From Xanthobacter autotrophicus (GTDB lineage Bacteria > Pseudomonadota > Alphaproteobacteria > Rhizobiales > Xanthobacteraceae), in NCBI RefSeq assembly GCF_005871085.1, contig NZ_VAUP01000015.1, positions 124,001 to 188,000 on the forward strand: a DNA stretch of 64,000 bases. Direction: 5' to 3'. The position numbers and the translations under genes are program-made. The notes under the pieces were generated by a model. The model made no database searches, was not told the origin of the DNA, and worked only from the letters and a program-made list of their open reading frames with translations. This document shows positions 1 through 64,000 of the stretch, one piece after another. The stretch's first letter is position 1. Each line of letters opens with the position of its first letter.

Positions 1-846
1 GGCACGCCTTGGTATGAAACCTGCGCAGTGGGTGTGTCGTGGGCTATCCGCGATGCGGCGGCACAGGGTGCCACCATCACCTCGGCACTGGGTTACACCC
101 TGTCCTTCAATGGGCTGGACAACAACCTGAACCCGACCCAGGGCCTCTATGCGGAACTCAAGCAGGACTTCGCCGGTATCGGCGGTGACGTGAACTTCAT
201 CCGCACCACCGGCGATATCCGTCACTACACGCCGCTCTGGGGTGACTCCGTGCTCATCCTGCGCACCCAGGCCGGCTATGTGACCTCCTGGGGCGGTGAT
301 CAGCTCGACGTGCTGGACAACTTCTACATGGGTCCGAACCTGGTGCGCGGCTTTGCTCCGTCCGGTATCGGCCCGCGTGACGCTGCTCCGTGCGCTACTA
401 CGAACCTGAGCTCGCCCATTGGTTACAACTGCTACAATAACTCGTTGAACGCCCTCGGCGGCACCACGTACTGGGGCGTGTCTGCGGAAGTTCAGTTCCC
501 CTTCGCCTTCCTGCCCAAGGATATCGGCATGAAGGGCGCGATCTTCGCGGATGCCGGCTCCCTGTTCGACTACGGCGGACCTAATACCTTCCCAAGTGTG
601 TATAATTGGAATGGTACCAACGTGTACGGCGGTGCGAACTACGTGACCTGCCCCGCCGGTTCGAAGAACGCGACAGGCAACGTCTGCGTGATCCAGAACG
701 ACGATACGGTCCGCTCGTCCATCGGTGCCAGCTTGATCTGGCAGTCGCCCTTCGGACCGCTGCGCTTCGACTATGCTTGGGTGCTGTCGCAGGCCAGCCA
801 AGACCGGACCCAGGCGTTCCGCTTCTCCGGCGGCACGCGCTTCTGA
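1..846 (+). CDS. bamA: BamA, outer membrane protein assembly factor (C-terminal part, 5' end outside window)
   Basis: This is the end of the Omp85-family barrel that inserts beta-barrel proteins into the outer membrane as the core of the BAM complex. The frame is open from base 1, so only the last 281 residues are present, all barrel strands and loops. The conserved loop-6 motif appears as LVRGFAPSGIGPRD (codons from about 340). The protein ends in a C-terminal phenylalanine after a final amphipathic strand (QAFRFSGGTRF), the usual BAM recognition ending. Two pairs of cysteines (codons at 391/430 and 649/685) lie in apparently extracellular loops. It is followed by lpxD after 93 bp, the standard bamA-lpxD order. 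Identity is secure; the POTRA domains are off the window. Confidence 0.95.
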   Translation, partial: GTPWYETCAVGVSWAIRDAAAQGATITSALGYTLSFNGLDNNLNPTQGLYAELKQDFAGIGGDVNFIRTTGDIRHYTPLWGDSVLILRTQAGYVTSWGGDQLDVLDNFYMGPNLVRGFAPSGIGPRDAAPCATTNLSSPIGYNCYNNSLNALGGTTYWGVSAEVQFPFAFLPKDIGMKGAIFADAGSLFDYGGPNTFPSVYNWNGTNVYGGANYVTCPAGSKNATGNVCVIQNDDTVRSSIGASLIWQSPFGPLRFDYAWVLSQASQDRTQAFRFSGGTRF

Positions 847-939
847 TCCTGATCCAGCACGGTGGGCGCCGGAGGGTGGTGGCATTTGCCCCAACCTTCG
901 GCGCCCACCGCGTTCTTAGCGCCCGGGCGTACCCTTCCC

Positions 940-2037
940 ATGAGCCATGACGTCTTCTTCCCGCTTCCGGCGCCCCTCACCCTCGCGGAGGTGGCGGCCC
1001 TCAGCGGGGCGCGGCTGGACGCAGCCGATGAGGCGCAGGCCGCCGCGCTGGGCGCGCGCATCATCAAGGGCGTCGGCACCCTGGAAACGGCCGGACCGGA
1101 CGAACTCGCCTTCTGCGACACCGTCCTGTTCGCCGAGAAGCTGGGCGCCGTGCGAGCCGGCGCGGTCATCACGTCGGAGCGGTTCGCCGCGAAGGCGCCT
1201 CCCGGCCTGCCGCTGCTCATCGCGGCCCGCCCTGCCGCTGCCTTTCTCGCAGTCACCCGCACCCTGTTTCCCGCAGCGCTCAAGCCGCTGTCCATCTTCG
1301 GCCAGGATGGCGTCGCTCCGGGAGCGCAGGTGCATCCCAAGGCCCGGCTCGAGGATGGAGTCACGGTGGATCCCGGGGCGGTGATAGGGCCGGGGGCGGA
1401 AATCGGTAGCGGCACCATCGTCTGTGCCGGGGCCATCATTGGCCCGCATGTCCGCATTGGCCGCAACTGCGCCATCGGGCCCGGCGCCAGCGTCATCCAT
1501 GCGTTTCTCGGCAACGGCGTGATCATCCATGGCGGCGCGCGGATTGGTTCCGACGGCTTCGGCTATCAGCCGAGCCCAAAGGGCCACGTGAAGGTGCCGC
1601 AGATCGGCCGCGTGGTGATCCAGGACGACGTGGAAATCGGCGCCAACACCACCATCGATCGCGGCGCCCTGACCGATACGGTCATCGGAGAGGGCACCAA
1701 GATCGACAATCTGGTGCAGATCGCCCACAACGTGGTGACCGGCCGCCATTGCATCATCGTCTCCCAGACCGGTATTTCCGGCTCCACCACGCTGGGGGAT
1801 TTCGTGATGCTCGGCGGACAGGTGGGCGTGGTGGGCCACGCCACCATCGGGACGGGCGCGCAGATCGCCGCCTCCAGCAACGTGAAGGGCGACGTGCCGC
1901 CCGGCGTGCGCTGGGGCGGCTCGCCCGCCAAGCCGGTGCGGGAGTGGTTCCGCGAGGTGACGACCCTCAAGCGCCTTGCCGCGGCCAGCGCCCGGCGCGA
2001 CGTGAATGACGGGGAAGGGGAAGGATCGGGGGAATGA
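940..2037 (+). CDS. lpxD: UDP-3-O-acylglucosamine N-acyltransferase LpxD
   Basis: LpxD adds the N-linked hydroxyacyl chain to UDP-3-O-acyl-glucosamine, the third step of lipid A synthesis, in the cytoplasm. The 365-residue product has an N-terminal uridine-binding domain (about 1-110) and then a left-handed beta-helix of hexapeptide repeats (about 120-330). The catalytic histidine sits in IAHNV (H263). An in-frame start exists 26 codons upstream (862), but the residues it adds (rich in Gly, Trp and Pro) look like untranslated leader, so ATG 940 (MSHDVFFPL) is chosen. The stop overlaps the fabZ start by 4 bp, indicating translational coupling. Confidence 0.95.
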
Positions 2038-2519
2038 ACGAAACGACGTCCGCCGCCGAAGGTGCGGCGCCGAAGGTGCTCGCCAGCGCCGACATCCTCA
2101 AGGTGCTCACCTGCCTGCCTCACCGCTACCCGTTCCTCATGGTGGATCGGGTGGAGCAGATCGACGGCGACCTCTCCTGCGTCGGCATCAAGAATGTCAC
2201 CGCCAACGAGCCGCACTTCCAGGGCCATTTTCCCGGCAACCCGGTGATGCCCGGCGTGCTCATCATTGAAGGCATGGCGCAGACCGCAGGTGTCGTGTGC
2301 GTGCTCGGCAAGGACAGCGAGAAGCCGTCCCTGGTCTATTTCATGACCATCGACGAGGCGAAGTTTCGTCGCCCGGTCGTGCCGGGCGATGTGCTCGAAT
2401 ATCACATGACGCGCATCTCCCGCCGCCGCAATATGTGGTGGTATCGAGGTGAGGCCAAGGTGCGGGGCGAAATCGTCGCGCAGGCCAAGGTGGGCGCCAT
2501 GATCATGGAGAACAGCTAG
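2034..2519 (+). CDS. fabZ: 3-hydroxyacyl-[acyl-carrier-protein] dehydratase FabZ
   Basis: FabZ dehydrates beta-hydroxyacyl-ACP in fatty acid elongation and competes with LpxA/LpxD for hydroxyacyl-ACP, which explains its place in the lipid A operon. The 161-residue protein has the single hotdog fold. The active-site histidine is in GHFPGNP (H65) and the catalytic glutamate in IIEGMAQ (E79). An N-terminal alanine-rich tail of about 18 residues precedes the domain. The start overlaps lpxD by 4 bp, and the last base of the stop codon is the first base of the lpxA GTG start. Confidence 0.96.
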
Positions 2520-3325
2520 TGGCGAAGATCGACCCCACCGCTCGGGTGGAGAACCCGGCGGGGCTCGCGGATGATGTGGAGATCGGCCCCTACACAGTTC
2601 TCGGTCCGGATGTGGTGCTCAAGGAGGGGGTCAAGCTCCTCGCCCATGTGAATATCCAGGGCGCCACCACCATCGGCGCGCGGACGACGGTCTACCCCTT
2701 TGCCGCCCTCGGCACGGCGCCTCAGTCAGTGCACTACAAGGGCGAGCGTACGGCGCTTGTCATCGGCTCGGACTGCATTATCCGTGAAAACGCCACCGCC
2801 AGCATCGGCACGGCGGGCGGCGGCGGCGTGACCCGCATCGGCAACGGTGTCATGATGATGACCGGCTCTCACGTGGGCCACGACTGCACCGTGGGCGACA
2901 GCGTCATCTTCGCCAACAATGCGGTCCTGGGCGGCCATGTGAGCGTCGGCGAATTCACGTTCCTGGGCGGGCAGTGCGCGGTGCACCAGTTCACCCGCAT
3001 CGGCGCCCATTGCATGATTTCCGGCCTCACCGGCGTGCGCGAGGACGTGATCCCCTTTGGCAATGTGCTGGGCCAGGCAGGCAAGCTCGTCGGCCTCAAC
3101 GTTATCGGCATGAAGCGGCGCGGCTTCTCCAAGTCGGATTTGCATGCGGCGCGGGCGGTCTATCGCGACCTCTTCTTCGGTGAGGGCACGTTCGAGGCCC
3201 GCCTCGAGACCGTGCGCGAACAGGCCGCGACTTCAGCCTTCGCCGCCGCTGTGGTCAGCTTCATCGATGCCGATCGCAAGCGGCCGATCTGCCAACCGTC
3301 GCGAGGCGTCATCAAGGAGGAGTGA
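2519..3325 (+). CDS. lpxA: UDP-N-acetylglucosamine O-acyltransferase LpxA
   Basis: LpxA transfers a hydroxyacyl chain from ACP to the 3-OH of UDP-GlcNAc, the first step of lipid A synthesis. The 268-residue product is a left-handed beta-helix of hexapeptide repeats (about 1-190) with a helical C-terminal domain. The catalytic histidine is in HVGHDC (H121). It starts at GTG 2519, which shares a base with the fabZ TAG stop, so translation is probably coupled. The C-terminal part (QFTRIGAHCMISGL, then VREDVIPFGNVLG) is typical of the family. A GGAGG lies just before its stop and serves the next gene. Confidence 0.96.
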   Translation: MAKIDPTARVENPAGLADDVEIGPYTVLGPDVVLKEGVKLLAHVNIQGATTIGARTTVYPFAALGTAPQSVHYKGERTALVIGSDCIIRENATASIGTAGGGGVTRIGNGVMMMTGSHVGHDCTVGDSVIFANNAVLGGHVSVGEFTFLGGQCAVHQFTRIGAHCMISGLTGVREDVIPFGNVLGQAGKLVGLNVIGMKRRGFSKSDLHAARAVYRDLFFGEGTFEARLETVREQAATSAFAAAVVSFIDADRKRPICQPSRGVIKEE

Positions 3326-3328
3326 GGC

Positions 3329-4276
3329 GTGAGCCTTCCAGGGCAGAACGGGCGGGGTCCGGTGACCGGCCCGAGCGGCCTGAAGGCGGGCGCGGGGACG
3401 GCGGACCGTGGGCCTGTGTCCAGCGGACCCGTTGGCATCGTCGCCGGCGGCGGCGCCTTTCCGGCGGCTGTCGCCGAGGCGGTCATCGCACAGGGGCGCG
3501 ATGTGCTGCTCCTCCTCATCCGCGGCTTCGCCGATCCGGCGCTGGAACGCTATCCCCACCAGTGGTTTCGCCTGGGTTCGCTGGGCTCCATCACTGCGAT
3601 GGCCAAGGCGCGAGGCGTGCGCGACGTGGTAATGGTGGGTGCGCTTACCCGTCCGCGGGTGTCGGACCTCGGCTTCGACTGGACCATGCTGCGCCTGTTG
3701 CCGCGCATCGCCCGGCTGTTTCGCGGCGGCGACAATCATCTTTTGTCGGGTGTGCTCGAACTGGTGGCCGAACAGGGCTTCAACCTCGTCGGTGCGCACG
3801 AGGTTGCCCCCGGGCTGCTGCTGCCGCAGGGCGTGCTCGGCGCGCGGGCACCCTCGGCGCAGGACCGGCAGGATATGGCTCGCGGGCTCGATGTCATCCG
3901 CACCCTCGGGCCGTTTGATGTGGGGCAGGGGGTGATCGTGGTTGATGGCTTCGTCGCGGCCGTGGAAGCGGCTGAGGGCACCGACCAGATGCTCGCGCGC
4001 TATGGCGATATGCGCCGCACCGGCCGCCTGCGGTTTCACGCTGGGCGTGGGGTGCTGGTGAAGGCGCCGAAGCCGGGTCAGGATCGGCGGGTGGACCTGC
4101 CCTCCCTTGGGCCGGCCACCGTGGCGCGTGCCGCCGAAGTGGGGCTTGGCGGCATCGCCTTCGAGGCGGGCGGTGCCATCGTGCCCGATGTGCAGGCGCT
4201 GGTGGCGGGTGCTGATGCGGCCGGCCTGTTCATTTTCGGCATGGACCGGAGCGGCGCGGTGAGCGGCCAGTCATGA
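3329..4276 (+). CDS. lpxI: UDP-2,3-diacylglucosamine diphosphatase LpxI
   Basis: LpxI (DUF1009 family) hydrolyses UDP-2,3-diacylglucosamine to lipid X, doing the job that LpxH does in gammaproteobacteria. The 315-residue protein begins with a 30-residue Gly/Pro-rich tail. A nucleotide-binding N-domain follows (VGIVAGGGAFPAAVAEA), then the conserved C-terminal catalytic domain (QGVIVVDGFVAAVEAAEGTD, DLPSLGPATV, GGIAFEAGGAIV). The GTG start at 3329 is preceded by GGAGG. The gene lies between lpxA and lpxB, the usual alphaproteobacterial position, and overlaps lpxB by 4 bp. Confidence 0.93.
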   Translation: MSLPGQNGRGPVTGPSGLKAGAGTADRGPVSSGPVGIVAGGGAFPAAVAEAVIAQGRDVLLLLIRGFADPALERYPHQWFRLGSLGSITAMAKARGVRDVVMVGALTRPRVSDLGFDWTMLRLLPRIARLFRGGDNHLLSGVLELVAEQGFNLVGAHEVAPGLLLPQGVLGARAPSAQDRQDMARGLDVIRTLGPFDVGQGVIVVDGFVAAVEAAEGTDQMLARYGDMRRTGRLRFHAGRGVLVKAPKPGQDRRVDLPSLGPATVARAAEVGLGGIAFEAGGAIVPDVQALVAGADAAGLFIFGMDRSGAVSGQS

Positions 4277-5463
4277 GGGAAGGCGCGAAGACGGCGCTCC
4301 GCGTCTTCATGGTCGCGGGCGAGGAATCGGGCGACCAACTGGGCGGTGCGCTCATGGAGAGCCTTCATGCCACGGCGCCGGGCATCGCCTTTCGTGGCGT
4401 CGGCGGCCGGCGCATGGCTGCAGCTGGCCTTGCGAGCCTTTTTCCCATGGAGGACATTACCGCCATCGGCATCACCGCCGTGGTTGGCAAGCTGCCCACC
4501 ATCCTGCGGCGGCTCCGGGAAACCGTGGCGGCGGTGCTGGCCGATCCTCCCGACGTGCTGGTGCTGGTGGATGCGCCGGATTTCACCCATCGCGTGGCCG
4601 CGCGTGTGCGGGCGGCAAATCCCAACATCCCCATCGTGAAATATGTCTCGCCCACCGTGTGGGTCTGGCGGCCGGGCCGGGCGGCGGCCATGCGCCCGCA
4701 CGTGGATGCGCTGCTCGCGCTGCTGCCGTTCGAACCGGAGGTGCATCGCCGCCTCGGCGGGCCGCCCACCTTCTATGTGGGCCACCCTTTGCTGGAGCGG
4801 CTCGACGAGTTGCGCCCCTCGGAGGAGGAGGCGGGGCGGCGCTCCGGCTTACCGCCTTTGGTGCTGGTCCTCCCGGGAAGCCGGCGGCGCGAGATCGTGC
4901 GGCTTGGGGCCGATTTCGGCGCCGCGCTTGCGCGGGTCGGCCAGAGCCGGCCCATGGATCTTGTGCTCCCCACCCTGCCGCGCCTGGAACCGTTGGTGCG
5001 CGAGACCATCTCCTCCTGGCCGCTCAAGCCGCGCATCGTCACCACAGAAGCGGAGAAATATGCCGCTTTCCGCAGCGCCCGTGCCGCGCTCGCGGCGTCC
5101 GGAACGGTCACGCTGGAACTGGCGCTGGCCGGCATTCCCCATGTGGCGGCCTACCGTGTGGGATGGCTCGAGGCCCAGATCGCCCGGCGCATCCTGCAGG
5201 GCACCACGGTCATCCTCGCCAATCTGGTGGCGGGGGAAAATGTGGTGCCGGAATATCTGCAGGAATACCTGACCGTGCCGGTGCTGGCGGATGCGCTCGA
5301 CAAGGTCATCGGCGATACGCCCGAGCGGGCGCGGCAGGAGGCCACCTTCGCCCGGTTCGACGCTATTTTCAGCATTACTGGGCCGAGCCCCAGTGCGCGG
5401 GCGGCCGAGGTGGTGTTGCGCCTTGCCCGTGGCGGGCGTCCCGGCGCGCTGCCGCCGGCGTGA
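4273..5463 (+). CDS. lpxB: Lipid-A-disaccharide synthase LpxB
   Basis: LpxB (GT19) condenses lipid X with UDP-2,3-diacylglucosamine to give the tetra-acylated disaccharide of lipid A at the inner membrane. The 396-residue protein has the N-terminal GEESGDQLGGALM motif, the VLVDAPDFTHRVA segment, KYVSPTVWVWRPGR (about 136-150), and the second Rossmann domain with LPGSRRREI and AASGTVTLELAL. ATG 4273 overlaps the lpxI stop by 4 bp. It is the last gene of the operon, and a strong terminator hairpin follows about 75 bp downstream. Confidence 0.96.
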   Translation: MREGAKTALRVFMVAGEESGDQLGGALMESLHATAPGIAFRGVGGRRMAAAGLASLFPMEDITAIGITAVVGKLPTILRRLRETVAAVLADPPDVLVLVDAPDFTHRVAARVRAANPNIPIVKYVSPTVWVWRPGRAAAMRPHVDALLALLPFEPEVHRRLGGPPTFYVGHPLLERLDELRPSEEEAGRRSGLPPLVLVLPGSRRREIVRLGADFGAALARVGQSRPMDLVLPTLPRLEPLVRETISSWPLKPRIVTTEAEKYAAFRSARAALAASGTVTLELALAGIPHVAAYRVGWLEAQIARRILQGTTVILANLVAGENVVPEYLQEYLTVPVLADALDKVIGDTPERARQEATFARFDAIFSITGPSPSARAAEVVLRLARGGRPGALPPA

Positions 5464-5537
5464 GACTGATGGCATCGGCTCGGGCTTCGCGCGGAGCCCG
5501 GCGGTCTTGAACAGCCCAATGTCATACGCTCAAACGA

Positions 5538-5563
5538 AAAGCGCGGCCCGGGGGCCGCGCTTT
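5538..5563. terminator. Bidirectional intrinsic terminator between lpxB and gltA
   Basis: A perfect GC-rich inverted repeat (AAAGCGCGGCCC / GGGCCGCGCTTT) with a 2-base centre lies between the convergent lpxB and gltA genes. It is followed by TTTCCTTGTTT on the plus strand and TTTTCGTTTG on the minus strand, so it can stop transcription from both sides. Confidence 0.85.
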
Positions 5564-5599
5564 CCTTGTTTCAACCGGCCGTGATGAAGGGCCGTTGGA

Positions 5600-6910
5600 T
5601 CACTTGCGCTTGGACATGGCGACATAGTCGCGCTGGGCGGCGCCGGTGTAGAGCTGACGGGGACGGCCGATGCGCTGGCCCGGATCCTCGATCATCTCCT
5701 TCCACTGGCCAATCCAGCCCACGGTGCGCGCCAGGGCGAACAGCACAGTGAACATGGTGGTTGGGAAGCCCATGGCCTTCAGGGTGATGCCCGAATAGAA
5801 GTCGATGTTCGGATAGAGCTTCTTCTCGATGAAGTAGTCGTCGGACAGCGCGATGCGCTCCAGTTCGACGGCGACGTCCAGAAGCGGATCGTCCTTGATG
5901 CCCAGCTCGCCGAGCACTTCGTGGCAGGTCTGCTGCATGATCTTGGCGCGCGGGTCGTAGTTCTTGTACACCCGGTGGCCGAAGCCCATGAGGCGGAAGG
6001 GGTCGTTCTTGTCCTTCGACCGCTTGATGTATTCCGGGATGCGGTCCACGTGGCCGATCTCGGTGAGCATCTTGAGGGCCGCCTCGTTGGCGCCGCCATG
6101 GGCGGGACCCCACAGGCAGGCGATGCCGGCGGCGATGCAGGCAAACGGATTGGCGCCGGAGGAGCCGGCGAGGCGCACCGTCGAGGTGGAGGCGTTCTGC
6201 TCGTGATCGGCGTGGAGGATAAAAATCTTATCCATCGCCTTCGCGAGAATCGGGTTCACCTTATAGTCTTCGCACGGAACGGCGAAGCACATGTTCAGGA
6301 AGTTGGCTGTATAGTCGAGTTCATTCTTGGGATAAACAAACGGCTGGCCAATAGAATACTTGTAGGCCATGGCCGCCAGCGTCGGCATCTTCGCGATCAT
6401 GCGGATCGATGCGATCAGGCGCTGGGTGGGATCAGAAATATCGGTGGAGTCGTGATAGAAGGCGGACAGCGCGCCGACGGACGCGACCATGATCGCCATG
6501 GGGTGGGCGTCGCGGCGGAAGCCCTGGAAGAACCGCGTCATCTGCTCGTGAACCATCGTGTGACGGGTCACGGACATGTCGAACTCGGCCTTCTGGGCCG
6601 CGGTCGGCAGTTCGCCGTACAGTAGGAGATAGCAGGTCTCGAGAAAGTCGCCGTTCTCTGCGAGCTGCTCGATGGGGTAGCCGCGATAGAGCAGCACGCC
6701 CTCGTCACCGTCGATATAGGTGATCTTGCTTTCACACGATGCGGTGGAGGTAAAGCCGGGGTCATAGGTGAAAAGCCCGGTCTGGCCGTAGAGCTTCGAG
6801 ATATCGACCACGTCGGGGCCAATGGTCCCTTCGTGGATGGGAAGGTCCCAGCTCTTCTCCCCCAAGCTTAGCTTGGCCGCTTTTGCCCCGGTATTGGTGG
6901 TGGCGTCCAT
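5600..6910 (-). CDS. gltA: Citrate synthase GltA (type II, hexameric form)
   Basis: The enzyme condenses oxaloacetate with acetyl-CoA at the entry to the TCA cycle. The 436-residue length and sequence fit the bacterial hexameric class. Visible motifs are [10 protein letters not shown], the [10 protein letters not shown] histidine segment, [25 protein letters not shown] and the C-terminal [12 protein letters not shown]. The start at 6910 has AAAGGATGAGGG upstream as ribosome binding site. It is convergent with lpxB, an arrangement common in this order. A short perfect hairpin (CTTCGC/GCGAAG, 7011-7026) lies upstream, between gltA and mobA. Confidence 0.97.
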
Positions 6911-7081
6911 GGATCCCTCATCCTTTGGGCGGACAAGAACCGGATCTCCGCGCGGGTCCGGAGGTGGCGATCCGGTTCCCCGAGTGGCAAGTCCGTCCCC
7001 GCTCTGGCGTCTTCGCGAATGCGAAGCTGCCGTGAAGCAGTCCTAAACCCTCCCCATTCCTGCCGCAAGCGTGACCATGCT

Positions 7082-7723
7082 TCATTGCCGGGCAGTCCGG
7101 CGAATCTCTGCAATGGCAAGGTCTTCCGGTGTGTTCACATTGAAGAAGGGGTCATCCGGCTCACTGTCCCACACCTCTGTTACGGCGTTCAGGGTGTCGA
7201 GGAAAAGCCCGACTTTCAGCCGGCCTGCCTCCAGGCTTTGCCGCAGCGCGGTGCGCGCCGAGGCCGGCCAGAGGGCAATCACCGGATGGCGCTGGCCCAG
7301 CGAACCGGCGCAGACCAGGCCCCCCGTTTCCGCCTGCCTCCGCCGAAGGCGCTCGGCGAGGTCGCCCGGCAGAAAAGGGATGTCGGCCGGAACGGTGAGG
7401 AGGCTGGCGCCCGCATCCTCGGCCGCGAGGCGCTCCAGCCCGGCCAGCACACCCGCCAGCGGGCCGGGATGGCCGGCGAGGGTGTCGGGGACCAGTTCGC
7501 AGCCAAGGCCGGCGTAGGCCTCCGCATCGCTGTTGGCGTTGATCCAGAGCTGATCCACCTGCGGTCGCAGCCGGTCGATCACATGGGCAATGAGCGGCGC
7601 GCCGCCGAGCCGCACCAGCGGTTTCTCCAGTGCGCCATGGGCTGGCGCGTTCATGCGTCGGCCGAGGCCGCCGGCGAGAATCATGGCGCGGGTCAGGGGG
7701 AAGGGCGGGGAAGAGGGGCTCAT
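7082..7723 (-). CDS. mobA: Molybdenum cofactor guanylyltransferase MobA
   Basis: MobA attaches GMP from GTP to molybdopterin-Mo to make the bis-MGD cofactor of DMSO-reductase-family enzymes. The 213-residue protein has the nucleotidyltransferase signature LAGGLGRRM (about residues 15-23), the LVRLGGAPLIAHVIDRL helix, the metal-binding VPADIPFLPGDL segment and the C-terminal FFNVNTPEDL motif shared by the family. The usual lysine of the LAGG...RM..K signature falls in ALEKPLV. No other mo-cofactor gene is next to it. It is transcribed toward gltA, with 171 bp between them. Confidence 0.9.
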   Translation of the reverse strand: MSPSSPPFPLTRAMILAGGLGRRMNAPAHGALEKPLVRLGGAPLIAHVIDRLRPQVDQLWINANSDAEAYAGLGCELVPDTLAGHPGPLAGVLAGLERLAAEDAGASLLTVPADIPFLPGDLAERLRRRQAETGGLVCAGSLGQRHPVIALWPASARTALRQSLEAGRLKVGLFLDTLNAVTEVWDSEPDDPFFNVNTPEDLAIAEIRRTARQ

Positions 7724-7816
7724 GCGCCTTCATAAGGCGTGAGCGGTCCGCACGGAACTCCGCCTTGCTTGGGACGCCATTTACCTCAGGCACCACTCAG
7801 GCAGGCCGTGAAACCG

Positions 7817-7843
7817 AAACGCCCGGCACGAGGCCGGGCGTTT
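7817..7843 (-). terminator. Intrinsic terminator of the glucan synthase gene
   Basis: A perfect 11-bp stem (AAACGCCCGGC / GCCGGGCGTTT) with a 5-base loop lies about 30 bp past the stop of the minus-strand gene at 7874. It is followed by TTTCGGTTT on that strand. Confidence 0.8.
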
Positions 7844-7873
7844 GAAGCTTGATCGCGGCGGGGCGCGCCAGCC

Positions 7874-10588
7874 TCAGTCCGCGACGGCGGGCGGAGGCGT
7901 GAGGCCGAGGCGACGGGGCACCACGGCGAGCTTGGCGCCCACGGCCCGCCAGAAGGCGACCTGGTTGAAGCGCGAGGGCTCGAAGGCGCCGATGAGGGCG
8001 GCGGCAACGAACGGCAGGCTCTGCACCATCAGCGCGATGCCGTAGAGGTTGATCTCGCGGATGTGGCGCCAGTCGTTCTTGGTGAGCGCGACGCCCGGCC
8101 AGTTGTTCAGAACCAGCAGCGCGATGCCGGCAACCAGCAGCAGGCCACCCAGCGTCGCCTCCGGCAGGGCCGGGAAAGAGCGGGCCGCGCCGGCGAGCCA
8201 GTTGTTGCCCTTGGCGGTGCGGGCGAAGGCGAGATCCTTGTAGCGGAAGCCGTCCAGCACCGCCTTGGCTACCGTGAGCTGAACCGCGCTTGCCGCCACC
8301 GCAGCGCCCAGCATGCGCAGGGGAGTGGTCTCCACCCGAAGCCGGTAGAGGCTGACGAAGTGCATGAGGTAGACGAGGAAGGTGATCAGGATCGGCAGCG
8401 TCAGCACATGGGCGGGCACCGACACGCCGAACAGCAGCACGAAGGGCACGAAGGCCAGCGACGCGATGGCCATGACGGCGCCCACCGATTCCGAGCCGAG
8501 CCAGGAAATCCAGCCGAGGACGAAATGGCGCTTCTGGGCCGTGGTCAGGCGCGAGCGGTTGGGCAGGAACTTGCGCCAGTGCTTCTTGATGATCTGGAAG
8601 CCGCCGTAGGCCCACCGGTGACGCTGCTTCTTGAAGGCCTCGAACGAGTCGGGCAGCAGGCCATAGCCATAGCGCTTGCGGGTATAGTGGGTTTTCCAGC
8701 CGTTCTCGGCGATGGTCAGACCGAGGTCGGTGTCCTCGCAGATGGTATCGGAGGACCAGTTGCCGGCCTCCACCATGGCGGCGCGGCGGATGAGGCACAT
8801 GGTGCCGTGCACCACGATGGCGTCATCCTCATTGCGCTGGACCATGCCGATATCGAAGAAGCCGGCATATTCCGCGTTCATGGCCTCATGCAGCAGGCTG
8901 CGGTCGGCGTCGCGATGGTCCTGCGGCGCCTGGACGAGACCCACGGTGGGATCGTCGAACACGGGGACCAGCTCCTTGAGCCAGTCGGGGGTCACCACGT
9001 AGTCCGCATCGATCACGCCGATGATCTCGGCGTCCGGCGCAGTGGCATCGAGCGCGATGCGCAGGGCGCCGGCCTTGAAGCCCGCCACCTTCTCTGCATT
9101 GATGAACTTGAAGCGCTCGCCCAGCGCCGCGCAATGCTCGCGCACCGGCTCCACCATCGCCGGGTCGGGCGTGTTGTTGACGATGATGATGGCCTCGAAA
9201 TTGGGATATTCGAGCGCCGCCAGGGCATCGATGGTCTGCTTCAGCATCTCCGGCGGCTCGCGATAGGCGGGCACGTGGATGGAGACCTTGGGGAAACGCG
9301 CGGGCACCGCGGGTGCGGGCGCCTTCTTCGGGTCGATCAGGCGGCGGGGGCCGCTGCCGAAGGCGATCGCCGCCATCTCCTCGATGCGGTAGAGCAGCAC
9401 GAAGACCAGGGGCACAAGCATCACCACGCTGAGGGCCAGGGTGACGAAGTCGCCGCCTGTGACGTAGTGATTGAGCCAATAGTCGACCACAAGGGCAAGC
9501 CATGCCGCGACGCCGTTGGCGGCACCGGCGAGCACGAGGCCCTGCGACATGGTGAGGTCGCGCATGCGCAGCAGCGGCAGGGTGAACAGCACGCCGAGCA
9601 GCAGCGCCAGGATGGTGGTCTGGTTGTAGGTGTGGTCGTAGATCGGGCCGCTGAGTGGGAATTTCAGGTCGCGGTCCGCGTCGAACACACCCCAGTATTG
9701 CCCGACCGAGCCTTCGTTCTGCTTCTTGGGCAGGTCGAACGCCTCGATGATGTTGTATTCGATGCCGAGCGCGTCGGCGCGGGCCACGAAATCGCGGATG
9801 ATCATGGCCTGGGCCAGCGGATCGGGCACCGAGGCGCCGCGATTGTAGCCGTGGGAGGGCCACCCGAACTCGCCGATTACGATGCGCTTGCCGGGATAGG
9901 CCGCGCGCAGGCGGTTGTAGGCATTGATGGTGTAGTCGACCACCTTGTCCGCCGGCACGTCCTCCCAGTAGGGCAGGATGTGGGCGAGGATGAAGTCCAC
10001 CGACGAAGCGACCTTCGGGTGGTCGAGCCAGGTGTTCCAGATTTCGCCGGACGTCACCGGCACGTTCACCTGCCGCTTCACGCTGCGGATCAGCTCGGCA
10101 AGCTCGTCGTCGTTCATGTCGCCGCGCAGCAGCGTCTCGTTGCCGACGACCACGGCCTGCACGTTGCGATTCTGGCGCGCCACCTCGATCACGCCCGCGA
10201 TCTCGCGGTCGTTGCCGGCCTTGGCCTTGGGGATGATCTCCCCGGTGTCCTTGTCGCTCTGGCGGTTCAGCCACGCGCCGGCGGTCACCCGGATGCCCTG
10301 CTCGCCGGCGATGGGGGCGATCAGTTCCTTGCCGTTGGTGGAGGAATAGGTACGCACGCCCCGCGTGTAGGGCGCCACCACCTGCATGTCGGAGCGGATT
10401 TGCGCCGCATTGGTGGGGGCCTCGCCCTCCGGGCTCATGTCCCGGCTGAAGGGGGCGAAGGACAGGCTCTGGAAGCGGTCCGTGATATTCGGCGCGCTGA
10501 CCTCGGGCCGCATGGAAAGCCACATCGCGGCGTGGATCGAGGTCACAACCGCAATGACTGCTGCCGCAGCAGCAAGACCGGGACGCAT
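7874..10588 (-). CDS. Membrane beta-glucan synthase: GH17-like module plus GT2 glycosyltransferase (NdvB-like)
   Basis: This is a large inner-membrane glycosyltransferase, probably polymerising an envelope beta-(1,3)/(1,6)-glucan. Order in the 904-residue product: a TM helix (about 5-25); a GH17-like domain (about 40-310) with both acidic residues kept, in VVVGNE (E151) and IGEFGWPS (E240); TM helices (about 325-400); a cytosolic GT2 domain (about 432-670) with DADY (527-530), ED (618-619) and QRHRW (655-659); then more TM helices. Processive synthases of the cellulose/hyaluronan type carry the same D, DxD, ED, QxxRW set. The start is put at ATG 10588 because the 39 upstream in-frame codons are Arg-rich and unlike a signal anchor. 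The NdvB comparison (Bradyrhizobium) is from memory; the linkage is inferred. Confidence 0.85.
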   Translation of the reverse strand: MRPGLAAAAAVIAVVTSIHAAMWLSMRPEVSAPNITDRFQSLSFAPFSRDMSPEGEAPTNAAQIRSDMQVVAPYTRGVRTYSSTNGKELIAPIAGEQGIRVTAGAWLNRQSDKDTGEIIPKAKAGNDREIAGVIEVARQNRNVQAVVVGNETLLRGDMNDDELAELIRSVKRQVNVPVTSGEIWNTWLDHPKVASSVDFILAHILPYWEDVPADKVVDYTINAYNRLRAAYPGKRIVIGEFGWPSHGYNRGASVPDPLAQAMIIRDFVARADALGIEYNIIEAFDLPKKQNEGSVGQYWGVFDADRDLKFPLSGPIYDHTYNQTTILALLLGVLFTLPLLRMRDLTMSQGLVLAGAANGVAAWLALVVDYWLNHYVTGGDFVTLALSVVMLVPLVFVLLYRIEEMAAIAFGSGPRRLIDPKKAPAPAVPARFPKVSIHVPAYREPPEMLKQTIDALAALEYPNFEAIIIVNNTPDPAMVEPVREHCAALGERFKFINAEKVAGFKAGALRIALDATAPDAEIIGVIDADYVVTPDWLKELVPVFDDPTVGLVQAPQDHRDADRSLLHEAMNAEYAGFFDIGMVQRNEDDAIVVHGTMCLIRRAAMVEAGNWSSDTICEDTDLGLTIAENGWKTHYTRKRYGYGLLPDSFEAFKKQRHRWAYGGFQIIKKHWRKFLPNRSRLTTAQKRHFVLGWISWLGSESVGAVMAIASLAFVPFVLLFGVSVPAHVLTLPILITFLVYLMHFVSLYRLRVETTPLRMLGAAVAASAVQLTVAKAVLDGFRYKDLAFARTAKGNNWLAGAARSFPALPEATLGGLLLVAGIALLVLNNWPGVALTKNDWRHIREINLYGIALMVQSLPFVAAALIGAFEPSRFNQVAFWRAVGAKLAVVPRRLGLTPPPAVAD

Positions 10589-10770
10589 GGCGATGCCCAC
10601 CCTAAAGGGGAAGAGGAACCGGGAACGCCGGCTGAAGGCGTAGGGTTCCGGGAAACGGCTTCGGGGCACCCTTTCGACCTGCCCCCGCGGTCGGCAATGC
10701 AGCATTAACGATGAAGTTACGCTGCATCGCGTCGAGACACTAACATGCTCACCGTTGGAGATAAATCCCG

Positions 10771-10811
10771 ATCATGGCGCCGCTGGGACGCCGTTGCGTC
10801 GGCGCCATGAT
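10771..10811. repeat. Compound stem-loop in the glucan cluster
   Basis: An 11-bp perfect inverted repeat (ATCATGGCGCC / GGCGCCATGAT) encloses a second perfect hairpin (GACGC CGTT GCGTC, 10787-10800) with a 5-base bulge. It lies just downstream of the minus-strand gene at 10824 and upstream of the synthase gene. No T-tract follows on either strand, so it is not a classical terminator. It could be a processing or stabilising hairpin in a shared transcript. Confidence 0.6.
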
Positions 10812-10823
10812 CGCCCGGTGGTC

Positions 10824-11306
10824 TTATTGTTGCGCCGGTGCAGGCGCCGGGGCGGCGGGCTGCGGGGCCGCAGCGATATAGTCCGGGTTGACCCAGCACT
10901 GGTGCACCCGGCCGCCGAGCCTCTCCTGTGCCTTCGGATCGATGTTGCCCTGCCGCACCAGGCAGCGGAAGGCGAGCTTGAGATGCTCGGTGGGGCAGCC
11001 GAACTGCTGGTACATTTCAAGATGTCGCCGCGCGGTATCAATATCGTCCCGCCACAGCAGTGCGGCGATCCGCCGCCCTGTCCAGACGCACTCCGGCAGG
11101 CCGGCGGTTCCCGGCAGCTTGGCGGCCTCTGTGAACTCCTCCACCGAGCGCCGCTGGGCTTCGGCGGCCGCCTTCTGCTCCGGGGTCAGCTGCTCTGCGG
11201 CGGGCTTCTGGTCGGCCGGCTGATTCTGGGCGGCGGCCGGCGAAAGGCAGGCGAAGACGATGGCGGCCGCGAGGAGCGGAAGTCGAAAGCGTTGCATGAG
11301 GGCCAT
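10824..11306 (-). CDS. Small secreted protein of the beta-glucan cluster (NdvD-like candidate)
   Basis: The 160-residue protein has a clear signal peptide (LPLLAAAIVFACLSPAAAQ, cleavage about residue 26). A Gln/Ala-rich linker follows, then a compact domain with four cysteines (PECVWTGRR, QQFGCPTEHL, AFRCLVRQG, HQCWVNP) that could form two disulfides. The tail is Pro/Ala repeats. It is likely periplasmic. It lies upstream of, and codirectional with, the GT2 synthase and divergent from the GH17-like gene. From memory, homologues in Rhizobiales are annotated as beta-1,3/beta-1,6-glucan biosynthesis proteins; that function here is inferred from position. An alternative start is ATG 11297 (MQRFRLP). 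Confidence 0.75.
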   Translation of the reverse strand: MALMQRFRLPLLAAAIVFACLSPAAAQNQPADQKPAAEQLTPEQKAAAEAQRRSVEEFTEAAKLPGTAGLPECVWTGRRIAALLWRDDIDTARRHLEMYQQFGCPTEHLKLAFRCLVRQGNIDPKAQERLGGRVHQCWVNPDYIAAAPQPAAPAPAPAQQ

Positions 11307-11499
11307 TTTCTCAGAAGGAACGCGGAGAGAACCGCGGCGACACGTTAGGAGAAGGGCGTGAATTTGTCAGCATGACGGCGCTGCGGGAAGGCGTCATCCC
11401 ACCGGTGCCGTTGCGGTGCCCGCCGCTGAGGGAAGGCTTCACACCGCCGGTGCAAGGCTCTATGTGGCGGCGGGGTCCCTCGTCTCGTCTGGAGTTTCG
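11307..11499. promoter_or_regulatory. Divergent control region of the glucan genes
   Basis: This 193-bp region separates two divergent glucan genes and must carry their promoters. It holds an imperfect 26-bp direct repeat (11383-11408 and 11428-11453, 21 of 26 bases identical, 45-bp period) near the plus-strand gene. No promoter hexamers could be assigned with confidence. Confidence 0.4.
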
Positions 11500-13125
11500 A
11501 TGCCTTCCTCCGTGCGGCTGCCCTTGGTGCTCGCGCTCGTGGTGGCCGGCCTCATCGCCGGCCTCTGGACCGTGCTTGGACGGCCAGTGGCCATGCCGCC
11601 CTCGCCGCTGGCGCAGGGCGAGAAACTGCCGTGCGTGTCCTACGCCCCGTTCCGCGACGGCCAGTCGCCGTTCCAGAAGGGGCTGGTGATCCCGGAGGCC
11701 CAGATCGACGAGGACTTCGCCCGCCTCGCCAAGATCACCTCCTGCGTGCGCACTTATTCCATCGAGATGGGGCTCGACAAGGCGCCGGCCATCGCCCGCA
11801 AGCACGGCCTCACCATGCTGCTCGGCATCTGGCTGGGGCCGGACGTGGACCGCAACCGCGTGGAACTCGACACCGGCATCCGTCTTGCCCAGGAAAATCA
11901 GGACGTGGTTAAGGCCGTCGTAGTTGGCAACGAAGTGCTGCTGCGCGGCGAGATGTCCGCCACCGAGCTTGCCGGCGTGCTCGCCAGCGTGAAGCGCCAG
12001 GTGGCCCCGGTGCCGGTCACCTATGCCGACGTGTGGGAATTCTGGGAGCGTAACAAGGGCCTCACCGAGAATGTGGATTTCGTCACCATCCACATCCTGC
12101 CCTATTGGGAAGACCTGCCCGTCTCCGCATCGGAAGCCGGCCCCCATGTGGACGAGATCCGCCAGCGCATGGCCGAAGCCTTCCCGGGCAAGGAAATCCT
12201 GATCGGCGAGACCGGCTGGCCCAGCGCCGGCCGCATGCGCGAGGAGGCGTTGCCCTCGCCATCCAACCAGGCGCGGGTGATGCATGATGTGGTGGCGCTG
12301 GCCAAGCGCCAGGGCTATCGCGTCAACGTCATCGAGGCCTTCGACCAGCCGTGGAAACGCCGCAGCGAGGGCACCGTGGGGGGGCACTGGGGCATCATCG
12401 ATGCCGATGCCCGCATGCCAAAATTCGCGTGGGGCCAACCGGTGGAGGATTATCCCGGCTGGCGCATGCACATTGGCGTGGGACTGGTGGTGGTGGCGGG
12501 TGTCTTCGCCAGCGCCTTTTCCGGCGGCCGCAAGCGCGAGGATGGCGTTCAGCCGCGGGACTGGCTGGCTGTGGCGGGCGTTGCCCTGTTCGGCGGCGCG
12601 ACGCTTGGCGCCGCCATGTCGGCCATGCCGCTGGAAAGCCTCGGCTTTTTCGGATGGCTGCGAAACGGCCTGCTGTTGGCCGTGGCGGTGGCCTGCCTGA
12701 TGGTGATGCCGGCGGTGATCGGCCGCGGGCAGGGGCTAGCGCCCTTCGCCGTGGCCCTCGATGCTCGTCGCTGGGCCGTCTCCTCAAGCGCCGCCATCGC
12801 CGCCGCGCTGATGCTGACCCTTGCCACAGTGGCGGTGGGCTCGGTGGCGCTGGAGCTGGTATTCGACCCGCGCTACAAGGATTTCCCCGTGTTTCCGCTG
12901 ACCGCCATCGTGGCGGCGGTCGCCGCCCCCATGCTGGTGCGCCGCGCCGAGCGGGACGGGGCGGGCCTCGGCGAGGTCATCGCCACCTGGGGCCTGCTGG
13001 TGGCGGGCATCTATGTGCCGCTGAACGAGACGCTTTCCAACTGGCAGGCGGCCTGGTTCGGCGCGCTCTGCCTCATTCTTTCCTTCACGCTGTGGCGGGT
13101 CCAGGCCGTGCAAAGGAAAGGATGA
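11500..13125 (+). CDS. GH17-like membrane protein, beta-(1,6)-glucan synthase candidate (NdvC-like)
   Basis: The 541-residue product has an N-terminal signal anchor (about 8-27). A periplasmic GH17-fold domain (about 40-320) follows, with both catalytic glutamates: VVVGNE (E145) and the family signature LIGETGWPS (E237). The C-terminal half holds about eight TM helices. GH17 enzymes either cleave or transglycosylate beta-1,3-glucans, and membrane-bound versions in rhizobia are assigned to adding beta-(1,6) linkages (NdvC in Bradyrhizobium, recalled). ATG 11500 is chosen because GGAG lies just upstream and the hydrophobic anchor begins directly after it. The 3' end overlaps the convergent small membrane gene by 41 bp. 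Confidence 0.82.
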   Translation: MPSSVRLPLVLALVVAGLIAGLWTVLGRPVAMPPSPLAQGEKLPCVSYAPFRDGQSPFQKGLVIPEAQIDEDFARLAKITSCVRTYSIEMGLDKAPAIARKHGLTMLLGIWLGPDVDRNRVELDTGIRLAQENQDVVKAVVVGNEVLLRGEMSATELAGVLASVKRQVAPVPVTYADVWEFWERNKGLTENVDFVTIHILPYWEDLPVSASEAGPHVDEIRQRMAEAFPGKEILIGETGWPSAGRMREEALPSPSNQARVMHDVVALAKRQGYRVNVIEAFDQPWKRRSEGTVGGHWGIIDADARMPKFAWGQPVEDYPGWRMHIGVGLVVVAGVFASAFSGGRKREDGVQPRDWLAVAGVALFGGATLGAAMSAMPLESLGFFGWLRNGLLLAVAVACLMVMPAVIGRGQGLAPFAVALDARRWAVSSSAAIAAALMLTLATVAVGSVALELVFDPRYKDFPVFPLTAIVAAVAAPMLVRRAERDGAGLGEVIATWGLLVAGIYVPLNETLSNWQAAWFGALCLILSFTLWRVQAVQRKG

Positions 13126-13483
13126 GCATCATCGCCGCCAGCGCGCCGGCCACCTCGTTGTGGAACACCAGCGCGAAGGCGGAGAACACCATCCCCACCG
13201 AGAAGGTAGCGAGGCCCGGTGCGATCAGCTGGATCAGGGCCACCACCAGCGCCACCGCGCCGAACACGTTCCATAGCGACAGCGCCAGAACCGCCGCGCG
13301 GCCATAGCAGCCCGCGCTTTCCAGCCCCGCCTCGCAGGCGAGGGAGACGAGCGTCGGCTCCACCACCATGTAGCGCATGTAAAGCGCCCATCCCACGGCG
13401 CCCATGCCCAGCGGGATCATCCAGTTGAGCGTGTGCGGGCCGGGGCGGAAGAGCGGACGCTCGGAATAGGGGATGTTCGGCAT
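13085..13483 (-). CDS. Small integral membrane protein, unknown function
   Basis: The 132-residue protein has about four predicted TM segments: LNWMIPLGMGAVGWALYM, AAVLALSLWNVFGAVALVVA, LATFSVGMVFSAFALVF and VAGALAAMMLILSF. Two cysteines (CEAGLESAGC) lie in the loop between helices 1 and 2. No catalytic motif is visible. It ends inside the 3' end of the NdvC-like gene on the other strand. Its place beside the glucan genes suggests a role in glucan export or the synthase complex, but this rests on position only. Confidence 0.7.
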   Translation of the reverse strand: MPNIPYSERPLFRPGPHTLNWMIPLGMGAVGWALYMRYMVVEPTLVSLACEAGLESAGCYGRAAVLALSLWNVFGAVALVVALIQLIAPGLATFSVGMVFSAFALVFHNEVAGALAAMMLILSFARPGPATA

Positions 13484-13643
13484 TCAAGGTCTCTTCATCC
13501 GGCGGAACGGAGCATGCTCCTTATGAAATGGAGCCGGACGGGTCCAGTGGCAAGGCGGGCGGCGAAAGCGGGATAGGTCAGCCGGTATGGCGCATGGGGC
13601 GGCGGCAGGGTAAGGGACAGCGCTTCGCCGAGGAGGGGTGAGA

Positions 13644-14990
13644 ATGAGTGACCGGAGCCTGCTCGTTGTGGTTCTCGCGGCCGGGGAGGGCACGCGGATG
13701 GCCTCGCGGCTGCCGAAGGTGCTGCACAAGGTCGCCGGCCGAACCATGCTGCACCACGTACTGGCCGCCACCCGCGCCGCCGGCGCCACCCGCACCGCGG
13801 TGGTGGTCGGTCCCGGCCGGGAAGATGTCGCCGCCGAGGTGCGCAAGATCGTGCCCGACGCGCAAGTGTTCGAGCAGACCGAGCGCTTGGGCACCGCCCA
13901 TGCCGTCCTCGCCGCCCGCTCCGCTCTCGAGAAGGGCGCCGACGACGTGCTGGTGCTCTATGCCGACACGCCTCTGGTGCGGCCGGAAACCCTCGGCCTG
14001 CTGCGGGCGCCGCTTGCGGCCGGCGCGGCGGTGGCGGCCCTCGGCTTCGAGCCCGCCGACCCCACCGGCTATGGCCGCCTCGTGACACAGGCCGACGAAC
14101 TCGTCGCCATCCGCGAAGAGAAGGACGCGAGCGCGGAGGAAAAGGCCATCGGCTTTTGCAATGCCGGCCTCATGGCGCTGGCCGGCACCCACGCCCTCTC
14201 CATCCTGGAGCGCATCGGCAACGCCAATGCCAAGGGCGAATATTACCTCACCGACGCGGTGGAGATCGCCCGCGCCGACGGGCTTTCCGCCGTGGCTGCC
14301 CGCGCCGAGGCCGACGAGGTGGCCGGCGTCAACAGCCGGGTGCAACTCGCCGAGGCGGAAGCGATCCTGCAGCGCCGCCTGCGCCTTGCCGCCATGGCCG
14401 GCGGCGCCACACTGGTGGCCCCGGAAACGGTGTTCCTGTGCGCCGACACGGTGCTGGGCCGGGATGTGATCGTGGAGCCCCACGTGGTGTTCGGCCCGGG
14501 GGTGAGCGTCGGCGACGACGTGGTCATCCATTCCTTCTGCCACCTGGAGGGCGCGCGGCTGGAATCGGGGGTCACCATCGGCCCCTATGCGCGGCTGCGG
14601 CCTGGCACCCGGCTCGATTCGGGGGTGCGCATCGGCAATTTCGTGGAGACCAAGGCCGCCCACATTGAAAGCGGGGCCAAGGTGAACCACCTGTCCTATG
14701 TGGGCGACGCCCATGTGGGGGCGAACGCCAATCTCGGTGCCGGCACTATCACCTGCAATTATGACGGCTTCGGCAAGTACCGCACCGAGATCGGGGCAGG
14801 GGCCTTCATCGGCGTGAATTCCGCGCTGGTGGCGCCCGTGACTATCGGGAAGGGTGCCTTCGTCGGCACCGGCGCCGTCATCACTTCGGACGTGCCGGAC
14901 GATGCCCTCGCCATCGCCCGCAGCCGGCAGGTGGTGAAGGAGGGCTGGGCGCGGGAGTTCCGCGCCGCCCGCAGCAAGCCGACGGGCTGA
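13644..14990 (+). CDS. glmU: Bifunctional GlmU: glucosamine-1-P acetyltransferase / UDP-GlcNAc pyrophosphorylase
   Basis: GlmU makes UDP-GlcNAc, the shared precursor of peptidoglycan and lipid A. The product is 448 residues. The N-terminal uridyltransferase (about 1-230) carries LAAGEGTRM and [10 protein letters not shown], with LYADTPLV as the metal site region. The C-terminal left-handed beta-helix (about 250-440) carries [17 protein letters not shown], part of the acetyltransferase active site. AGGAGGGG lies 5 bp before ATG 13644, which decides the start over GTG 13638. It is followed 159 bp later by glmS, so both steps of hexosamine supply are together. Confidence 0.96.
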
Positions 14991-15149
14991 GCCTGCTCTT
15001 CGGACCTGTCCTGACAGGAAGCGAAAGCGGAAGTGATGCCGCCCGGGCTTGAGCGAACGGGCGGGAACGGTCCATTCAGCTTTGGGGTGGACCTTGGGAT
15101 TTAGTCGGGCGCCGACCTTCGGCGACCGGAACGAGCGGAGCTTTTGTGC

Positions 15150-16973
<1,824 letters not shown>

Positions 16974-16980
16974 GGCGCCC

Positions 16981-17004
16981 GCGTCGGCGGTTCGCGGCCG
17001 ACGC
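16981..17004. terminator. Hairpin between convergent glmS and FkbM-family gene
   Basis: A perfect 8-bp stem (GCGTCGGC / GCCGACGC) with an 8-base loop fills most of the 36 bp between two convergent genes. There is no T-tract, so it would be a weak or Rho-assisted terminator. Confidence 0.45.
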
Positions 17005-17009
17005 CGACC

Positions 17010-17924
17010 TCAGCGGATGCCGAGGTGGTCGGGCAAGGCGATCACGCCGGGGTGGAAGCGTTTGTCGAAGTGGTCGGTGAGCACGATCGCGTATTGGATC
17101 TTCTCCCGCCAGCCACGCACCGTGTTGAAGTAGATGCGGTACAGGTTGCGGGCGAGACGTGTCTTGAAGCGGCGCCGGTCCGTCTCCCGCACCATCATCG
17201 CGAAGGTGCGGTAGCCAAGCGAGCGCAGCAGCTCGATGGTGGCCGAAGTGCCGTTCTCGATCTCGCTCTCCTGCTGCTCGAAGAAGATCACCGGCTGATT
17301 GCTGGCGATCACCTGCCGTGCGCCTGAGAGGGCCTCGAACTCGTGCCCCTCCACGTCCACCTTCATGAAGGTGATGTCCCGCCGCGCCGCGAACTCGGCG
17401 TCGAGCGGTCGCAGATGGATGGTCGTGGTCGCCTCGTCCGCATGAGACACGATGTGGGATGCGCCGATGTTCGAGGGATTGATGCGGAACCCCAATTGCT
17501 GCTCCTGGACCGAAAGTCCGTAGTCGCGGCAGGAGATGTTGGGCGCCAGTTCCGCATTGAGGCGCAGCAGGGCGAAGACGCGCGGGTTGGGCTCGAAGGC
17601 GATCACGTCGCGGAAGTGGTCGGCGAAGAACAGCGCATGATTGCCGATGTTCGCGCCGATATCGAGCGCAGTGCCCGTGAAGAGAGAGGGCGCGGCCTGA
17701 TGGAGCCAGGCAAACAGGGTCTCCAGCTCGTCCTTCTCGTAGGTGCCGTGGACGTTGATGGCGTGGCCGATGTGATCAAAAGCGAAGATCGCCATGGGGC
17801 GGTGCTTGCCCGCAAGTTCCGTCGACGTGGCGTTGAGGTGGTCTTCCGCGTGGGTGTCCTTCCGGTGACGCCTGGGATCCTTCTGATCGAGCTGGCGACG
17901 GAACACTTCACGTGACGAAGACAT
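17010..17924 (-). CDS. FkbM family methyltransferase
   Basis: The 304-residue SAM-dependent methyltransferase has an SAM-binding motif I ALDIGANIGNHALFFA (about 88-103), the acidic loop VIAFEPNPRVFALL, the FkbM hallmark ITFMKVDVEGHEFEALSGA (about 180-198) and the PVIFFEQQ strand. FkbM enzymes O-methylate sugars or small molecules, often in surface polysaccharides; the substrate cannot be told here. A charged N-terminal extension of about 45 residues precedes the domain. It lies alone between glmS (convergent) and the DUF454/recG pair (about 110 bp upstream). Confidence 0.85.
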   Translation of the reverse strand: MSSSREVFRRQLDQKDPRRHRKDTHAEDHLNATSTELAGKHRPMAIFAFDHIGHAINVHGTYEKDELETLFAWLHQAAPSLFTGTALDIGANIGNHALFFADHFRDVIAFEPNPRVFALLRLNAELAPNISCRDYGLSVQEQQLGFRINPSNIGASHIVSHADEATTTIHLRPLDAEFAARRDITFMKVDVEGHEFEALSGARQVIASNQPVIFFEQQESEIENGTSATIELLRSLGYRTFAMMVRETDRRRFKTRLARNLYRIYFNTVRGWREKIQYAIVLTDHFDKRFHPGVIALPDHLGIR

Positions 17925-18033
17925 AGGGTATCTCTCTTGGACTTCGTCGCGGCGATCCGGACTTCACCCCGCGATGCGGCCACCGTGGCGGCGTTGGGCC
18001 GTCTTGTCTCATCGGAACCCGAAGTACAAGGCC

Positions 18034-18513
18034 TCACCGGTTCGGCCGGCTCGCGATGAATACCGCAAGGGCGATGAATATCAGCCCCAGTACCACCAGC
18101 ACCGGTGTGGGTGCACCGAAATACCACGAGCCGGTGAAGGTGCCGACGAAGCTCGACAAGGCGAACAGCTTCACTAGCGGCGGAATAGCGCCGGTATCGC
18201 GCCAGCGCACCACGCCGGGGCCGAGATAACGGTGGTTTAACAGCCACGCCTCGAAGCGCGGCGAGGAGCGCGTGAAGCACCAGGCGGCGAGGATCAGGAA
18301 CACCGTTCCCGGCAGCATGGGCACCACCATGCCGATGGCGCCGATGACCAGAAAGACGAGGCCCGCCGCGAACAGCAGCTTCTGGTAAATGGCCGCGCGA
18401 GACCAACGGCGCGCCGCCAGTTGCTCGCTTTCCGAGCGATGCGGCAGGCCAGCGGGCGGCGGTCGGCCGGAGGTGTCTGGATCAGGCATCATGGCCGGAC
18501 CATGGTCCCTCAT
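18034..18513 (-). CDS. DUF454 (YbaN-like) inner membrane protein
   Basis: The 159-residue protein has an N-terminal polar region of about 35 residues and then the DUF454 core. This comprises a TM helix (LLFAAGLVFLVIGAIGMVVPML), the family motif PGTVFLILAAWCFTRSSPRFEAWLL (shown here in part, about 70-95), and two further hydrophobic segments near the C-terminus. Its molecular function is unknown. The ATG overlaps the recG stop by 4 bp, so it is probably translated from the recG message. Confidence 0.82.
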   Translation of the reverse strand: MRDHGPAMMPDPDTSGRPPPAGLPHRSESEQLAARRWSRAAIYQKLLFAAGLVFLVIGAIGMVVPMLPGTVFLILAAWCFTRSSPRFEAWLLNHRYLGPGVVRWRDTGAIPPLVKLFALSSFVGTFTGSWYFGAPTPVLVVLGLIFIALAVFIASRPNR

Positions 18514-20603
18514 CCCGCCGAGAGCAAGCGCATGGCCCCGTCGCGCTCAACCAGGTGCAGCAGGGTGTGGAGCGGACCGGCCTCCGGTGCCGCGAGGTCC
18601 GGATCGGCCTTGACGCGCTGGGCTGCGGCAGCGCGTGCCGCCTCCACCTCGCCGGAATGGAATTCGAGCCGCGCGGTACGGAAGCCGGGCATGCCGCTTT
18701 GCCTTGTGCCCAGCACATCGCCTTCCCCGCGCAGGCGCAGGTCCTCCTCGGCGAGGCGGAAGCCGTCCTGGCTCTCGCGCAGGATGGCGAGGCGCGCCTT
18801 TGCCGTCTCGCCCAGCGGCGCGCGATAGAGCAGAAGGCAGACGGAGGGCTTGTCGCCGCGCCCCACCCGCCCGCGCAACTGGTGGAGCTGGGCGAGGCCG
18901 AAGCGTTCCGCGTGCTCGATCACCATGACGGTGGCCTCGGGCACGTTCACCCCCACCTCGATGACGGTGGTGGCCACCAGCAGCCGGGTCTCGCCCGAAG
19001 CGAAGCGGGCCATGGCCTCGTCCTTAGCGGCCCCGGACATGCGGCCATGCACCAGCCCCACCTTGTCGCCAAAGATGGATTTCAGCACCTCGAACCGCTC
19101 GGTGGCGGCGGCGAGGTCCGAGGTGTCGGTCTCTTCCACCAAAGGGCAGATCCAATAGGCTCGCGCGCCGGAAGACAGGGCGCGGCCGGCGGCCGCCACC
19201 ACCTCGTCCAGCCGGTCGAGGGGGATGGCGCGGGTGTCGATGGCTTGCCGGCCCGGCGGCTTCTCGCGCAGCTCGCTCGAATCCATGTCGCCGAACAGGG
19301 TGAGCACCAGGGTGCGCGGGATGGGGGTGGCGGTCATCACCAGCATGTCCACCGCCTCCCCCTTGCGGGCCAGCGTCAGGCGCTGCTCCACGCCGAAGCG
19401 GTGCTGCTCGTCCACCACCACCAACGCGAGGTCGCGGAAGATCACGTCGTCCTGGATCAGGGCATGGGTGCCGATGACCATGTCGGTGCGGCCGTGCTGC
19501 AACTCGGTGAGCACGGCGGTGCGGGCGCGTCCCTTCTCCCGCCCGGTCAGCACGCTGACCGACAGGCCCGCCGCCTCGGCCAAAGGCGCGATGGTCTCGT
19601 GATGCTGGCGGGCGAGGATTTCCGTGGGTGCCATGAGGGCGGTCTGGCGGCCGGCCTCGGCCACGGTGGCGGCGGCCATCAGCGCCACCACGGTCTTGCC
19701 GGAGCCCACGTCGCCCTGCAGCAGGCGCAGCATGCGCGTATCGGCGGCAAGATCCGCGCGGATGGCCGCCACCGCCTGCTCCTGTCCACCGGTCAGGCGG
19801 AAGGGCAGGGCGGCGAGGAGCTGTGCGGAGATGTGCCCGTCGCCCACGGTCGAGCGGCCGCCGGCCTTCTCCTCCTGCGCCCGCAGCAGGGCGAGGGTGA
19901 TCTGGTGGGCGAACAACTCGTCGAAGGCGAGCCGCCGCCACGGCCCGCCGGCCGGGGTCGCCTCATGGGGATTGGCCGGGCGGTGGACCCGTGCCAGCGC
20001 TTCCCGGAAGCCGGGCCAACCGCGCTCGGCAAGGAGGTCCGCCGGGATCCATTCGGGAAGCTCGGGCACGCGCTGGAGCGCGGCCTCGATGGCGCGGCGC
20101 ACATGGCCGGCGGCCAGCCCCTCCACCAGCGGGTAGACCTGCTCCACCGCCGGCAGCTTGGCGAGGCCGGCGGCATCGAGCACCCGGTCGGGATGGGTCA
20201 TCTGCCGCATGCCGTCGTAGAGCGAGATGCGGCCGCACAGCCAGCGGGTTTGCCCCACGGGCAGCATGTGTTCGAGCCGCGTCGGATCCATCTTGAAATG
20301 CACCACCACCATGTCGCCGGAGGCGTCGGACACATAGGTGCGGTGGGGCGCGCGGCTGCCGGGGGGCGGGGACTGGTGGGCGTCCACCCGGACCTCCAGC
20401 GTCACGTCGGTCTCGGGAAGGGCCTCGGCGATGGTGGGGCGGGCGCGCCGGTCCACGAAGCCGGACGGCATGTGGAACAGAAGGTCGAGGACGCGCGGCA
20501 TCTCCCGCCCGAGCAGCCGGCCATAGGGCCGCACCAGCTTGGGCCCGATGCCGGGCAGGCTGGTGAGCGGCGCGAACAGGGGGAGGAGGGCATCCGGGCG
20601 CAT
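18510..20603 (-). CDS. recG: ATP-dependent DNA helicase RecG
   Basis: RecG remodels stalled replication forks and Holliday junctions. The 697-residue length is normal. The N-terminal wedge/OB domain is at about 20-170 (FHMPSGFVDRRARPT). The helicase core carries LLQGDVGSGKTVVALMA (Walker A), MAPTEILARQHHE (motif Ia), VVDEQHRFGV (DEQH box), VMTATPIPRTL (motif III) and QLRGRVGRG (motif VI). In many relatives recG neighbours sdhE/mfd; here the downstream partner is a DUF454 gene and the upstream divergent gene is pcm. Confidence 0.97.
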   Translation of the reverse strand: MRPDALLPLFAPLTSLPGIGPKLVRPYGRLLGREMPRVLDLLFHMPSGFVDRRARPTIAEALPETDVTLEVRVDAHQSPPPGSRAPHRTYVSDASGDMVVVHFKMDPTRLEHMLPVGQTRWLCGRISLYDGMRQMTHPDRVLDAAGLAKLPAVEQVYPLVEGLAAGHVRRAIEAALQRVPELPEWIPADLLAERGWPGFREALARVHRPANPHEATPAGGPWRRLAFDELFAHQITLALLRAQEEKAGGRSTVGDGHISAQLLAALPFRLTGGQEQAVAAIRADLAADTRMLRLLQGDVGSGKTVVALMAAATVAEAGRQTALMAPTEILARQHHETIAPLAEAAGLSVSVLTGREKGRARTAVLTELQHGRTDMVIGTHALIQDDVIFRDLALVVVDEQHRFGVEQRLTLARKGEAVDMLVMTATPIPRTLVLTLFGDMDSSELREKPPGRQAIDTRAIPLDRLDEVVAAAGRALSSGARAYWICPLVEETDTSDLAAATERFEVLKSIFGDKVGLVHGRMSGAAKDEAMARFASGETRLLVATTVIEVGVNVPEATVMVIEHAERFGLAQLHQLRGRVGRGDKPSVCLLLYRAPLGETAKARLAILRESQDGFRLAEEDLRLRGEGDVLGTRQSGMPGFRTARLEFHSGEVEAARAAAAQRVKADPDLAAPEAGPLHTLLHLVERDGAMRLLSAG

Positions 20604-20724
20604 GGCGGCGGAAGGTGTCCTGTTCGCCTGCGCCGTGCAAGCCGCTCCTGCTCCGCTTCAACTGGAGGTCACAAGCGATCTCCTATATCTATCAACATTC
20701 AACCCTCAGCGATGAGTGTCCCGC

Positions 20725-21384
20725 ATGAGCACCGGCGAGAGCGAAGGCGAACAGGCGGAACGCATGGCCTTCATCCTCGGCCTGCGGCAGCGGGGGATTC
20801 GGGACGTGGGTGTGCTGCGCGCCATGGAGCTGGTGCCGCGCCCCCTGTTCGTGGACCCTGCCTTGCGCCGGCATGCCTATGACGACGTGGCCCTGCCCAT
20901 CGCCTGCGGTCAGACCATGTCCCAGCCCAGCCTCGTTGCCGCCATGACGGAGGCCCTGTCGCTCACCGCCGATCATACGGTGTTGGAAGTAGGGACGGGA
21001 TCAGGCTACCACGCGGCCGTACTCTCCCACCTCGCTGCGCGGGTAGTCACGGTGGATCGCTACCGGTCGCTGGTGGCGGAGGCGCAGGCGCGGTTCGAGG
21101 TGCTGGGCCTGCGCAATGTCACCGCCTATGTGGGCGACGGCACCCAAGGCATGCCCGCCCGCGCCCCCTTCGACCGCATACTTGTCACTGCGGCCGCGCC
21201 CGACATTCCCTTCGCCCTGATCGACCAGCTCAAGTTCGGCGGCGTCATCGTGATGCCGCTCGGGGCGCCGGAAGAGATCCAGACCCTCGTGCGCTACGTG
21301 AAGGAGCAATCCGGGCGGACCCGCACCGAACTCATGAAGGTGCGGTTCGTACCGCTCATTCCGGGCGCTGCGGCCACACTTTGA
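20725..21384 (+). CDS. pcm: Protein-L-isoaspartate O-methyltransferase Pcm
   Basis: Pcm repairs age-damaged proteins by methylating L-isoaspartyl residues. The 219-residue product has the family segments PRPLFVDPALRRHAYDDVAL, GQTMSQPSLVAAM, SAM motif I VLEVGTGSGYHAAVLSHLA (about 91-109) and the C-terminal RFVPLIPG. ATG 20725 is chosen; GTG 20716 in the same frame is the alternative. It is divergent from recG with about 120 bp between. Normally pcm follows surE; here surE is 10 kb away (31795) and pcm heads a separate set with two lipoprotein genes. Confidence 0.93.
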   Translation: MSTGESEGEQAERMAFILGLRQRGIRDVGVLRAMELVPRPLFVDPALRRHAYDDVALPIACGQTMSQPSLVAAMTEALSLTADHTVLEVGTGSGYHAAVLSHLAARVVTVDRYRSLVAEAQARFEVLGLRNVTAYVGDGTQGMPARAPFDRILVTAAAPDIPFALIDQLKFGGVIVMPLGAPEEIQTLVRYVKEQSGRTRTELMKVRFVPLIPGAAATL

Positions 21385-21487
21385 TGGAAAGCGCCATGCC
21401 GGCGCCCCATTGGTCCCGTCTACGCTGCGCTGCGGTTGCCGCCCGGGGTCCGGTCAGCTATCGAACCTTAACGTTTCGTTTCGGGGG

Positions 21488-22768
21488 ATGAACACCGTGG
21501 CGGTTGTCGTGTCGCGCCGAGTGTGGCGGGTTCTGGCGTGCGCAATGCTGCTCGGCGCCCTTTCGGGCTGCGGTGGCCGGCCGTCGGGCGTGCTCATCCC
21601 GGTGCCGGACGACGTGCCGGGCACCTCCCGCGTGAACATGGTGGTCGCCACCGTCCGCGAGCGCGACAACGGGCCGGACATCTTCAGCGGCGAGCGCTCG
21701 CGCAAGTCGAGCTTCGCGGAGGTCACCGTCTCGATTCCGCCGACCGCCGCGCGCAAGCCCGGCGATGTCCAGTGGCCGAAGTCCGTCCCCGGCAATCCGG
21801 CCACCGACTTCGTCACCACCCAACTCGATGAACTGACCCAGGAACAGGCCATCAAGTGGTTCCACGAGCGCATCCGCCGCACGCCCAACCGGCAGGCGCT
21901 GGTGTTCGTCCACGGCTTCAACCAGCGCTTCGACGATGCGGTGTTCCGCTTCGCCCAGATCGTCCACGATTCCAACGCCCCGGTGACGCCGGTGCTGTTC
22001 ACCTGGCCGTCGCGCGGCAGCCTGCTCGCCTATGGCTATGACCGGGAGAGCACCTCGGTTTCGCGCGATGCTCTGGAGCGGCTCCTCACCTTCATGGCGA
22101 AGGACCCGAACGTGGGGGAGATTTCCATCCTCGCCCACTCCATGGGCAATGTCGTGACGCTGGAGGCGCTGCGGCAGATGGCCATCCGCAACGGCCGCAT
22201 CCTGCCCAAGATCAAATATGTGATGCTCGCCGCGCCCGACGTGGACGTGGACGTGTTCGCCTCCTTCTTCAACGAGATCGGCCCGGACCGGCCGGCCTTC
22301 ACCCTGTTCGTCTCGCAGGACGACAAGGCGCTGGCGCTCTCCAAGCAGGTGTGGGGCGATGTGCCGCGTGTGGGCGCGGTCAATCCGGAGCTGGAGCCCT
22401 ATCGCTCCGAGTTCGAGCGCAACAACATCAACGTTATCGACCTCACCAAGCTGAAGACCGACGACGCGTTGGCCCACGGCAAGTTTGCCGCCAGTCCACA
22501 GGTGGTGCAGGCCATCGGCGCCCGCCTTGCCGAGGGCCAGACCATGACGGATTCCCGCGTCGGCGTGGGTGAGCACATCATCCAGATGACCTCGGGCGCC
22601 GCCTCCACGGTGGGCACGGCCGCCGGCCTCGTCATCGCCGCGCCGGTGGCGGTGCTGGACGAGAATACCCGTGCCCATTACGGCCAGCACGTGAACAAGC
22701 TGGGTAATTCGGTGACCGAAACCGCCACGAGCGGCGCCAACGTGGTAACGGCCCCGGCCGCCCACTGA
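21488..22768 (+). CDS. Alpha/beta-hydrolase lipoprotein (DUF900 family)
   Basis: The 426-residue predicted lipoprotein has the signal peptide and lipobox VLACAMLLGALSGC (Cys about residue 29). A DUF900 alpha/beta-hydrolase fold follows (about 130-350): oxyanion-side motif VFVHGFNQRF, nucleophile elbow ILAHSMGNVV (Ser as nucleophile) and a late His-containing region. The C-terminal 80 residues are low-complexity Ala/Val. ATG 21488 is preceded by CGGGGG and places the lipobox correctly; the earlier in-frame start adds 26 non-signal residues. It lies between pcm and the LytM-like gene. The substrate is unknown. Confidence 0.85.
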   Translation: MNTVAVVVSRRVWRVLACAMLLGALSGCGGRPSGVLIPVPDDVPGTSRVNMVVATVRERDNGPDIFSGERSRKSSFAEVTVSIPPTAARKPGDVQWPKSVPGNPATDFVTTQLDELTQEQAIKWFHERIRRTPNRQALVFVHGFNQRFDDAVFRFAQIVHDSNAPVTPVLFTWPSRGSLLAYGYDRESTSVSRDALERLLTFMAKDPNVGEISILAHSMGNVVTLEALRQMAIRNGRILPKIKYVMLAAPDVDVDVFASFFNEIGPDRPAFTLFVSQDDKALALSKQVWGDVPRVGAVNPELEPYRSEFERNNINVIDLTKLKTDDALAHGKFAASPQVVQAIGARLAEGQTMTDSRVGVGEHIIQMTSGAASTVGTAAGLVIAAPVAVLDENTRAHYGQHVNKLGNSVTETATSGANVVTAPAAH

Positions 22769-22780
22769 TCCTGTCCTGAT

Positions 22781-22805
22781 CCGGCGGTGCGCGCCCGCCC
22801 GCCGG
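22781..22805 (+). terminator. Weak hairpin after the hydrolase lipoprotein gene
   Basis: CCGGCGG pairs with CCGCCGG across an 11-base loop, followed by TGTTGCTT. It is a possible terminator between the two lipoprotein genes. Confidence 0.3.
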
Positions 22806-22934
22806 TGTTGCTTCCGGGCAACGGGCCAGGTGAAACGTGGATGGCCGTGCGCCGGCTGGGGCTCACTTAAGCCGCCGTTTACGCATGGGACCCTTAATTG
22901 GCGCATGTATTTCGTTGCGTGCGAGTTCGATCAC

Positions 22935-24242
<1,308 letters not shown>

Positions 24243-24265
24243 GCCGACCCGAAATTCTCCTGATG

Positions 24266-24290
24266 ACGGCCGGGCTTGCCCGGCCGTTTT
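24266..24290 (+). terminator. Intrinsic terminator after the NlpD-like gene
   Basis: A perfect 10-bp stem (ACGGCCGGGC / GCCCGGCCGT) with a 2-base centre is followed by TTT, 24 bp past the stop codon. Confidence 0.85.
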
Positions 24291-24393
24291 CATGTCCGGT
24301 GCCCGGTTTCGGGCATGGCGGACGGGGAGGGGCGTGGTGCCGGCGCGCCTTCCCGAACTTGACGGCGCTTCCCCCCGCTTATAGGCCCAGCAT

Positions 24394-25407
24394 ATGACCT
24401 CCCGCGCCTTCATCGCCGGCTGCGCCGGTCCGCACCTGACCCAAGACGAGCGCGCCTTCTTCGCGGATGCCGCGCCTTGGGGCTTCATCCTGTTCGCGCG
24501 CAACGTGGAGACGCCGGACCAGGTCCGCGCCCTCGTTGCGGATTTGCGCGCGGCGGTGGGCTGGCAGGCGCCGGTGCTGATCGACCAGGAAGGCGGGCGC
24601 GTACAGCGCCTGCGTCCGCCCCACTGGCCGGAATACCCGCCGGCCGAGCCGTTCGGCGCGCTCTACCTGAGCGACCCCGTGGCGGCGCTGGAGGCGGTGC
24701 GGCTCAATTCCCGCGCCATCGCCGCCGACCTTTATGCCCTCGGCATCGATGTGGACTGTCTGCCCTGCGCCGACCTGCGCCACCCGGATGGCCACGGCAT
24801 CATCGGCAATCGTGCCTATGGCACCGAACCCGAGCCGGTGGCGGCGCTCGCCCGCGCGGCGGCGATGGGGCTGCTGGAAGGCGGCGTGTTGCCGGTGCTC
24901 AAGCACATTCCCGGCCATGGCCGCGCCCCGGCCGACAGCCATGAACGGTTGCCCGTGGTCATCGCCCCCCGCGCCGAGCTGGAAGCGGCTGACTTCGCCG
25001 CCTTCCGCCTGCTCGCCGACCTGCCCTTGGGCATGACTGCCCACGTGGTCTACGCCGACATCGACCCGGAGCGCCCCGCCACCACCTCGCCGAAGGTGAT
25101 GGACGAGGTGATCCGTGGCAGCATCGGATTTACCGGCCTGCTCATGAGCGACGACCTCTCCATGGGCGCGCTGGCCGGCGACATGGCGACCCGTGGCCGC
25201 GACGCGCTTTCCGCCGGCTGCGACCTGCTGCTCCACTGCAACGGCCGCCTGGACGAGATGGCCATCGTGGCCGGCGTGTCGCCGCAGCTCTCCGGGGTGG
25301 CGCTGGAACGGGCGGAACGCGCCCTCGCCCTGCGCCAGACCCCGGCGGAGGTGGACGCGGCGGCGCTGCGCGAGGCCGTGGCAGCGCACATCCGGCAGGT
25401 CGCCTGA
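24394..25407 (+). CDS. nagZ: Beta-N-acetylhexosaminidase NagZ (GH3)
   Basis: NagZ removes GlcNAc from muropeptides in cytoplasmic cell-wall recycling. The 337-residue protein has no signal peptide. It shows IDQEGGRVQRLRPP (about 64-77), the family signature KHIPGHGRAPADSHERLP (about 170-187) with the catalytic-loop His, and LLMSDDLSMGAL with the nucleophile Asp. It opens the nagZ-scpA-scpB set; the next gene begins 2 bp after its stop. Confidence 0.95.
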   Translation: MTSRAFIAGCAGPHLTQDERAFFADAAPWGFILFARNVETPDQVRALVADLRAAVGWQAPVLIDQEGGRVQRLRPPHWPEYPPAEPFGALYLSDPVAALEAVRLNSRAIAADLYALGIDVDCLPCADLRHPDGHGIIGNRAYGTEPEPVAALARAAAMGLLEGGVLPVLKHIPGHGRAPADSHERLPVVIAPRAELEAADFAAFRLLADLPLGMTAHVVYADIDPERPATTSPKVMDEVIRGSIGFTGLLMSDDLSMGALAGDMATRGRDALSAGCDLLLHCNGRLDEMAIVAGVSPQLSGVALERAERALALRQTPAEVDAAALREAVAAHIRQVA

Positions 25408-25409
25408 CT

Positions 25410-26258
25410 ATGGCGGGCGAGGCCGCACCGGACCCCTTCGAGGCAGGCGCCGACCGCGTCGAGCCGGGGTCCGGCGAGGCCTTCATGGTGGATGTGGACG
25501 GCTTCGAGGGTCCCCTCGACCTGCTGCTCGCCCTCGCCCGCACCCAGAAGGTGGACCTCACCCGCATCTCCATCCTGGCGTTGGCGGACCAGTATCTCAC
25601 CTTCATCGAGGAAGCCCGGCGCGGCCGGCTGGAGCTGGCCGCCGACTATCTGGTGATGGCGGCCTGGCTCGCCTACCTGAAATCCCGCCTGCTGCTGCCG
25701 GCCCCGCCGCAGGAGGACGGGCCAAGCGCCGAGGAGTTGGCCGCAGCCTTCACCCGGCGCCTGCGGCACCTGGAGCGCATCCGCAAAGCGGCGCACGAGC
25801 TGATGGCGCGTCCCCAGATGGGCCGGGACATGTTCGCCCGCGCGGTGCCGCCCGCCTCGGAAGAGCCGCTTTATACCGTGTGGACCGCCACGCTCTATGA
25901 TCTGCTGTCGGCCTACGCCCGCCAGCGGCAGACCCACGTGCTGTCCCATGTCACCCTCAAGACGCGGGCGGTCTGGTCTCTGGCAGAGGCACGCTCCCGC
26001 CTCGAACGGTTGCTGGGGGCTGACGCCGTCGGCGAATGGATGCGGCTCGACCAATTCCTGCTAGATTATATGGCTGAGCCCGAGCAGCGGGCGACCGCGC
26101 TCGCGTCGAGCTTTTCCGCCAGCCTGGAAATGGTGCGCGAAGGCATGCTGGACATCCGGCAGGATGCCCCCTTCGCCCCACTGTGGCTGCGGTCGCGCCC
26201 GGCGGAGCCTGTATTGCCGCTTGAGGCGCCGCATCCGGCGCCCGGAGAGGAGATATGA
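25410..26258 (+). CDS. scpA: Segregation and condensation protein A (ScpA)
   Basis: ScpA is the kleisin subunit of the SMC-ScpA-ScpB chromosome condensin. The 282-residue protein has the family opening FEGPLDLLLALARTQKVDL (about 31-49), then DQYLTFIEEARRGRLELAADYLVMAAWLAYLKS in shorter pieces (about 60-92), and a C-terminal winged-helix region. About 20 N-terminal residues precede the conserved core. It starts 2 bp after nagZ and overlaps scpB by 4 bp. Confidence 0.95.
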   Translation: MAGEAAPDPFEAGADRVEPGSGEAFMVDVDGFEGPLDLLLALARTQKVDLTRISILALADQYLTFIEEARRGRLELAADYLVMAAWLAYLKSRLLLPAPPQEDGPSAEELAAAFTRRLRHLERIRKAAHELMARPQMGRDMFARAVPPASEEPLYTVWTATLYDLLSAYARQRQTHVLSHVTLKTRAVWSLAEARSRLERLLGADAVGEWMRLDQFLLDYMAEPEQRATALASSFSASLEMVREGMLDIRQDAPFAPLWLRSRPAEPVLPLEAPHPAPGEEI

Positions 26259-26983
26259 ACCGGCCCGCACCGCGCATCGACCTGTTCGACGTGCGTCCGG
26301 AGGATGAGCGCGCCTTTGCGTTTGCGCGCGACCTGCGTGTGATCGAGGCGCTGCTCTTCACCTCTTCAGGGCCGGTGGAGGCGCGCGCGCTGAAGCCCCA
26401 TCTGTCCAAGGAGGCCGACCTCGGCGCGCTGATGGAGGCGTTGACGGCCGATTATGCACGACGCGGCGTCAACGTCATGAAAGCCGCCGGCGGTTGGATG
26501 CTGGGCACCGCGCCGGATCTCGCCCGCGTGGTCGCGGGTCCTTTGCCGGAGGCGCGCAAGCTGTCGCGCGCCGCCATCGAGGTGCTGGCCATCGTCGCCT
26601 ATCACCAGCCGGTGACCCGGGCGGAAATCGAGGAAATCCGGGGCGTCTCTACCTCAAAGGGCACGCTGGACGTGCTGTTGGAGACGGGATGGGTGCGCCT
26701 GCGCGGCCGCCGCAAGGCCCCCGGCCGCCCTGTGACCTACGGCACCACGCCGGCTTTCCTGGTCCAGTTCGGCCTCGACGCCGTGCAGGACCTGCCAGGC
26801 ATCGACGAGATGAAGGGCGCCGGCCTCATAGACGGGCGTTTGGCGGCGGGCTTCGCCATGCCGCTGCCTTCCGATGATCCTTCTCTCAGGGAGGACGAGG
26901 AGGCGCTGGAGCCCGAGGCCCTCGACTTTGCCCTTTCCCCACCCCCAGACGAGGACGACTCGGACACGCCCGACGAGGCCTGA
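26255..26983 (+). CDS. scpB: Segregation and condensation protein B (ScpB)
   Basis: ScpB dimerises and binds the ScpA kleisin. The 242-residue protein has two winged-helix domains, seen from VIEALLFTSSGPVEA and ALMEALTADYARRGVNV to the signature LSRAAIEVLAIVAYHQPVTR (about 107-126) and EIRGVSTSKGTLDVLLETG. The C-terminal 40 residues are acidic and unstructured (EDEEALEPEALDF). It is translationally coupled to scpA. In most relatives tatA follows; here an ABC ATPase gene lies between. Confidence 0.95.
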   Translation: MNRPAPRIDLFDVRPEDERAFAFARDLRVIEALLFTSSGPVEARALKPHLSKEADLGALMEALTADYARRGVNVMKAAGGWMLGTAPDLARVVAGPLPEARKLSRAAIEVLAIVAYHQPVTRAEIEEIRGVSTSKGTLDVLLETGWVRLRGRRKAPGRPVTYGTTPAFLVQFGLDAVQDLPGIDEMKGAGLIDGRLAAGFAMPLPSDDPSLREDEEALEPEALDFALSPPPDEDDSDTPDEA

Positions 26984-26997
26984 GAGGAACAGTTTCG

Positions 26998-28101
26998 GTG
27001 CTGATCGACGACATCGTGGAGACCAACCCTGTGCGTAGCCGCACGCCTGCCGCCATCGCCAAGGGCCTTGCCTTCGATGCCGTAGAACTCTCCTACGGCG
27101 GTGTGCCCGCCGTGAAGGGCGTGAGCCTTGCCGTGAAGCCGGGGGAGGTGTTGTGCCTGCTCGGCCAGTCGGGCTGCGGCAAGACCTCGCTGCTGCGCCT
27201 TGCCGCTGGCATCGAGCGGCCGGACCGGGGCCGCATCCTCATCGACGGCGAGCCGGTGGCCGGGCAGGGCGCCTTCGTGCCGCCGGAGCGGCGGGGCGTG
27301 GGGCTGGTGTTCCAGGACTATGCGCTGTTTCCCCACCTCACCAATCTGGAGAACGTGCTGTTCGGCCTCGGCGGCCTGAAGCGGGCCGAGGCCGAGCGGG
27401 AAGCCCGCCTCGCGCTGGCCCGCGTGGACCTCGCCGACCTTGCCGACGCTTATCCCCACGAACTCTCCGGTGGCCAGCAGCAGCGCATCGCGCTGGCCCG
27501 CGCCATGGCGCCGCGCCCCGGCATCCTGTTGCTCGACGAGCCCTTCTCCGGCCTCGACAAGCGGCTGCGCGACCAGGTCCGCGCCGATACGCTGGCGGTG
27601 CTGCGCGATGCGAAGGCCACAGCCATCATCGTCACCCACGATCCGGAAGAGGCCATGCGGCTCGCTGACCGCATCGCGCTGTTGCGCAAGGGCGAGCTGG
27701 TGCAGCTTGGCCCGCCGGCGGAGCTGTATCGCCGCCCTGCGGACCTCGGCGTCGCCCGCTTCTTCTGCGAGCTCAATGAGATGGAGGCGGTGGCGCTGGA
27801 TGGGCAGGTCGACACCCCGCTTGGCCGCTTTCCCGCCTCGGCCGGGCAGCGGGAGGGCGAGGTGGTGGTGGCGGTGCGCCCGCAGGGCATCGCGCTCGCC
27901 CCCCCCGGCCTCGGCATCGCCGGCCGGGTGGTGGAGCGGCGCTTCCTGGGCGAGCTTGATCTCGTGGAAGTGATCGTGGACGGTCTGGATCGCCCGCTTC
28001 TGATCCGCCTTCGGGATGCAGGCGCCGCGCGCAAGGGCGACGAGGTGGGGCTTGTGGTTGACCCCGCCGATGTCCTTGTTTTCGCCGCGGGCGGGGCCTA
28101 G
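26998..28101 (+). CDS. ABC transporter ATP-binding protein (FbpC/PotA-like, with TOBE domain)
   Basis: The 367-residue ATPase has Walker A GQSGCGKTS, Q-loop VFQDYALFPHLTN, signature LSGGQQQRIALARA, Walker B ILLLDEPFSGLD and the switch His in VTHDPEEAM. A C-terminal TOBE-like region (about 245-365) follows. This architecture is that of Fe(III), polyamine or sugar importers (FbpC/PotA/MalK). No permease or binding protein gene is adjacent, so it is an orphan subunit. It starts at GTG 26998, 14 bp after scpB. The substrate cannot be assigned. Confidence 0.85.
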   Translation: MLIDDIVETNPVRSRTPAAIAKGLAFDAVELSYGGVPAVKGVSLAVKPGEVLCLLGQSGCGKTSLLRLAAGIERPDRGRILIDGEPVAGQGAFVPPERRGVGLVFQDYALFPHLTNLENVLFGLGGLKRAEAEREARLALARVDLADLADAYPHELSGGQQQRIALARAMAPRPGILLLDEPFSGLDKRLRDQVRADTLAVLRDAKATAIIVTHDPEEAMRLADRIALLRKGELVQLGPPAELYRRPADLGVARFFCELNEMEAVALDGQVDTPLGRFPASAGQREGEVVVAVRPQGIALAPPGLGIAGRVVERRFLGELDLVEVIVDGLDRPLLIRLRDAGAARKGDEVGLVVDPADVLVFAAGGA

Positions 28102-28124
28102 TGTCCCCCTCCGAGAAAATCCGT

Positions 28125-28160
28125 GCGCGAATTTCGCGCGAGGCGCGCGCAAGCGCGAAA
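28125..28160 (+). promoter_or_regulatory. Mutually exclusive stem-loops in the tatA leader
   Basis: The same strand segment TTTCGCGC (28132-28139) can pair upstream with GCGCGAA (28125-28131) or downstream with GCGCGAAA (28153-28160). The second stem ends 9 bases before the GGAGG (28170-28174) of tatA. The structure could be an attenuator or simply a terminator of the upstream ABC gene. Confidence 0.4.
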
Positions 28161-28181
28161 AGCTTCCTTGGAGGATGTTAA

Positions 28182-28418
28182 ATGGGTTCGCTGAGCATCT
28201 GGCACTGGATCGTGGTGCTGGCCGTGGTGCTCCTCCTGTTCGGTCGTGGCAAGATCTCCGATCTCATGGGCGACGTGGCGAAGGGCATCAAGTCCTTCAA
28301 GAAGGGCCTGGCGGAGGACGACGAACCGGCGAAGACCCCGGCCGCCCCGCCCGAGGCGCCGCGCCCCCTTCCGCACCAGACATCGAGCGCCGCCGAGGCC
28401 GAGAAGAAGCCCGTCTGA
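28182..28418 (+). CDS. tatA: Sec-independent translocase subunit TatA
   Basis: TatA forms the protein-conducting part of the twin-arginine translocase for folded proteins. The 78-residue product has a short periplasmic N-terminus (MGSLSIWHW), one TM helix ([12 protein letters not shown]), then the hallmark [20 protein letters not shown] amphipathic helix and a charged Pro/Ala tail. A GGAGG ribosome site lies 7 bp upstream. It heads tatABC. Confidence 0.95.
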
Positions 28419-28478
28419 CGACGGGCTCCCCTTAACCCTTGAGGAGGGCGGCGGCGGGTCCGCCGGGTTCAGGCGCTC

Positions 28479-29012
28479 ATGTTCGAAATCGGCTGGTCCG
28501 AGCTGATGCTGATCGGCATTGTCGCGCTGATCGTCATCGGCCCTAAAGAGTTGCCTTCGGTGCTGCGCACTGTCGGCCGCACCGTCACCAAGGTGCGCCG
28601 CATGGCCGGCGAGTTCCAGGGCCAGTTCCAGGAGGCCCTGCGCGAGGCCGACCTTGCGGACATGCGCAAGGAAATCGCCGACGTCACCGAGAGCACCCGC
28701 TCGACGCTCGCGACCTCGGAGATGTTCGACCCCCTGCGGTCCATCCGCGAGGAAATCCGCACCACGGTCGAGGGTGGCAATCCGCCGCCCAAAACCCCGG
28801 AAGCTCCCGTCGCGGACTCCGTGTCGGCGCCACTGGAACTGCCGGCCGTCGTTGGAGAGGCCGCTCCCGTGCCGGATGCGGCTCCTGATCCCATGGCAGC
28901 GATCCGCGACGAAATCCGCCGCATGGTGGAGGTCGGCTCGCCTCCCGCGGCGATCCAGCCCGCCGAATCCGTTTCCGCCCCCGCCGCCGGTGAGACCAAG
29001 AGCGCGTCATGA
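28479..29012 (+). CDS. tatB: Sec-independent translocase subunit TatB
   Basis: TatB binds Tat substrates with TatC. The 177-residue protein starts [20 protein letters not shown], with one TM helix and the conserved GPKELP motif, then an amphipathic helix ([19 protein letters not shown]). The long C-terminal half is Pro/Ala/Glu-rich and contains two similar segments ([20 protein letters not shown] and [20 protein letters not shown]), an internal duplication in the tail. It overlaps tatC by 4 bp. Confidence 0.94.
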
Positions 29013-29818
29013 GCGACGAGGACGAAATCGACGCCTCCAAGGCCCCGCTCATCGAGCATCTGATTGAGCTGCGCTCGCGGCTCATCAAATCGCTGATTGC
29101 GTTCCTGATCGCCTTCTTCGTCTGCTTCATGTTCGCCAAGCAGATCTACAACATCCTGTTGTGGCCCTATGAGTTTGCCTCCGGCTTCGCGCCGGGCATC
29201 AAGCTCATCTACACGGCGCCGCAGGAATTCTTGTTCACCCAGATCAAGCTCGGCATGTTCGGGGCGGCGTTCATCTCCTTCCCGGTGGTGGCGACGCAGG
29301 TCTACATGTTCGTGGCGCCGGGGCTCTACAAGCACGAGAAGAACGCCTTCCGCCCCTATCTGGTGGCCACCCCCATCTGCTTTCTCATCGGCGCGGCGTT
29401 CGTCTATTTCGTCGCCATGCCGCTCGCCATGACCTACTTTTTGGGCATGCAGCAGACCGGCGGCGACGGGAAGGCGGAAATCTCGCTGCTGCCGCGCGTG
29501 TCGGAATATCTCTCCCTCATCACCACGCTCATCCTCGCCTTCGGCATCTGCTTCCAGCTTCCGGTGATCCTGACGCTGCTCGGGCAGATCGGGGTGGTGA
29601 CGCAGGACATGCTGAAGAAGACCCGCCGCTACGCCATCGTCGGCGTGTTCATCGCGGCGGCGGTGCTCACCCCCCCGGACGTGATCAGCCAGCTCTCCCT
29701 TGCCCTGCCGACGCTGCTTCTCTACGAGGTGTCGGTCTATCTGGTGGGCATCGTCGAGAAGCGGCGGCTTGCGGCAGAGGCAGCGCGCAACGCGGCCGAC
29801 GCTGCGACAGCCGACTGA
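29009..29818 (+). CDS. tatC: Sec-independent translocase subunit TatC
   Basis: TatC is the six-helix receptor for twin-arginine signal peptides. The 269-residue protein shows the N-terminal motif [16 protein letters not shown] (about 12-27), the conserved glutamate region [14 protein letters not shown], then [26 protein letters not shown] in shorter parts (about 208-233). A cytosolic Ala/Arg tail ends it. It is coupled to tatB by a 4-bp overlap. A palindromic repeat element separates it from serS. Confidence 0.96.
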
Positions 29819-29874
29819 CGGCGAGGCCTTTCCCGGAGTTTTTGGAATTTCTCGGGTCTGGCGCTCCCTATCCG

Positions 29875-29969
29875 CCGTCATGCCCCGGCTTGACCGGGGC
29901 ATCCATCGTGCCGCCGCGCGCCGGCATCGACGGAAACATGGATCCCCCGGTCAAGCCGGGGGATGACGG
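29875..29969. repeat. Palindromic intergenic repeat element, copy A (tatC-serS gap)
   Basis: Two 32-base arms (29875-29906 and 29938-29969) are inverted repeats that differ at only two positions, around a 31-base spacer. Each arm is itself a hairpin (core CCCCGGCTTGACCGGGG). The two differences form a matched pair, so self-pairing inside each arm is kept (GCCCC/GGGGC in the left arm, TCCCC/GGGGA in the right). No ORF is present. A related copy lies after serS. Confidence 0.85.
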
Positions 29970-30027
29970 TGGAGGGGAATGTGCGCCGGCCCATAGAGGC
30001 CCTTCGGGGTCACGGCGGAGCCTTGCC

Positions 30028-31581
30028 ATGCACGACATCAAATGGATCCGGGACGAGCCGGACGGCCTCATCACTGCGCTGGTGCGGCGCGGCGGCGGGT
30101 CCGACGAGGCGCGGCGGGATGCCGAGGCGCTGGTGGCAAAGCTGCGCGGCCTTGACGAACAGCGCCGCGCCACCCTGACCCAGCTGGAAACTCTGCTCGC
30201 CCGCCGCAATGCCGCCTCCAAGGAGATCGGCCAGGCCAAGGCCAGGAAGGACGAGGCCACGGCCTCCGCCCTCATGGCCGAGGTGGCGGAGCTGAAGGAG
30301 AAGGTGCCGGCGCTGGAGGCGGAGTCCAAGCGCCTCGACAAGGCGCTGGAGGATGAACTCGCCGCCATCCCCAACGCCCCGCTCGCGGATGTGCCCGATG
30401 GCGCGGACGAGCACGATAATGTGGAGGAGAGCCGCTTCGGCGCGGCGCGCAGCTACGCCTTCACCCCGAAGCAGCATTTCGAGGTAGGCGAAGCCCTCGG
30501 CCAGATGGATTTCGAGACCGCCGCCAAGCTCTCCGGCGCCCGCTTTGTGGTGAACAAGGGGCCGCTGGCCCGGCTGGAGCGCGCGCTGGGGCAGTTCTTC
30601 CTCGATACGCATACGGCGCCCGAGCAGGACGGCATCGGCGGCTATATGGAGGTCAGCCCGCCGCTGCTGGTTCGGGATGAGGCCATGTTTGGCACAGCGC
30701 AACTGCCGAAATTCGAGGAAGATCAATTTTTTACCATGCGATTGGATAGCGTTGACTATCTAGATTTGGTTGAGGAGTTGAAGAAAAAATCGACAAATGA
30801 AATTTATAATTTGGCATGGAAACTAAACTACCAAGCTGCTGGAAACATTCTTGCAGCTATAGATTCCAGAAGAGAACTCGCGACCATCGAAGGTCGTGTA
30901 GATGCTGCTGATGATCTTTGGCTTAGACTTGCAGAGGGATTGGGCAGAGCAGAACGGCGCAAGCAACTCGGCCTCTGGCTCATCCCCACCGCCGAAGTCC
31001 CGCTCACTAACCTCGTCCGCGAGTCCATCCTCTCGGAAGAAGAACTGCCCCTGCGCCTCACCGCCTGCACCCCCTGCTTCCGGGCTGAGGCGGGTGCGGC
31101 GGGGCGGGATACGCGGGGCATGATCCGCCAGCACCAGTTCACCAAGGTGGAACTGGTCTCCATCACCACGCCGGAGAAGTCGGCCGAGGAGCACGAGCGC
31201 ATGCTCGCCTGCGCCGAGGCGGTGCTCAAAAAGCTGGACCTGCATTATCGCGTGGTGACGCTGTGCACCGGCGACATGGGCTTCGCCTCGCAGAAGACCT
31301 ACGACATCGAGGTGTGGCTGCCGGGGCAGGGGGCGTTCCGCGAAATCTCCTCCTGCTCGGTGTGCGGCGATTTTCAGGCCCGGCGCATGAATGCCCGCTA
31401 TCGCCCCGCCGAGGGGAAAGGCCCGCGCTTCGTCCACACCCTGAACGGCTCGGGCGTGGCGGTGGGCCGCGCGCTGGTGGCGGTGCTGGAAACCTACCAG
31501 CAGGAGAACGGCGCCGTCACTGTGCCGGATGTACTCCTGCCCTATATGGGCGGGCTGAAGACCATCGAGAAGCTCAAGTAG
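30028..31581 (+). CDS. serS: Seryl-tRNA synthetase with an AT-rich in-frame insertion
   Basis: The enzyme charges tRNA-Ser (and tRNA-Sec). The start is ATG 30028 ([13 protein letters not shown]); the 62 in-frame codons upstream come from the repeat element. The 517-residue product has the tRNA-binding coiled coil (about 30-110), motif 1 region [20 protein letters not shown], motif 2 [21 protein letters not shown] (Arg352) and motif 3 [20 protein letters not shown] (Arg481). Family members are usually about 425-445 residues. The excess lies between [10 protein letters not shown] (ending 234) and [11 protein letters not shown] (from 318), where 83 residues stand instead of roughly 15-25 (recalled from E. 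coli and Bradyrhizobium). The catalytic residues are intact, so it is probably functional. The gene sits between tatC and surE as usual. Confidence 0.95.
30721..30978 (+). other. AT-rich foreign-looking segment inside serS
   Basis: By hand count 30721-30960 is about 42 % GC (102 of 240) and 30721-30840 about 34 %, in a window that is otherwise strongly GC-rich. Codons rare elsewhere here cluster in it (AGA, ATA, CTA, TTG, AAA, AAT, GAT). It encodes residues 232-317, mostly helix-forming ([19 protein letters not shown], then [20 protein letters not shown]). The frame is open through both junctions. The conserved DQF codons at the left edge already show the AT-rich style, while the right edge fades gradually into native composition. 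Confidence 0.9.
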
Positions 31582-31606
31582 GGGCGGTCCTCGCTTGAGG
31601 ACGCCC
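31582..31606 (+). terminator. Hairpin directly after serS
   Basis: GTCCTC GCTT GAGGAC forms a 6-bp stem, extended by GGGC/GCCC with one bulged G, immediately after the serS TAG. There is no T-tract, so termination would be weak. Confidence 0.4.
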
Positions 31607-31615
31607 GCGACACCA

Positions 31616-31731
31616 CCGTCGTCCCCCGGCTTGACCGGGGGACCCACCCCTCCGCGACACAAGTGACAGACGCCGAAAAGCCTGCGCGTCGGCCCCATGG
31701 ATCCCCCGGTCAAGCCGGGGGATGACGACGG
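31616..31731. repeat. Palindromic intergenic repeat element, copy B (serS-surE gap)
   Basis: This is the second copy of the element found before serS. The left arm (31616-31646) and right arm (31697-31731) are inverted repeats carrying the same core CCCCGGCTTGACCGGGG, around a 50-base spacer unrelated to that of copy A. The left arm lacks two bases present in the right arm. Arms are conserved while the spacers differ, as in REP/BIME-type or MITE-like repeats. Confidence 0.85.
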
Positions 31732-31794
31732 TTCTGGGCTAGGCGCCGGTTGCGGCGTTCGTCGGCTGCGACATCAAGCTACGGAAAAGGTCCC

Positions 31795-32562
31795 ATGCGC
31801 ATCCTGGTCACCAATGACGACGGCATCCACGCGGCGGGCCTCGAGGCCTGCGTCCGCATCGCCCAGAGCTTCACCGACGACGTGTGGGTGGTGGCGCCCG
31901 AGTTCGACCAGTCCGGCGTCGCCCACTCCCTCTCGCTCAGCGATCCGCTGCGCCTGCGGCAGGTGGAGGAGCGCCGCTATGCGGTGAAGGGCACGCCCAC
32001 GGACTGCGTGATCATGGCGGTGCGGCACATCCTGGCCGACAACCCCCCGGACCTCGTGCTCTCCGGCGTCAACCGCGGCCAGAACATCGCCGAGGACGTG
32101 AGCTATTCGGGCACCGTGGCGGGCGCCATCGAGGGCACCATCCTCGGCATTCCCTCCATCGCCCTGTCGCAGGCCTTCGGCATCAAGACGCGCGAAAACC
32201 CCAACTACATCACCGCCGAGACCCACGCGCCCAAGATCATCCGCACCCTTTTGGGCGAGGGCATTCCCCCCGGCATCGTGATGAACGTGAACTTCCCGGA
32301 TCGCGCGCCGGACGAGATCACCGGCATCGCCGCCACCTTCCAGGGCAAGCGCGACCAGCGCCTCATGCGCATCGACGAGCGGCGCGACGGGCGGGGCAAT
32401 CCCTATTACTGGATCGCCTTCGAGCGCCGCATCTTCGAGACATCCCCCGGCTCCGACCTGCGGGCGCTGGACGAAGGCCGCATCTCCGTCACCCCCCTGC
32501 GCCTCGACATGACCGACGAGCCGCAGATGACGCGGCTCGCCCTGCTGTTCGACGCGAAGTAG
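31795..32562 (+). CDS. surE: 5'/3'-nucleotidase SurE
   Basis: SurE is a stationary-phase survival phosphatase acting on nucleoside monophosphates. The 255-residue protein starts MRILVTNDDGIHAAGL, holding the metal-binding Asp pair. It continues with PEFDQSGVAHSLSLSDP, GTPTDCVIMAV, and LVLSGVNRGQNIAEDVSYSG in shorter parts (metal ligand Asn). GGAAAAGG upstream supports ATG 31795. The usual downstream partner pcm is missing; it is at 20725. Confidence 0.95.
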   Translation: MRILVTNDDGIHAAGLEACVRIAQSFTDDVWVVAPEFDQSGVAHSLSLSDPLRLRQVEERRYAVKGTPTDCVIMAVRHILADNPPDLVLSGVNRGQNIAEDVSYSGTVAGAIEGTILGIPSIALSQAFGIKTRENPNYITAETHAPKIIRTLLGEGIPPGIVMNVNFPDRAPDEITGIAATFQGKRDQRLMRIDERRDGRGNPYYWIAFERRIFETSPGSDLRALDEGRISVTPLRLDMTDEPQMTRLALLFDAK

Positions 32563-32590
32563 GGGCGGGGTTTTAAGGGGCGGTGGGCGT

Positions 32591-33802
32591 TCAGCCCTCC
32601 GCCTCGTCCGCGAAGGGCAGGCGGATGGTGGCGCTGGCCATGGCGGCGATGCCTTCCCGCCGGCCGGTGAAGCCCAGCTTCTCGGTGGTGGTCGCCTTCA
32701 CCGACACGCGGGCGAGGGGCACGCCGGTGATGCGCGAAATGGCGGCGCGGATGGCGTCGCGATGCGGCCCCACCTTCGGTGCCTCGCAGATGAGGGTGAG
32801 GTCGAGATGGGCGATGCGCCCGCCCCGCGCCGTCACCTTCTCCACCGCATGGGCAAGGAAGCGGTCCGAGGACGCGCCCTTCCACTGCGGGTCGGACGGC
32901 GGGAAATGGGCGCCGATGTCGCCGTCGCACAGGGCGCCGAGGAGCGCATCGGTCAGGGCGTGCAGGCCCACGTCCGCATCCGAATGGCCGACGAGCCCGG
33001 CGCTGTGGGGCACGGCGACGCCGCCCAGCATCACATGGTCGCCGGGGCCGAAGGCGTGCACGTCAAAGCCGGTGCCGGTGCGCACATCGGCGAGATCGGC
33101 GAAAGCGGCGCCGGCGGCGCGGGTCATGTCTTCCGGGGTGGTCAGCTTCACGTTGGTGCTCTCGCCTTCGAAGGTGGCCACGCCGTGGCCGGCCCATTCC
33201 ATCACCGCCGCATCGTCGGTCAGCGTCTCCACGCCCGCCGCGGCGGCGGCGGCATGGGCGGCGCGCAGGGCCGCGAAGCGGAACGCCTGCGGGGTCTGCA
33301 CGGTGCGCAGGGCCGCGCGGTCCAGGGTCTCGACCACGATGCCGTCGGCATCCACGCGCTTCACCGTGTCGGTCACGGCGAGCACGGGAATGGCGGCATC
33401 TGCCCTGCCGGCCGCCTCCACCGCGCGGGCGATGAGGTCCGGCGAGGTGTAGGGGCGTGCCGCATCGTGCACCAGCACCAGGTCAGGGCTCGTGCCCCCT
33501 GCGGCGGCAAGGGCTTCCAGCCCCGCGCGCACGGAGGCCTGACGGGTGGCGCCGCCGAAGGCCGGTGCCAAGATCTTGGGCAGATCGCGCGCCGTGTCCG
33601 CAAAGCGGACAGAATCATCGCTATGGATGACCACGAGCACGGCCGTAATCCGGGGATGCGCCGCAAACAGACGAAGGGTGCGACGCAGCACCGGCTCGCC
33701 GGCGATGGCCTGATACTGCTTCGGCAGCGGACCACCGGCGCGTGTGCCGCGTCCGGCGGCAACCACGATGGCCACGCATGTGGGATTCGCCGCCTCGCTC
33801 AT
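32591..33802 (-). CDS. ispDF: Bifunctional IspD/IspF (MEP isoprenoid pathway)
   Basis: The fused enzyme performs the cytidylyltransferase step (MEP to CDP-ME) and the cyclodiphosphate synthase step of non-mevalonate isoprenoid synthesis. The fusion is common in alphaproteobacteria. The IspD part (about 1-235) has [19 protein letters not shown] and [19 protein letters not shown]. The IspF part (about 240-400) has [39 protein letters not shown] (zinc ligands Asp/His) and [17 protein letters not shown]. The start is placed at 33802 ([14 protein letters not shown]); the longer upstream frame is not IspD-like. It is divergent from dusB. Confidence 0.95.
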
Positions 33803-33917
33803 GCGCGGTTCTCCCGCCAGCGGGGAAAAATCCTCTCCCGGCAAGGGCCGGAAGACCGGTAAAGGTAACTGGATGTGGGGCAAACTCTGCTGCGCTGCAC
33901 TTCCACGCAGACTGCCC

Positions 33918-33945
33918 TTGCGTGTGCCGTGCACTTGTCTAAGAT
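33918..33945 (+). promoter_or_regulatory. Candidate promoter of dusB-ntrB-ntrC
   Basis: TTGCGT and TAAGAT are separated by 16 bp in the gap between ispDF and dusB, 29 bp before the dusB start. The match to a sigma-70 type promoter is partial. No -24/-12 sigma-54 motif was seen in this gap. Confidence 0.3.
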
Positions 33946-33974
33946 GTAGGCAGAAGCGAGGTGGCCTAATTTCT

Positions 33975-35012
33975 GTGCAAGAGACTTTCGCATTTTCCAT
34001 TCCGGCGTTGCGGATCGGCTCCCACGCGCTGCCCAATGCGGTGATCCTCGCCCCCATGGCGGGAATCACGGACGCACCGGTGCGGCGGATGGCTGTTCGT
34101 TACGGCGCCGGCCTCGTCATATCAGAAATGGTGGCGAGCGAAGCGTTGCTGGTAGGCCATCCCGAGATGGTGCTCCGCGCGGAGGGGGAGGGTGTGCCGC
34201 TCCACGCTGTGCAGATCGCCGGCAATGACCCGTACCTGATGGGCGAGGCTGCCCGCGTGGCCGAGGCGGCCGGGGCGTGCATCATCGACATCAACATGGG
34301 TTGCCCGGCCAAGCGCGTCACCACCGGGGCGGCCGGCGCCGCCCTGCTGCGCGACCTGCCGCTGGCCCGCGCGATTCTCGAAGCGGTGCGCGGCGCGGTC
34401 TCGGTTCCAGTGACGGTGAAGACCCGTCTGGGCTGGGACGATGCGGCCTCAACAGCCGTGGATCTGGCGCGCATGGCCGAGGAGAGCGGTCTCGCCATGG
34501 TCGCCATCCATGGCCGCACCCGCTGCCAATTCTACACCGGCCGCGCCGACTGGACCGCCATCCGCGCGGTGAAGGACGCGGTCTCGATCCCGGTGATCGC
34601 CAATGGCGACGTGGTGGCGCCGGCGGACGGCCCCGCAATCCTCGAAGCCTCAGGGGCGGACGGTGTGATGATCGGGCGCGGCGCGCAGGGCCGGCCGTGG
34701 TTTCCCGGCCGGGTGGCTCGCGCCATCGCCGGTCTGCGGGGCACCGCCGATCCGGGCCTGGAGGAGCAGCGCGCGGTGCTGCTGGAACTTTATGAGGGCT
34801 GGCTCGGGCTTTATGGCCGGGCCTTGGGGGTACGGCAGGCGCGCAAGCATGTGGGCTGGGCGCTGGACGCGGCAGCCGCCGGCACCGGCGAAGTGCGGGC
34901 CAGCATCGTGACGGGGTGGCGCAAGCGCCTCCTCGTCTTGGAGGACCCCGCCCAGGTGAAGGCCGGCATCGCCGCCGCCTTTGACGACATCATGTGGAGG
35001 GCCGCGGCATGA
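33975..35012 (+). CDS. dusB: tRNA-dihydrouridine synthase DusB (NifR3)
   Basis: DusB reduces uridines in tRNA using FMN/NADPH. The 345-residue protein shows [20 protein letters not shown] (about 26-45), the catalytic cysteine in [11 protein letters not shown] (Cys110), [28 protein letters not shown] and [12 protein letters not shown]. The GTG start at 33975 is chosen because GAGGTGG lies 10 bp upstream and the residues before it are not family-like. Promoter-proximal to ntrBC, it matches the nifR3-ntrB-ntrC operon of Rhodobacter, Azospirillum and Rhizobium. Its stop overlaps the ntrB start by 4 bp. Confidence 0.95.
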
Positions 35013-36178
35013 CGGCCGAAGCCAGAAAGCAAGACACACGGAAGATGGATCAAAAGCGCAAGGCTGAGCAGGAAAACGGCAAGGACCCGGGTATGCCGCG
35101 CGCCATCCTGGACGCCGTTCCGCACCCTGTCTTCACCATCGCCGGCAACGGGCATGTGGCGGAGGCGAACGTGGCGGCCGAGGCGTTCTTCGAGGTCAGC
35201 GCGCCGCTGCTGCGCCGCCGGCCCCTGGCCGACCTCGTGCCGTTCGGCACGCCGCTGCTCGGCCTCATCGAGCAGGTGCGCCAGCGCGGGGCTCCGGTGA
35301 ACGAATATCGCGTGGACCTCGGCACGCCCCGCAATGGCGGCGAGCGCATCGTGGATATCCATGTGGCGCCGGTGTCGGAGCATCCCGAGCACGTGGTGGT
35401 GATGCTCCAGGAGCGCACCATTGCCGACAAGATGGACCGCCAGCTCACCCATCGCGGTGCCGCCCGCTCGGTGAGCGCGCTCGCCTCCATGCTGGCCCAT
35501 GAGATCAAGAACCCGCTCTCCGGCATCCGTGGCGCGGCGCAATTGCTGGAACAGTCGGCGGACGATGACGACCGTGCCCTCACTCGCCTCATCTGCGAGG
35601 AAGCCGACCGCATCGTGAAGCTGGTGGACCGCATGGAGGTGTTCTCCGACGAGCGCCCGGTGGAGCGCGAGCCGGTGAACATCCACGCCGTGCTGGAGCA
35701 TGTGCGGACCCTCGCCGCGTCAGGGTTTGCCCGCCACATCCGCATCGTGGAGGAATACGACCCCTCCCTGCCGCCGGTGCTCGCCAATCGCGACCAGCTG
35801 ATCCAGGTTTTCCTGAACCTGGTGAAGAACGCCGCCGAAGCCATCGACGGCGATCAGGACGGCGAGATCCAGCTCACCACGGCGTTCCGGCCGGGGGTAC
35901 GCCTGACCGTTCCCGGCGCCTCCACGCGGGTGAGCCTGCCTCTGGAATTCTGCGTCCGCGACAACGGCAAAGGCGTGCCGGACGACCTCATTCCCCACCT
36001 GTTCGACCCGTTCGTCACCACCAAGCCCACGGGCAGTGGCCTCGGTCTTGCTTTGGTGGCGAAGATCATCGGTGACCACGGCGGCATCGTCGAGTGCGAC
36101 AGTCAGCCCCGCCGTACAACCTTTCGCGTGCTCCTGCCCATGTATCGCGGCAAGAGCACAGCTCAAGAGGATAACTGA
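35009..36178 (+). CDS. ntrB: Nitrogen regulation sensor kinase NtrB
   Basis: NtrB phosphorylates and dephosphorylates NtrC in response to the PII signal of nitrogen status. The 389-residue soluble protein has an N-terminal PAS domain (about 35-130, [19 protein letters not shown]), the phospho-acceptor region [20 protein letters not shown] (His164), and an HATPase domain with [23 protein letters not shown] and [15 protein letters not shown] 35009 overlaps the dusB stop by 4 bp, which decides the start. The N-terminal 35 residues are Lys/Glu/Gln-rich. Confidence 0.95.
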
Positions 36179-36185
36179 GGTGTCG

Positions 36186-37628
36186 ATGCCTACCGGAAGC
36201 ATCCTGGTTGCCGACGACGATGCCGCCATCCGCACCGTGCTCAACCAGGCGCTGTCGCGCGCCGGGTATGAGGTGCGCTCCTGCGGCAACGCCGCCACGC
36301 TCTGGCGCTGGGTGAGCCAGGGTGATGGCGACCTCGTCATCACCGACGTGGTGATGCCAGACGAGAACGCCTTCGATCTCCTGCCCCGCATCAAGAAGGC
36401 GCGGCCGGACCTGCCGGTCATCGTCATGAGCGCGCAGAATACCTTCATGACCGCCATCCGCGCGTCCGAGCGCGGGGCCTATGAATACCTACCCAAGCCG
36501 TTCGACCTGAAGGAGCTGATCTCCATCGTCGGGCGCGCACTGGCGGAGCCGAAGAAGGGCGACGGCCACCACCATTCCCACGAGGAGCAGGACAACATCC
36601 CGCTGGTGGGCCGCTCGCCCGCCATGCAGGAAATCTACCGCCTGCTCGCCCGGCTGATGCAGACCGACCTGACCGTGATGATCGCGGGCGAGAGCGGCAC
36701 CGGCAAGGAACTGGTGGCCCGCGCGCTCCATGATTACGGCAAGCGTCGCACCGGGCCGTTCGTCGCCATCAACATGGCGGCGATCCCGCGCGACCTCATC
36801 GAATCGGAGCTGTTCGGCCACGAGAAGGGCTCGTTCACCGGCGCCACCACGCGCAATCCCGGCCGCTTCGAGCAGGCGGAGGGTGGCACCCTCTTCCTCG
36901 ACGAGATCGGCGATATGCCCATGGAGGCGCAGACCCGCCTGCTGCGCGTGCTCCAGCAGGGCGAATACACCACCGTGGGCGGGCGCACGCCCATCAAGAC
37001 CGACGTGCGCATCATCGCCGCCACCAACAAGGACCTGCGCACCCTGATCCAGCAGGGCCTGTTCCGCGAGGACCTGTTCTTCCGCCTGAACGTGGTGCCC
37101 CTGCGCCTGCCGCCCCTGCGCGAGCGCTCGGAGGACGTGCCCGACCTGGTGCGCCACTTCTTCCTCCAGGCCGAGCGGGAGGGCCTGCCGGCCAAGCAGA
37201 TCGACACTGCCGCCCTGGACCGGCTGAAGCGCTATCGCTGGCCCGGCAACGTGCGCGAGCTGGAAAACCTGGTGCGGCGCCTCGCAGCGCTCTACCCTCA
37301 GGAAGTGATCACCCCCGCCATCATCGAGGCGGAGTTGTCGGAGCCCATGCCGAGTGCCTTCTCCGAAGAAGGGCCGGTGGATGCCACGCTGGCGGCCTCG
37401 GTTGAACGGCACCTCAACACCTATTTCTCCGGTTTCGGCGAGGACTTGCCGCCCCCCGGCCTCTATCACCGCATCCTGAAGGACGTGGAATACCCACTGC
37501 TTTCGGCGGCGCTGGCGGCCACGCGCGGCAACCAGATCAAGGCTGCGGAACTGCTCGGCCTCAACCGCAACACCCTGCGCAAGAAGATCCGGGACCTCGA
37601 TATCCAGGTCATCCGGACATCTAGGTGA
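36186..37628 (+). CDS. ntrC: Nitrogen regulation response regulator NtrC
   Basis: NtrC activates sigma-54 promoters of nitrogen assimilation genes. The 480-residue protein has a receiver domain with Asp54 (ITDVVMPD) and the Lys in EYLPKPFD. The AAA+ domain has Walker A GESGTGKE, the sigma-54 contact loop as GSFTGA (Ser for Ala at position 2, still within the usual range), and Walker B LFLDEIG. The C-terminal Fis-type HTH is [19 protein letters not shown] (about 445-463). ATG 36186 has GAGG 5 bp upstream; GTG 36180 is an alternative. A 17-bp tandem duplication covers its stop codon. Confidence 0.96.
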
Positions 37629-37653
37629 TCCGGACATCTAGGTGATCCGGACC
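37611..37653. repeat. 17-bp tandem duplication across the ntrC stop
   Basis: ATCCGGACATCTAGGTG is present twice in perfect tandem (37611-37627 and 37628-37644), followed by a partial third copy (ATCCGGAC). The ntrC TGA (37626-37628) spans the junction of the first two copies, so the protein end is unaffected by copy number. Confidence 0.9.
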
Positions 37654-37668
37654 TTCCGGCAGGGACGG

Positions 37669-37701
37669 GGAGGGCGGCTTCGGCCGCCTTCCTGCGTTTT
37701 T
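37669..37701 (+). terminator. Intrinsic terminator after ntrC
   Basis: GGAGGGCGGC / GCCGCCTTCC (one G-T wobble) closes a TTCG tetraloop, and TGCGTTTTT follows. It separates ntrBC from ntrYX. Confidence 0.8.
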
Positions 37702-37947
37702 CGAATCAAGTTTCGCATCGCCGCGCCTGACTTGCACCATCGGCTTCAAGCCCCGCATAAGTCCCGCCGCGCTGTGCACAACACCCGCTAAAATGGACCC
37801 CGCTACCGACACCCAGCATCGGCTGAGCGAATTCGGGCCGCGTTAGGTCCTCTGTCACATTTTTGCACCAGTGTCGTTCCACTGCATCACTCCCGTCGTG
37901 CGATTCGACACGCGGCGGCGGTGGATGCCTGGGGGACTGTGGCACTG

Positions 37948-40185
37948 ATGACGGATGCGCCGCTCAAGGACGCGATGGAGGGCACAGTGCCGCGCCGTGG
38001 CATCGCCGCCCGGCTGTTCGCGCCTATCGTCGTTGTTCTGTCGCTCGTTCTGGCGGTGGCCACCTTCCTCATCCTGATGGGCCTCACCTCCATCGTGCCG
38101 ACGCCGCAGGTGGTGGTGGGCGTGCTCACCGCGTCGGGCATCGCGGTCCTCATCCTGCTCGCAATCATCGGCCGGGAAGTGTGGCGCATCCTGCGGGCAC
38201 GGGCGCGCGGGCGAGCGGCTTCGCGGCTGCATGTGCGCATCATCGGACTGTTCGCCGGCGTCGCGGTGGTGCCGGCCATCGTGGTGGCGGTGGTGGCCAG
38301 CCTGACCCTCGACCGCAGCCTCGATCGCTATTTCTCCGACCGGACGCGGGAGATCGTAGGGACCGCCGCTTCCGTTGCGCAGACCTACGTGCGCGAGCAT
38401 GCGCTCTCCATCCGCGGCGACGTGCTTGCCATGAGCAACGACCTGTCGCGGATGAAGCAGCTCTACGACACGGACATCGAGAAGTTCCGGCAGATCCTCA
38501 CTGCCCAGGCGGCGCTGCGCAACGTGCCGGGGGCGCAGATCATCCGCCGTGACCTCTCGGTTGTAGAGCGGGCCAACCTGCGCACGGACCGCGAATATAT
38601 CGTCCCCACCAACATCGCCATCGCCGAGGCCTCCGCCGAGCAGCCCATCATCTACCTGCCGTCGGACGCGGACTTCGTCGGCGCGGTGGCGCCGATCGCC
38701 GGTTTCGACAACATGTTCCTCTACGTCGCGCGGCCGGTCGATCCGCGTGTCATCGGTTTCCTGAAGGTCACGCAGGAGACTCTGGCCGATTACCGAGCCC
38801 TGGAAGAACGGCGCTTCAACGTGCAGCTGGCCTTCGGGCTGATGTATTCCATCGTCACGCTCATCGTGCTGCTGTCTGCGGTCTGGCTCGGGATCAACTT
38901 CTCCAAGTGGCTGGTGTCGCCCATCCGCCGGCTCATGTGGGCGGCGGGCCGGGTGGCCGCGGGCAATCTCGACGTGCAGGTGCCGGTGCACCGGGCCGAG
39001 GGCGACCTTGCCACCCTTGGCGAGACCTTCAACAAGATGACCGTCGAGCTGAAGACCCAGCGCAATGCGCTGGTCACCGCACGCGACCAGATGGACAGCC
39101 GCCGCCGCTTCACCGAGGCCGTGCTATCGGGCGTTGGCGCAGGGGTCATCGGCCTCGACGCGGAGGCTCAGGTCACCATCCTCAACCGTTCGGCCGAGAA
39201 ACTTTTGGGCCTGACCGAGGACGAGGCTCTCGGCCGCAAGCTCGCCGAAGTGGTGCCGGAAACCGGCGCGCTGGTGGCCGAGGCGATCGGCGCCGGCCAG
39301 CGCGCGGTGCAGGGCAACATCACCATCCAGCGCGAGGGCCGGGAGCGGATCTTCGCCATGCGGGTCACCACCGAGCAGTCCACGGCCGAGGAACACGGCT
39401 GGGTGGTGACGCTGGACGACATCACCGCCCTCGTCTCGGCCCAGCGCACCTCCGCCTGGGCCGACGTGGCCCGGCGCATCGCCCACGAGATCAAGAACCC
39501 GCTTACCCCCATCCAGCTTTCCGCCGAGCGGCTGAAGCGCAAGTACGGGCGCCACATCACCCAGGACCGCGACGTGTTCGACCAGTGCACCGACACCATC
39601 ATCCGCCAGGTGGGTGACATCGGCCGCATGGTGGACGAGTTCTCCTCCTTCGCCCGCATGCCCAAGCCCGTGGTGGACGCGCAGGACCTCGCGGAGACCG
39701 TGCGCCAGGGGGTGTTCCTCATGCGCGTCGGTCATCCCGACGTGACCTTCGAGACCGAGCTGCCGCCCTCCATGCCGGCGCGTTTCGACCGGCGGCTGAT
39801 CTCGCAGGCACTCACCAACATCCTCAAGAACGCCGCCGAGGCCATCGAGGGGGTGCCCGAGGCCGAGCGCGGCAAGGGCCTCATCCGGGTGCGCGTGGAG
39901 GCCCAGGGCGAGGACCTCGTCATCGACGTCATCGACAACGGCGCCGGACTGCCGAAGGACAAGCGCAGCCGGCTGCTGGAGCCGTATGTGACCACCCGCG
40001 AGAAGGGCACCGGGCTCGGCCTCGCCATCGTGGGAAAGATCATGGAAGAGCACGGCGGTTTCATCGAACTCAACGATTCGCCCGAGGGCCGGGGGGCCTG
40101 GATCCGGCTTCGGATGCGGGCGGATGGTCAACCACCGGCCGGCGCGGGCGGGGCGCAACCGGTCCCTGAAACAGGGAGGGCCTGA
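37948..40185 (+). CDS. ntrY: Sensor histidine kinase NtrY
   Basis: NtrY is the membrane kinase paired with NtrX, linked to nitrogen and redox/respiratory control in alphaproteobacteria. The 745-residue protein has two N-terminal TM hairpin regions (about 20-80) with a third around 95-115, a periplasmic sensor segment to about 280, another TM (LMYSIVTLIVLLSAVWLG), a HAMP domain, a PAS domain (about 360-460), the H-box [20 protein letters not shown] (His in HEIKNP) and an HATPase with LTNILKNAAEAIEG and GTGLGLAIVGKI. ATG 37948 is chosen; GTG 37921 is an in-frame alternative. It is separated from ntrC by a terminator and about 250 bp that should carry its own promoter. Confidence 0.94.
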   Translation: MTDAPLKDAMEGTVPRRGIAARLFAPIVVVLSLVLAVATFLILMGLTSIVPTPQVVVGVLTASGIAVLILLAIIGREVWRILRARARGRAASRLHVRIIGLFAGVAVVPAIVVAVVASLTLDRSLDRYFSDRTREIVGTAASVAQTYVREHALSIRGDVLAMSNDLSRMKQLYDTDIEKFRQILTAQAALRNVPGAQIIRRDLSVVERANLRTDREYIVPTNIAIAEASAEQPIIYLPSDADFVGAVAPIAGFDNMFLYVARPVDPRVIGFLKVTQETLADYRALEERRFNVQLAFGLMYSIVTLIVLLSAVWLGINFSKWLVSPIRRLMWAAGRVAAGNLDVQVPVHRAEGDLATLGETFNKMTVELKTQRNALVTARDQMDSRRRFTEAVLSGVGAGVIGLDAEAQVTILNRSAEKLLGLTEDEALGRKLAEVVPETGALVAEAIGAGQRAVQGNITIQREGRERIFAMRVTTEQSTAEEHGWVVTLDDITALVSAQRTSAWADVARRIAHEIKNPLTPIQLSAERLKRKYGRHITQDRDVFDQCTDTIIRQVGDIGRMVDEFSSFARMPKPVVDAQDLAETVRQGVFLMRVGHPDVTFETELPPSMPARFDRRLISQALTNILKNAAEAIEGVPEAERGKGLIRVRVEAQGEDLVIDVIDNGAGLPKDKRSRLLEPYVTTREKGTGLGLAIVGKIMEEHGGFIELNDSPEGRGAWIRLRMRADGQPPAGAGGAQPVPETGRA

Positions 40186-40188
40186 CAC

Positions 40189-41556
40189 ATGGCCATGGAC
40201 ATCCTCATCGTGGACGATGAGGCCGACATCTGCGAACTGGTGGCCGGCATCCTGGAGGACGAGGGCTATGCTGCCCGCACCGCCCGGGACGCCGATGGCG
40301 CCCTCGCGGCCATCTCGGCGCGACGGCCCAATCTGGTCTTCCTCGACATCTGGCTGCAGGGCTCGCGGCTCGACGGGCTGGAACTGCTCAACGAGATCAA
40401 GGCCCAGCACCCCGAGGTGCCGGTGGTGATGATCTCCGGCCACGGCAACATCGAGACGGCGGTGGCGGCCATCAAGCGCGGCGCCTACGACTTCATCGAA
40501 AAACCCTTCAATGCCGACCGCCTGGTGATGGTGGCCGAGCGCGCGCTGGAGACCCTGCGCCTGAAGCGCGAGCTGAAGGAGCTGAAGCATCTGGCGCCCC
40601 ACGGCCATGTACTGGTGGGCCGTTCCAGCGCCGTGCAGCAGCTGAAGGCCACCATCGACCGGGTGGGGCCCACCAACAGCCGCATCCTCATCGTCGGCCC
40701 TTCCGGTTCCGGCAAGGAACTGACGGCCCGGCTCATCCACACCACCTCGACCCGCGCTCAGGGGCCGTTCGTCGTGCTGAATTCGGCGGCCATCACGCCG
40801 GAGCGGCTGGAATTCGAATTGTTCGGCGTGGCGGAAGGGGAGGGGCGGGAACCCAAGCGCGGGGCGCTGGACGAGGCCCACGGCGGCACGCTGTTCCTCG
40901 ACGAAATCTCCGACATGCCGCGCGAGACCCAGAACCGGGTGCTGCGCGTGCTGGTGGAACAGACCTTCTCGCGCATCGGCTCCAACGACAAGGTGAGCGT
41001 GGACGTGCGCATCATCTCCTCCACCGGGCGCAACCTGGAGGAGGAAATCGCCAAGGGCCGCTTTCGGGAGGACCTCTACCACCGCCTGTCGGTGGTGCCG
41101 ATCCGGGTGCCGCCGCTGGCCGAGCGCCGCGACGACATTCCCGACCTCGTGGAGTTCTTCGTCGACACCATCTCCCAGACCACAGGACTGCCGCGCCGGC
41201 CCATCGGGGAGGACGCCATGGCGGTGCTCCAGTCCCATGACTGGCCGGGCAACGTGCGTCAGCTGCGCAACAATGTGGAGCGGCTGCTGATTCTCGCCGG
41301 CGGTGATCTGGAAGCCACCATCACCGCCGCCATGCTGCCCCCCGACGTGGGCGCGCTGGTGCCGAACCTGCCCAACGGCAATGGTGGCGAGCATCTCATG
41401 GGCCTTCCGTTGCGGGAGGCGCGCGAGGTGTTCGAGCGGGAATACCTTGCCGCCCAGATCAACCGCTTCGGCGGCAACATCTCGCGGACGGCGGAATTCG
41501 TCGGCATGGAGCGCTCGGCCCTTCATCGAAAGCTTAAGGCTCTCGGCGTAGGCTGA
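40189..41556 (+). CDS. ntrX: Response regulator NtrX (lacks GAFTGA motif)
   Basis: The 455-residue NtrC-family regulator is the partner of NtrY. The receiver has Asp53 (FLDIW). AAA+ Walker A is GPSGSGKE (170-177) and Walker B LFLDEI (235-240). The loop that normally carries GAFTGA between them reads ELFGVAEGEGREPKRGALDE, so sigma-54 contact is not expected and NtrX probably works with sigma-70-type polymerase or as a repressor. This absence is known for alphaproteobacterial NtrX. The C-terminal HTH is FGGNISRTAEFVGMERSAL. AGGGAGG lies 9 bp before the start; ntrY ends 3 bp upstream. Confidence 0.95.
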   Translation: MAMDILIVDDEADICELVAGILEDEGYAARTARDADGALAAISARRPNLVFLDIWLQGSRLDGLELLNEIKAQHPEVPVVMISGHGNIETAVAAIKRGAYDFIEKPFNADRLVMVAERALETLRLKRELKELKHLAPHGHVLVGRSSAVQQLKATIDRVGPTNSRILIVGPSGSGKELTARLIHTTSTRAQGPFVVLNSAAITPERLEFELFGVAEGEGREPKRGALDEAHGGTLFLDEISDMPRETQNRVLRVLVEQTFSRIGSNDKVSVDVRIISSTGRNLEEEIAKGRFREDLYHRLSVVPIRVPPLAERRDDIPDLVEFFVDTISQTTGLPRRPIGEDAMAVLQSHDWPGNVRQLRNNVERLLILAGGDLEATITAAMLPPDVGALVPNLPNGNGGEHLMGLPLREAREVFEREYLAAQINRFGGNISRTAEFVGMERSALHRKLKALGVG

Positions 41557-41673
41557 TGGACCAGTTGACGGGATGCCCGAAAAAGGGGCTGCATCGGAGC
41601 TGAGGCTCAAGATGCGATCGGTTTTGGCGCGATCTTTCAGGTCGCGATTCGCCTGGGCGCCGGGGGAGGGTTC

Positions 41674-43050
41674 ATGAAGGTCGTGATCTGCGGCGCGGGC
41701 CAGGTGGGGTTCGGCATCGCCGAGCGCCTCGCCGGTGAGCAGAACGACGTGTCCATCATCGACGCGAGCCCGCGCCGCATCCAGATGGTGACCGAGCAGC
41801 TGGACGTGCGCGGCGTGGTGGGGCAGGGCTCCCATCCGGACGTGCTCGCCCGCGCCGGCATCGAGCAAGCGGACATGCTCATCGCCGTGACCTTGCACGA
41901 CGAGGTGAACATGGTGGCCTGCCAGGTGGGCCACGCCTTGTTCAACGTGCCCACCAAGGTCGCCCGCATCCGCGCCCAGACCTATCTCGCGCCGGAATGG
42001 CGCGACCTGTTCTCCCGCGACCAGTTGCCCATCGACGTCATCATCTCTCCCGAGGTGGAGGTGGGCGAGATGGTGCTGCGTCGCCTGTCCCTGCCCGGCG
42101 CCACCGACACCGTGAGCTTTTCCGACGGGGCGGTGCAGGTGGTGGGCGTGCTGTGCGGCGAGGACTGCCCGGTGGTGGATACCCCGCTCAACCAGCTCAC
42201 CCAGCTGTTCCCGGACATGCCGGCCACCATCGTCGCGGTGAGCCGGAACGGCAAGACGCTGGTGCCGCGCTCCAACGACCAGCTCGCCGTCGGCGACATC
42301 GTCTATTTCGTCGCGCAGGCGGACCAGGTGCAGCGCGGCTTGTCCCTGTTCGGCCACGACGAGGTGCCAGGCCAGCGCATCGTCATCGCCGGCGGCGGCA
42401 ACATCGGCTATTACGTGGCGAGCGAGCTGGAGCGGCGCAACGCGGCGGCGCGGGTCAAGCTCATCGAGTTCTCGCGCGAGCGCGCCCAGACCATCGCCGA
42501 AGTGCTCTCGCGGACCGTGGTGCTGAACGGCGACACGCTGGAGCGCGCCATCCTCGACGAGGCGGGCGTGCGCGAGGCGGACACCATGATCGCCCTCACC
42601 AACGACGACCGCATCAACATCCTGTCCTGTCTTCTGGCAAAGCAGATCGGGGCCAAGCGCATCCTCGCCCTGCTGAACGAGCAGGGCTACGCCACCTTCG
42701 CCCGGGGCCTGGGCATCGACGCCCATGTGAACCCGCGCCAGATCACCGTTTCCAAGGTGCTCCAGCATGTGCGGCGGGGGCGCATCCGCGGCGTCCATGC
42801 GCTGCTCGACGGCTCCGGCGAGATGATCGAAGCGGAAGCGCTGGAGACCTCGCCGCTGGTGGGCAAGCCGCTGAAGGACCTCGACCTTCTGGAGGGGCTT
42901 CGCATCGGCGCCATTGTGCGGAACGGCCAGGTGCTGCTGCCGCGTGGTGATTTCGTGGTGCGCGCCCACGACCGGGTGGTGCTGTTCGCCCTCGCCGACC
43001 GCATCAAGCGCGTGGAACAGCTATTCCGCGTGGCGCTCGAATTCTTCTGA
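41674..43050 (+). CDS. trkA: Trk system potassium transporter peripheral subunit TrkA
   Basis: TrkA is the cytosolic NAD-binding gating subunit of the Trk K+ uptake channel. The 458-residue protein has two tandem RCK units. The first begins MKVVICGAGQVGFGIAERL and the second VIAGGGNIGYYVASELERR (about 232-250), each followed by a TrkA-C domain. Its place after ntrX is conserved in Rhizobiales. The membrane partner trkH follows 78 bp downstream. Confidence 0.95.
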   Translation: MKVVICGAGQVGFGIAERLAGEQNDVSIIDASPRRIQMVTEQLDVRGVVGQGSHPDVLARAGIEQADMLIAVTLHDEVNMVACQVGHALFNVPTKVARIRAQTYLAPEWRDLFSRDQLPIDVIISPEVEVGEMVLRRLSLPGATDTVSFSDGAVQVVGVLCGEDCPVVDTPLNQLTQLFPDMPATIVAVSRNGKTLVPRSNDQLAVGDIVYFVAQADQVQRGLSLFGHDEVPGQRIVIAGGGNIGYYVASELERRNAAARVKLIEFSRERAQTIAEVLSRTVVLNGDTLERAILDEAGVREADTMIALTNDDRINILSCLLAKQIGAKRILALLNEQGYATFARGLGIDAHVNPRQITVSKVLQHVRRGRIRGVHALLDGSGEMIEAEALETSPLVGKPLKDLDLLEGLRIGAIVRNGQVLLPRGDFVVRAHDRVVLFALADRIKRVEQLFRVALEFF

Positions 43051-43128
43051 TCCCGCAAGGTCTTCAGGTTCCCGAGTTTTCCTGACCCGTTCTCCTGCTC
43101 GCCAAGTTCTTCTTTTCTGAAGGCGCAC

Positions 43129-44541
43129 ATGGTCAACGCCGCCCGCCCGCTCGCCGCCGGCCTCCTCACCGTCGGCCTTCTCGCCCTCCCGCCGGCCGTG
43201 GTCGCGGCGCGGGGCGGGGAGGGGCATGCGCCGGTCTTCCTCGCCACCTTCGGCTTCTGCCTGTTCCTCGCCGGACTGCTGCGCTTCACCACGCAAGATA
43301 CGCCCATGCGCCTCACGAGGGCCGGCGGCGTGGCACTGGTGGCCGCCCTGTGGCTGCTGCTGCCGCTGGCGGCGACGCCGGCGGTCGCCATCGTTTCCGG
43401 TCTGTCGCCGCTGGCCGCGTGGCTCGAGGCGGTGTCCGCCTTCACCACCACCGGGGCCACCGCACTGCGACAGGGGTCCGCGAGCCTGTATGTCTGGCTC
43501 GGCCTGCTGCAATGGACCGGAGGGCTGCTGACCATCGTCGCGGCGGTGGCGGTGCTGGCCCCGGCTGGCCTCGGCGGCCTGCCGGACCGTACCCCGCGCG
43601 GTGGCTCCACCCTTGATGTGGTGGATCTCACCGCAGTGCTGCGCGAGATTGCCCCTGCCTATGGGGGCGCCACCCTGCTTGCCGGGATCGTGCTGCTGGT
43701 GAGCGGGGAGAGCCCCTATGTGGCCTTTACGCTGGCGACCGCCGTGGTCTCGGCCGGCGCTCACCTGCCGCCGGAAGCCCAGTTGGCGCTGACCCTGGAT
43801 GAAAGCCCGAAATGGCTGCTGCTGCCGTTTCTGTTGTGGAGCGCCACCAGCGTGCGCTGGCATCGCGCTTTGCTGACCCGGCGCATCAACGCCGCCCCGG
43901 AGCAGACGGAAAGCCTCGTCATCCTTGGCTGGTGGGCGGTGCTGGGCATCGTGCTTGGCGCCATTCTCTTCCGCTCGGCCGACGTACCCGCCCTGGAGGC
44001 GATCCGCGACGGCCTGTTCTCGGCGGCCTCGCTCATCTCCACAAGCGGCATCGGCCCACACGACGGCACCTACATGAGCCTGCCCCTCGGCCTCGTGATC
44101 CTGGTGGTGCTGTTGGGCGGCGGCGCTCTGTCGGTGGCGGGCGGGCTCAAGATGCTGCGGCTGCGCGCCATTCTCCTCAATACCCGCGGCGGGTTAATGC
44201 GCCTCGTTTATCCGCATCTCGTTCAGCCGGCGGCCTATGAGGGCGGCGGTGGTTCGGTGATGCTGGGCATCTGGGCGGGCGCCGCGAGCCTTGCCCTGGT
44301 GTTCGGAGTCTGCGTCATCGCGTTGAGCCCCGGCCTGCCCGGCCTTGATGCCGCGCTGGCCGCTGCTGCCGCCGTGGTGACCAACACCGGCCCGGTCTAC
44401 GACGCCGGGGGCGCCGGCTGGCCACCGCTGTCCTCGTTGCCCGCCGCTTCCGTCCTCGTGGCGGGGCTCGGCATGGTAGCGGGACGGCTGGAGGTAATTG
44501 GCCTTCTCGTGGTCATCCATCTCGCCCTTTGGCGCTCCTGA
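43129..44541 (+). CDS. TrkH-family potassium uptake membrane subunit (compact)
   Basis: The 470-residue membrane protein has about ten TM or pore helices. Four pore-loop motifs with a filter glycine can be picked out in order: AFTTTGATAL, VVSAGAHLPP, LISTSGIGPH and VVTNTGPVYD. The second is clearly degenerate compared with usual TrkH loops. Location directly after trkA supports a Trk channel subunit. The gene starts at ATG 43129 with a signal-like first helix. Whether it prefers K+ or Na+ cannot be told. Confidence 0.82.
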   Translation: MVNAARPLAAGLLTVGLLALPPAVVAARGGEGHAPVFLATFGFCLFLAGLLRFTTQDTPMRLTRAGGVALVAALWLLLPLAATPAVAIVSGLSPLAAWLEAVSAFTTTGATALRQGSASLYVWLGLLQWTGGLLTIVAAVAVLAPAGLGGLPDRTPRGGSTLDVVDLTAVLREIAPAYGGATLLAGIVLLVSGESPYVAFTLATAVVSAGAHLPPEAQLALTLDESPKWLLLPFLLWSATSVRWHRALLTRRINAAPEQTESLVILGWWAVLGIVLGAILFRSADVPALEAIRDGLFSAASLISTSGIGPHDGTYMSLPLGLVILVVLLGGGALSVAGGLKMLRLRAILLNTRGGLMRLVYPHLVQPAAYEGGGGSVMLGIWAGAASLALVFGVCVIALSPGLPGLDAALAAAAAVVTNTGPVYDAGGAGWPPLSSLPAASVLVAGLGMVAGRLEVIGLLVVIHLALWRS

Positions 44542-44658
44542 AGCGGCGTTCGGGCCTTTGCTTTGCCGTGGTGCGGCATGGTAAGCCGCTCCTGAAACAA
44601 GGGTCCTGTGTCCGTCAGCTTCCGCACGGCCCTCACGATTGGAAACGGGACCTGTCCG

Positions 44659-45486
44659 ATGAGTGTCGAAGCCTGCCGTAGCATCTTGCCGGCTGCTACC
44701 TTCGCATTTCCCGAAGACCTCCGGCCCTCGGCCTGGACCGAGCACGTGCCGTTTGCCTTCTGGCTCATCCCCGTGCTGAACCCGCGCACGGTGGTGGAAC
44801 TCGGCACATATCGGGGCATGTCCTTTCTTGCCTTCTGCCAATCGGTGGTTGCAAGCGGGACACGAACCCGTGCCTACGCCGTGGATTCCTGGGAGGGCGA
44901 CGCCCATGCGGGCGCTCTGCCGCCGGAGATCTACGCCGACGTCAAAGCCATCGTCGATCTGAAATATTCCAGCTTCGCGACCTTGCTGCGCATGGATTTC
45001 GACAAGGCCACGACGCATGTCGCGGACGGCAGCGTGGACCTCCTGCATATCGACGGTTTCCACACCTACGAGGCGGTGAGCCATGATTTCGAGACCTGGC
45101 GTGGTAAACTGAGCCCTGACGCGGTGGTTCTGTTTCACGATACCCAGGTGTTCGAGCGCGGCTTCGGGGTGAACCGCTTCTGGAACGAGGTTCGTACCCT
45201 GGGCGGCAGCTTCGAGTTTCATCACGGGCACGGGCTCGGGGTATTGGCGTTCGGCGCGGCCCGCGAGCGTCTGGCCACCCTCATGGAGGCCAGCGAGGCG
45301 GACGTGACCTATCTGCGCGCGCTCTTCGCCCGGCTGGGGCGCGGCCTCACCGACCGCGAGGGGCGGCTCGAGGCGGAGCAGCGACAGCTTGAAGCTGAGG
45401 CGGAGATCGCCCGCCTCAGCAGCTCAAAGGATTACCAGCTGGGCCACAAGATCCGCGGGCTCGTGTCCGGCCGGTTCCGAGGCTGA
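44659..45486 (+). CDS. Class I SAM-dependent methyltransferase with C-terminal coiled coil
   Basis: The 275-residue protein has a SAM-binding motif TVVELGTYRGMSFLAFCQSV (about 45-64), an acidic second strand AYAVDSWEGD, the VDLLHIDGFHTYEAV segment typical of Methyltransf_24-type enzymes (often with sugar-linked substrates), and a His-containing VVLFHDTQVF strand. The last 50 residues form a Glu/Arg-rich coiled coil (REGRLEAEQRQLEAEAEIA), as often seen in polysaccharide-tailoring methyltransferases. A GTG start at 44608 is possible (17 more residues). It interrupts the usual trk-dat-hfq order. The substrate is unknown. Confidence 0.78.
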   Translation: MSVEACRSILPAATFAFPEDLRPSAWTEHVPFAFWLIPVLNPRTVVELGTYRGMSFLAFCQSVVASGTRTRAYAVDSWEGDAHAGALPPEIYADVKAIVDLKYSSFATLLRMDFDKATTHVADGSVDLLHIDGFHTYEAVSHDFETWRGKLSPDAVVLFHDTQVFERGFGVNRFWNEVRTLGGSFEFHHGHGLGVLAFGAARERLATLMEASEADVTYLRALFARLGRGLTDREGRLEAEQRQLEAEAEIARLSSSKDYQLGHKIRGLVSGRFRG

Positions 45487-45518
45487 GCCGATCACCGACC
45501 ATCCAACCTGGTTTTGCC

Positions 45519-46376
45519 ATGTCCCGCATCGCCTATGTCAACGGCCGCTATCTGCCGCACCGCCATGCCAGCGTGCATGTGGAGGATCGCGGCTACCAGT
45601 TCGCCGACGGCGTCTATGAAGTCTGCGAGGTGCTCGACGGCCATCTGGTGGACGAGCGCCGCCACCTCGACCGGTTGGAGCGCTCCCTGCGCGAGCTTCT
45701 CATCCCCGCGCCCATGAGTCGGGTCGCCCTCGCCAATGTGCTGGCTGAGGTAGTGCGGCGGAACGGGGTGCGCGACGGGCTGGTGTATCTCCAGATCACC
45801 CGCGGCGTGGCGCGGCGCGACCATGCCTTCCCGCCGGCTGGCACCAAGCCCGCCGTGGTGGTCACCGCCCGCCGCTCCGACCGCAGGGGGCAGGAGGCGC
45901 TTGCCGCAAAGGGCGTCGCCGTCATCACCGTGCCGGAGAATCGCTGGCCGCGTGTGGACATCAAGTCCATCTCGCTCCTGCCCAACGTGCTGGCCAAGCA
46001 GCAGGCGAAGGAGGCCGGCGCGCGGGAAGCCTGGTTCGTCGACGGCGGCGGTTTCGTCACTGAGGGGGCATCCACCAATGCCTGGATCGTGACGGCCGGC
46101 AAAACCATCGTCACCCGCTCGGCGGAGAGCGGCATCCTGCGCGGAATCACCCGCACGGTGGTGCTCGAAGTTGCGGCCGACCTCGGCTACAGGGTGGAGG
46201 AGCGTCCCTTTACCGTAGCGGAAGCCCTCGCGGCGGAAGAAGCCTTCATTACCGCCGCCACTACGGTGGTGATGCCCGTGGTGCGCCTCGACGGCCATGC
46301 CATCGGAGCCGGGACGCCGGGCGTGGTGGCGACCACCTTACGCTTGAAATTCCACGACTTTTCCGAAATTTCCTGA
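45519..46376 (+). CDS. D-amino-acid aminotransferase (class IV PLP)
   Basis: The 285-residue PLP enzyme of fold type IV interconverts D-alanine and D-glutamate (with the keto acids). It shows YVNGRYLPHRHASVHVEDRG, VYLQITRGVARRDHAFP (both typical of D-amino-acid transaminases), the PLP lysine in RVDIKSISLLPNVLAKQ, and the phosphate-binding EGASTNAWIV and GILRGITR motifs. It stands directly before hfq, an arrangement known in Rhizobiales. The symbol dat would fit; a branched-chain aminotransferase is less likely given the RGVxxRDHxFP motif. Confidence 0.88.
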   Translation: MSRIAYVNGRYLPHRHASVHVEDRGYQFADGVYEVCEVLDGHLVDERRHLDRLERSLRELLIPAPMSRVALANVLAEVVRRNGVRDGLVYLQITRGVARRDHAFPPAGTKPAVVVTARRSDRRGQEALAAKGVAVITVPENRWPRVDIKSISLLPNVLAKQQAKEAGAREAWFVDGGGFVTEGASTNAWIVTAGKTIVTRSAESGILRGITRTVVLEVAADLGYRVEERPFTVAEALAAEEAFITAATTVVMPVVRLDGHAIGAGTPGVVATTLRLKFHDFSEIS

Positions 46377-46525
46377 GGTATCCACGGCCGCGCTCATGTT
46401 GCGAGGCAAAATAATATTGCGCCGCCATGGAGCTGTGCCATTCTAAGCGGCCAACTCCCGTGGCGGCAGCACGGCACTTGTGTGCGTCCGCGACGGACTT
46501 AACGCCCAAAAAAACGGATACGAAA

Positions 46526-46780
46526 ATGGCGGCGGAACGGACACAAAACCTTCAGGACACCTTTCTCAATCACGTCCGCAAGAACAAGACACCCCTCACG
46601 ATCTTCCTGGTGAACGGGGTGAAGTTGCAGGGCGTCGTCACTTGGTTCGATAATTTTTGCGTGCTCTTGCGTCGCGACGGGCATTCCCAGCTTGTTTACA
46701 AGCACGCCATTTCCACCATTATGCCGGGTCATCCGGTGCAATTGTTCGATCCCACCGATGATGTGGGAGAGAAGGCTTAA
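46526..46780 (+). CDS. hfq: RNA chaperone Hfq
   Basis: Hfq is the hexameric Sm-like protein that pairs small RNAs with mRNAs; in nitrogen-fixing alphaproteobacteria it is needed for nif expression. The 84-residue product has [20 protein letters not shown], the Sm1 region [20 protein letters not shown] and the Sm2 motif YKHAISTI. The start ATG 46526 matches family length; the 33 in-frame codons upstream are leader. The 149-bp leader is noticeably less GC-rich near the start (CCCAAAAAAACGG). hflX follows 6 bp after the stop. Confidence 0.97.
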
Positions 46781-46786
46781 GGCATC

Positions 46787-48337
46787 GTGGAGCGCGGTAC
46801 CGCCAAGGGATCCGGAACGACGTTGAAGACAGGGTCAAAGACGGGGTCAAAGGGGGGCGCTGCGTCACGGGGCGCCGCAACTCGGGCGGCCAAGGCCGGC
46901 GCGCAGGAAATCCATGAGATCGAGGCAGAAGCCTCGGTGACCGGAGCTTCCTCGGGAACGCCGGACGACATGTCCTCACCCGCACCTTCGCGCGAAGATG
47001 GCCGCGGCGGCATTGACCGTCGCGCGCCACCGACGCGGTGCGCCGTCATCACGCCGGCCCTGGCGAAACGCGCCACCCGTGGCGTACCGGAGCGGCGGAG
47101 CGCCCAGTCCCGGCTGGAGGAGGCGGTCGGCCTTGCTGCCGCCATCGACCTCGACGTTGTCTATTCCGCCATCGTCCCCTTGTCGGAGATCCGCCCCGCC
47201 ACCTATCTCGGCTCGGGAAAGGTGGAGGAACTGGAGGGCGTGGTCCGCGCCGAGGCGGTGGACCTCGTTTTCTTCGACGCGGCACTCTCCCCGGTACAGC
47301 AGCGCAACCTGGAAAAGGCCTGGTCCGCCAAGGTGGTGGACCGAACTGCGCTGATTCTCGAAATCTTCGGCATGCGCGCCCGCACCAAGGAAGGCGCGCT
47401 ACAGGTGGAGCTTGCCCACCTCAATTACCAGCGCTCGCGCCTAGTGCGCTCCTGGACCCATCTGGAGCGTCAGCGCGGCGGCTTCGGCTTCCTCGGCGGT
47501 CCGGGCGAAACGCAGATCGAGGCCGACCGCCGGCTCATCGGCGAGCGCATCGTCCGCATCGAGAAGGAGTTGGAGCAGGTCAAGCGCACCCGTGGCCTGC
47601 ACCGCGCCAGCCGCAAGCGCGTGCCCTATCCCATCGTCGCGCTGGTGGGCTACACCAATGCCGGAAAGTCCACGCTATTCAACCGCCTGACCCGGGCGGA
47701 GGTGATGGCCAAGGACCTGCTGTTCGCCACCCTCGATCCGACACTTCGAGCGGTGGACCTGCCCCACGGCACCCGCATCATCCTCTCCGACACGGTGGGC
47801 TTCATTTCCGAGTTGCCGACCCAGCTCGTCGCCGCCTTCCGCGCCACGCTGGAGGAGGTGCTGGAAGCCGACCTCATCCTGCACGTGCGCGACATCTCTC
47901 ATCCGGACACCGACGCGCAGGCCGCCGACGTTTCCGACGTGCTGGAGGATCTGGGCGTCGATCCCCAGCCGGGTGGCCGCGTCATCGAGGTCTGGAACAA
48001 GATCGATCGGTTGGCACCGGAGGAGCGCGAACAGGTGGAAAACCGGGCCGCCCGTGGCGGTGCGGAAGCGCCGGTTCCGGTTTCCGCGCTGACGGGGGAG
48101 GGGACCGGCGACCTTCTCGGCCTGATCGAGCGCCGCATCACCGCCGGCCGGGTCACGGTTTCCGTAACGCTAGCGGCGGAAGACGGCGAGGGGCTCGGCT
48201 GGCTCTATCGCCACGGCGAGGTGCTGGAGCGCACCACCGACGAGGATGGGGCCGTCCACGTGGCCCTGCGCATTCCGCCCGACCGCGCCGGCCTTGTCAC
48301 CCGGCGGTTCGGCGCGCGGCGCGTGCATCCCACCTGA
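46787..48337 (+). CDS. hflX: Ribosome-rescue GTPase HflX
   Basis: HflX is a GTPase that binds 50S and splits stalled ribosomes. The 516-residue protein starts at GTG 46787 with a 75-residue low-complexity Ser/Gly/Lys/Ala extension. The glycine-rich HflX domain (about 85-285) follows, with TYLGSGKVEELEG and RGGFGFLGGPGETQIEADRR. The G domain has GYTNAGKST (G1), DTVGFISELP (G3) and NKID (G4). The N-terminal extension contains a small repeat (TGSKTGSKGG). It is in an operon with hfq. Confidence 0.95.
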   Translation: MERGTAKGSGTTLKTGSKTGSKGGAASRGAATRAAKAGAQEIHEIEAEASVTGASSGTPDDMSSPAPSREDGRGGIDRRAPPTRCAVITPALAKRATRGVPERRSAQSRLEEAVGLAAAIDLDVVYSAIVPLSEIRPATYLGSGKVEELEGVVRAEAVDLVFFDAALSPVQQRNLEKAWSAKVVDRTALILEIFGMRARTKEGALQVELAHLNYQRSRLVRSWTHLERQRGGFGFLGGPGETQIEADRRLIGERIVRIEKELEQVKRTRGLHRASRKRVPYPIVALVGYTNAGKSTLFNRLTRAEVMAKDLLFATLDPTLRAVDLPHGTRIILSDTVGFISELPTQLVAAFRATLEEVLEADLILHVRDISHPDTDAQAADVSDVLEDLGVDPQPGGRVIEVWNKIDRLAPEEREQVENRAARGGAEAPVPVSALTGEGTGDLLGLIERRITAGRVTVSVTLAAEDGEGLGWLYRHGEVLERTTDEDGAVHVALRIPPDRAGLVTRRFGARRVHPT

Positions 48338-48424
48338 GCCATCATCCACCTGAGCATGCATCCTGCTGCGCCGTTCGCGGGCAGGTGCCGGGCGCACAGG
48401 GCAGGGGGCAGACTGGCGTCGCGC

Positions 48425-49261
48425 TCACGCGCCTTCCCGTTCCTTCTGCTTTGCCTCCTGCCAGAGGGCTTCCATCTCGTCCAGGCTCGCCTGGTCCGGC
48501 CGGCGGCCGTCCGCGGCCAACCGCTGCTCCACATGGCCGAAGCGGCGGGTGAACTTGTCGTTGGTGCCGCGCAAGGCGTCCTCCGGGTCCACGCCGGCGT
48601 GGCGGGCAAGGTTCACCACGGCGAACAGAAGGTCGCCCATCTCGTCCCTGATGGCCGCGGTGCCGCCTTCCTCCAAGGCCTCGGCGACTTCCTGCGTCTC
48701 CTCGCGGATTTTCGCCAGCACCTGGCGCGCATCGTTCCAGTCGAACCCCACGCGGCTGGCTTTCTCCTGAAGCTTCAGCGCGCGGGTGAGGGCGGGGAGG
48801 GGCAGGGGCACGCCGGCAAGGGCGCCCTGCTGCGCCTCCTCCGCCGGCAGGCCCGCCGCCGCCCGTGCCTGCGCCCGCTCGCGCTTTTCCTGCGCCTTGA
48901 TCTGCGCCCACAAGCCCTTTACCGCCTCCGGTGACAGGTCCCGCGCGGTGCCGAACACATGGGGGTGGCGGCGGATGAGCTTGGTGGTGATGGCCTCCAC
49001 CACGCCGCCGAAATCGAAGGCGCCGTCCTCCTCCGCCATCCGGGCGTGGAAGACCACCTGCAGCAGCAGGTCGCCCAGTTCCTCCCTCAGGTCGCCCATG
49101 TCGGCGCGGGCGATGGCATCGGCCACCTCATAGGCTTCCTCCAGCGTGTAGGGCGCGATGGTGGCGAAGCTCTGCTCCAGGTCCCACGGGCAGCCGGTTC
49201 CCGGGGTGCGCAAGGCGGCCATGATCTCGATGAGGCGCGCGATGTCGCGGGAGGCGTCCAT
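48425..49261 (-). CDS. mazG: Nucleoside triphosphate pyrophosphohydrolase MazG
   Basis: MazG hydrolyses NTPs to NMP and PPi and clears damaged nucleotides. The 278-residue protein has two tandem MazG domains: N-terminal with GCPWDLEQSFATIAPYTLEE and EELGDLLLQVVFHARM, and C-terminal with KIREETQEVAEALEEG and DEMGDLLFAVVNLAR, each holding the ExxE...ExxD metal motif. ATG 49261 is chosen (MDASRDIARLIEIMAAL); 49273 is four codons longer. It is convergent with hflX and divergent from trmO. Confidence 0.94.
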   Translation of the reverse strand: MDASRDIARLIEIMAALRTPGTGCPWDLEQSFATIAPYTLEEAYEVADAIARADMGDLREELGDLLLQVVFHARMAEEDGAFDFGGVVEAITTKLIRRHPHVFGTARDLSPEAVKGLWAQIKAQEKRERAQARAAAGLPAEEAQQGALAGVPLPLPALTRALKLQEKASRVGFDWNDARQVLAKIREETQEVAEALEEGGTAAIRDEMGDLLFAVVNLARHAGVDPEDALRGTNDKFTRRFGHVEQRLAADGRRPDQASLDEMEALWQEAKQKEREGA

Positions 49262-49342
49262 GGGGTTCTCCAAGCTCGAGTGCGATCTTTACCGCAGGCT
49301 GGGCCGTCCTATGCTCCGCCCAGCCAGGAAGAGGAAGAGACC

Positions 49343-49810
49343 ATGGTCGAGATCGCGCCTGCCGGCCCCATTGATGATGACATGCGGCCGGGTGAAAAGG
49401 CCGTCGCGCTGCCGGAGCGCTTCGACGCCGGCCTCTATTTTATCGGCCGCATCCGCACACCCTGGACCGAGCGCGGCAGCTGCCCCCGGCGCGGTGACGC
49501 GGAGGAGGGCCCCGTCTGCACGCTGGAGATCGATCCGCGCTGGGCCGAGGCGCTGACTGGCGTCGCCGACTGCCCGCGCCTGCAGGTGCTCTACTGGATG
49601 AACCGGGCACGGCGCGACTTGGTGCTCCAGAGCCCGCGCCACGACGGCGACACGCGGGGCACCTTCGCCTTGCGCTCGCCGGTGCGGCCCAATCCGGTTG
49701 CCTCGTCCGTGGTGCGGCTGGTGGGTGTCGACGGCCTGAGGGTACAGGTGCGCGGGCTCGACTGTCTCGACGGCACGCCACTCATAGACCTCAAGGTGCA
49801 GCACGACTGA
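49343..49810 (+). CDS. tRNA (t6A37) methyltransferase TrmO-like (UPF0066/TsaA)
   Basis: The 155-residue protein of the TsaA/TrmO beta-barrel family methylates N6-threonylcarbamoyladenosine-37 in tRNA using SAM. Family features are IGRIRTPWTERGSCPRRG (about 33-50), LYWMNRARRD, the catalytic/SAM signature RSPVRPNPVASSVVRLVGVD (about 110-129) and GTPLIDLKVQ. The first 25 residues are an acidic tail. GGAAGAGGAAGAGA precedes ATG 49343. The assignment to t6A is from the E. coli enzyme; members in this clade are not all tested. Confidence 0.85.
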   Translation: MVEIAPAGPIDDDMRPGEKAVALPERFDAGLYFIGRIRTPWTERGSCPRRGDAEEGPVCTLEIDPRWAEALTGVADCPRLQVLYWMNRARRDLVLQSPRHDGDTRGTFALRSPVRPNPVASSVVRLVGVDGLRVQVRGLDCLDGTPLIDLKVQHD

Positions 49811-50129
49811 GTCGGCGGTTCGGAGAACCGAGCGGGACCCGAACCGACCGTCGTGGCGAAGGCCGGGGCGTGGGTCCAGCCGTTATATCGACGGCCCATC
49901 GAAGAGTCGCAGAAGAGATATTATGGAACTCATTGGCGAGTCCGACCGGGAAGGGGGGATGCCTGATCCGCCATGGGCGCTGCCGCCATCACCCTTCAAT
50001 GGACCTGAACATTTACAAAATAATCTACTTTTATCAGTGAGTTATATGGGTATCTGAATCCAGGGCGCGAATCACTTCAAGTCCTGCATTGGCGCTGGCG
50101 GTCGCCGGTGATGTGCAATGTCAGCCGTG
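49811..50129. other. Intergenic region with an AT-rich block
   Basis: This 319-bp gap between two converging genes holds no credible gene. A 50-bp block (50011-50060) is only 26 % GC by hand count, in sharp contrast to its surroundings. A 28-codon reading frame from 49922 was seen and not accepted. No clear terminator was found. Confidence 0.6.
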
Positions 50130-50993
50130 TCAGCCGTTCGCGGCGGCGTCGGCCGATGCCGCTGGCGACCGGATATGGGACTCGAAGTGCATGCCGTCGT
50201 AGGCCGGCACGATGCCGTCGGGAAGCCGTGCTTCCAGCGTGGCATAGTCCAGGTCGGTGTGGAGGTTTGTGAGGATCGCGCGCTTCGGTTTCATGAGCGC
50301 CACGTAGTCGAGCGCTTCCTGAAGGGTGAAGTGAGATGGATGGGGCGTCTCGCGCAGCGCGTCGATAATCCACACATCCAGATTGTGCAGCCGCGCCAGG
50401 CTGTTCTCGGAAAGCCCGTTGACGTCGCTGGAATAGGCCACGTCGCCGAAGCGGAACCCGAAGGAATCGATGTCCCCATGGCGCTGGCGGAATGGCAGGG
50501 CGCTGATGGAACCGCCTGCCCCTGCAACCACGATCTCCCGGCCTTCCCGAAAGCGATGCTCTGTGATGATGGGCGGATAGGCGCTGCCGGGCGGCGTGGA
50601 GAAGCAATAGCCGAAGCGTTGATGCAACATGCGGGAGGTATCTTCATCCGCATAAACATCCACCCGGCTGCGATGATGGATGGCCAGTGGACGCAGATCG
50701 TCGATGCCGTGGGTGTGGTCAGCGTGCTCGTGGGTGTAGAGCACGGCGTCGATTTGGGTCACGCCCTCGCCGAGAAGCTGCTCCCGCAGGTCCGGCGAAG
50801 TATCGACGAGAACAGTCGTTTTCCCGTTCGGCCCGAAGCGTTCCACCAGCATGGAGCAGCGACGGCGACGGTTGCGGGGGTTGAGGGGATCGCAGGCGCC
50901 CCACCCCTGCCCCACCCGCGGCACACCGCCGGACGAGCCGCATCCCAGGATGGTAAAGGTCAGGCTTGCGCCGGTTTCGCTGGGCAACGGCAT
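50130..50993 (-). CDS. MBL-fold metallo-hydrolase (PhnP-like)
   Basis: The 287-residue metallo-beta-lactamase-fold enzyme has the metal motif THEHADHTHGID (H88, H90, D92, H93), the opening ILGCGSSGGVPRVGQG, VDTSPDLREQLL, VAYSSDVNGL and a late LTNLHTDLDY histidine strand. This pattern matches phosphodiesterases related to PhnP/RNase Z. In many relatives it follows metG and tatD; here it is alone, so that context clue is missing. ATG 50993 is chosen; the 18 codons upstream are not conserved-looking. Confidence 0.85.
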   Translation of the reverse strand: MPLPSETGASLTFTILGCGSSGGVPRVGQGWGACDPLNPRNRRRRCSMLVERFGPNGKTTVLVDTSPDLREQLLGEGVTQIDAVLYTHEHADHTHGIDDLRPLAIHHRSRVDVYADEDTSRMLHQRFGYCFSTPPGSAYPPIITEHRFREGREIVVAGAGGSISALPFRQRHGDIDSFGFRFGDVAYSSDVNGLSENSLARLHNLDVWIIDALRETPHPSHFTLQEALDYVALMKPKRAILTNLHTDLDYATLEARLPDGIVPAYDGMHFESHIRSPAASADAAANG

Positions 50994-51569
50994 GGCTCTC
51001 GCGACCTCGCTGCGTCTGTTGCTCGGACCATGTGTTGCTCGGACCATGGGTCAGGGCGGAATCGGCGCGCAGCCTGATCCAAATTTGCGCCGGAGTCACA
51101 CCCGAGAGCGCTCAAAATCATTCAGTGCGGCTGAAATTGGGGATTTCAAGCCAGAACCGCGCCGCGAATGACGGGGGTTTGCGCGTGTGACAACCTGCTG
51201 AGGGCTGGACCAGATATTTGAGTCGCGTTCGCCACTTACGGCCCGCGATTCGCTTATTTCTTCAGGTGAAGATCCATCCCCAAGTGCCAAATCTCTACTG
51301 CTCCGGGAGGCCCCGGGCATGATGGAGAGGAAAAGCCCGCTGAGGGCGGCGACGGCTCTGCGCGGGTATCGACGAGTGAAGGAGATCTGCCTTTCGGCGT
51401 CGCCCCGCCCTGCCCCGCACGCGGGAGGGCGTTCCGGGGGCGTGCCCGGCTGAATCGGCAATCATTAGACAGAAACCCATCCGCAATGGGCAGGCCCCAA
51501 CGGGCGCCCCGCCGCCGGATCGCACCGGCGCCGTCTCGACAGGGATGGGATTTAAATTCGGGGTTTGAA
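50994..51569. other. Long non-coding region between MBL gene and tRNA-Pro
   Basis: About 576 bp without an acceptable gene, the longest such stretch in the window. A 121-codon minus-strand frame (51096-51461) has no family features and poor codon character. The region contains a 16-bp tandem duplication (51017-51048) and the sequence downstream of the tRNA. No integrase, att-like repeat of the tRNA end or known ncRNA was recognised. Confidence 0.55.
51017..51048. repeat. 16-bp perfect tandem duplication
   Basis: TGTTGCTCGGACCATG occurs twice head to tail just upstream of the MBL-hydrolase gene start, in its promoter/leader region on the minus strand. Confidence 0.9.
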
Positions 51570-51647
51570 TGGTCGGAGCGAGAGGATTTGAACCTCCGAC
51601 CCCTAGTCCCCCAGACTAGTGCGCTAACCGGGCTGCGCTACGCTCCG
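51570..51647 (-). tRNA. tRNA-Pro (anticodon GGG)
   Basis: On the minus strand the acceptor stem CGGAGCG pairs with CGCTCCG. The anticodon arm is CTAGT-CTGGGGG-ACTAG with anticodon GGG, the T-arm contains GGTTCGAATCC, and the discriminator is A. The 3' CCA is encoded (51570-51572). It reads CCC and CCU proline codons. Confidence 0.96.
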
Positions 51648-51910
51648 ACTGAGGATGGGAGGCTTAGACCATCGCTCCGGCGTGGGCAAGCCCCCCTGCG
51701 CAGGTATCCCATGCTCTCCCCAGCGCCGTGGTTTCCAGCCGCAAATTTCCAGCCAAGCTACAGCTTGGAGTTGCTTTCTGGGCTTCGAAATCCGGCAGGA
51801 TTGTGATCAGGACACCCGAATCGTCACCGTTTCGCCGGCAAATTGGGACGCTATCGCCCCATTGCGACGCCATTCGGCAATCATCCGAAATGACACGGAA
51901 GATTGATTGC

Positions 51911-52270
51911 ATGAAGATACGCGTGGTCCTGTCCTGCTTCGCCCTGTCCTTCTCGGCCGGAATGGCCGTCTCGAACACCGCAAAGGCGGACACCTCCACC
52001 GGCATCGCCTCTTATTATTGGCAAGGCCGCAGCACCGCGAGCGGTGAGCGCTTCAACCCCTCCGCCATGACGGCGGCGCACCGCTCGTTGCCATTCGGCA
52101 CCAAGGTGCGTGTCACAAATCTGCGCAATGGACGCACCGTGGTGGTGCGCATCAATGATCGCGGCCCCTTCATCCGCGGCCGGGTGATCGACGTGTCCCG
52201 TGCCGCCGCCTCGGAACTGGGTTTCACCGGCTCGGGCGTCACCCGGGTTGCCCTCGCCGTGATGGACTGA
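51911..52270 (+). CDS. Small RlpA-like secreted protein (double-psi beta-barrel)
   Basis: The 119-residue protein has an SPase I signal peptide (about 1-26, ending TAKA) and a single RlpA-like double-psi beta-barrel. Motifs are [38 protein letters not shown] and [19 protein letters not shown], the last with the catalytic-type Asp. RlpA proteins are lytic transglycosylases acting on denuded glycan strands. This one lacks the SPOR domain and a lipobox, so it is a minimal soluble form. A 7-bp inverted repeat (CCAAGCT/AGCTTGG, 51753-51768) lies in its leader. Confidence 0.88.
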
Positions 52271-52541
52271 CCCGCGGCAGGGATTGGTAGCTTGTAGGGC
52301 GTTGTCGGGCGAACGGATGTCCGCTTCGCACGACGAAAATGCGTCACGCAATTCTGGAGCAATCGCCGTGTGCCTTGCATACGCGGACCGCTCCAGTCCG
52401 TACGAGGCAGCGCGCCAGGATGGAGGCTCTCTCCGGCGCGGCCTCGTGCCTTCCTGAAGACGACAGGACGTCGCGCGGATCGCGCCCTGCCAGATGCGGC
52501 CGGGCTCCGCGCGACGGCTCACGCGCTCCAGCGCCGGCCGC

Positions 52542-54872
52542 TCATTCCCCCGAGCGCTGGGTATCCCGGGGCGCCAGCACCTCTTCCATCAACCGCCGGC
52601 ATTCGCCGAGCTCGTAAAGCGCCGACTGCATGCGATGCACGTCGTCTCGAGACAGCACGGGCGCGGCCATGGGCGGCTGGCCCATCAACCGTGGTTCCGA
52701 CCGCAGGTGCGGCGGCAGATATTGCTCGGGGGGACCCGGGCGGAGCGGCTCGCGCGGCACCCGCTGCGTCGGCGGCTCCGGTTCGGCTGCATAGGGTGGC
52801 GCCTCCGCCCTCGCTGATCCGTCGCGGAATGCCGGATTGGGCAGATCCACCGGCGCCTCGGCCCGGCTCCAGGGCGGCGGTCCACGGCGCTGCGCCACAT
52901 AGGGGTCGGCAGCAACGGCGCGGCCAGCCATGCGGTCGGCGATCCGGCGCTGCTCGGCCTCGGGAAGCACGCCAGAGGAAGGGTCGTCCTCGTCATGAAT
53001 GGGGCCGATGAGGGGGCCAACCCGGGTCGCGCGCGGCAGGGATTGCGGGGCGCCCTCGCCCCAGCCTTCATCCCACACTCGCCGCACCTCCTCGTCCGCC
53101 CAGCCTGAAGGAGGGCGAGCATGGGACGTAGCGGCCGATCCCGCAGCGGCGGAGGCATGAGCCATGGGCGCGCGAGCCGCCGGTGAGCCCACGGGCGGCG
53201 CACTGATGGGGGCAGCCATGGGCGGCCCGCTCATGGATGGTTCGCGCCGTTCCCCGCGGATCGGCGAAAGCGGGGGCCGTCGCCGCTCCTCGTTCATCAT
53301 CTCGGTCTCCGGATCGGCGGCCATGGCGCCATGGCGCGGGGCGCGCGCCGGCCGTTCGAGGGGGCGATAAGGCGGTTCGTCGTCTTCGGGTTGCAACTCC
53401 GATGTCGCCGGCCCGGCGCGATCCTCGGCCGCGCCCTGCCATGCCGCCTCCACCCAGTCGGTCTGCCGCCATTCCCCGTCCTGCACGATGCGGCGCTGGC
53501 GCGAATCCTGGCGCGCGTCTTGGCGGGGATCTTGGCGAGAATCTTGGCGCTGGTTGCGCTCGGCCTCGTGGCCCCACGGCGGGTCGGATCGAGCGGCGGG
53601 AGCCGTGGCCCGCTGCGGCACGGGTGCGGGCGACGCATCCTGCCCGTCGTCCCCGGCAGCCTCATACGCCTCGGCATCGTCATAGGTCTGGACCGGTGGG
53701 CGGTGTCGGGCACGCGGAGCAAACGGATCGCCGCGCCGCTCGTCCTCAAGCCGGTCATCGTCTTTCCAGGCCGGGGACCGGGCCTCGGCGGAAGCCGGAG
53801 GACGGCGCGCGGCGGGACGCCCGCTCTCGACCTCCCCCTCCGTAAGGTCATGCGATGGCGCGGCGCGACGGGCGCGGGGGGCGAAATGACCCTCGGCCAG
53901 CCCCTCGTCTTCCGGGGCTGCGTGTTCCAGGGCCTCGTGCGGGCGCACCGGCCGGCGGTCCTGCGCACGCAGACGCTGGATGCGCGCCTCGATGGGCTCG
54001 GACACGGTCAAGGTCGTCGGGGGGATGTCGTCGAGGAACGGCAGCAGCGGATCGTCGAAGGCGGGAGAATGGGGCGTGTGCGTGATGCCTTCGGCGTCCC
54101 GTTGAGCGACGCGCGCGGCGGGCCCCCGGGTCGGCCGCTGCGGGGCGAGGATGGGTTCCAGCCGCTCACGCGTTCGGGGCGCTTCTGGGTTCATGTGCGG
54201 CGCACCATGGAGGTCGCCTGTGGGCCTGTGGGGAAACTCATCGCCCAGGGACGGCTCGCGCCGTTGGCCGGGCGCCTCGAAGGCCGCGTTGCGGCGCTCG
54301 TCCCGAAGCTGCGGCTCGCGGTCGCGGGGGCGGCCAGCCGGCCTGAAGGCGATGGGGGGCTCGGGCGGCTCGTCGGCAAGCTCGCGATCGGTCTCGGCGT
54401 CAGGGAAGGGCAGGGGCAGTTCCGCAACTTCGGGAAGTTCGGGCAGGAGGTCGTCCTCTCCGGCCCGGCCACCCTGCCCCGGCTTTGGCCGGCGTCTCGG
54501 CAAAAGGCCCAGCAGGCCGCCGAAGGTGACGCCGTCCCCGGCCTCGCCGCGCGCCGGCTTGGCCGAACGCATGACGGCCACCTCGCGCTCAATGCCGAGG
54601 TCCTGCACGTAGCGCACGCCCTGATCCTTCAGGATGCGTTGCGCGCCCTTGATGGTGAAGCCGTCTGTATAAAGGAGGTGGCGGATGCCACGCAGGAGGT
54701 CCACGTCCTCCGGGCGGTAGAAGCGCCGGCCGCCAGCCCGCTTGATGGGCTTGATCTGGGGGAATCGCGTCTCCCAGAACCGCAGGACGTGCTGCGGAAG
54801 GGCCAGGTCTTCGGCGACCTCGCTGATGGTCCGGAAGGCGTCCGGAGCTTTCTCCGTGTCGCGCGCGTCCAC
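52542..54872 (-). CDS. MerR-family regulator with a very long disordered C-terminal extension
   Basis: Residues 1-110 are a normal MerR winged [63 protein letters not shown]. This regulator type follows ihfA in alphaproteobacteria and is usually only about 150-200 residues (recalled). Here residues about 110-735 are Pro/Arg/Glu/Ala-rich with no predicted fold and short repeats. The last 35 residues regain order with a helix [20 protein letters not shown]. Codon phase and GC3 character are consistent along the length and the frame is uninterrupted, so the extension looks translated. Function: DNA-binding regulator, targets unknown. It is transcribed with ihfA and fabH. Confidence 0.85.
53501..53548 (-). 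repeat. 12-bp minisatellite (4 units) inside the MerR gene
   Basis: Four consecutive 12-bp units with shared ending TGGC encode [12 protein letters not shown]-type tetrapeptides on the minus strand. The unit is a multiple of three, so copy change keeps the frame. Confidence 0.85.
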
Positions 54873-55020
54873 CGTGTCTCCCGCCTCAATCGACCGAATC
54901 GCCCCGAAGTCCTGATGGAATCATACGGGTGATCGCGGCGGGCGGGAAGTTGTGGCGGCTCATTGCGCGGCGGCGGGTCGCGCCTTGTCCCCTGCCCTTT
55001 GTCCCCTGCCCTTAGGCAGG

Positions 55021-55338
55021 TCAGTCCTCGTCCGCCTCGTCACCCACGGTGCCGTTGATGCGGTGCTTGAGGATGCTGGAGGGCTTGAACACCATGACCC
55101 GGCGCGGCTCGATGGGCACTTCCTCGCCGGTCTTGGGATTGCGGCCGACTCGCTCGCCCTTCTCGCGCACGACGAAGGAGCCAAACGACGAGAGCTTAAC
55201 CGTCTCGCCGCGGGCCAGGCAGTCGGCGATCTCCTTCAGAACCATCTCCACCAGCTGGGCGGATTCGGTGCGAGACAGCCCCACCTGCTGATAGACGGCC
55301 TCACACAGATCCGCCCGCGTTACGGTCCGACCAGCCAT
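55021..55338 (-). CDS. ihfA: Integration host factor subunit alpha (IHF-alpha)
   Basis: IhfA forms the DNA-bending heterodimer with IhfB. The 105-residue protein has the HU/IHF fold: [40 protein letters not shown], and the DNA-inserting arm [19 protein letters not shown] with its proline. IHF is needed at many sigma-54 promoters, so it links functionally to NtrC upstream in this window. It lies between fabH and merR in conserved order, with about 206 bp from fabH. Confidence 0.95.
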
Positions 55339-55544
55339 TTGTCACCCCGGCCCCAGAAAGAAAGCGAACCGCTCGAAGCCCCGTTCAACGGACGCGGATC
55401 GCAGAACTTCGGCAATTTTAACAGAGCACGCTTCAGGAATGTGACGGTGCGATTGCCGCACACTCCATGGCTACCCAGTACTGGCGAAGGATGTGCAACG
55501 CAAACTAGCCGCGCTTGCCAAGGTCGGTCAACGACTTAAATCAA

Positions 55545-56519
55545 TTACCAGCGCAGCAGTGCCGATCCCCAGGTGAAGCCTCCGCCCATGGCCTCCAACA
55601 GCACCAGATCGCCCCTCTTGATGCGCCCGTCCTTGACCGCAAGGTCGAAGGCCAGCGGAATGGAGGCGGCTGAGGTATTTCCGTGCTGGTCCACCGTGGT
55701 CACCACCTTTTCGGGGGCGATGCCCAGCTTCAGCGCGCTGGCGTCGATGATGCGCCGGTTGGCCTGGTGGGGCACGAACCAGTCGATGCTCGCAGCGCTT
55801 TCACCCGTGGCGGCAAAGGCGGCCTCGATCACGTCAGTGATCATGCCCACGGCATGCTTGAAGACCTCGCGGCCTTCCATGCGCAGGTGGCCCACGGTTC
55901 CCGTGCTGGACGGGCCGCCATCGACGAACAGCTTGCTGCGGTGCCGCCCGTCCGAGCGCAGATGCGAGGTGAGGAGACCGGCACCGTGGGCGTCGTCTTC
56001 CCGCACCGCCTCCAGCACCATGGCCCCTGCCCCGTCGCCGAACAGCACGCAGGTGCCGCGATCCTCCCAGTCGAGGATTCGGGAAAAGGTCTCGGCGCCG
56101 ATCACCAGCGCGCGCTCGAAGGCGCCGCTCTTCAGATAGGCATCGGCGGTGGCGAGGCCGAACACGAAGCCGGAGCACACCGCCTGGATGTCGAACGCCG
56201 CCCCGCGGGTGATGCCGAGCTCCGCCTGCACCGTCACGGCGGTGGCGGGAAAGGTCTGGTCCGGGGTGGCGGTGGCGAGGATGATGAGGTCGATGTCGCG
56301 CGCGGCGAAGCCCGCGTCGGCAAGCGCCCGCTCGGCGGCCTTCAGGGCCAGATGTGAGGTGAACTCACCCTCGGCGGCGATATAGCGCTGGCGGATGCCG
56401 GTGCGCTGCACGATCCAGTCGTCGGACGTGTCGATGCGCCGCGCGAGATCGTCGTTGGAGAGCACCCTCTCGGGCAGATAGGACCCGGATCCCCGGGCGA
56501 CGGACCTGATTCCGCTCAC
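55545..56519 (-). CDS. fabH: Beta-ketoacyl-ACP synthase III FabH
   Basis: FabH starts fatty acid synthesis by condensing acetyl-CoA with malonyl-ACP. The 324-residue thiolase-fold protein has the catalytic triad Cys115 ([10 protein letters not shown]), His251 ([10 protein letters not shown]) and Asn281 ([12 protein letters not shown]), and ends [13 protein letters not shown] as in the family. Its start overlaps the plsX stop by 4 bp, so the two are coupled. Confidence 0.97.
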
Positions 56520-57586
56520 GATTGCCCTTCCACCCCTGCGGCCTGCGGCCGGGATACTGCAACGACCTGCGGCTGGCGGCCGACGAGGCTCTTTTCGATG
56601 CGCGCGAGAAGCTCGTTACGCACCATGTCGTAGGCGAGATCAACGGCGGCGGCGAATCCCTCCGCGTCGGTCCCGCCGTGGCTCTTGATGACAATGCCGT
56701 TGAGGCCGAGGAATACCCCGCCGTTGGCCCGGCGCGGGTCCATCTTCTCCCGCAGCACGCGGAAGGCGTCCCGGGCGAGCAGATAGCCGATTCGCGCCCT
56801 CCACGTGCGCCCCATGGCCGCGCGGAGGTAGGAGCCGAGCTGCTTGGCGGTGCCTTCGGCCGTCTTGAGCGCGATATTGCCGGAAAATCCCTCGGTCACC
56901 ACCACGTCCACCGTGCCGGCGCCGATGTCGTTACCCTCGACGAAGCCGCGATAGTTCACCCCCACTACCTCCTCGCGGAGGATGCGGGCGGCCTCCTTGA
57001 CCTCCTCGACGCCCTTGATCTCCTCGACGCCCACATTGAGCAGCCCCACGGTGGGGGCCTCGAGGTCGAACAGGACACGGGCCATGGCCGAGCCCATGAT
57101 GGCCATCTCCACCAGGCTCTTGGCGGTGGCGCCGATGGAGGCGCCCACGTCCAGCACCACGCTTTCCCCGCGCAGGGTCGGCCAGATGGCGGCGATGGCC
57201 GGGCGGCTGATTCCCGGCATGGTGCGCAGGTTGAAATTGGCCATGGCCATGAGCGCGCCGGTATTGCCGGCGGAGACGGCCACGTCCGCTTCCTTGAGCT
57301 TCACCGCGTCGATGGCGCGCCACATGGACGATTTGTAGCGGCCGCGACGCAGGGCCTGGCTCGGCTTGTCGTCCATGCCCACCACCACGTCGGTGTGGAC
57401 GATGCGGGAGACGGCGGCGAGCTTGGGATGGCTTTTCAGCACATTGGTCACCCGCTCCTCGTCGCCATACAGGACGAAAGAGGTGTCCGGATGGCGCCAG
57501 AGGGAGATTTCCGCCCCGGCAAGGACCGTCTCGGGTCCATGGTCGCCGCCCATGGCGTCGAGGGCGATGCGGACGGGTGCGGTCAT
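56516..57586 (-). CDS. plsX: Phosphate acyltransferase PlsX
   Basis: PlsX makes acyl-phosphate from acyl-ACP for phospholipid synthesis. The 356-residue protein starts at 57586 ([19 protein letters not shown]); the 52 residues encoded in frame upstream are Arg/Pro-rich and not family-like. It shows [39 protein letters not shown] and [20 protein letters not shown]. The C-terminal 20 residues are a variable tail. It is translationally coupled to fabH; yceD lies 184 bp upstream in the same direction. Confidence 0.96.
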
Positions 57587-57770
57587 CTCAGGCAGGTGTC
57601 CCTTGGGCTTTCTTGCGGGTTCAAAGGCGGCGGCGCCCCGGGGGTGAAGAGGCTCCCCGCATGACGGCCGGCGCTTCGGCGGGCGGACAATAACGTCTCG
57701 CGCCCGCATCGCAACTGGCGCGCGGCGTTCGACGGGCGCCACGATGGCAGGCGCCTCGGAGAAATTGATG

Positions 57771-58277
57771 TCACTCGCTGTCCTTCAGCCGCGCCAGGGC
57801 AGCGAAGGGCAAGGCGGCGGGGTCCTCGGCCGGCGGCTCGAACACCGCACCGGGCTTGCGGGGATAGGGATCGATGCCGAGGATCAGGAATTCGCAGACC
57901 AGCGCACCGACGTCGATATGGCCATCCTCGGTCTCGTCGGGCGGGTCGATCCCGTTCTCCTCGTCGGTCGGCGCGGGCTTGTAGGTGCCAGGCGGCACGA
58001 AATGGACGTCGATCTCCTCGGAGAGCGGCGCGTCGAATGGCTCCAGCGTGACGCCGCATTCCTGCCGGATGGTGGCGGTGACGAGGCCGGTCACATGGGC
58101 CCCTGCCCCGCCCTCGGGCGCGAGATGAAGGTTCGCCTTCACGTCCTCCACCGCGATCACCCCGGCAAGGCTGGCGATGGCGGCGCAGGTGGCCGCATCC
58201 GGGGAAAGTGCCAGGTCGAAACCGCCGGCGGGCAGATCGAGCACGGAGAAGGGATAGGAATAGGGTAGATCGGTCAT
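57771..58277 (-). CDS. YceD family protein (DUF177)
   Basis: The 168-residue protein of the DUF177/YceD family, found near rpmF-plsX-fabH in many bacteria, is thought to relate to 23S rRNA or ribosome biogenesis. It has the family cysteine region [19 protein letters not shown] and a C-terminal [21 protein letters not shown]. The middle is acidic. rpmF (L32) is not adjacent here. The start overlaps the stop of the cytochrome chaperone gene by 4 bp. Confidence 0.88.
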
Positions 58278-58837
58278 GTCTCGTTCTCCCGCACGGCGGG
58301 GTCGGGCAGCTCCAGCACGCCGCGGGCAAGGACCTCGAACGGCGTTGCATCGAGCGTCGCCGCGGCGACGCGCACATAGGCGGCGAGCGCAACGGCTTCA
58401 GGCGAAGGCTCAGCTTCGCCGGCGGAAAGGATATTGCGCGATACGGCCTGGGCCAGCGCGGCGTCGTCCGCCTCGGCCAGGGCCGCGTCATAGGCGGCGG
58501 CGCGGCCAAAGAAGGCCTCGCCGATTTTTTTCATCTTCTTGGGTACGGTCAGGTCGCCGATGCCGATCTCGCGCATGGCGGCATCCATGTCGGCGGCGAA
58601 GGCGTCGAAGATATCCTGCGACATGGCCCGTTCAAGCGCGTCGCCGCCCTTCAGGCGGCGGCAGGCGAGGACGGTGTGGAGAACCACCATCTCGAAGCGG
58701 CCTTCGAGCGTATCGGGCACGCCGAAGTCGGTGTAGAAGTCCGCCCGCCGCGACTGTGCCACGATCGCGCCATACAGGCGCTCAATGGTCGCGCGCGACA
58801 TCGCGCGGGTCTTGGACGAGCGGAACAGGTTGAACAT
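58274..58837 (-). CDS. Ubiquinol-cytochrome c chaperone family protein (CBP3-like)
   Basis: The 187-residue protein is related to mitochondrial Cbp3/UQCC1, an assembly factor of cytochrome b in the bc1 complex. The family core is visible as IERLYGAIVAQSRRADFYTD, GVPDTLEGRFEMVVLHTVLA, MSQDIFDAFAADMDAAMREI and GDLTVPKKMKKIGEAFFGRA. The start at 58837 (MFNLFRSSKTRA) is chosen over 59008, whose extra residues are Pro/Arg-rich and overlap the divergent bamE leader. It precedes yceD with a 4-bp overlap. Confidence 0.9.
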   Translation of the reverse strand: MFNLFRSSKTRAMSRATIERLYGAIVAQSRRADFYTDFGVPDTLEGRFEMVVLHTVLACRRLKGGDALERAMSQDIFDAFAADMDAAMREIGIGDLTVPKKMKKIGEAFFGRAAAYDAALAEADDAALAQAVSRNILSAGEAEPSPEAVALAAYVRVAAATLDATPFEVLARGVLELPDPAVRENET

Positions 58838-59034
58838 CGCAAATCCGGGGCGAGACGGTCCAGGCGGTGGGACTGGCATTCGGCCAAGCGGCGTAACGCG
58901 CCGCCGGCCCTGTGGCAAGGGGCGGCGATACGGCGGTGATGCGGCGGCGGCAGGCGCCGGCCTCTCGGGGCACGGCGGGCGAACATATGGGGAAGCGTGT
59001 GGCGTCACATGAATTGAAGGACATGCGGGGCGGC

Positions 59035-59529
59035 ATGAATTCCAACAGCGCGGGTTCCGCGAACTCCGTTTCCGGATCCAGGGCCGCCACCACGGCGCTG
59101 CTCCTCGCCGCCCTGGGGCTGGCCGGCTGCGGCGACATGGTGGGCGGCAGCGGTACCACCATTTCCGGCATGACCCGCACCTACCAGCGCGGCTATGTGC
59201 TGGCCGAGGGCGCTCTGGAGCAGGTTCCGGTGGGATCGAGCCAGGAGCAGGTGCTGCTTGTGCTCGGCACCCCCTCCACCGTCGCGACGGTGAACGGCGA
59301 GGCCTTCTTCTATATCTCGCAGACCGCGCAGAAGGTGGCGTTCCTGAAGCCGGAGATCACCGAGCAGAAGGTGCTGGCCATCTATTTCGACAAGAACAAG
59401 CGCGTCAGCCGCGTCGCCCAGTACGGGCTGAAGGACGGCAAGGTGTTTGATTTCGTGTCCCAGACCACGCCCACCAGCGGCGAGGAGCTGAGCCTCATCA
59501 AGCAGATGATCGGCCTCATCACCTTCTGA
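59035..59529 (+). CDS. bamE: Outer membrane protein assembly factor BamE
   Basis: BamE (SmpA/OmlA) is the small lipoprotein of the BAM complex. The 164-residue product has lipobox LLLAALGLAGC, then the BamE fold: YVLAEGALEQVPVGSSQEQV, LLVLGTPSTVATVNGEAFFY and VLAIYFDKNKRVSRVAQYGL. It is divergent from the bc1 chaperone gene. Candidate starts are ATG 59035, 59023 and 58987; 59035 gives the shortest positively charged N-region ahead of the hydrophobic stretch. With bamA at the window start, two BAM components fall within 60 kb. Confidence 0.9.
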   Translation: MNSNSAGSANSVSGSRAATTALLLAALGLAGCGDMVGGSGTTISGMTRTYQRGYVLAEGALEQVPVGSSQEQVLLVLGTPSTVATVNGEAFFYISQTAQKVAFLKPEITEQKVLAIYFDKNKRVSRVAQYGLKDGKVFDFVSQTTPTSGEELSLIKQMIGLITF

Positions 59530-59550
59530 CCGTCGGCACCGGGCCTGGCC

Positions 59551-59572
59551 GGAACCCGGACTTCCGGGTTCC
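59551..59572. terminator. Hairpin between convergent bamE and tpiA
   Basis: A perfect 10-bp stem (GGAACCCGGA / TCCGGGTTCC) with a 2-base centre lies in the 69-bp gap between convergent genes. No T-tract follows. Confidence 0.55.
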
Positions 59573-59598
59573 GCAAGGACTGACCGCAGAGGGCCTTC

Positions 59599-60363
59599 TC
59601 ACCGCGCCGGGGTGGCCCGGGCAATGGCGAGGAAATCCGCCGCCTTCAGGCTGGCGCCGCCCACCAGGGCCCCATCCACATCGGCGACCGCCATGAGGGT
59701 GGCCGCATTGTCCGGCTTCACCGAGCCGCCATAAAGGATGCGGATACCGTCCGCCTCGACGCCGAACTGCGACCTGAGCACGGAGCGGATGGTGCCGTGA
59801 ATGTTGGCTACGTCCTCCGGGGTGGGCGTGCGGCCGGTGCCGATGGCCCAGACCGGCTCGTAGGCGATGACCAGGTTGGACGCCGTGCAGCCTTCCGGCA
59901 GCGACTGGTGGACCTGGCGCGTCACCACCCCCACGGCCTCGCCGGCATCGCGCTCCTCGGCGGTCTCGCCGACGCAGACGATGGGCAGCAGCCCGAAGCA
60001 CCAGGCGGCCTTTACCTTGGCCATCACCACCGCATCGCTCTCCGACAGGTTGGTGCGGCGCTCGGAGTGGCCGACGATGACCGACGTGACGCCGGCATCC
60101 TTCAGCATCTCGGCGGAAATGCCGCCGGTGTGGGCACCGGCTGGGGCCGGATGGCAATTCTGGCCGCCGAGCTGCACGCCGGAGCCGGCGAGCCGCTCGG
60201 CGGCGGAGATCAGGAGCGTCGCCGGCGGGCAGACCAGAAGGTCCAGCTTGGCCTTGAGGTCGCCATCATAGCCTGCGGCCAAGGCCTCAATCTCGGTGAG
60301 GGAGCTCTTGAGCCCGTTCATTTTCCAATTGCCGGCGATCAGGACGCGGCGGGAAGCGGGCAT
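59599..60363 (-). CDS. tpiA: Triosephosphate isomerase TpiA
   Basis: TpiA interconverts dihydroxyacetone phosphate and glyceraldehyde-3-phosphate. The 254-residue TIM barrel has AGNWKMNG (active-site Lys), VIVGHSERR (electrophilic His), the catalytic Glu in [17 protein letters not shown] (about 160-176) and the phosphate loop [11 protein letters not shown]. It is divergent from the ppiD-like gene, with 153 bp between carrying both promoters. Confidence 0.97.
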
Positions 60364-60516
60364 GGTTCAGCTCTCCTTTAAGGTTGATCGGGGTCCGCTC
60401 TATCAGAGCCCTTTCCCGGCCAAAAGGCATCAAGATGCGCCGTTGCGGGAGCATGGCGGCCTCACTATCATGCGCCGCTTCGCGCCGGACCCGGCCAAAA
60501 CGAGAACGAACCGTCG

Positions 60517-62409
60517 ATGGTACTTCAGACCCTTCGTAAGGGCGCGTCCGGCTGGATCGCCAAGATCTTCCTCGTCATCCTCACGCTCAGCTTCCTGGTG
60601 TGGGGCATCGCGGACGTGTTCCGTGGCATGGGCGCGACTGCGGTGGCGAGCGTCGGCTCCACCGAGATTTCCGCCGATGCGTTCCGGCGCCAGTATCTCG
60701 ATCAGCTCCAGCAGATCAGCCGCCGTGCCGGCCGTCCGATCACGCCGGACCAGGCCCGTGCCTTCGGCCTCGACCGCCAGATCCTCAACCAGATGATCGC
60801 CGACGCCACGCTGGACGAACAGGCCTCCCGCCTCGCCCTCGCCGTGTCAGACGAGCAGATCGCGCGCGAGATCGCCGAAAACCCCAATTTCCGCCGCCCT
60901 GGGGCGACCAGCTTCGATCCGGCCTATTTCCAGCAGTTGCTGCGCTCCAACAATCTCACCGAACAGCGTTTCGTGGCCTCCGAGCGCCAGCGCGCCGTGC
61001 GCGACCAGCTGCTGAAGTCGCTGGGCGCCGGTGTGGCGGTGCCGCAGGTGCTCATCGAAGCGGTGGGCCGCTTTGAGAACGAGACGCGTACCGCCTCCTA
61101 CGTGCGCGTCACCCCGGCGGCCGCCGGCCCCCTCGCCGCTCCCACGGACGAGGTGCTGCGCACCTATTTCGACGCTCACAAGGTCACCTTCCGCGCCCCG
61201 GAGTACCGCAAGATCAGCGTTCTGGCGCTGACTCCAGTGACGCTCGCCGCCGCCGAGACGGTGACGGACGCCGACGCCAAGGCCGATTACGAGCGCAACC
61301 TCGCCCGCTTCGGCACGCCCGAGCGCCGCGAGGTGCAGCAGATCGTCTTCACCTCCGCCGCCGATGCCCAGGCGGCCGACGAGAAGATCAAGGCCGGCGC
61401 GAGCTTCGCCGATATCGCCGCCGGGCGCGGCTTGACCGCCAAGGACACCGACCTCGGCCTCGTGGCGAAGTCCGCCATCCTCGATCCGAAGATCGCCGAT
61501 GCCGCCTTCGCCATGCCCGAGGGCGCGGTGAGTGTGGTTGAGGGCCGCTTTGGCACCGTGCTGGTGCATGTCACCAAGATCGAACCCGGCGCCCGCCAGC
61601 CGTTCGAGGCCGTGAAGGACCAGATCATCGCCGACCTGCGCCTTGATCGCGCCCGCCGGGCTCTGCTCGACAAGCACGACCAGGTGGAGGACGAGCGCGC
61701 CTCCGGCTCCACCCTCGCCGAAGTGGCGCAGAAGCTCGGCCTCAAGCTCCAGACCTTCGACGCGGTGGACCGCTCCGGCCACACCCCGGCCGGTGACCCG
61801 GCCGACGTGCCCGGCGGCGCGGACGTGCTGTCCGGCGCCTTCGCTGCCCAGCCGGGGGTCGAGACCGACACCGTCCAGCTGCCGCAGAACGGCGGTTTCG
61901 TCTGGTACGAGACCAATGCCATCACGGCAGCCAGCGACCGCACCTTCGAGGAGGCCAAGGCCGCCGTCACCGTCCGCTGGACCGAGGCGGAGACCGAGAA
62001 GGCGGTGGAGGCCAAGGCCACCGCCCTCCTCGACAAGGCCAAGGCCGGGACCCCGCTGGCCCAGGTGGCCGCCGAGGCGGACCTGCCGCTCCAGATCGCC
62101 GACAGCCTGCGTCGCGGCCGTGCCGCCGGGCCGTTCAGCGCCGAGAGCATCGCCAGCGTGTTCGACGTGAAGGAAGGCGGCTTCGGTGTCGCGCTCGGTG
62201 CCACCGAGCCCGACCGCATCGTCTTCGAGGTGACCAAGATCATGGTGCCGCCGCCGGACATGGACACCTCGCGCGCCTCGGCCGAGCTGTCGCGCCAGAT
62301 CGAGAACGACGTGTTGCTGCAGTATCTTTCCGCCATCCAGAAGGACATCGGCGTGAAGATCAACGACAAGCTCTTCGCCCAGGCCACGGGCGCGGGCGCG
62401 ACCAACTGA
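60517..62409 (+). CDS. Peptidyl-prolyl isomerase, PpiD-like periplasmic foldase
   Basis: The 630-residue inner-membrane-anchored chaperone has one TM helix near the N-terminus (WIAKIFLVILTLSFLVWGIA, about 12-31), the SurA_N-type chaperone region (about 40-180, VGSTEISADAFRRQYLDQLQ) and a parvulin-type domain (about 265-365, REVQQIVFTSAADAQAADEK to EGRFGTVLVHVTKI). A long second half resembles PpiD. It assists folding of proteins leaving the Sec translocon. It is divergent from tpiA; trpE starts 2 bp after its stop, a tight pair seen in Rhizobiales. Confidence 0.93.
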   Translation: MVLQTLRKGASGWIAKIFLVILTLSFLVWGIADVFRGMGATAVASVGSTEISADAFRRQYLDQLQQISRRAGRPITPDQARAFGLDRQILNQMIADATLDEQASRLALAVSDEQIAREIAENPNFRRPGATSFDPAYFQQLLRSNNLTEQRFVASERQRAVRDQLLKSLGAGVAVPQVLIEAVGRFENETRTASYVRVTPAAAGPLAAPTDEVLRTYFDAHKVTFRAPEYRKISVLALTPVTLAAAETVTDADAKADYERNLARFGTPERREVQQIVFTSAADAQAADEKIKAGASFADIAAGRGLTAKDTDLGLVAKSAILDPKIADAAFAMPEGAVSVVEGRFGTVLVHVTKIEPGARQPFEAVKDQIIADLRLDRARRALLDKHDQVEDERASGSTLAEVAQKLGLKLQTFDAVDRSGHTPAGDPADVPGGADVLSGAFAAQPGVETDTVQLPQNGGFVWYETNAITAASDRTFEEAKAAVTVRWTEAETEKAVEAKATALLDKAKAGTPLAQVAAEADLPLQIADSLRRGRAAGPFSAESIASVFDVKEGGFGVALGATEPDRIVFEVTKIMVPPPDMDTSRASAELSRQIENDVLLQYLSAIQKDIGVKINDKLFAQATGAGATN

Positions 62410-62411
62410 AG

Positions 62412-63935
62412 GTGGGCCACAGCGTGAACGCACCCACCGATTTCGACCTCTTCACCTCGCGCTACCTGAAGGGCGAGGCGCAGGTGGTCTCCACTACCCT
62501 GGTGGCCGACCTGGAAACCCCGGTCTCGGCCTTCCTGAAGCTCGCCGGTGACACCCCCAACGCCTTCCTCCTCGAATCGGTGGAGGGCGGGCAGACGCGC
62601 GGGCGCTATTCCATGATCGGGCTCGCGCCCGACCTCATCTTCCGCGCCTCCGGCGACACGGCGGAGATCAACCGCACGCCGGCGACGGACAAGGACGCTT
62701 TCGTCCTCTGCCCCGAGCCGCCGCTGAAGGCGCTGCGCACCCTCCTCGCCGAATCGGCCATCGACCTGCCGGCCGGCGCCCCGCCCATGGCGGCGGGCGT
62801 GTTCGGCTATCTCGGCTACGACATGGTGCGGCAGATGGAGAAGCTGGCCCCCGCCAAGCCCGATCCCATCGGCGTGCCCGAGGCCCTGCTCATCCGCCCC
62901 ACCCTCATGGTGGTGTTCGACGCGGTGAAGGACGAATTGACCGCCGTCACCCCGGTGCGCCCGAAGGAGGGCGTCTCCCCCCGCGCGGCCTATGAGGCGG
63001 CGCTGGAGCGGCTCGACCAGGTGGTGGCGGGGCTCGACCGTGCCATCGCCCATCCTGCGCCGGAGCCGTTCCACGGCGAGGTGGTACCGGTCTCCAACAC
63101 CGATGCCGACGAATTCTGCGCCATGGTGGACAAGGCCAAGGACTACATCCGCGCCGGCGACATCTTCCAGGTGGTGCTGTCGCAGCGCTTCGAGAGCCCG
63201 TTCACCCTGCCGCCCTTCGCCCTCTACCGGGCGCTCAGGCGCGTGAACCCGGCGCCGTTCCTGGTCTATCTCAACTTCGACGGCTTCTCCGTGGTGTGTT
63301 CTTCACCTGAGATCCTGGTGCGGCTACGCGGCGGGCAGGTGACCATCCGTCCCATCGCCGGCACCCGCAAGCGCGGCGCCAGCCATGTGGAGGACGACGC
63401 TCTGGCCGCCGAGCTTCTCGCCGATCCCAAGGAGCGCGCCGAGCACCTCATGCTGCTGGACCTCGGCCGCAACGATGCCGGGCGGGTCTCGCAGATCGGC
63501 ACGGTGAAGGTGACCGACAGCTTCTTCATCGAGCGCTACAGTCAGGTGATGCACATCGTCTCCAACGTGGAAGGCACGCTGGACCCGCGCTTCGACGCGG
63601 TGGATGCGCTGGCCGCCGGCTTCCCCGCCGGCACCGTCTCCGGCTCGCCCAAGGTGCGCGCCATGGAGATCATCGATGAGCTGGAGAAGGACAAGCGCGG
63701 CATCTATGCCGGCGCCATCGGCTATTTCGGTGCCAATGGCGAGATGGACACCTGCATCGTCCTGCGCACCGCCGTGGTGAAGGACGGCCGCATGTATGTG
63801 CAGGCCGGCGCCGGCATCGTCTACGACTCGGTGCCCGAGAGCGAGCAGCAGGAATGCGTGAACAAGGCCAAGGCCCTGTTCCGCGCCGGGGAAGAGGCGG
63901 TGCGCTTCGCCGCCCGCGCCGGCAAGGGGCAGTGA
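62412..63935 (+). CDS. trpE: Anthranilate synthase component I TrpE
   Basis: TrpE converts chorismate to anthranilate with ammonia from TrpG. The 507-residue protein shows the feedback-site motif LLESVEGGQTRGRYSMIG, GVFGYLGYDMVRQMEKL, IRAGDIFQVVLSQRFESPF, RPIAGTRKRGASHVEDDALA, ELLADPKERAEHLMLLDLGR and SGSPKVRAMEIIDELE. It starts at GTG 62412, with GTG 62424 as an alternative. No trp leader peptide or attenuator is possible in the 2-bp gap from the ppiD-like gene, so it is read through from upstream or from a promoter inside that gene. Confidence 0.96.
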   Translation: MGHSVNAPTDFDLFTSRYLKGEAQVVSTTLVADLETPVSAFLKLAGDTPNAFLLESVEGGQTRGRYSMIGLAPDLIFRASGDTAEINRTPATDKDAFVLCPEPPLKALRTLLAESAIDLPAGAPPMAAGVFGYLGYDMVRQMEKLAPAKPDPIGVPEALLIRPTLMVVFDAVKDELTAVTPVRPKEGVSPRAAYEAALERLDQVVAGLDRAIAHPAPEPFHGEVVPVSNTDADEFCAMVDKAKDYIRAGDIFQVVLSQRFESPFTLPPFALYRALRRVNPAPFLVYLNFDGFSVVCSSPEILVRLRGGQVTIRPIAGTRKRGASHVEDDALAAELLADPKERAEHLMLLDLGRNDAGRVSQIGTVKVTDSFFIERYSQVMHIVSNVEGTLDPRFDAVDALAAGFPAGTVSGSPKVRAMEIIDELEKDKRGIYAGAIGYFGANGEMDTCIVLRTAVVKDGRMYVQAGAGIVYDSVPESEQQECVNKAKALFRAGEEAVRFAARAGKGQ

Positions 63936-63940
63936 AGGCC

Positions 63941-64000
63941 ATGGATGCGCGCCAGTTCAATGCACAGGCCGCGTCGCCGCTGGTTCGGAATGGGCGCGCG
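63941..64000 (+). CDS. Start of an unidentified gene, cut by the window end
   Basis: An ATG 5 bp after the trpE stop opens a frame that runs off the window (20 codons seen, MDARQFNAQAASPLVRNGRA). GTGAAGG upstream could serve as ribosome site. It does not match the usual N-terminus of TrpG. Too short to assign. Confidence 0.4.
   Translation, partial: MDARQFNAQAASPLVRNGRA

Follow-up and report, generated by a model that had tools for sequence, protein, structure and literature searches.

Why should a seryl-tRNA synthetase (SerRS) gene, essential and found as a single copy in its genome, carry next to its active site a stop-free stretch of AT-rich DNA that is replaced between sister species? 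We addressed this question for a 64,000-nucleotide stretch of the Xanthobacter autotrophicus genome (here called the window). Our preferred reading, to which we give a probability of about 0.6, is that the insert is one allele of a cassette whose polymorphism is kept up by antagonistic selection from phages or toxins. Its behavior as an exchanged cassette is highly probable from sequence comparisons; antagonist-driven selection as the cause of the turnover is a tentative proposal.

The serS gene and its insert

The argument concerns one gene and one segment within it.

30028-31581, + strand: serS, seryl-tRNA synthetase (517 aa; Pfam domains; sole copy found in the genome)
30730-30975, + strand: hypervariable AT-rich insert (residues 235-316, 82 aa, 246 nt; four low-confidence predicted helices)

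The serS product is a bacterial class II SerRS, with an N-terminal tRNA-binding coiled coil and a class II core domain. Both Seryl_tRNA_N (PF02403, residues 1-118) and tRNA-synt_2b (PF00587, residues 310-490) match above their Pfam cut-offs, and all 29 PDB sequences matched at E ≤ 1e-20 are SerRS or SerRS-containing. The catalytic motif residues are intact, as the initial annotation had stated of the synthetase core: T321, E323, R352, E354, and R481, which we take to represent TxE and motifs 2 and 3, are among the invariant columns of 47 SerRS. A search of the genome itself (G000) returned one serS match at E ≤ 1e-30, and a PF00587 search added two matches, putatively ThrRS and ProRS; the second, normal serS that had been suggested as the mark of a variant paralogue was not among them. 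Because this is the sole serS found in the genome, the enzyme is presumably active in charging tRNA-Ser with serine.

The AT-rich in-frame insertion that had been reported inside serS is real, and the insert proper covers residues 235-316. It is in frame and stop-free, and it lies after EEDQF and 5' of WLIPTAEV; the earlier count of 83 residues from F234 to LIPTAEV is correct when W317 is included. Insert GC is 0.443 and GC3 is 0.378, compared with 0.68 and 0.85 in the surroundings (0.678 GC for the window overall), and we recovered the low GC originally described (0.438 over 30721-30978 and 0.342 over the first 120 nt). The insert scores 0.17 for codon adaptation, and the parts of serS before and after it score 0.74 and 0.75, measured against a reference set of three neighboring genes plus those two serS parts themselves. 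The idea that low-GC-type DNA entered an essential gene by in-frame exchange is supported. The proposed sliding-window check gave the same picture: the GC of the insert is lower than chance would give in its own genome, as the lowest internal 60-codon GC is 0.37 in serS versus a minimum of 0.48 among 311 other ORFs (filtered ORFs of ≥250 aa from 444 kb; serS fell outside the filtered list and was measured separately). The AT-rich codons begin upstream of the insert, at GAA-GAT-CAA-TTT of EEDQF, so the remark that they cover the conserved DQF holds, and the exchanged tract reaches slightly into the conserved left flank. The insert DNA occurs once in its genome.

Hypervariability of the site among relatives

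We compared serS across relatives using loci that were best or listed matches and thus no random sample. A family scan of 119 genomes found serS in 113, from which 30 loci were read directly and 40 were fetched by place; a genus scan found serS in 13 of 14 genomes, and a named collection supplied 80 further loci, partly from the same genomes. We parsed 165 of the resulting 173 loci. The other eight comprised two putative other synthetases (L001 and L003), five serS that the pattern had missed and that were read later, and L147, which was not read. Duplicate removal left 147 distinct serS.

Insert-free serS have a loop of 6 to 12 residues at this site, shorter than the 15 to 25 that the initial annotation took as typical. 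The loop is ≤12 aa in 40 of the 147 distinct serS and longer in 107, with a maximum of 97 aa. At least 18 aa are present in 106 of the 147, and BLASTP clustering sorted these inserts into 17 clusters (58 inserts) and 48 singletons. The same clustering gave 12 insert types without detectable relationship among the 13 serS-bearing congeners. The earlier suggestion of imported DNA therefore stands as far as the exchange of low-GC-type DNA is concerned but not as a single import event, as hypervariability at this site is seen throughout the family.

Beyond the family, about 25 aa or more are present in at least 15 of 87 other genomes of the order with a match, from 11 other families, and in at least 3 of 64 other genomes of the class with a match; these counts come from the coordinates of listed matches and exclude matches with an unlisted first half. 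Most species outside the family retain a short loop, and the long insert appears patchy there. A patchy distribution had been predicted, and it emerged when serS was compared across relatives. One Lysobacterales MAG, whose record title names a gammaproteobacterial order, has a 77-aa insert with a GC of 0.71 at the same serS site (L135). Separately, the two serS of genome G003 (L067 and L074) differ at the site, with a 6-aa loop in one and a 97-aa insert in the other; since that genome is listed with 6% contamination, it may be a mixture.

Several of the relatives are metagenome assemblies, and variation of this kind might be produced by errors of assembly, contamination, or binning. We give this explanation a negligible probability. 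The pattern is also present in congeners assembled into one or two contigs (G041, G073, and G123), and named isolates, among them Aquabacter sp. P-9 and Ancylobacter moscoviensis 3C, show it as well. In addition, the frame is open across the site in 165 of 171 serS loci (some representing the same gene), an open frame being required for parsing, and five of the six missed loci were later read as open.

Neighboring genes and repeats

When the genes of the window were compared with those of three congeners, a long replaced segment was seen in serS only, and in all three. Comparable genes numbered 68 in G123, 27 in G073, and 26 in G041, with serS counted twice (two ORF versions). This comparison covered the genes of this stretch alone, and similar replaced sites elsewhere in the genome are possible. 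A gene at 50133-51047 (- strand), metallo-beta-lactamase-like by eye, has an 18-residue stretch in the window that is absent from G123, and it passes the replaced-segment test there.

Two pairs of repeats flank serS.

29877-29967, strand not applicable: two REP-like 22-mers in inverted orientation, upstream of serS
31618-31726, strand not applicable: two REP-like 22-mers in inverted orientation, downstream of serS

This 22-bp REP-like palindromic repeat has 21 copies in its own genome within 2 mismatches, including the 4 that flank serS. Copies lie on both sides of serS in G120 and beside serS in G123 and G124, and three serS-bearing congeners have none.

Replacement of the insert as a unit

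Replacement is mostly all or none. We compared 81 pairs with a core dS of up to 0.6, core identity of ≥0.84, and inserts of ≥13 aa, and found homologous inserts in 13, unrelated inserts in 67, and one intermediate case. Among the 12 pairs with a core dS of <0.3, the inserts are unrelated in 11 and near-identical in one (L007/L008; core DNA identity, 95.6%; core dS, 0.16). The cores of L009 and L040 share 96.1% DNA identity (core dS, 0.13), yet these two serS carry unrelated inserts of 62 and 40 aa. Unrelated inserts also separate L010 from L096 (94.6% core DNA identity) and L006 from L037 (94.0%), and L046 has a 6-aa loop where L096, with a core 93% identical, has 43 aa.

These pairs bear on whether ordinary drift of a fast surface loop could have carried homologous inserts past recognition. 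Loops do outpace cores in evolution, some related inserts are merely 20 to 40% alike, and one pair in 81 is intermediate. However, we consider this explanation very improbable, given near-identical inserts at a dS of 0.16 beside unrelated ones at 0.13, as well as a change of GC3 at the borders. Insert similarity is, moreover, uncorrelated with core similarity, both in insert family A2 (rho, 0.07; P = 0.66; 45 pairs) and in family A3 (rho, -0.40; P = 0.13; 15 pairs), whose members occur in distant genera. For example, insert identity is 0.56 between L072 and L110 at a core identity of 0.71 and 0.28 between L072 and L181 at a core identity of 0.83.

Inheritance of inserts between sister taxa is detectable and weak, because placing the 46 insert types on a tree of 76 cores (75 labeled rows, with some labels joined or divided manually) takes at least 57 changes, compared with 61 to 67 (about 64) in 200 label shuffles. 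Inserts also seem to shrink by deletion, as the L314 insert, which belongs to the same family but comes from another genus, lacks about the first 20 residues of the L016/L097 version.

Borders of the exchanged tract

The tract has a border of a different kind on each side.

30685-30729, + strand: upstream (left) border of the exchanged tract, covering the 15 codons that precede the insert, with AT-rich codons in EEDQF
30976-30999, + strand: sharp right border, TGGCTCATCCCCACCGCCGAAGTC (WLIPTAEV), a 24-mer kept in most congeners

We measured synonymous differences around the insert in 44 pairs with different inserts and 15 pairs with one label, the latter including short-loop pairs. Per five codons, the last 15 codons before the insert differ by 0.32, 0.35, and 0.41 in the different-insert pairs and by 0.21, 0.17, and 0.09 in the one-label pairs. 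Further upstream the two kinds of pair are alike, and at 20 to 30 codons both are high (0.37 and 0.32). Downstream, the first five codons past the insert show unusually little difference, at 0.06 in different-insert versus 0.19 in one-label pairs. An exact copy of the right-border 24-mer is present in 9 of the 13 serS-bearing congeners and a copy with one mismatch in 2, and in the remaining 2 none is found within 3 mismatches; in every congener genome with a match the 24-mer occurs as a single copy. In the family set, its first 17 nt are exact in 37 of 55 long-insert serS versus 5 of 22 shorter-loop serS. GC3 also shifts at the insert borders.

In sum, the cassette is replaced whole while the core stays alike and the frame is kept, with a trace of exchange that decays over the preceding 5 to 15 codons and, on the downstream side, a sharp edge at the W codon. 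This border pattern looks like the trace expected of recombination between serS genes with conserved ends. We infer exchange by recombination from the all-or-none replacement, the trace at the left border, and the decoupling of insert from core similarity; a site-specific mechanism may lie behind it.

Selection, composition, and predicted structure

Related inserts are under purifying selection. In 10 of 15 homologous insert pairs, dN/dS is 0.04 to 0.51 (the other five are saturated in dS and give no estimate), values well below 1 that indicate conservation, with no sign of positive selection. Core dS may be lowered relative to that of the insert by the codon bias of the core. The 80 inserts of ≥35 aa have a composition like that of the enzyme itself except for Cys (0.1% versus 1.3%), which is absent from 75 of them, and 67 of the 80 have a negative net charge. 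Judged by their residues, such inserts thus resemble a folded acidic protein.

An AlphaFold model (47 SerRS rows) retains the hairpin strands at residues 234-237 and 315-318 on either side of the insert. In between it draws four helices (241-252, 256-265, 270-284, and 291-314) at low confidence (block-mean pLDDT, 45 to 73). A pLDDT of 90 is reached by 326 of the 517 residues, and core residues 221-230 and 351-370 are low as well. The cassette sits at a permissive beta-hairpin of SerRS, which presumably lies between motif 1 and the serine-binding TxE loop.

Searches of 67 representative inserts against Pfam, PHROGs, PADLOC, and NCBIfam found no recurring family, each listed match being weak and to a single member. 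The best, Tsi2_fam to the L014 insert, scored 21 bits against a cut-off of 70. We treated these single weak matches to known domains (Tsi2, VbhA, ESAT-6, and DrmC among them) as chance. A PDB search with the window insert and families A2 and A3 gave nothing convincing: up to E 1, the P0002 insert had one match, to a non-SerRS protein (E = 0.08), and matches of A3 to sigma factors, covering about 30 residues at an E of 0.008 or worse, were also taken as chance.

Residence of inserts and the search for a source

Base composition differs between inserts that are shared with a near relative and those that are not. In a set of 48 inserts of ≥20 aa with a near relative, the median GC3 deficit is 0.02 for the 18 shared inserts (range, -0.04 to 0.25), a subset rich in short inserts, and 0.38 for the 30 unshared ones; restricting the set to inserts of ≥35 aa gives medians of 0.055 for the shared (n = 6) and 0.41 for the unshared ones (n = 27). 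The rows are mutually related, which makes test probabilities inexact. The window insert has the largest deficit of the 48, at 0.49. We read this pattern as the arrival of fresh inserts from an AT-rich pool, followed by a rise in GC the longer they stay.

Reservoir searches covered five inserts in all, and no AT-rich source pool was found among the phages, plasmids, viral contigs, and genomes of the order that were searched. Phages, plasmids, and viral contigs contained no match to the window insert, and 396 other genomes of the order gave only two, both at chance level. Nothing was found for an A2 insert in plasmids, phages, and viral contigs, for an A3 insert in plasmids and viral contigs, or for two additional inserts in viral contigs, the viral scans reaching close relatives only. 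Viral contigs do carry serS (14 loci, 13 of them readable), but these are no vector of long inserts, since their readable loops are short, at 5 to 18 aa.

Profile searches of 248 family genomes gave nine strong matches for A2 and five for A3, all within serS. Outside serS there were seven weak A2 matches (E = 0.0006 to 0.042) and nine weak A3 matches (E = 0.0007 to 0.009), the A3 number exceeding the two to three predicted at E 0.01 per genome. The longest ORFs at weak-match loci, read for L186, L315 to L318, L320, and L323 and named by eye with the position of the match inside the ORF unchecked, include one polymerase-IV-like protein at L317, L318, and L320, a chemoreceptor-like protein at L323, and an ABC-transporter-like protein at L186. 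Loci L186 to L192 have no serS motif. Matches of the segment outside serS, which had been anticipated for an imported module, were thus not clear for the window insert or for families A2 and A3.

What drives the turnover

Under the antagonism model, the cassette would be a small, mostly helical folded module near the active site. By analogy with insertion II of eukaryotic SerRS, it would be dispensable for serine charging and would alter what binds there; charging is expected to be unaffected because that insertion, at the same site, is described as having a negligible role in aminoacylation (PMC10817482). With the SerRS surface or docking altered, phage take-over proteins, interbacterial toxins, or other SerRS- or tRNA-binding antagonists would fail; alternatively, the altered surface might let a strain-specific partner bind. 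Rare cassette variants would then be favored, giving steady replacement by unrelated modules. We favor this model because fast module replacement, purifying selection while a module is resident, and an outside pool resemble recombining recognition and conflict proteins. Searches of domain libraries, the PDB, and mobile elements found no antagonist, partner, or donor. More speculatively, the locus could represent an immune- or evasion-type polymorphism inside an essential synthetase, fed by an AT-rich and probably mobile pool, with SerRS as target or sensor.

A serious rival to antagonism is that the hairpin tip simply accepts nearly any short, foldable in-frame DNA, so that the inserts are neutral or mildly selfish passengers with no host function, which are captured, then drift, and are in time displaced through recombination. 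The variation of inserts in sequence and length, the coexistence of long and short loops, and the position of the eukaryotic insertion, described as negligible in aminoacylation (PMC10817482), all agree with such a site. We nevertheless think it rather unlikely: related inserts are under purifying selection and have folded-protein-like compositions, insert families are common to distant genera with clear matches in serS only, none of the other neighboring genes behaves likewise, and turnover at 94 to 96% core likeness is very fast for a neutral passenger.

It is unlikely, too, that the insert is a docking or regulatory module that binds a lineage-specific partner (tRNA, the ribosome, or another enzyme) and changes with it. 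Folded-like acidic inserts would suit that role, and plant and atypical archaeal SerRS are reported to bind partners via the catalytic domain (PMC10817482). A change of housekeeping partner is, however, unexpected between species whose serS cores share 96% identity, and some close relatives have 6 aa only, such as L046 beside L096 with its 43 aa.

Fast turnover is usual in surface or defense proteins and unusual in a core housekeeping enzyme, and here a piece adjoining the active site is replaced between species with the rest of serS up to 96% identical. If conflict drives the turnover, SerRS would be a battlefield in the Hyphomicrobiales and the inserts a catalogue for finding the attacker; if the turnover is neutral, an essential enzyme would offer an extraordinarily permissive insertion site, useful in protein engineering. 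In either case, serS is a poor marker across the insert stretch.

Comparison with known systems

Several familiar sources of in-frame or variable DNA were considered and rejected. The insert DNA is single copy in the genome, unlike a Rickettsia RPE-type palindromic coding repeat, and a mobile repeat is further opposed by a right border without a second copy. No intein family is among the listed matches, and a self-splicing intron does not fit an insert that is in frame, ≤97 aa long, and has codons under purifying selection. A target of a diversity-generating retroelement was rejected on the single insert copy and on types that differ in both length and sequence. Among the matches listed, the titles and abstract openings of the open-access literature described no hypervariable SerRS insert.

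Within SerRS, the nearest counterpart is insertion II of the higher-eukaryote cytosolic enzyme, which corresponds to human G254-N261 and is described as lying close to the active site (PMC10817482). In alignments with human SerRS chains, residues 307-508 of the window protein pair with residues 257-461, so that this insertion occupies the same site in the catalytic domain as the bacterial insert, with the counterpart of LIPTAEV a few residues downstream. By the coordinates G254-N261, insertion II has 8 residues, and it is a lineage feature, whereas inserts of the window type reach 97 aa. Unlike insertion II, the bacterial inserts are mostly mutually unrelated and are replaced between sister species. 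PDB matches of the insert up to E 1 included no SerRS that would suggest homology to insertion II.

The conserved signature indels of aminoacyl-tRNA synthetases are likewise in-frame indels at a fixed site in a conserved enzyme; one report describes, in Borrelia, a 1-aa deletion within serS residues 231-264 (PMC3726837). Such indels are stable within a clade, whereas the serS site changes with almost every species of the genus.

In behavior, the cassette also resembles domain-swapping allelic proteins, namely, HsdS recognition domains, the Myxococcus TraA variable domain, and polymorphic toxin C termini. These combine a variable module with conserved flanks and recombination, and their diversity is kept by conflict or recognition. 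They are, however, defense, surface, or secreted proteins, whereas SerRS is an essential cytosolic enzyme of translation.
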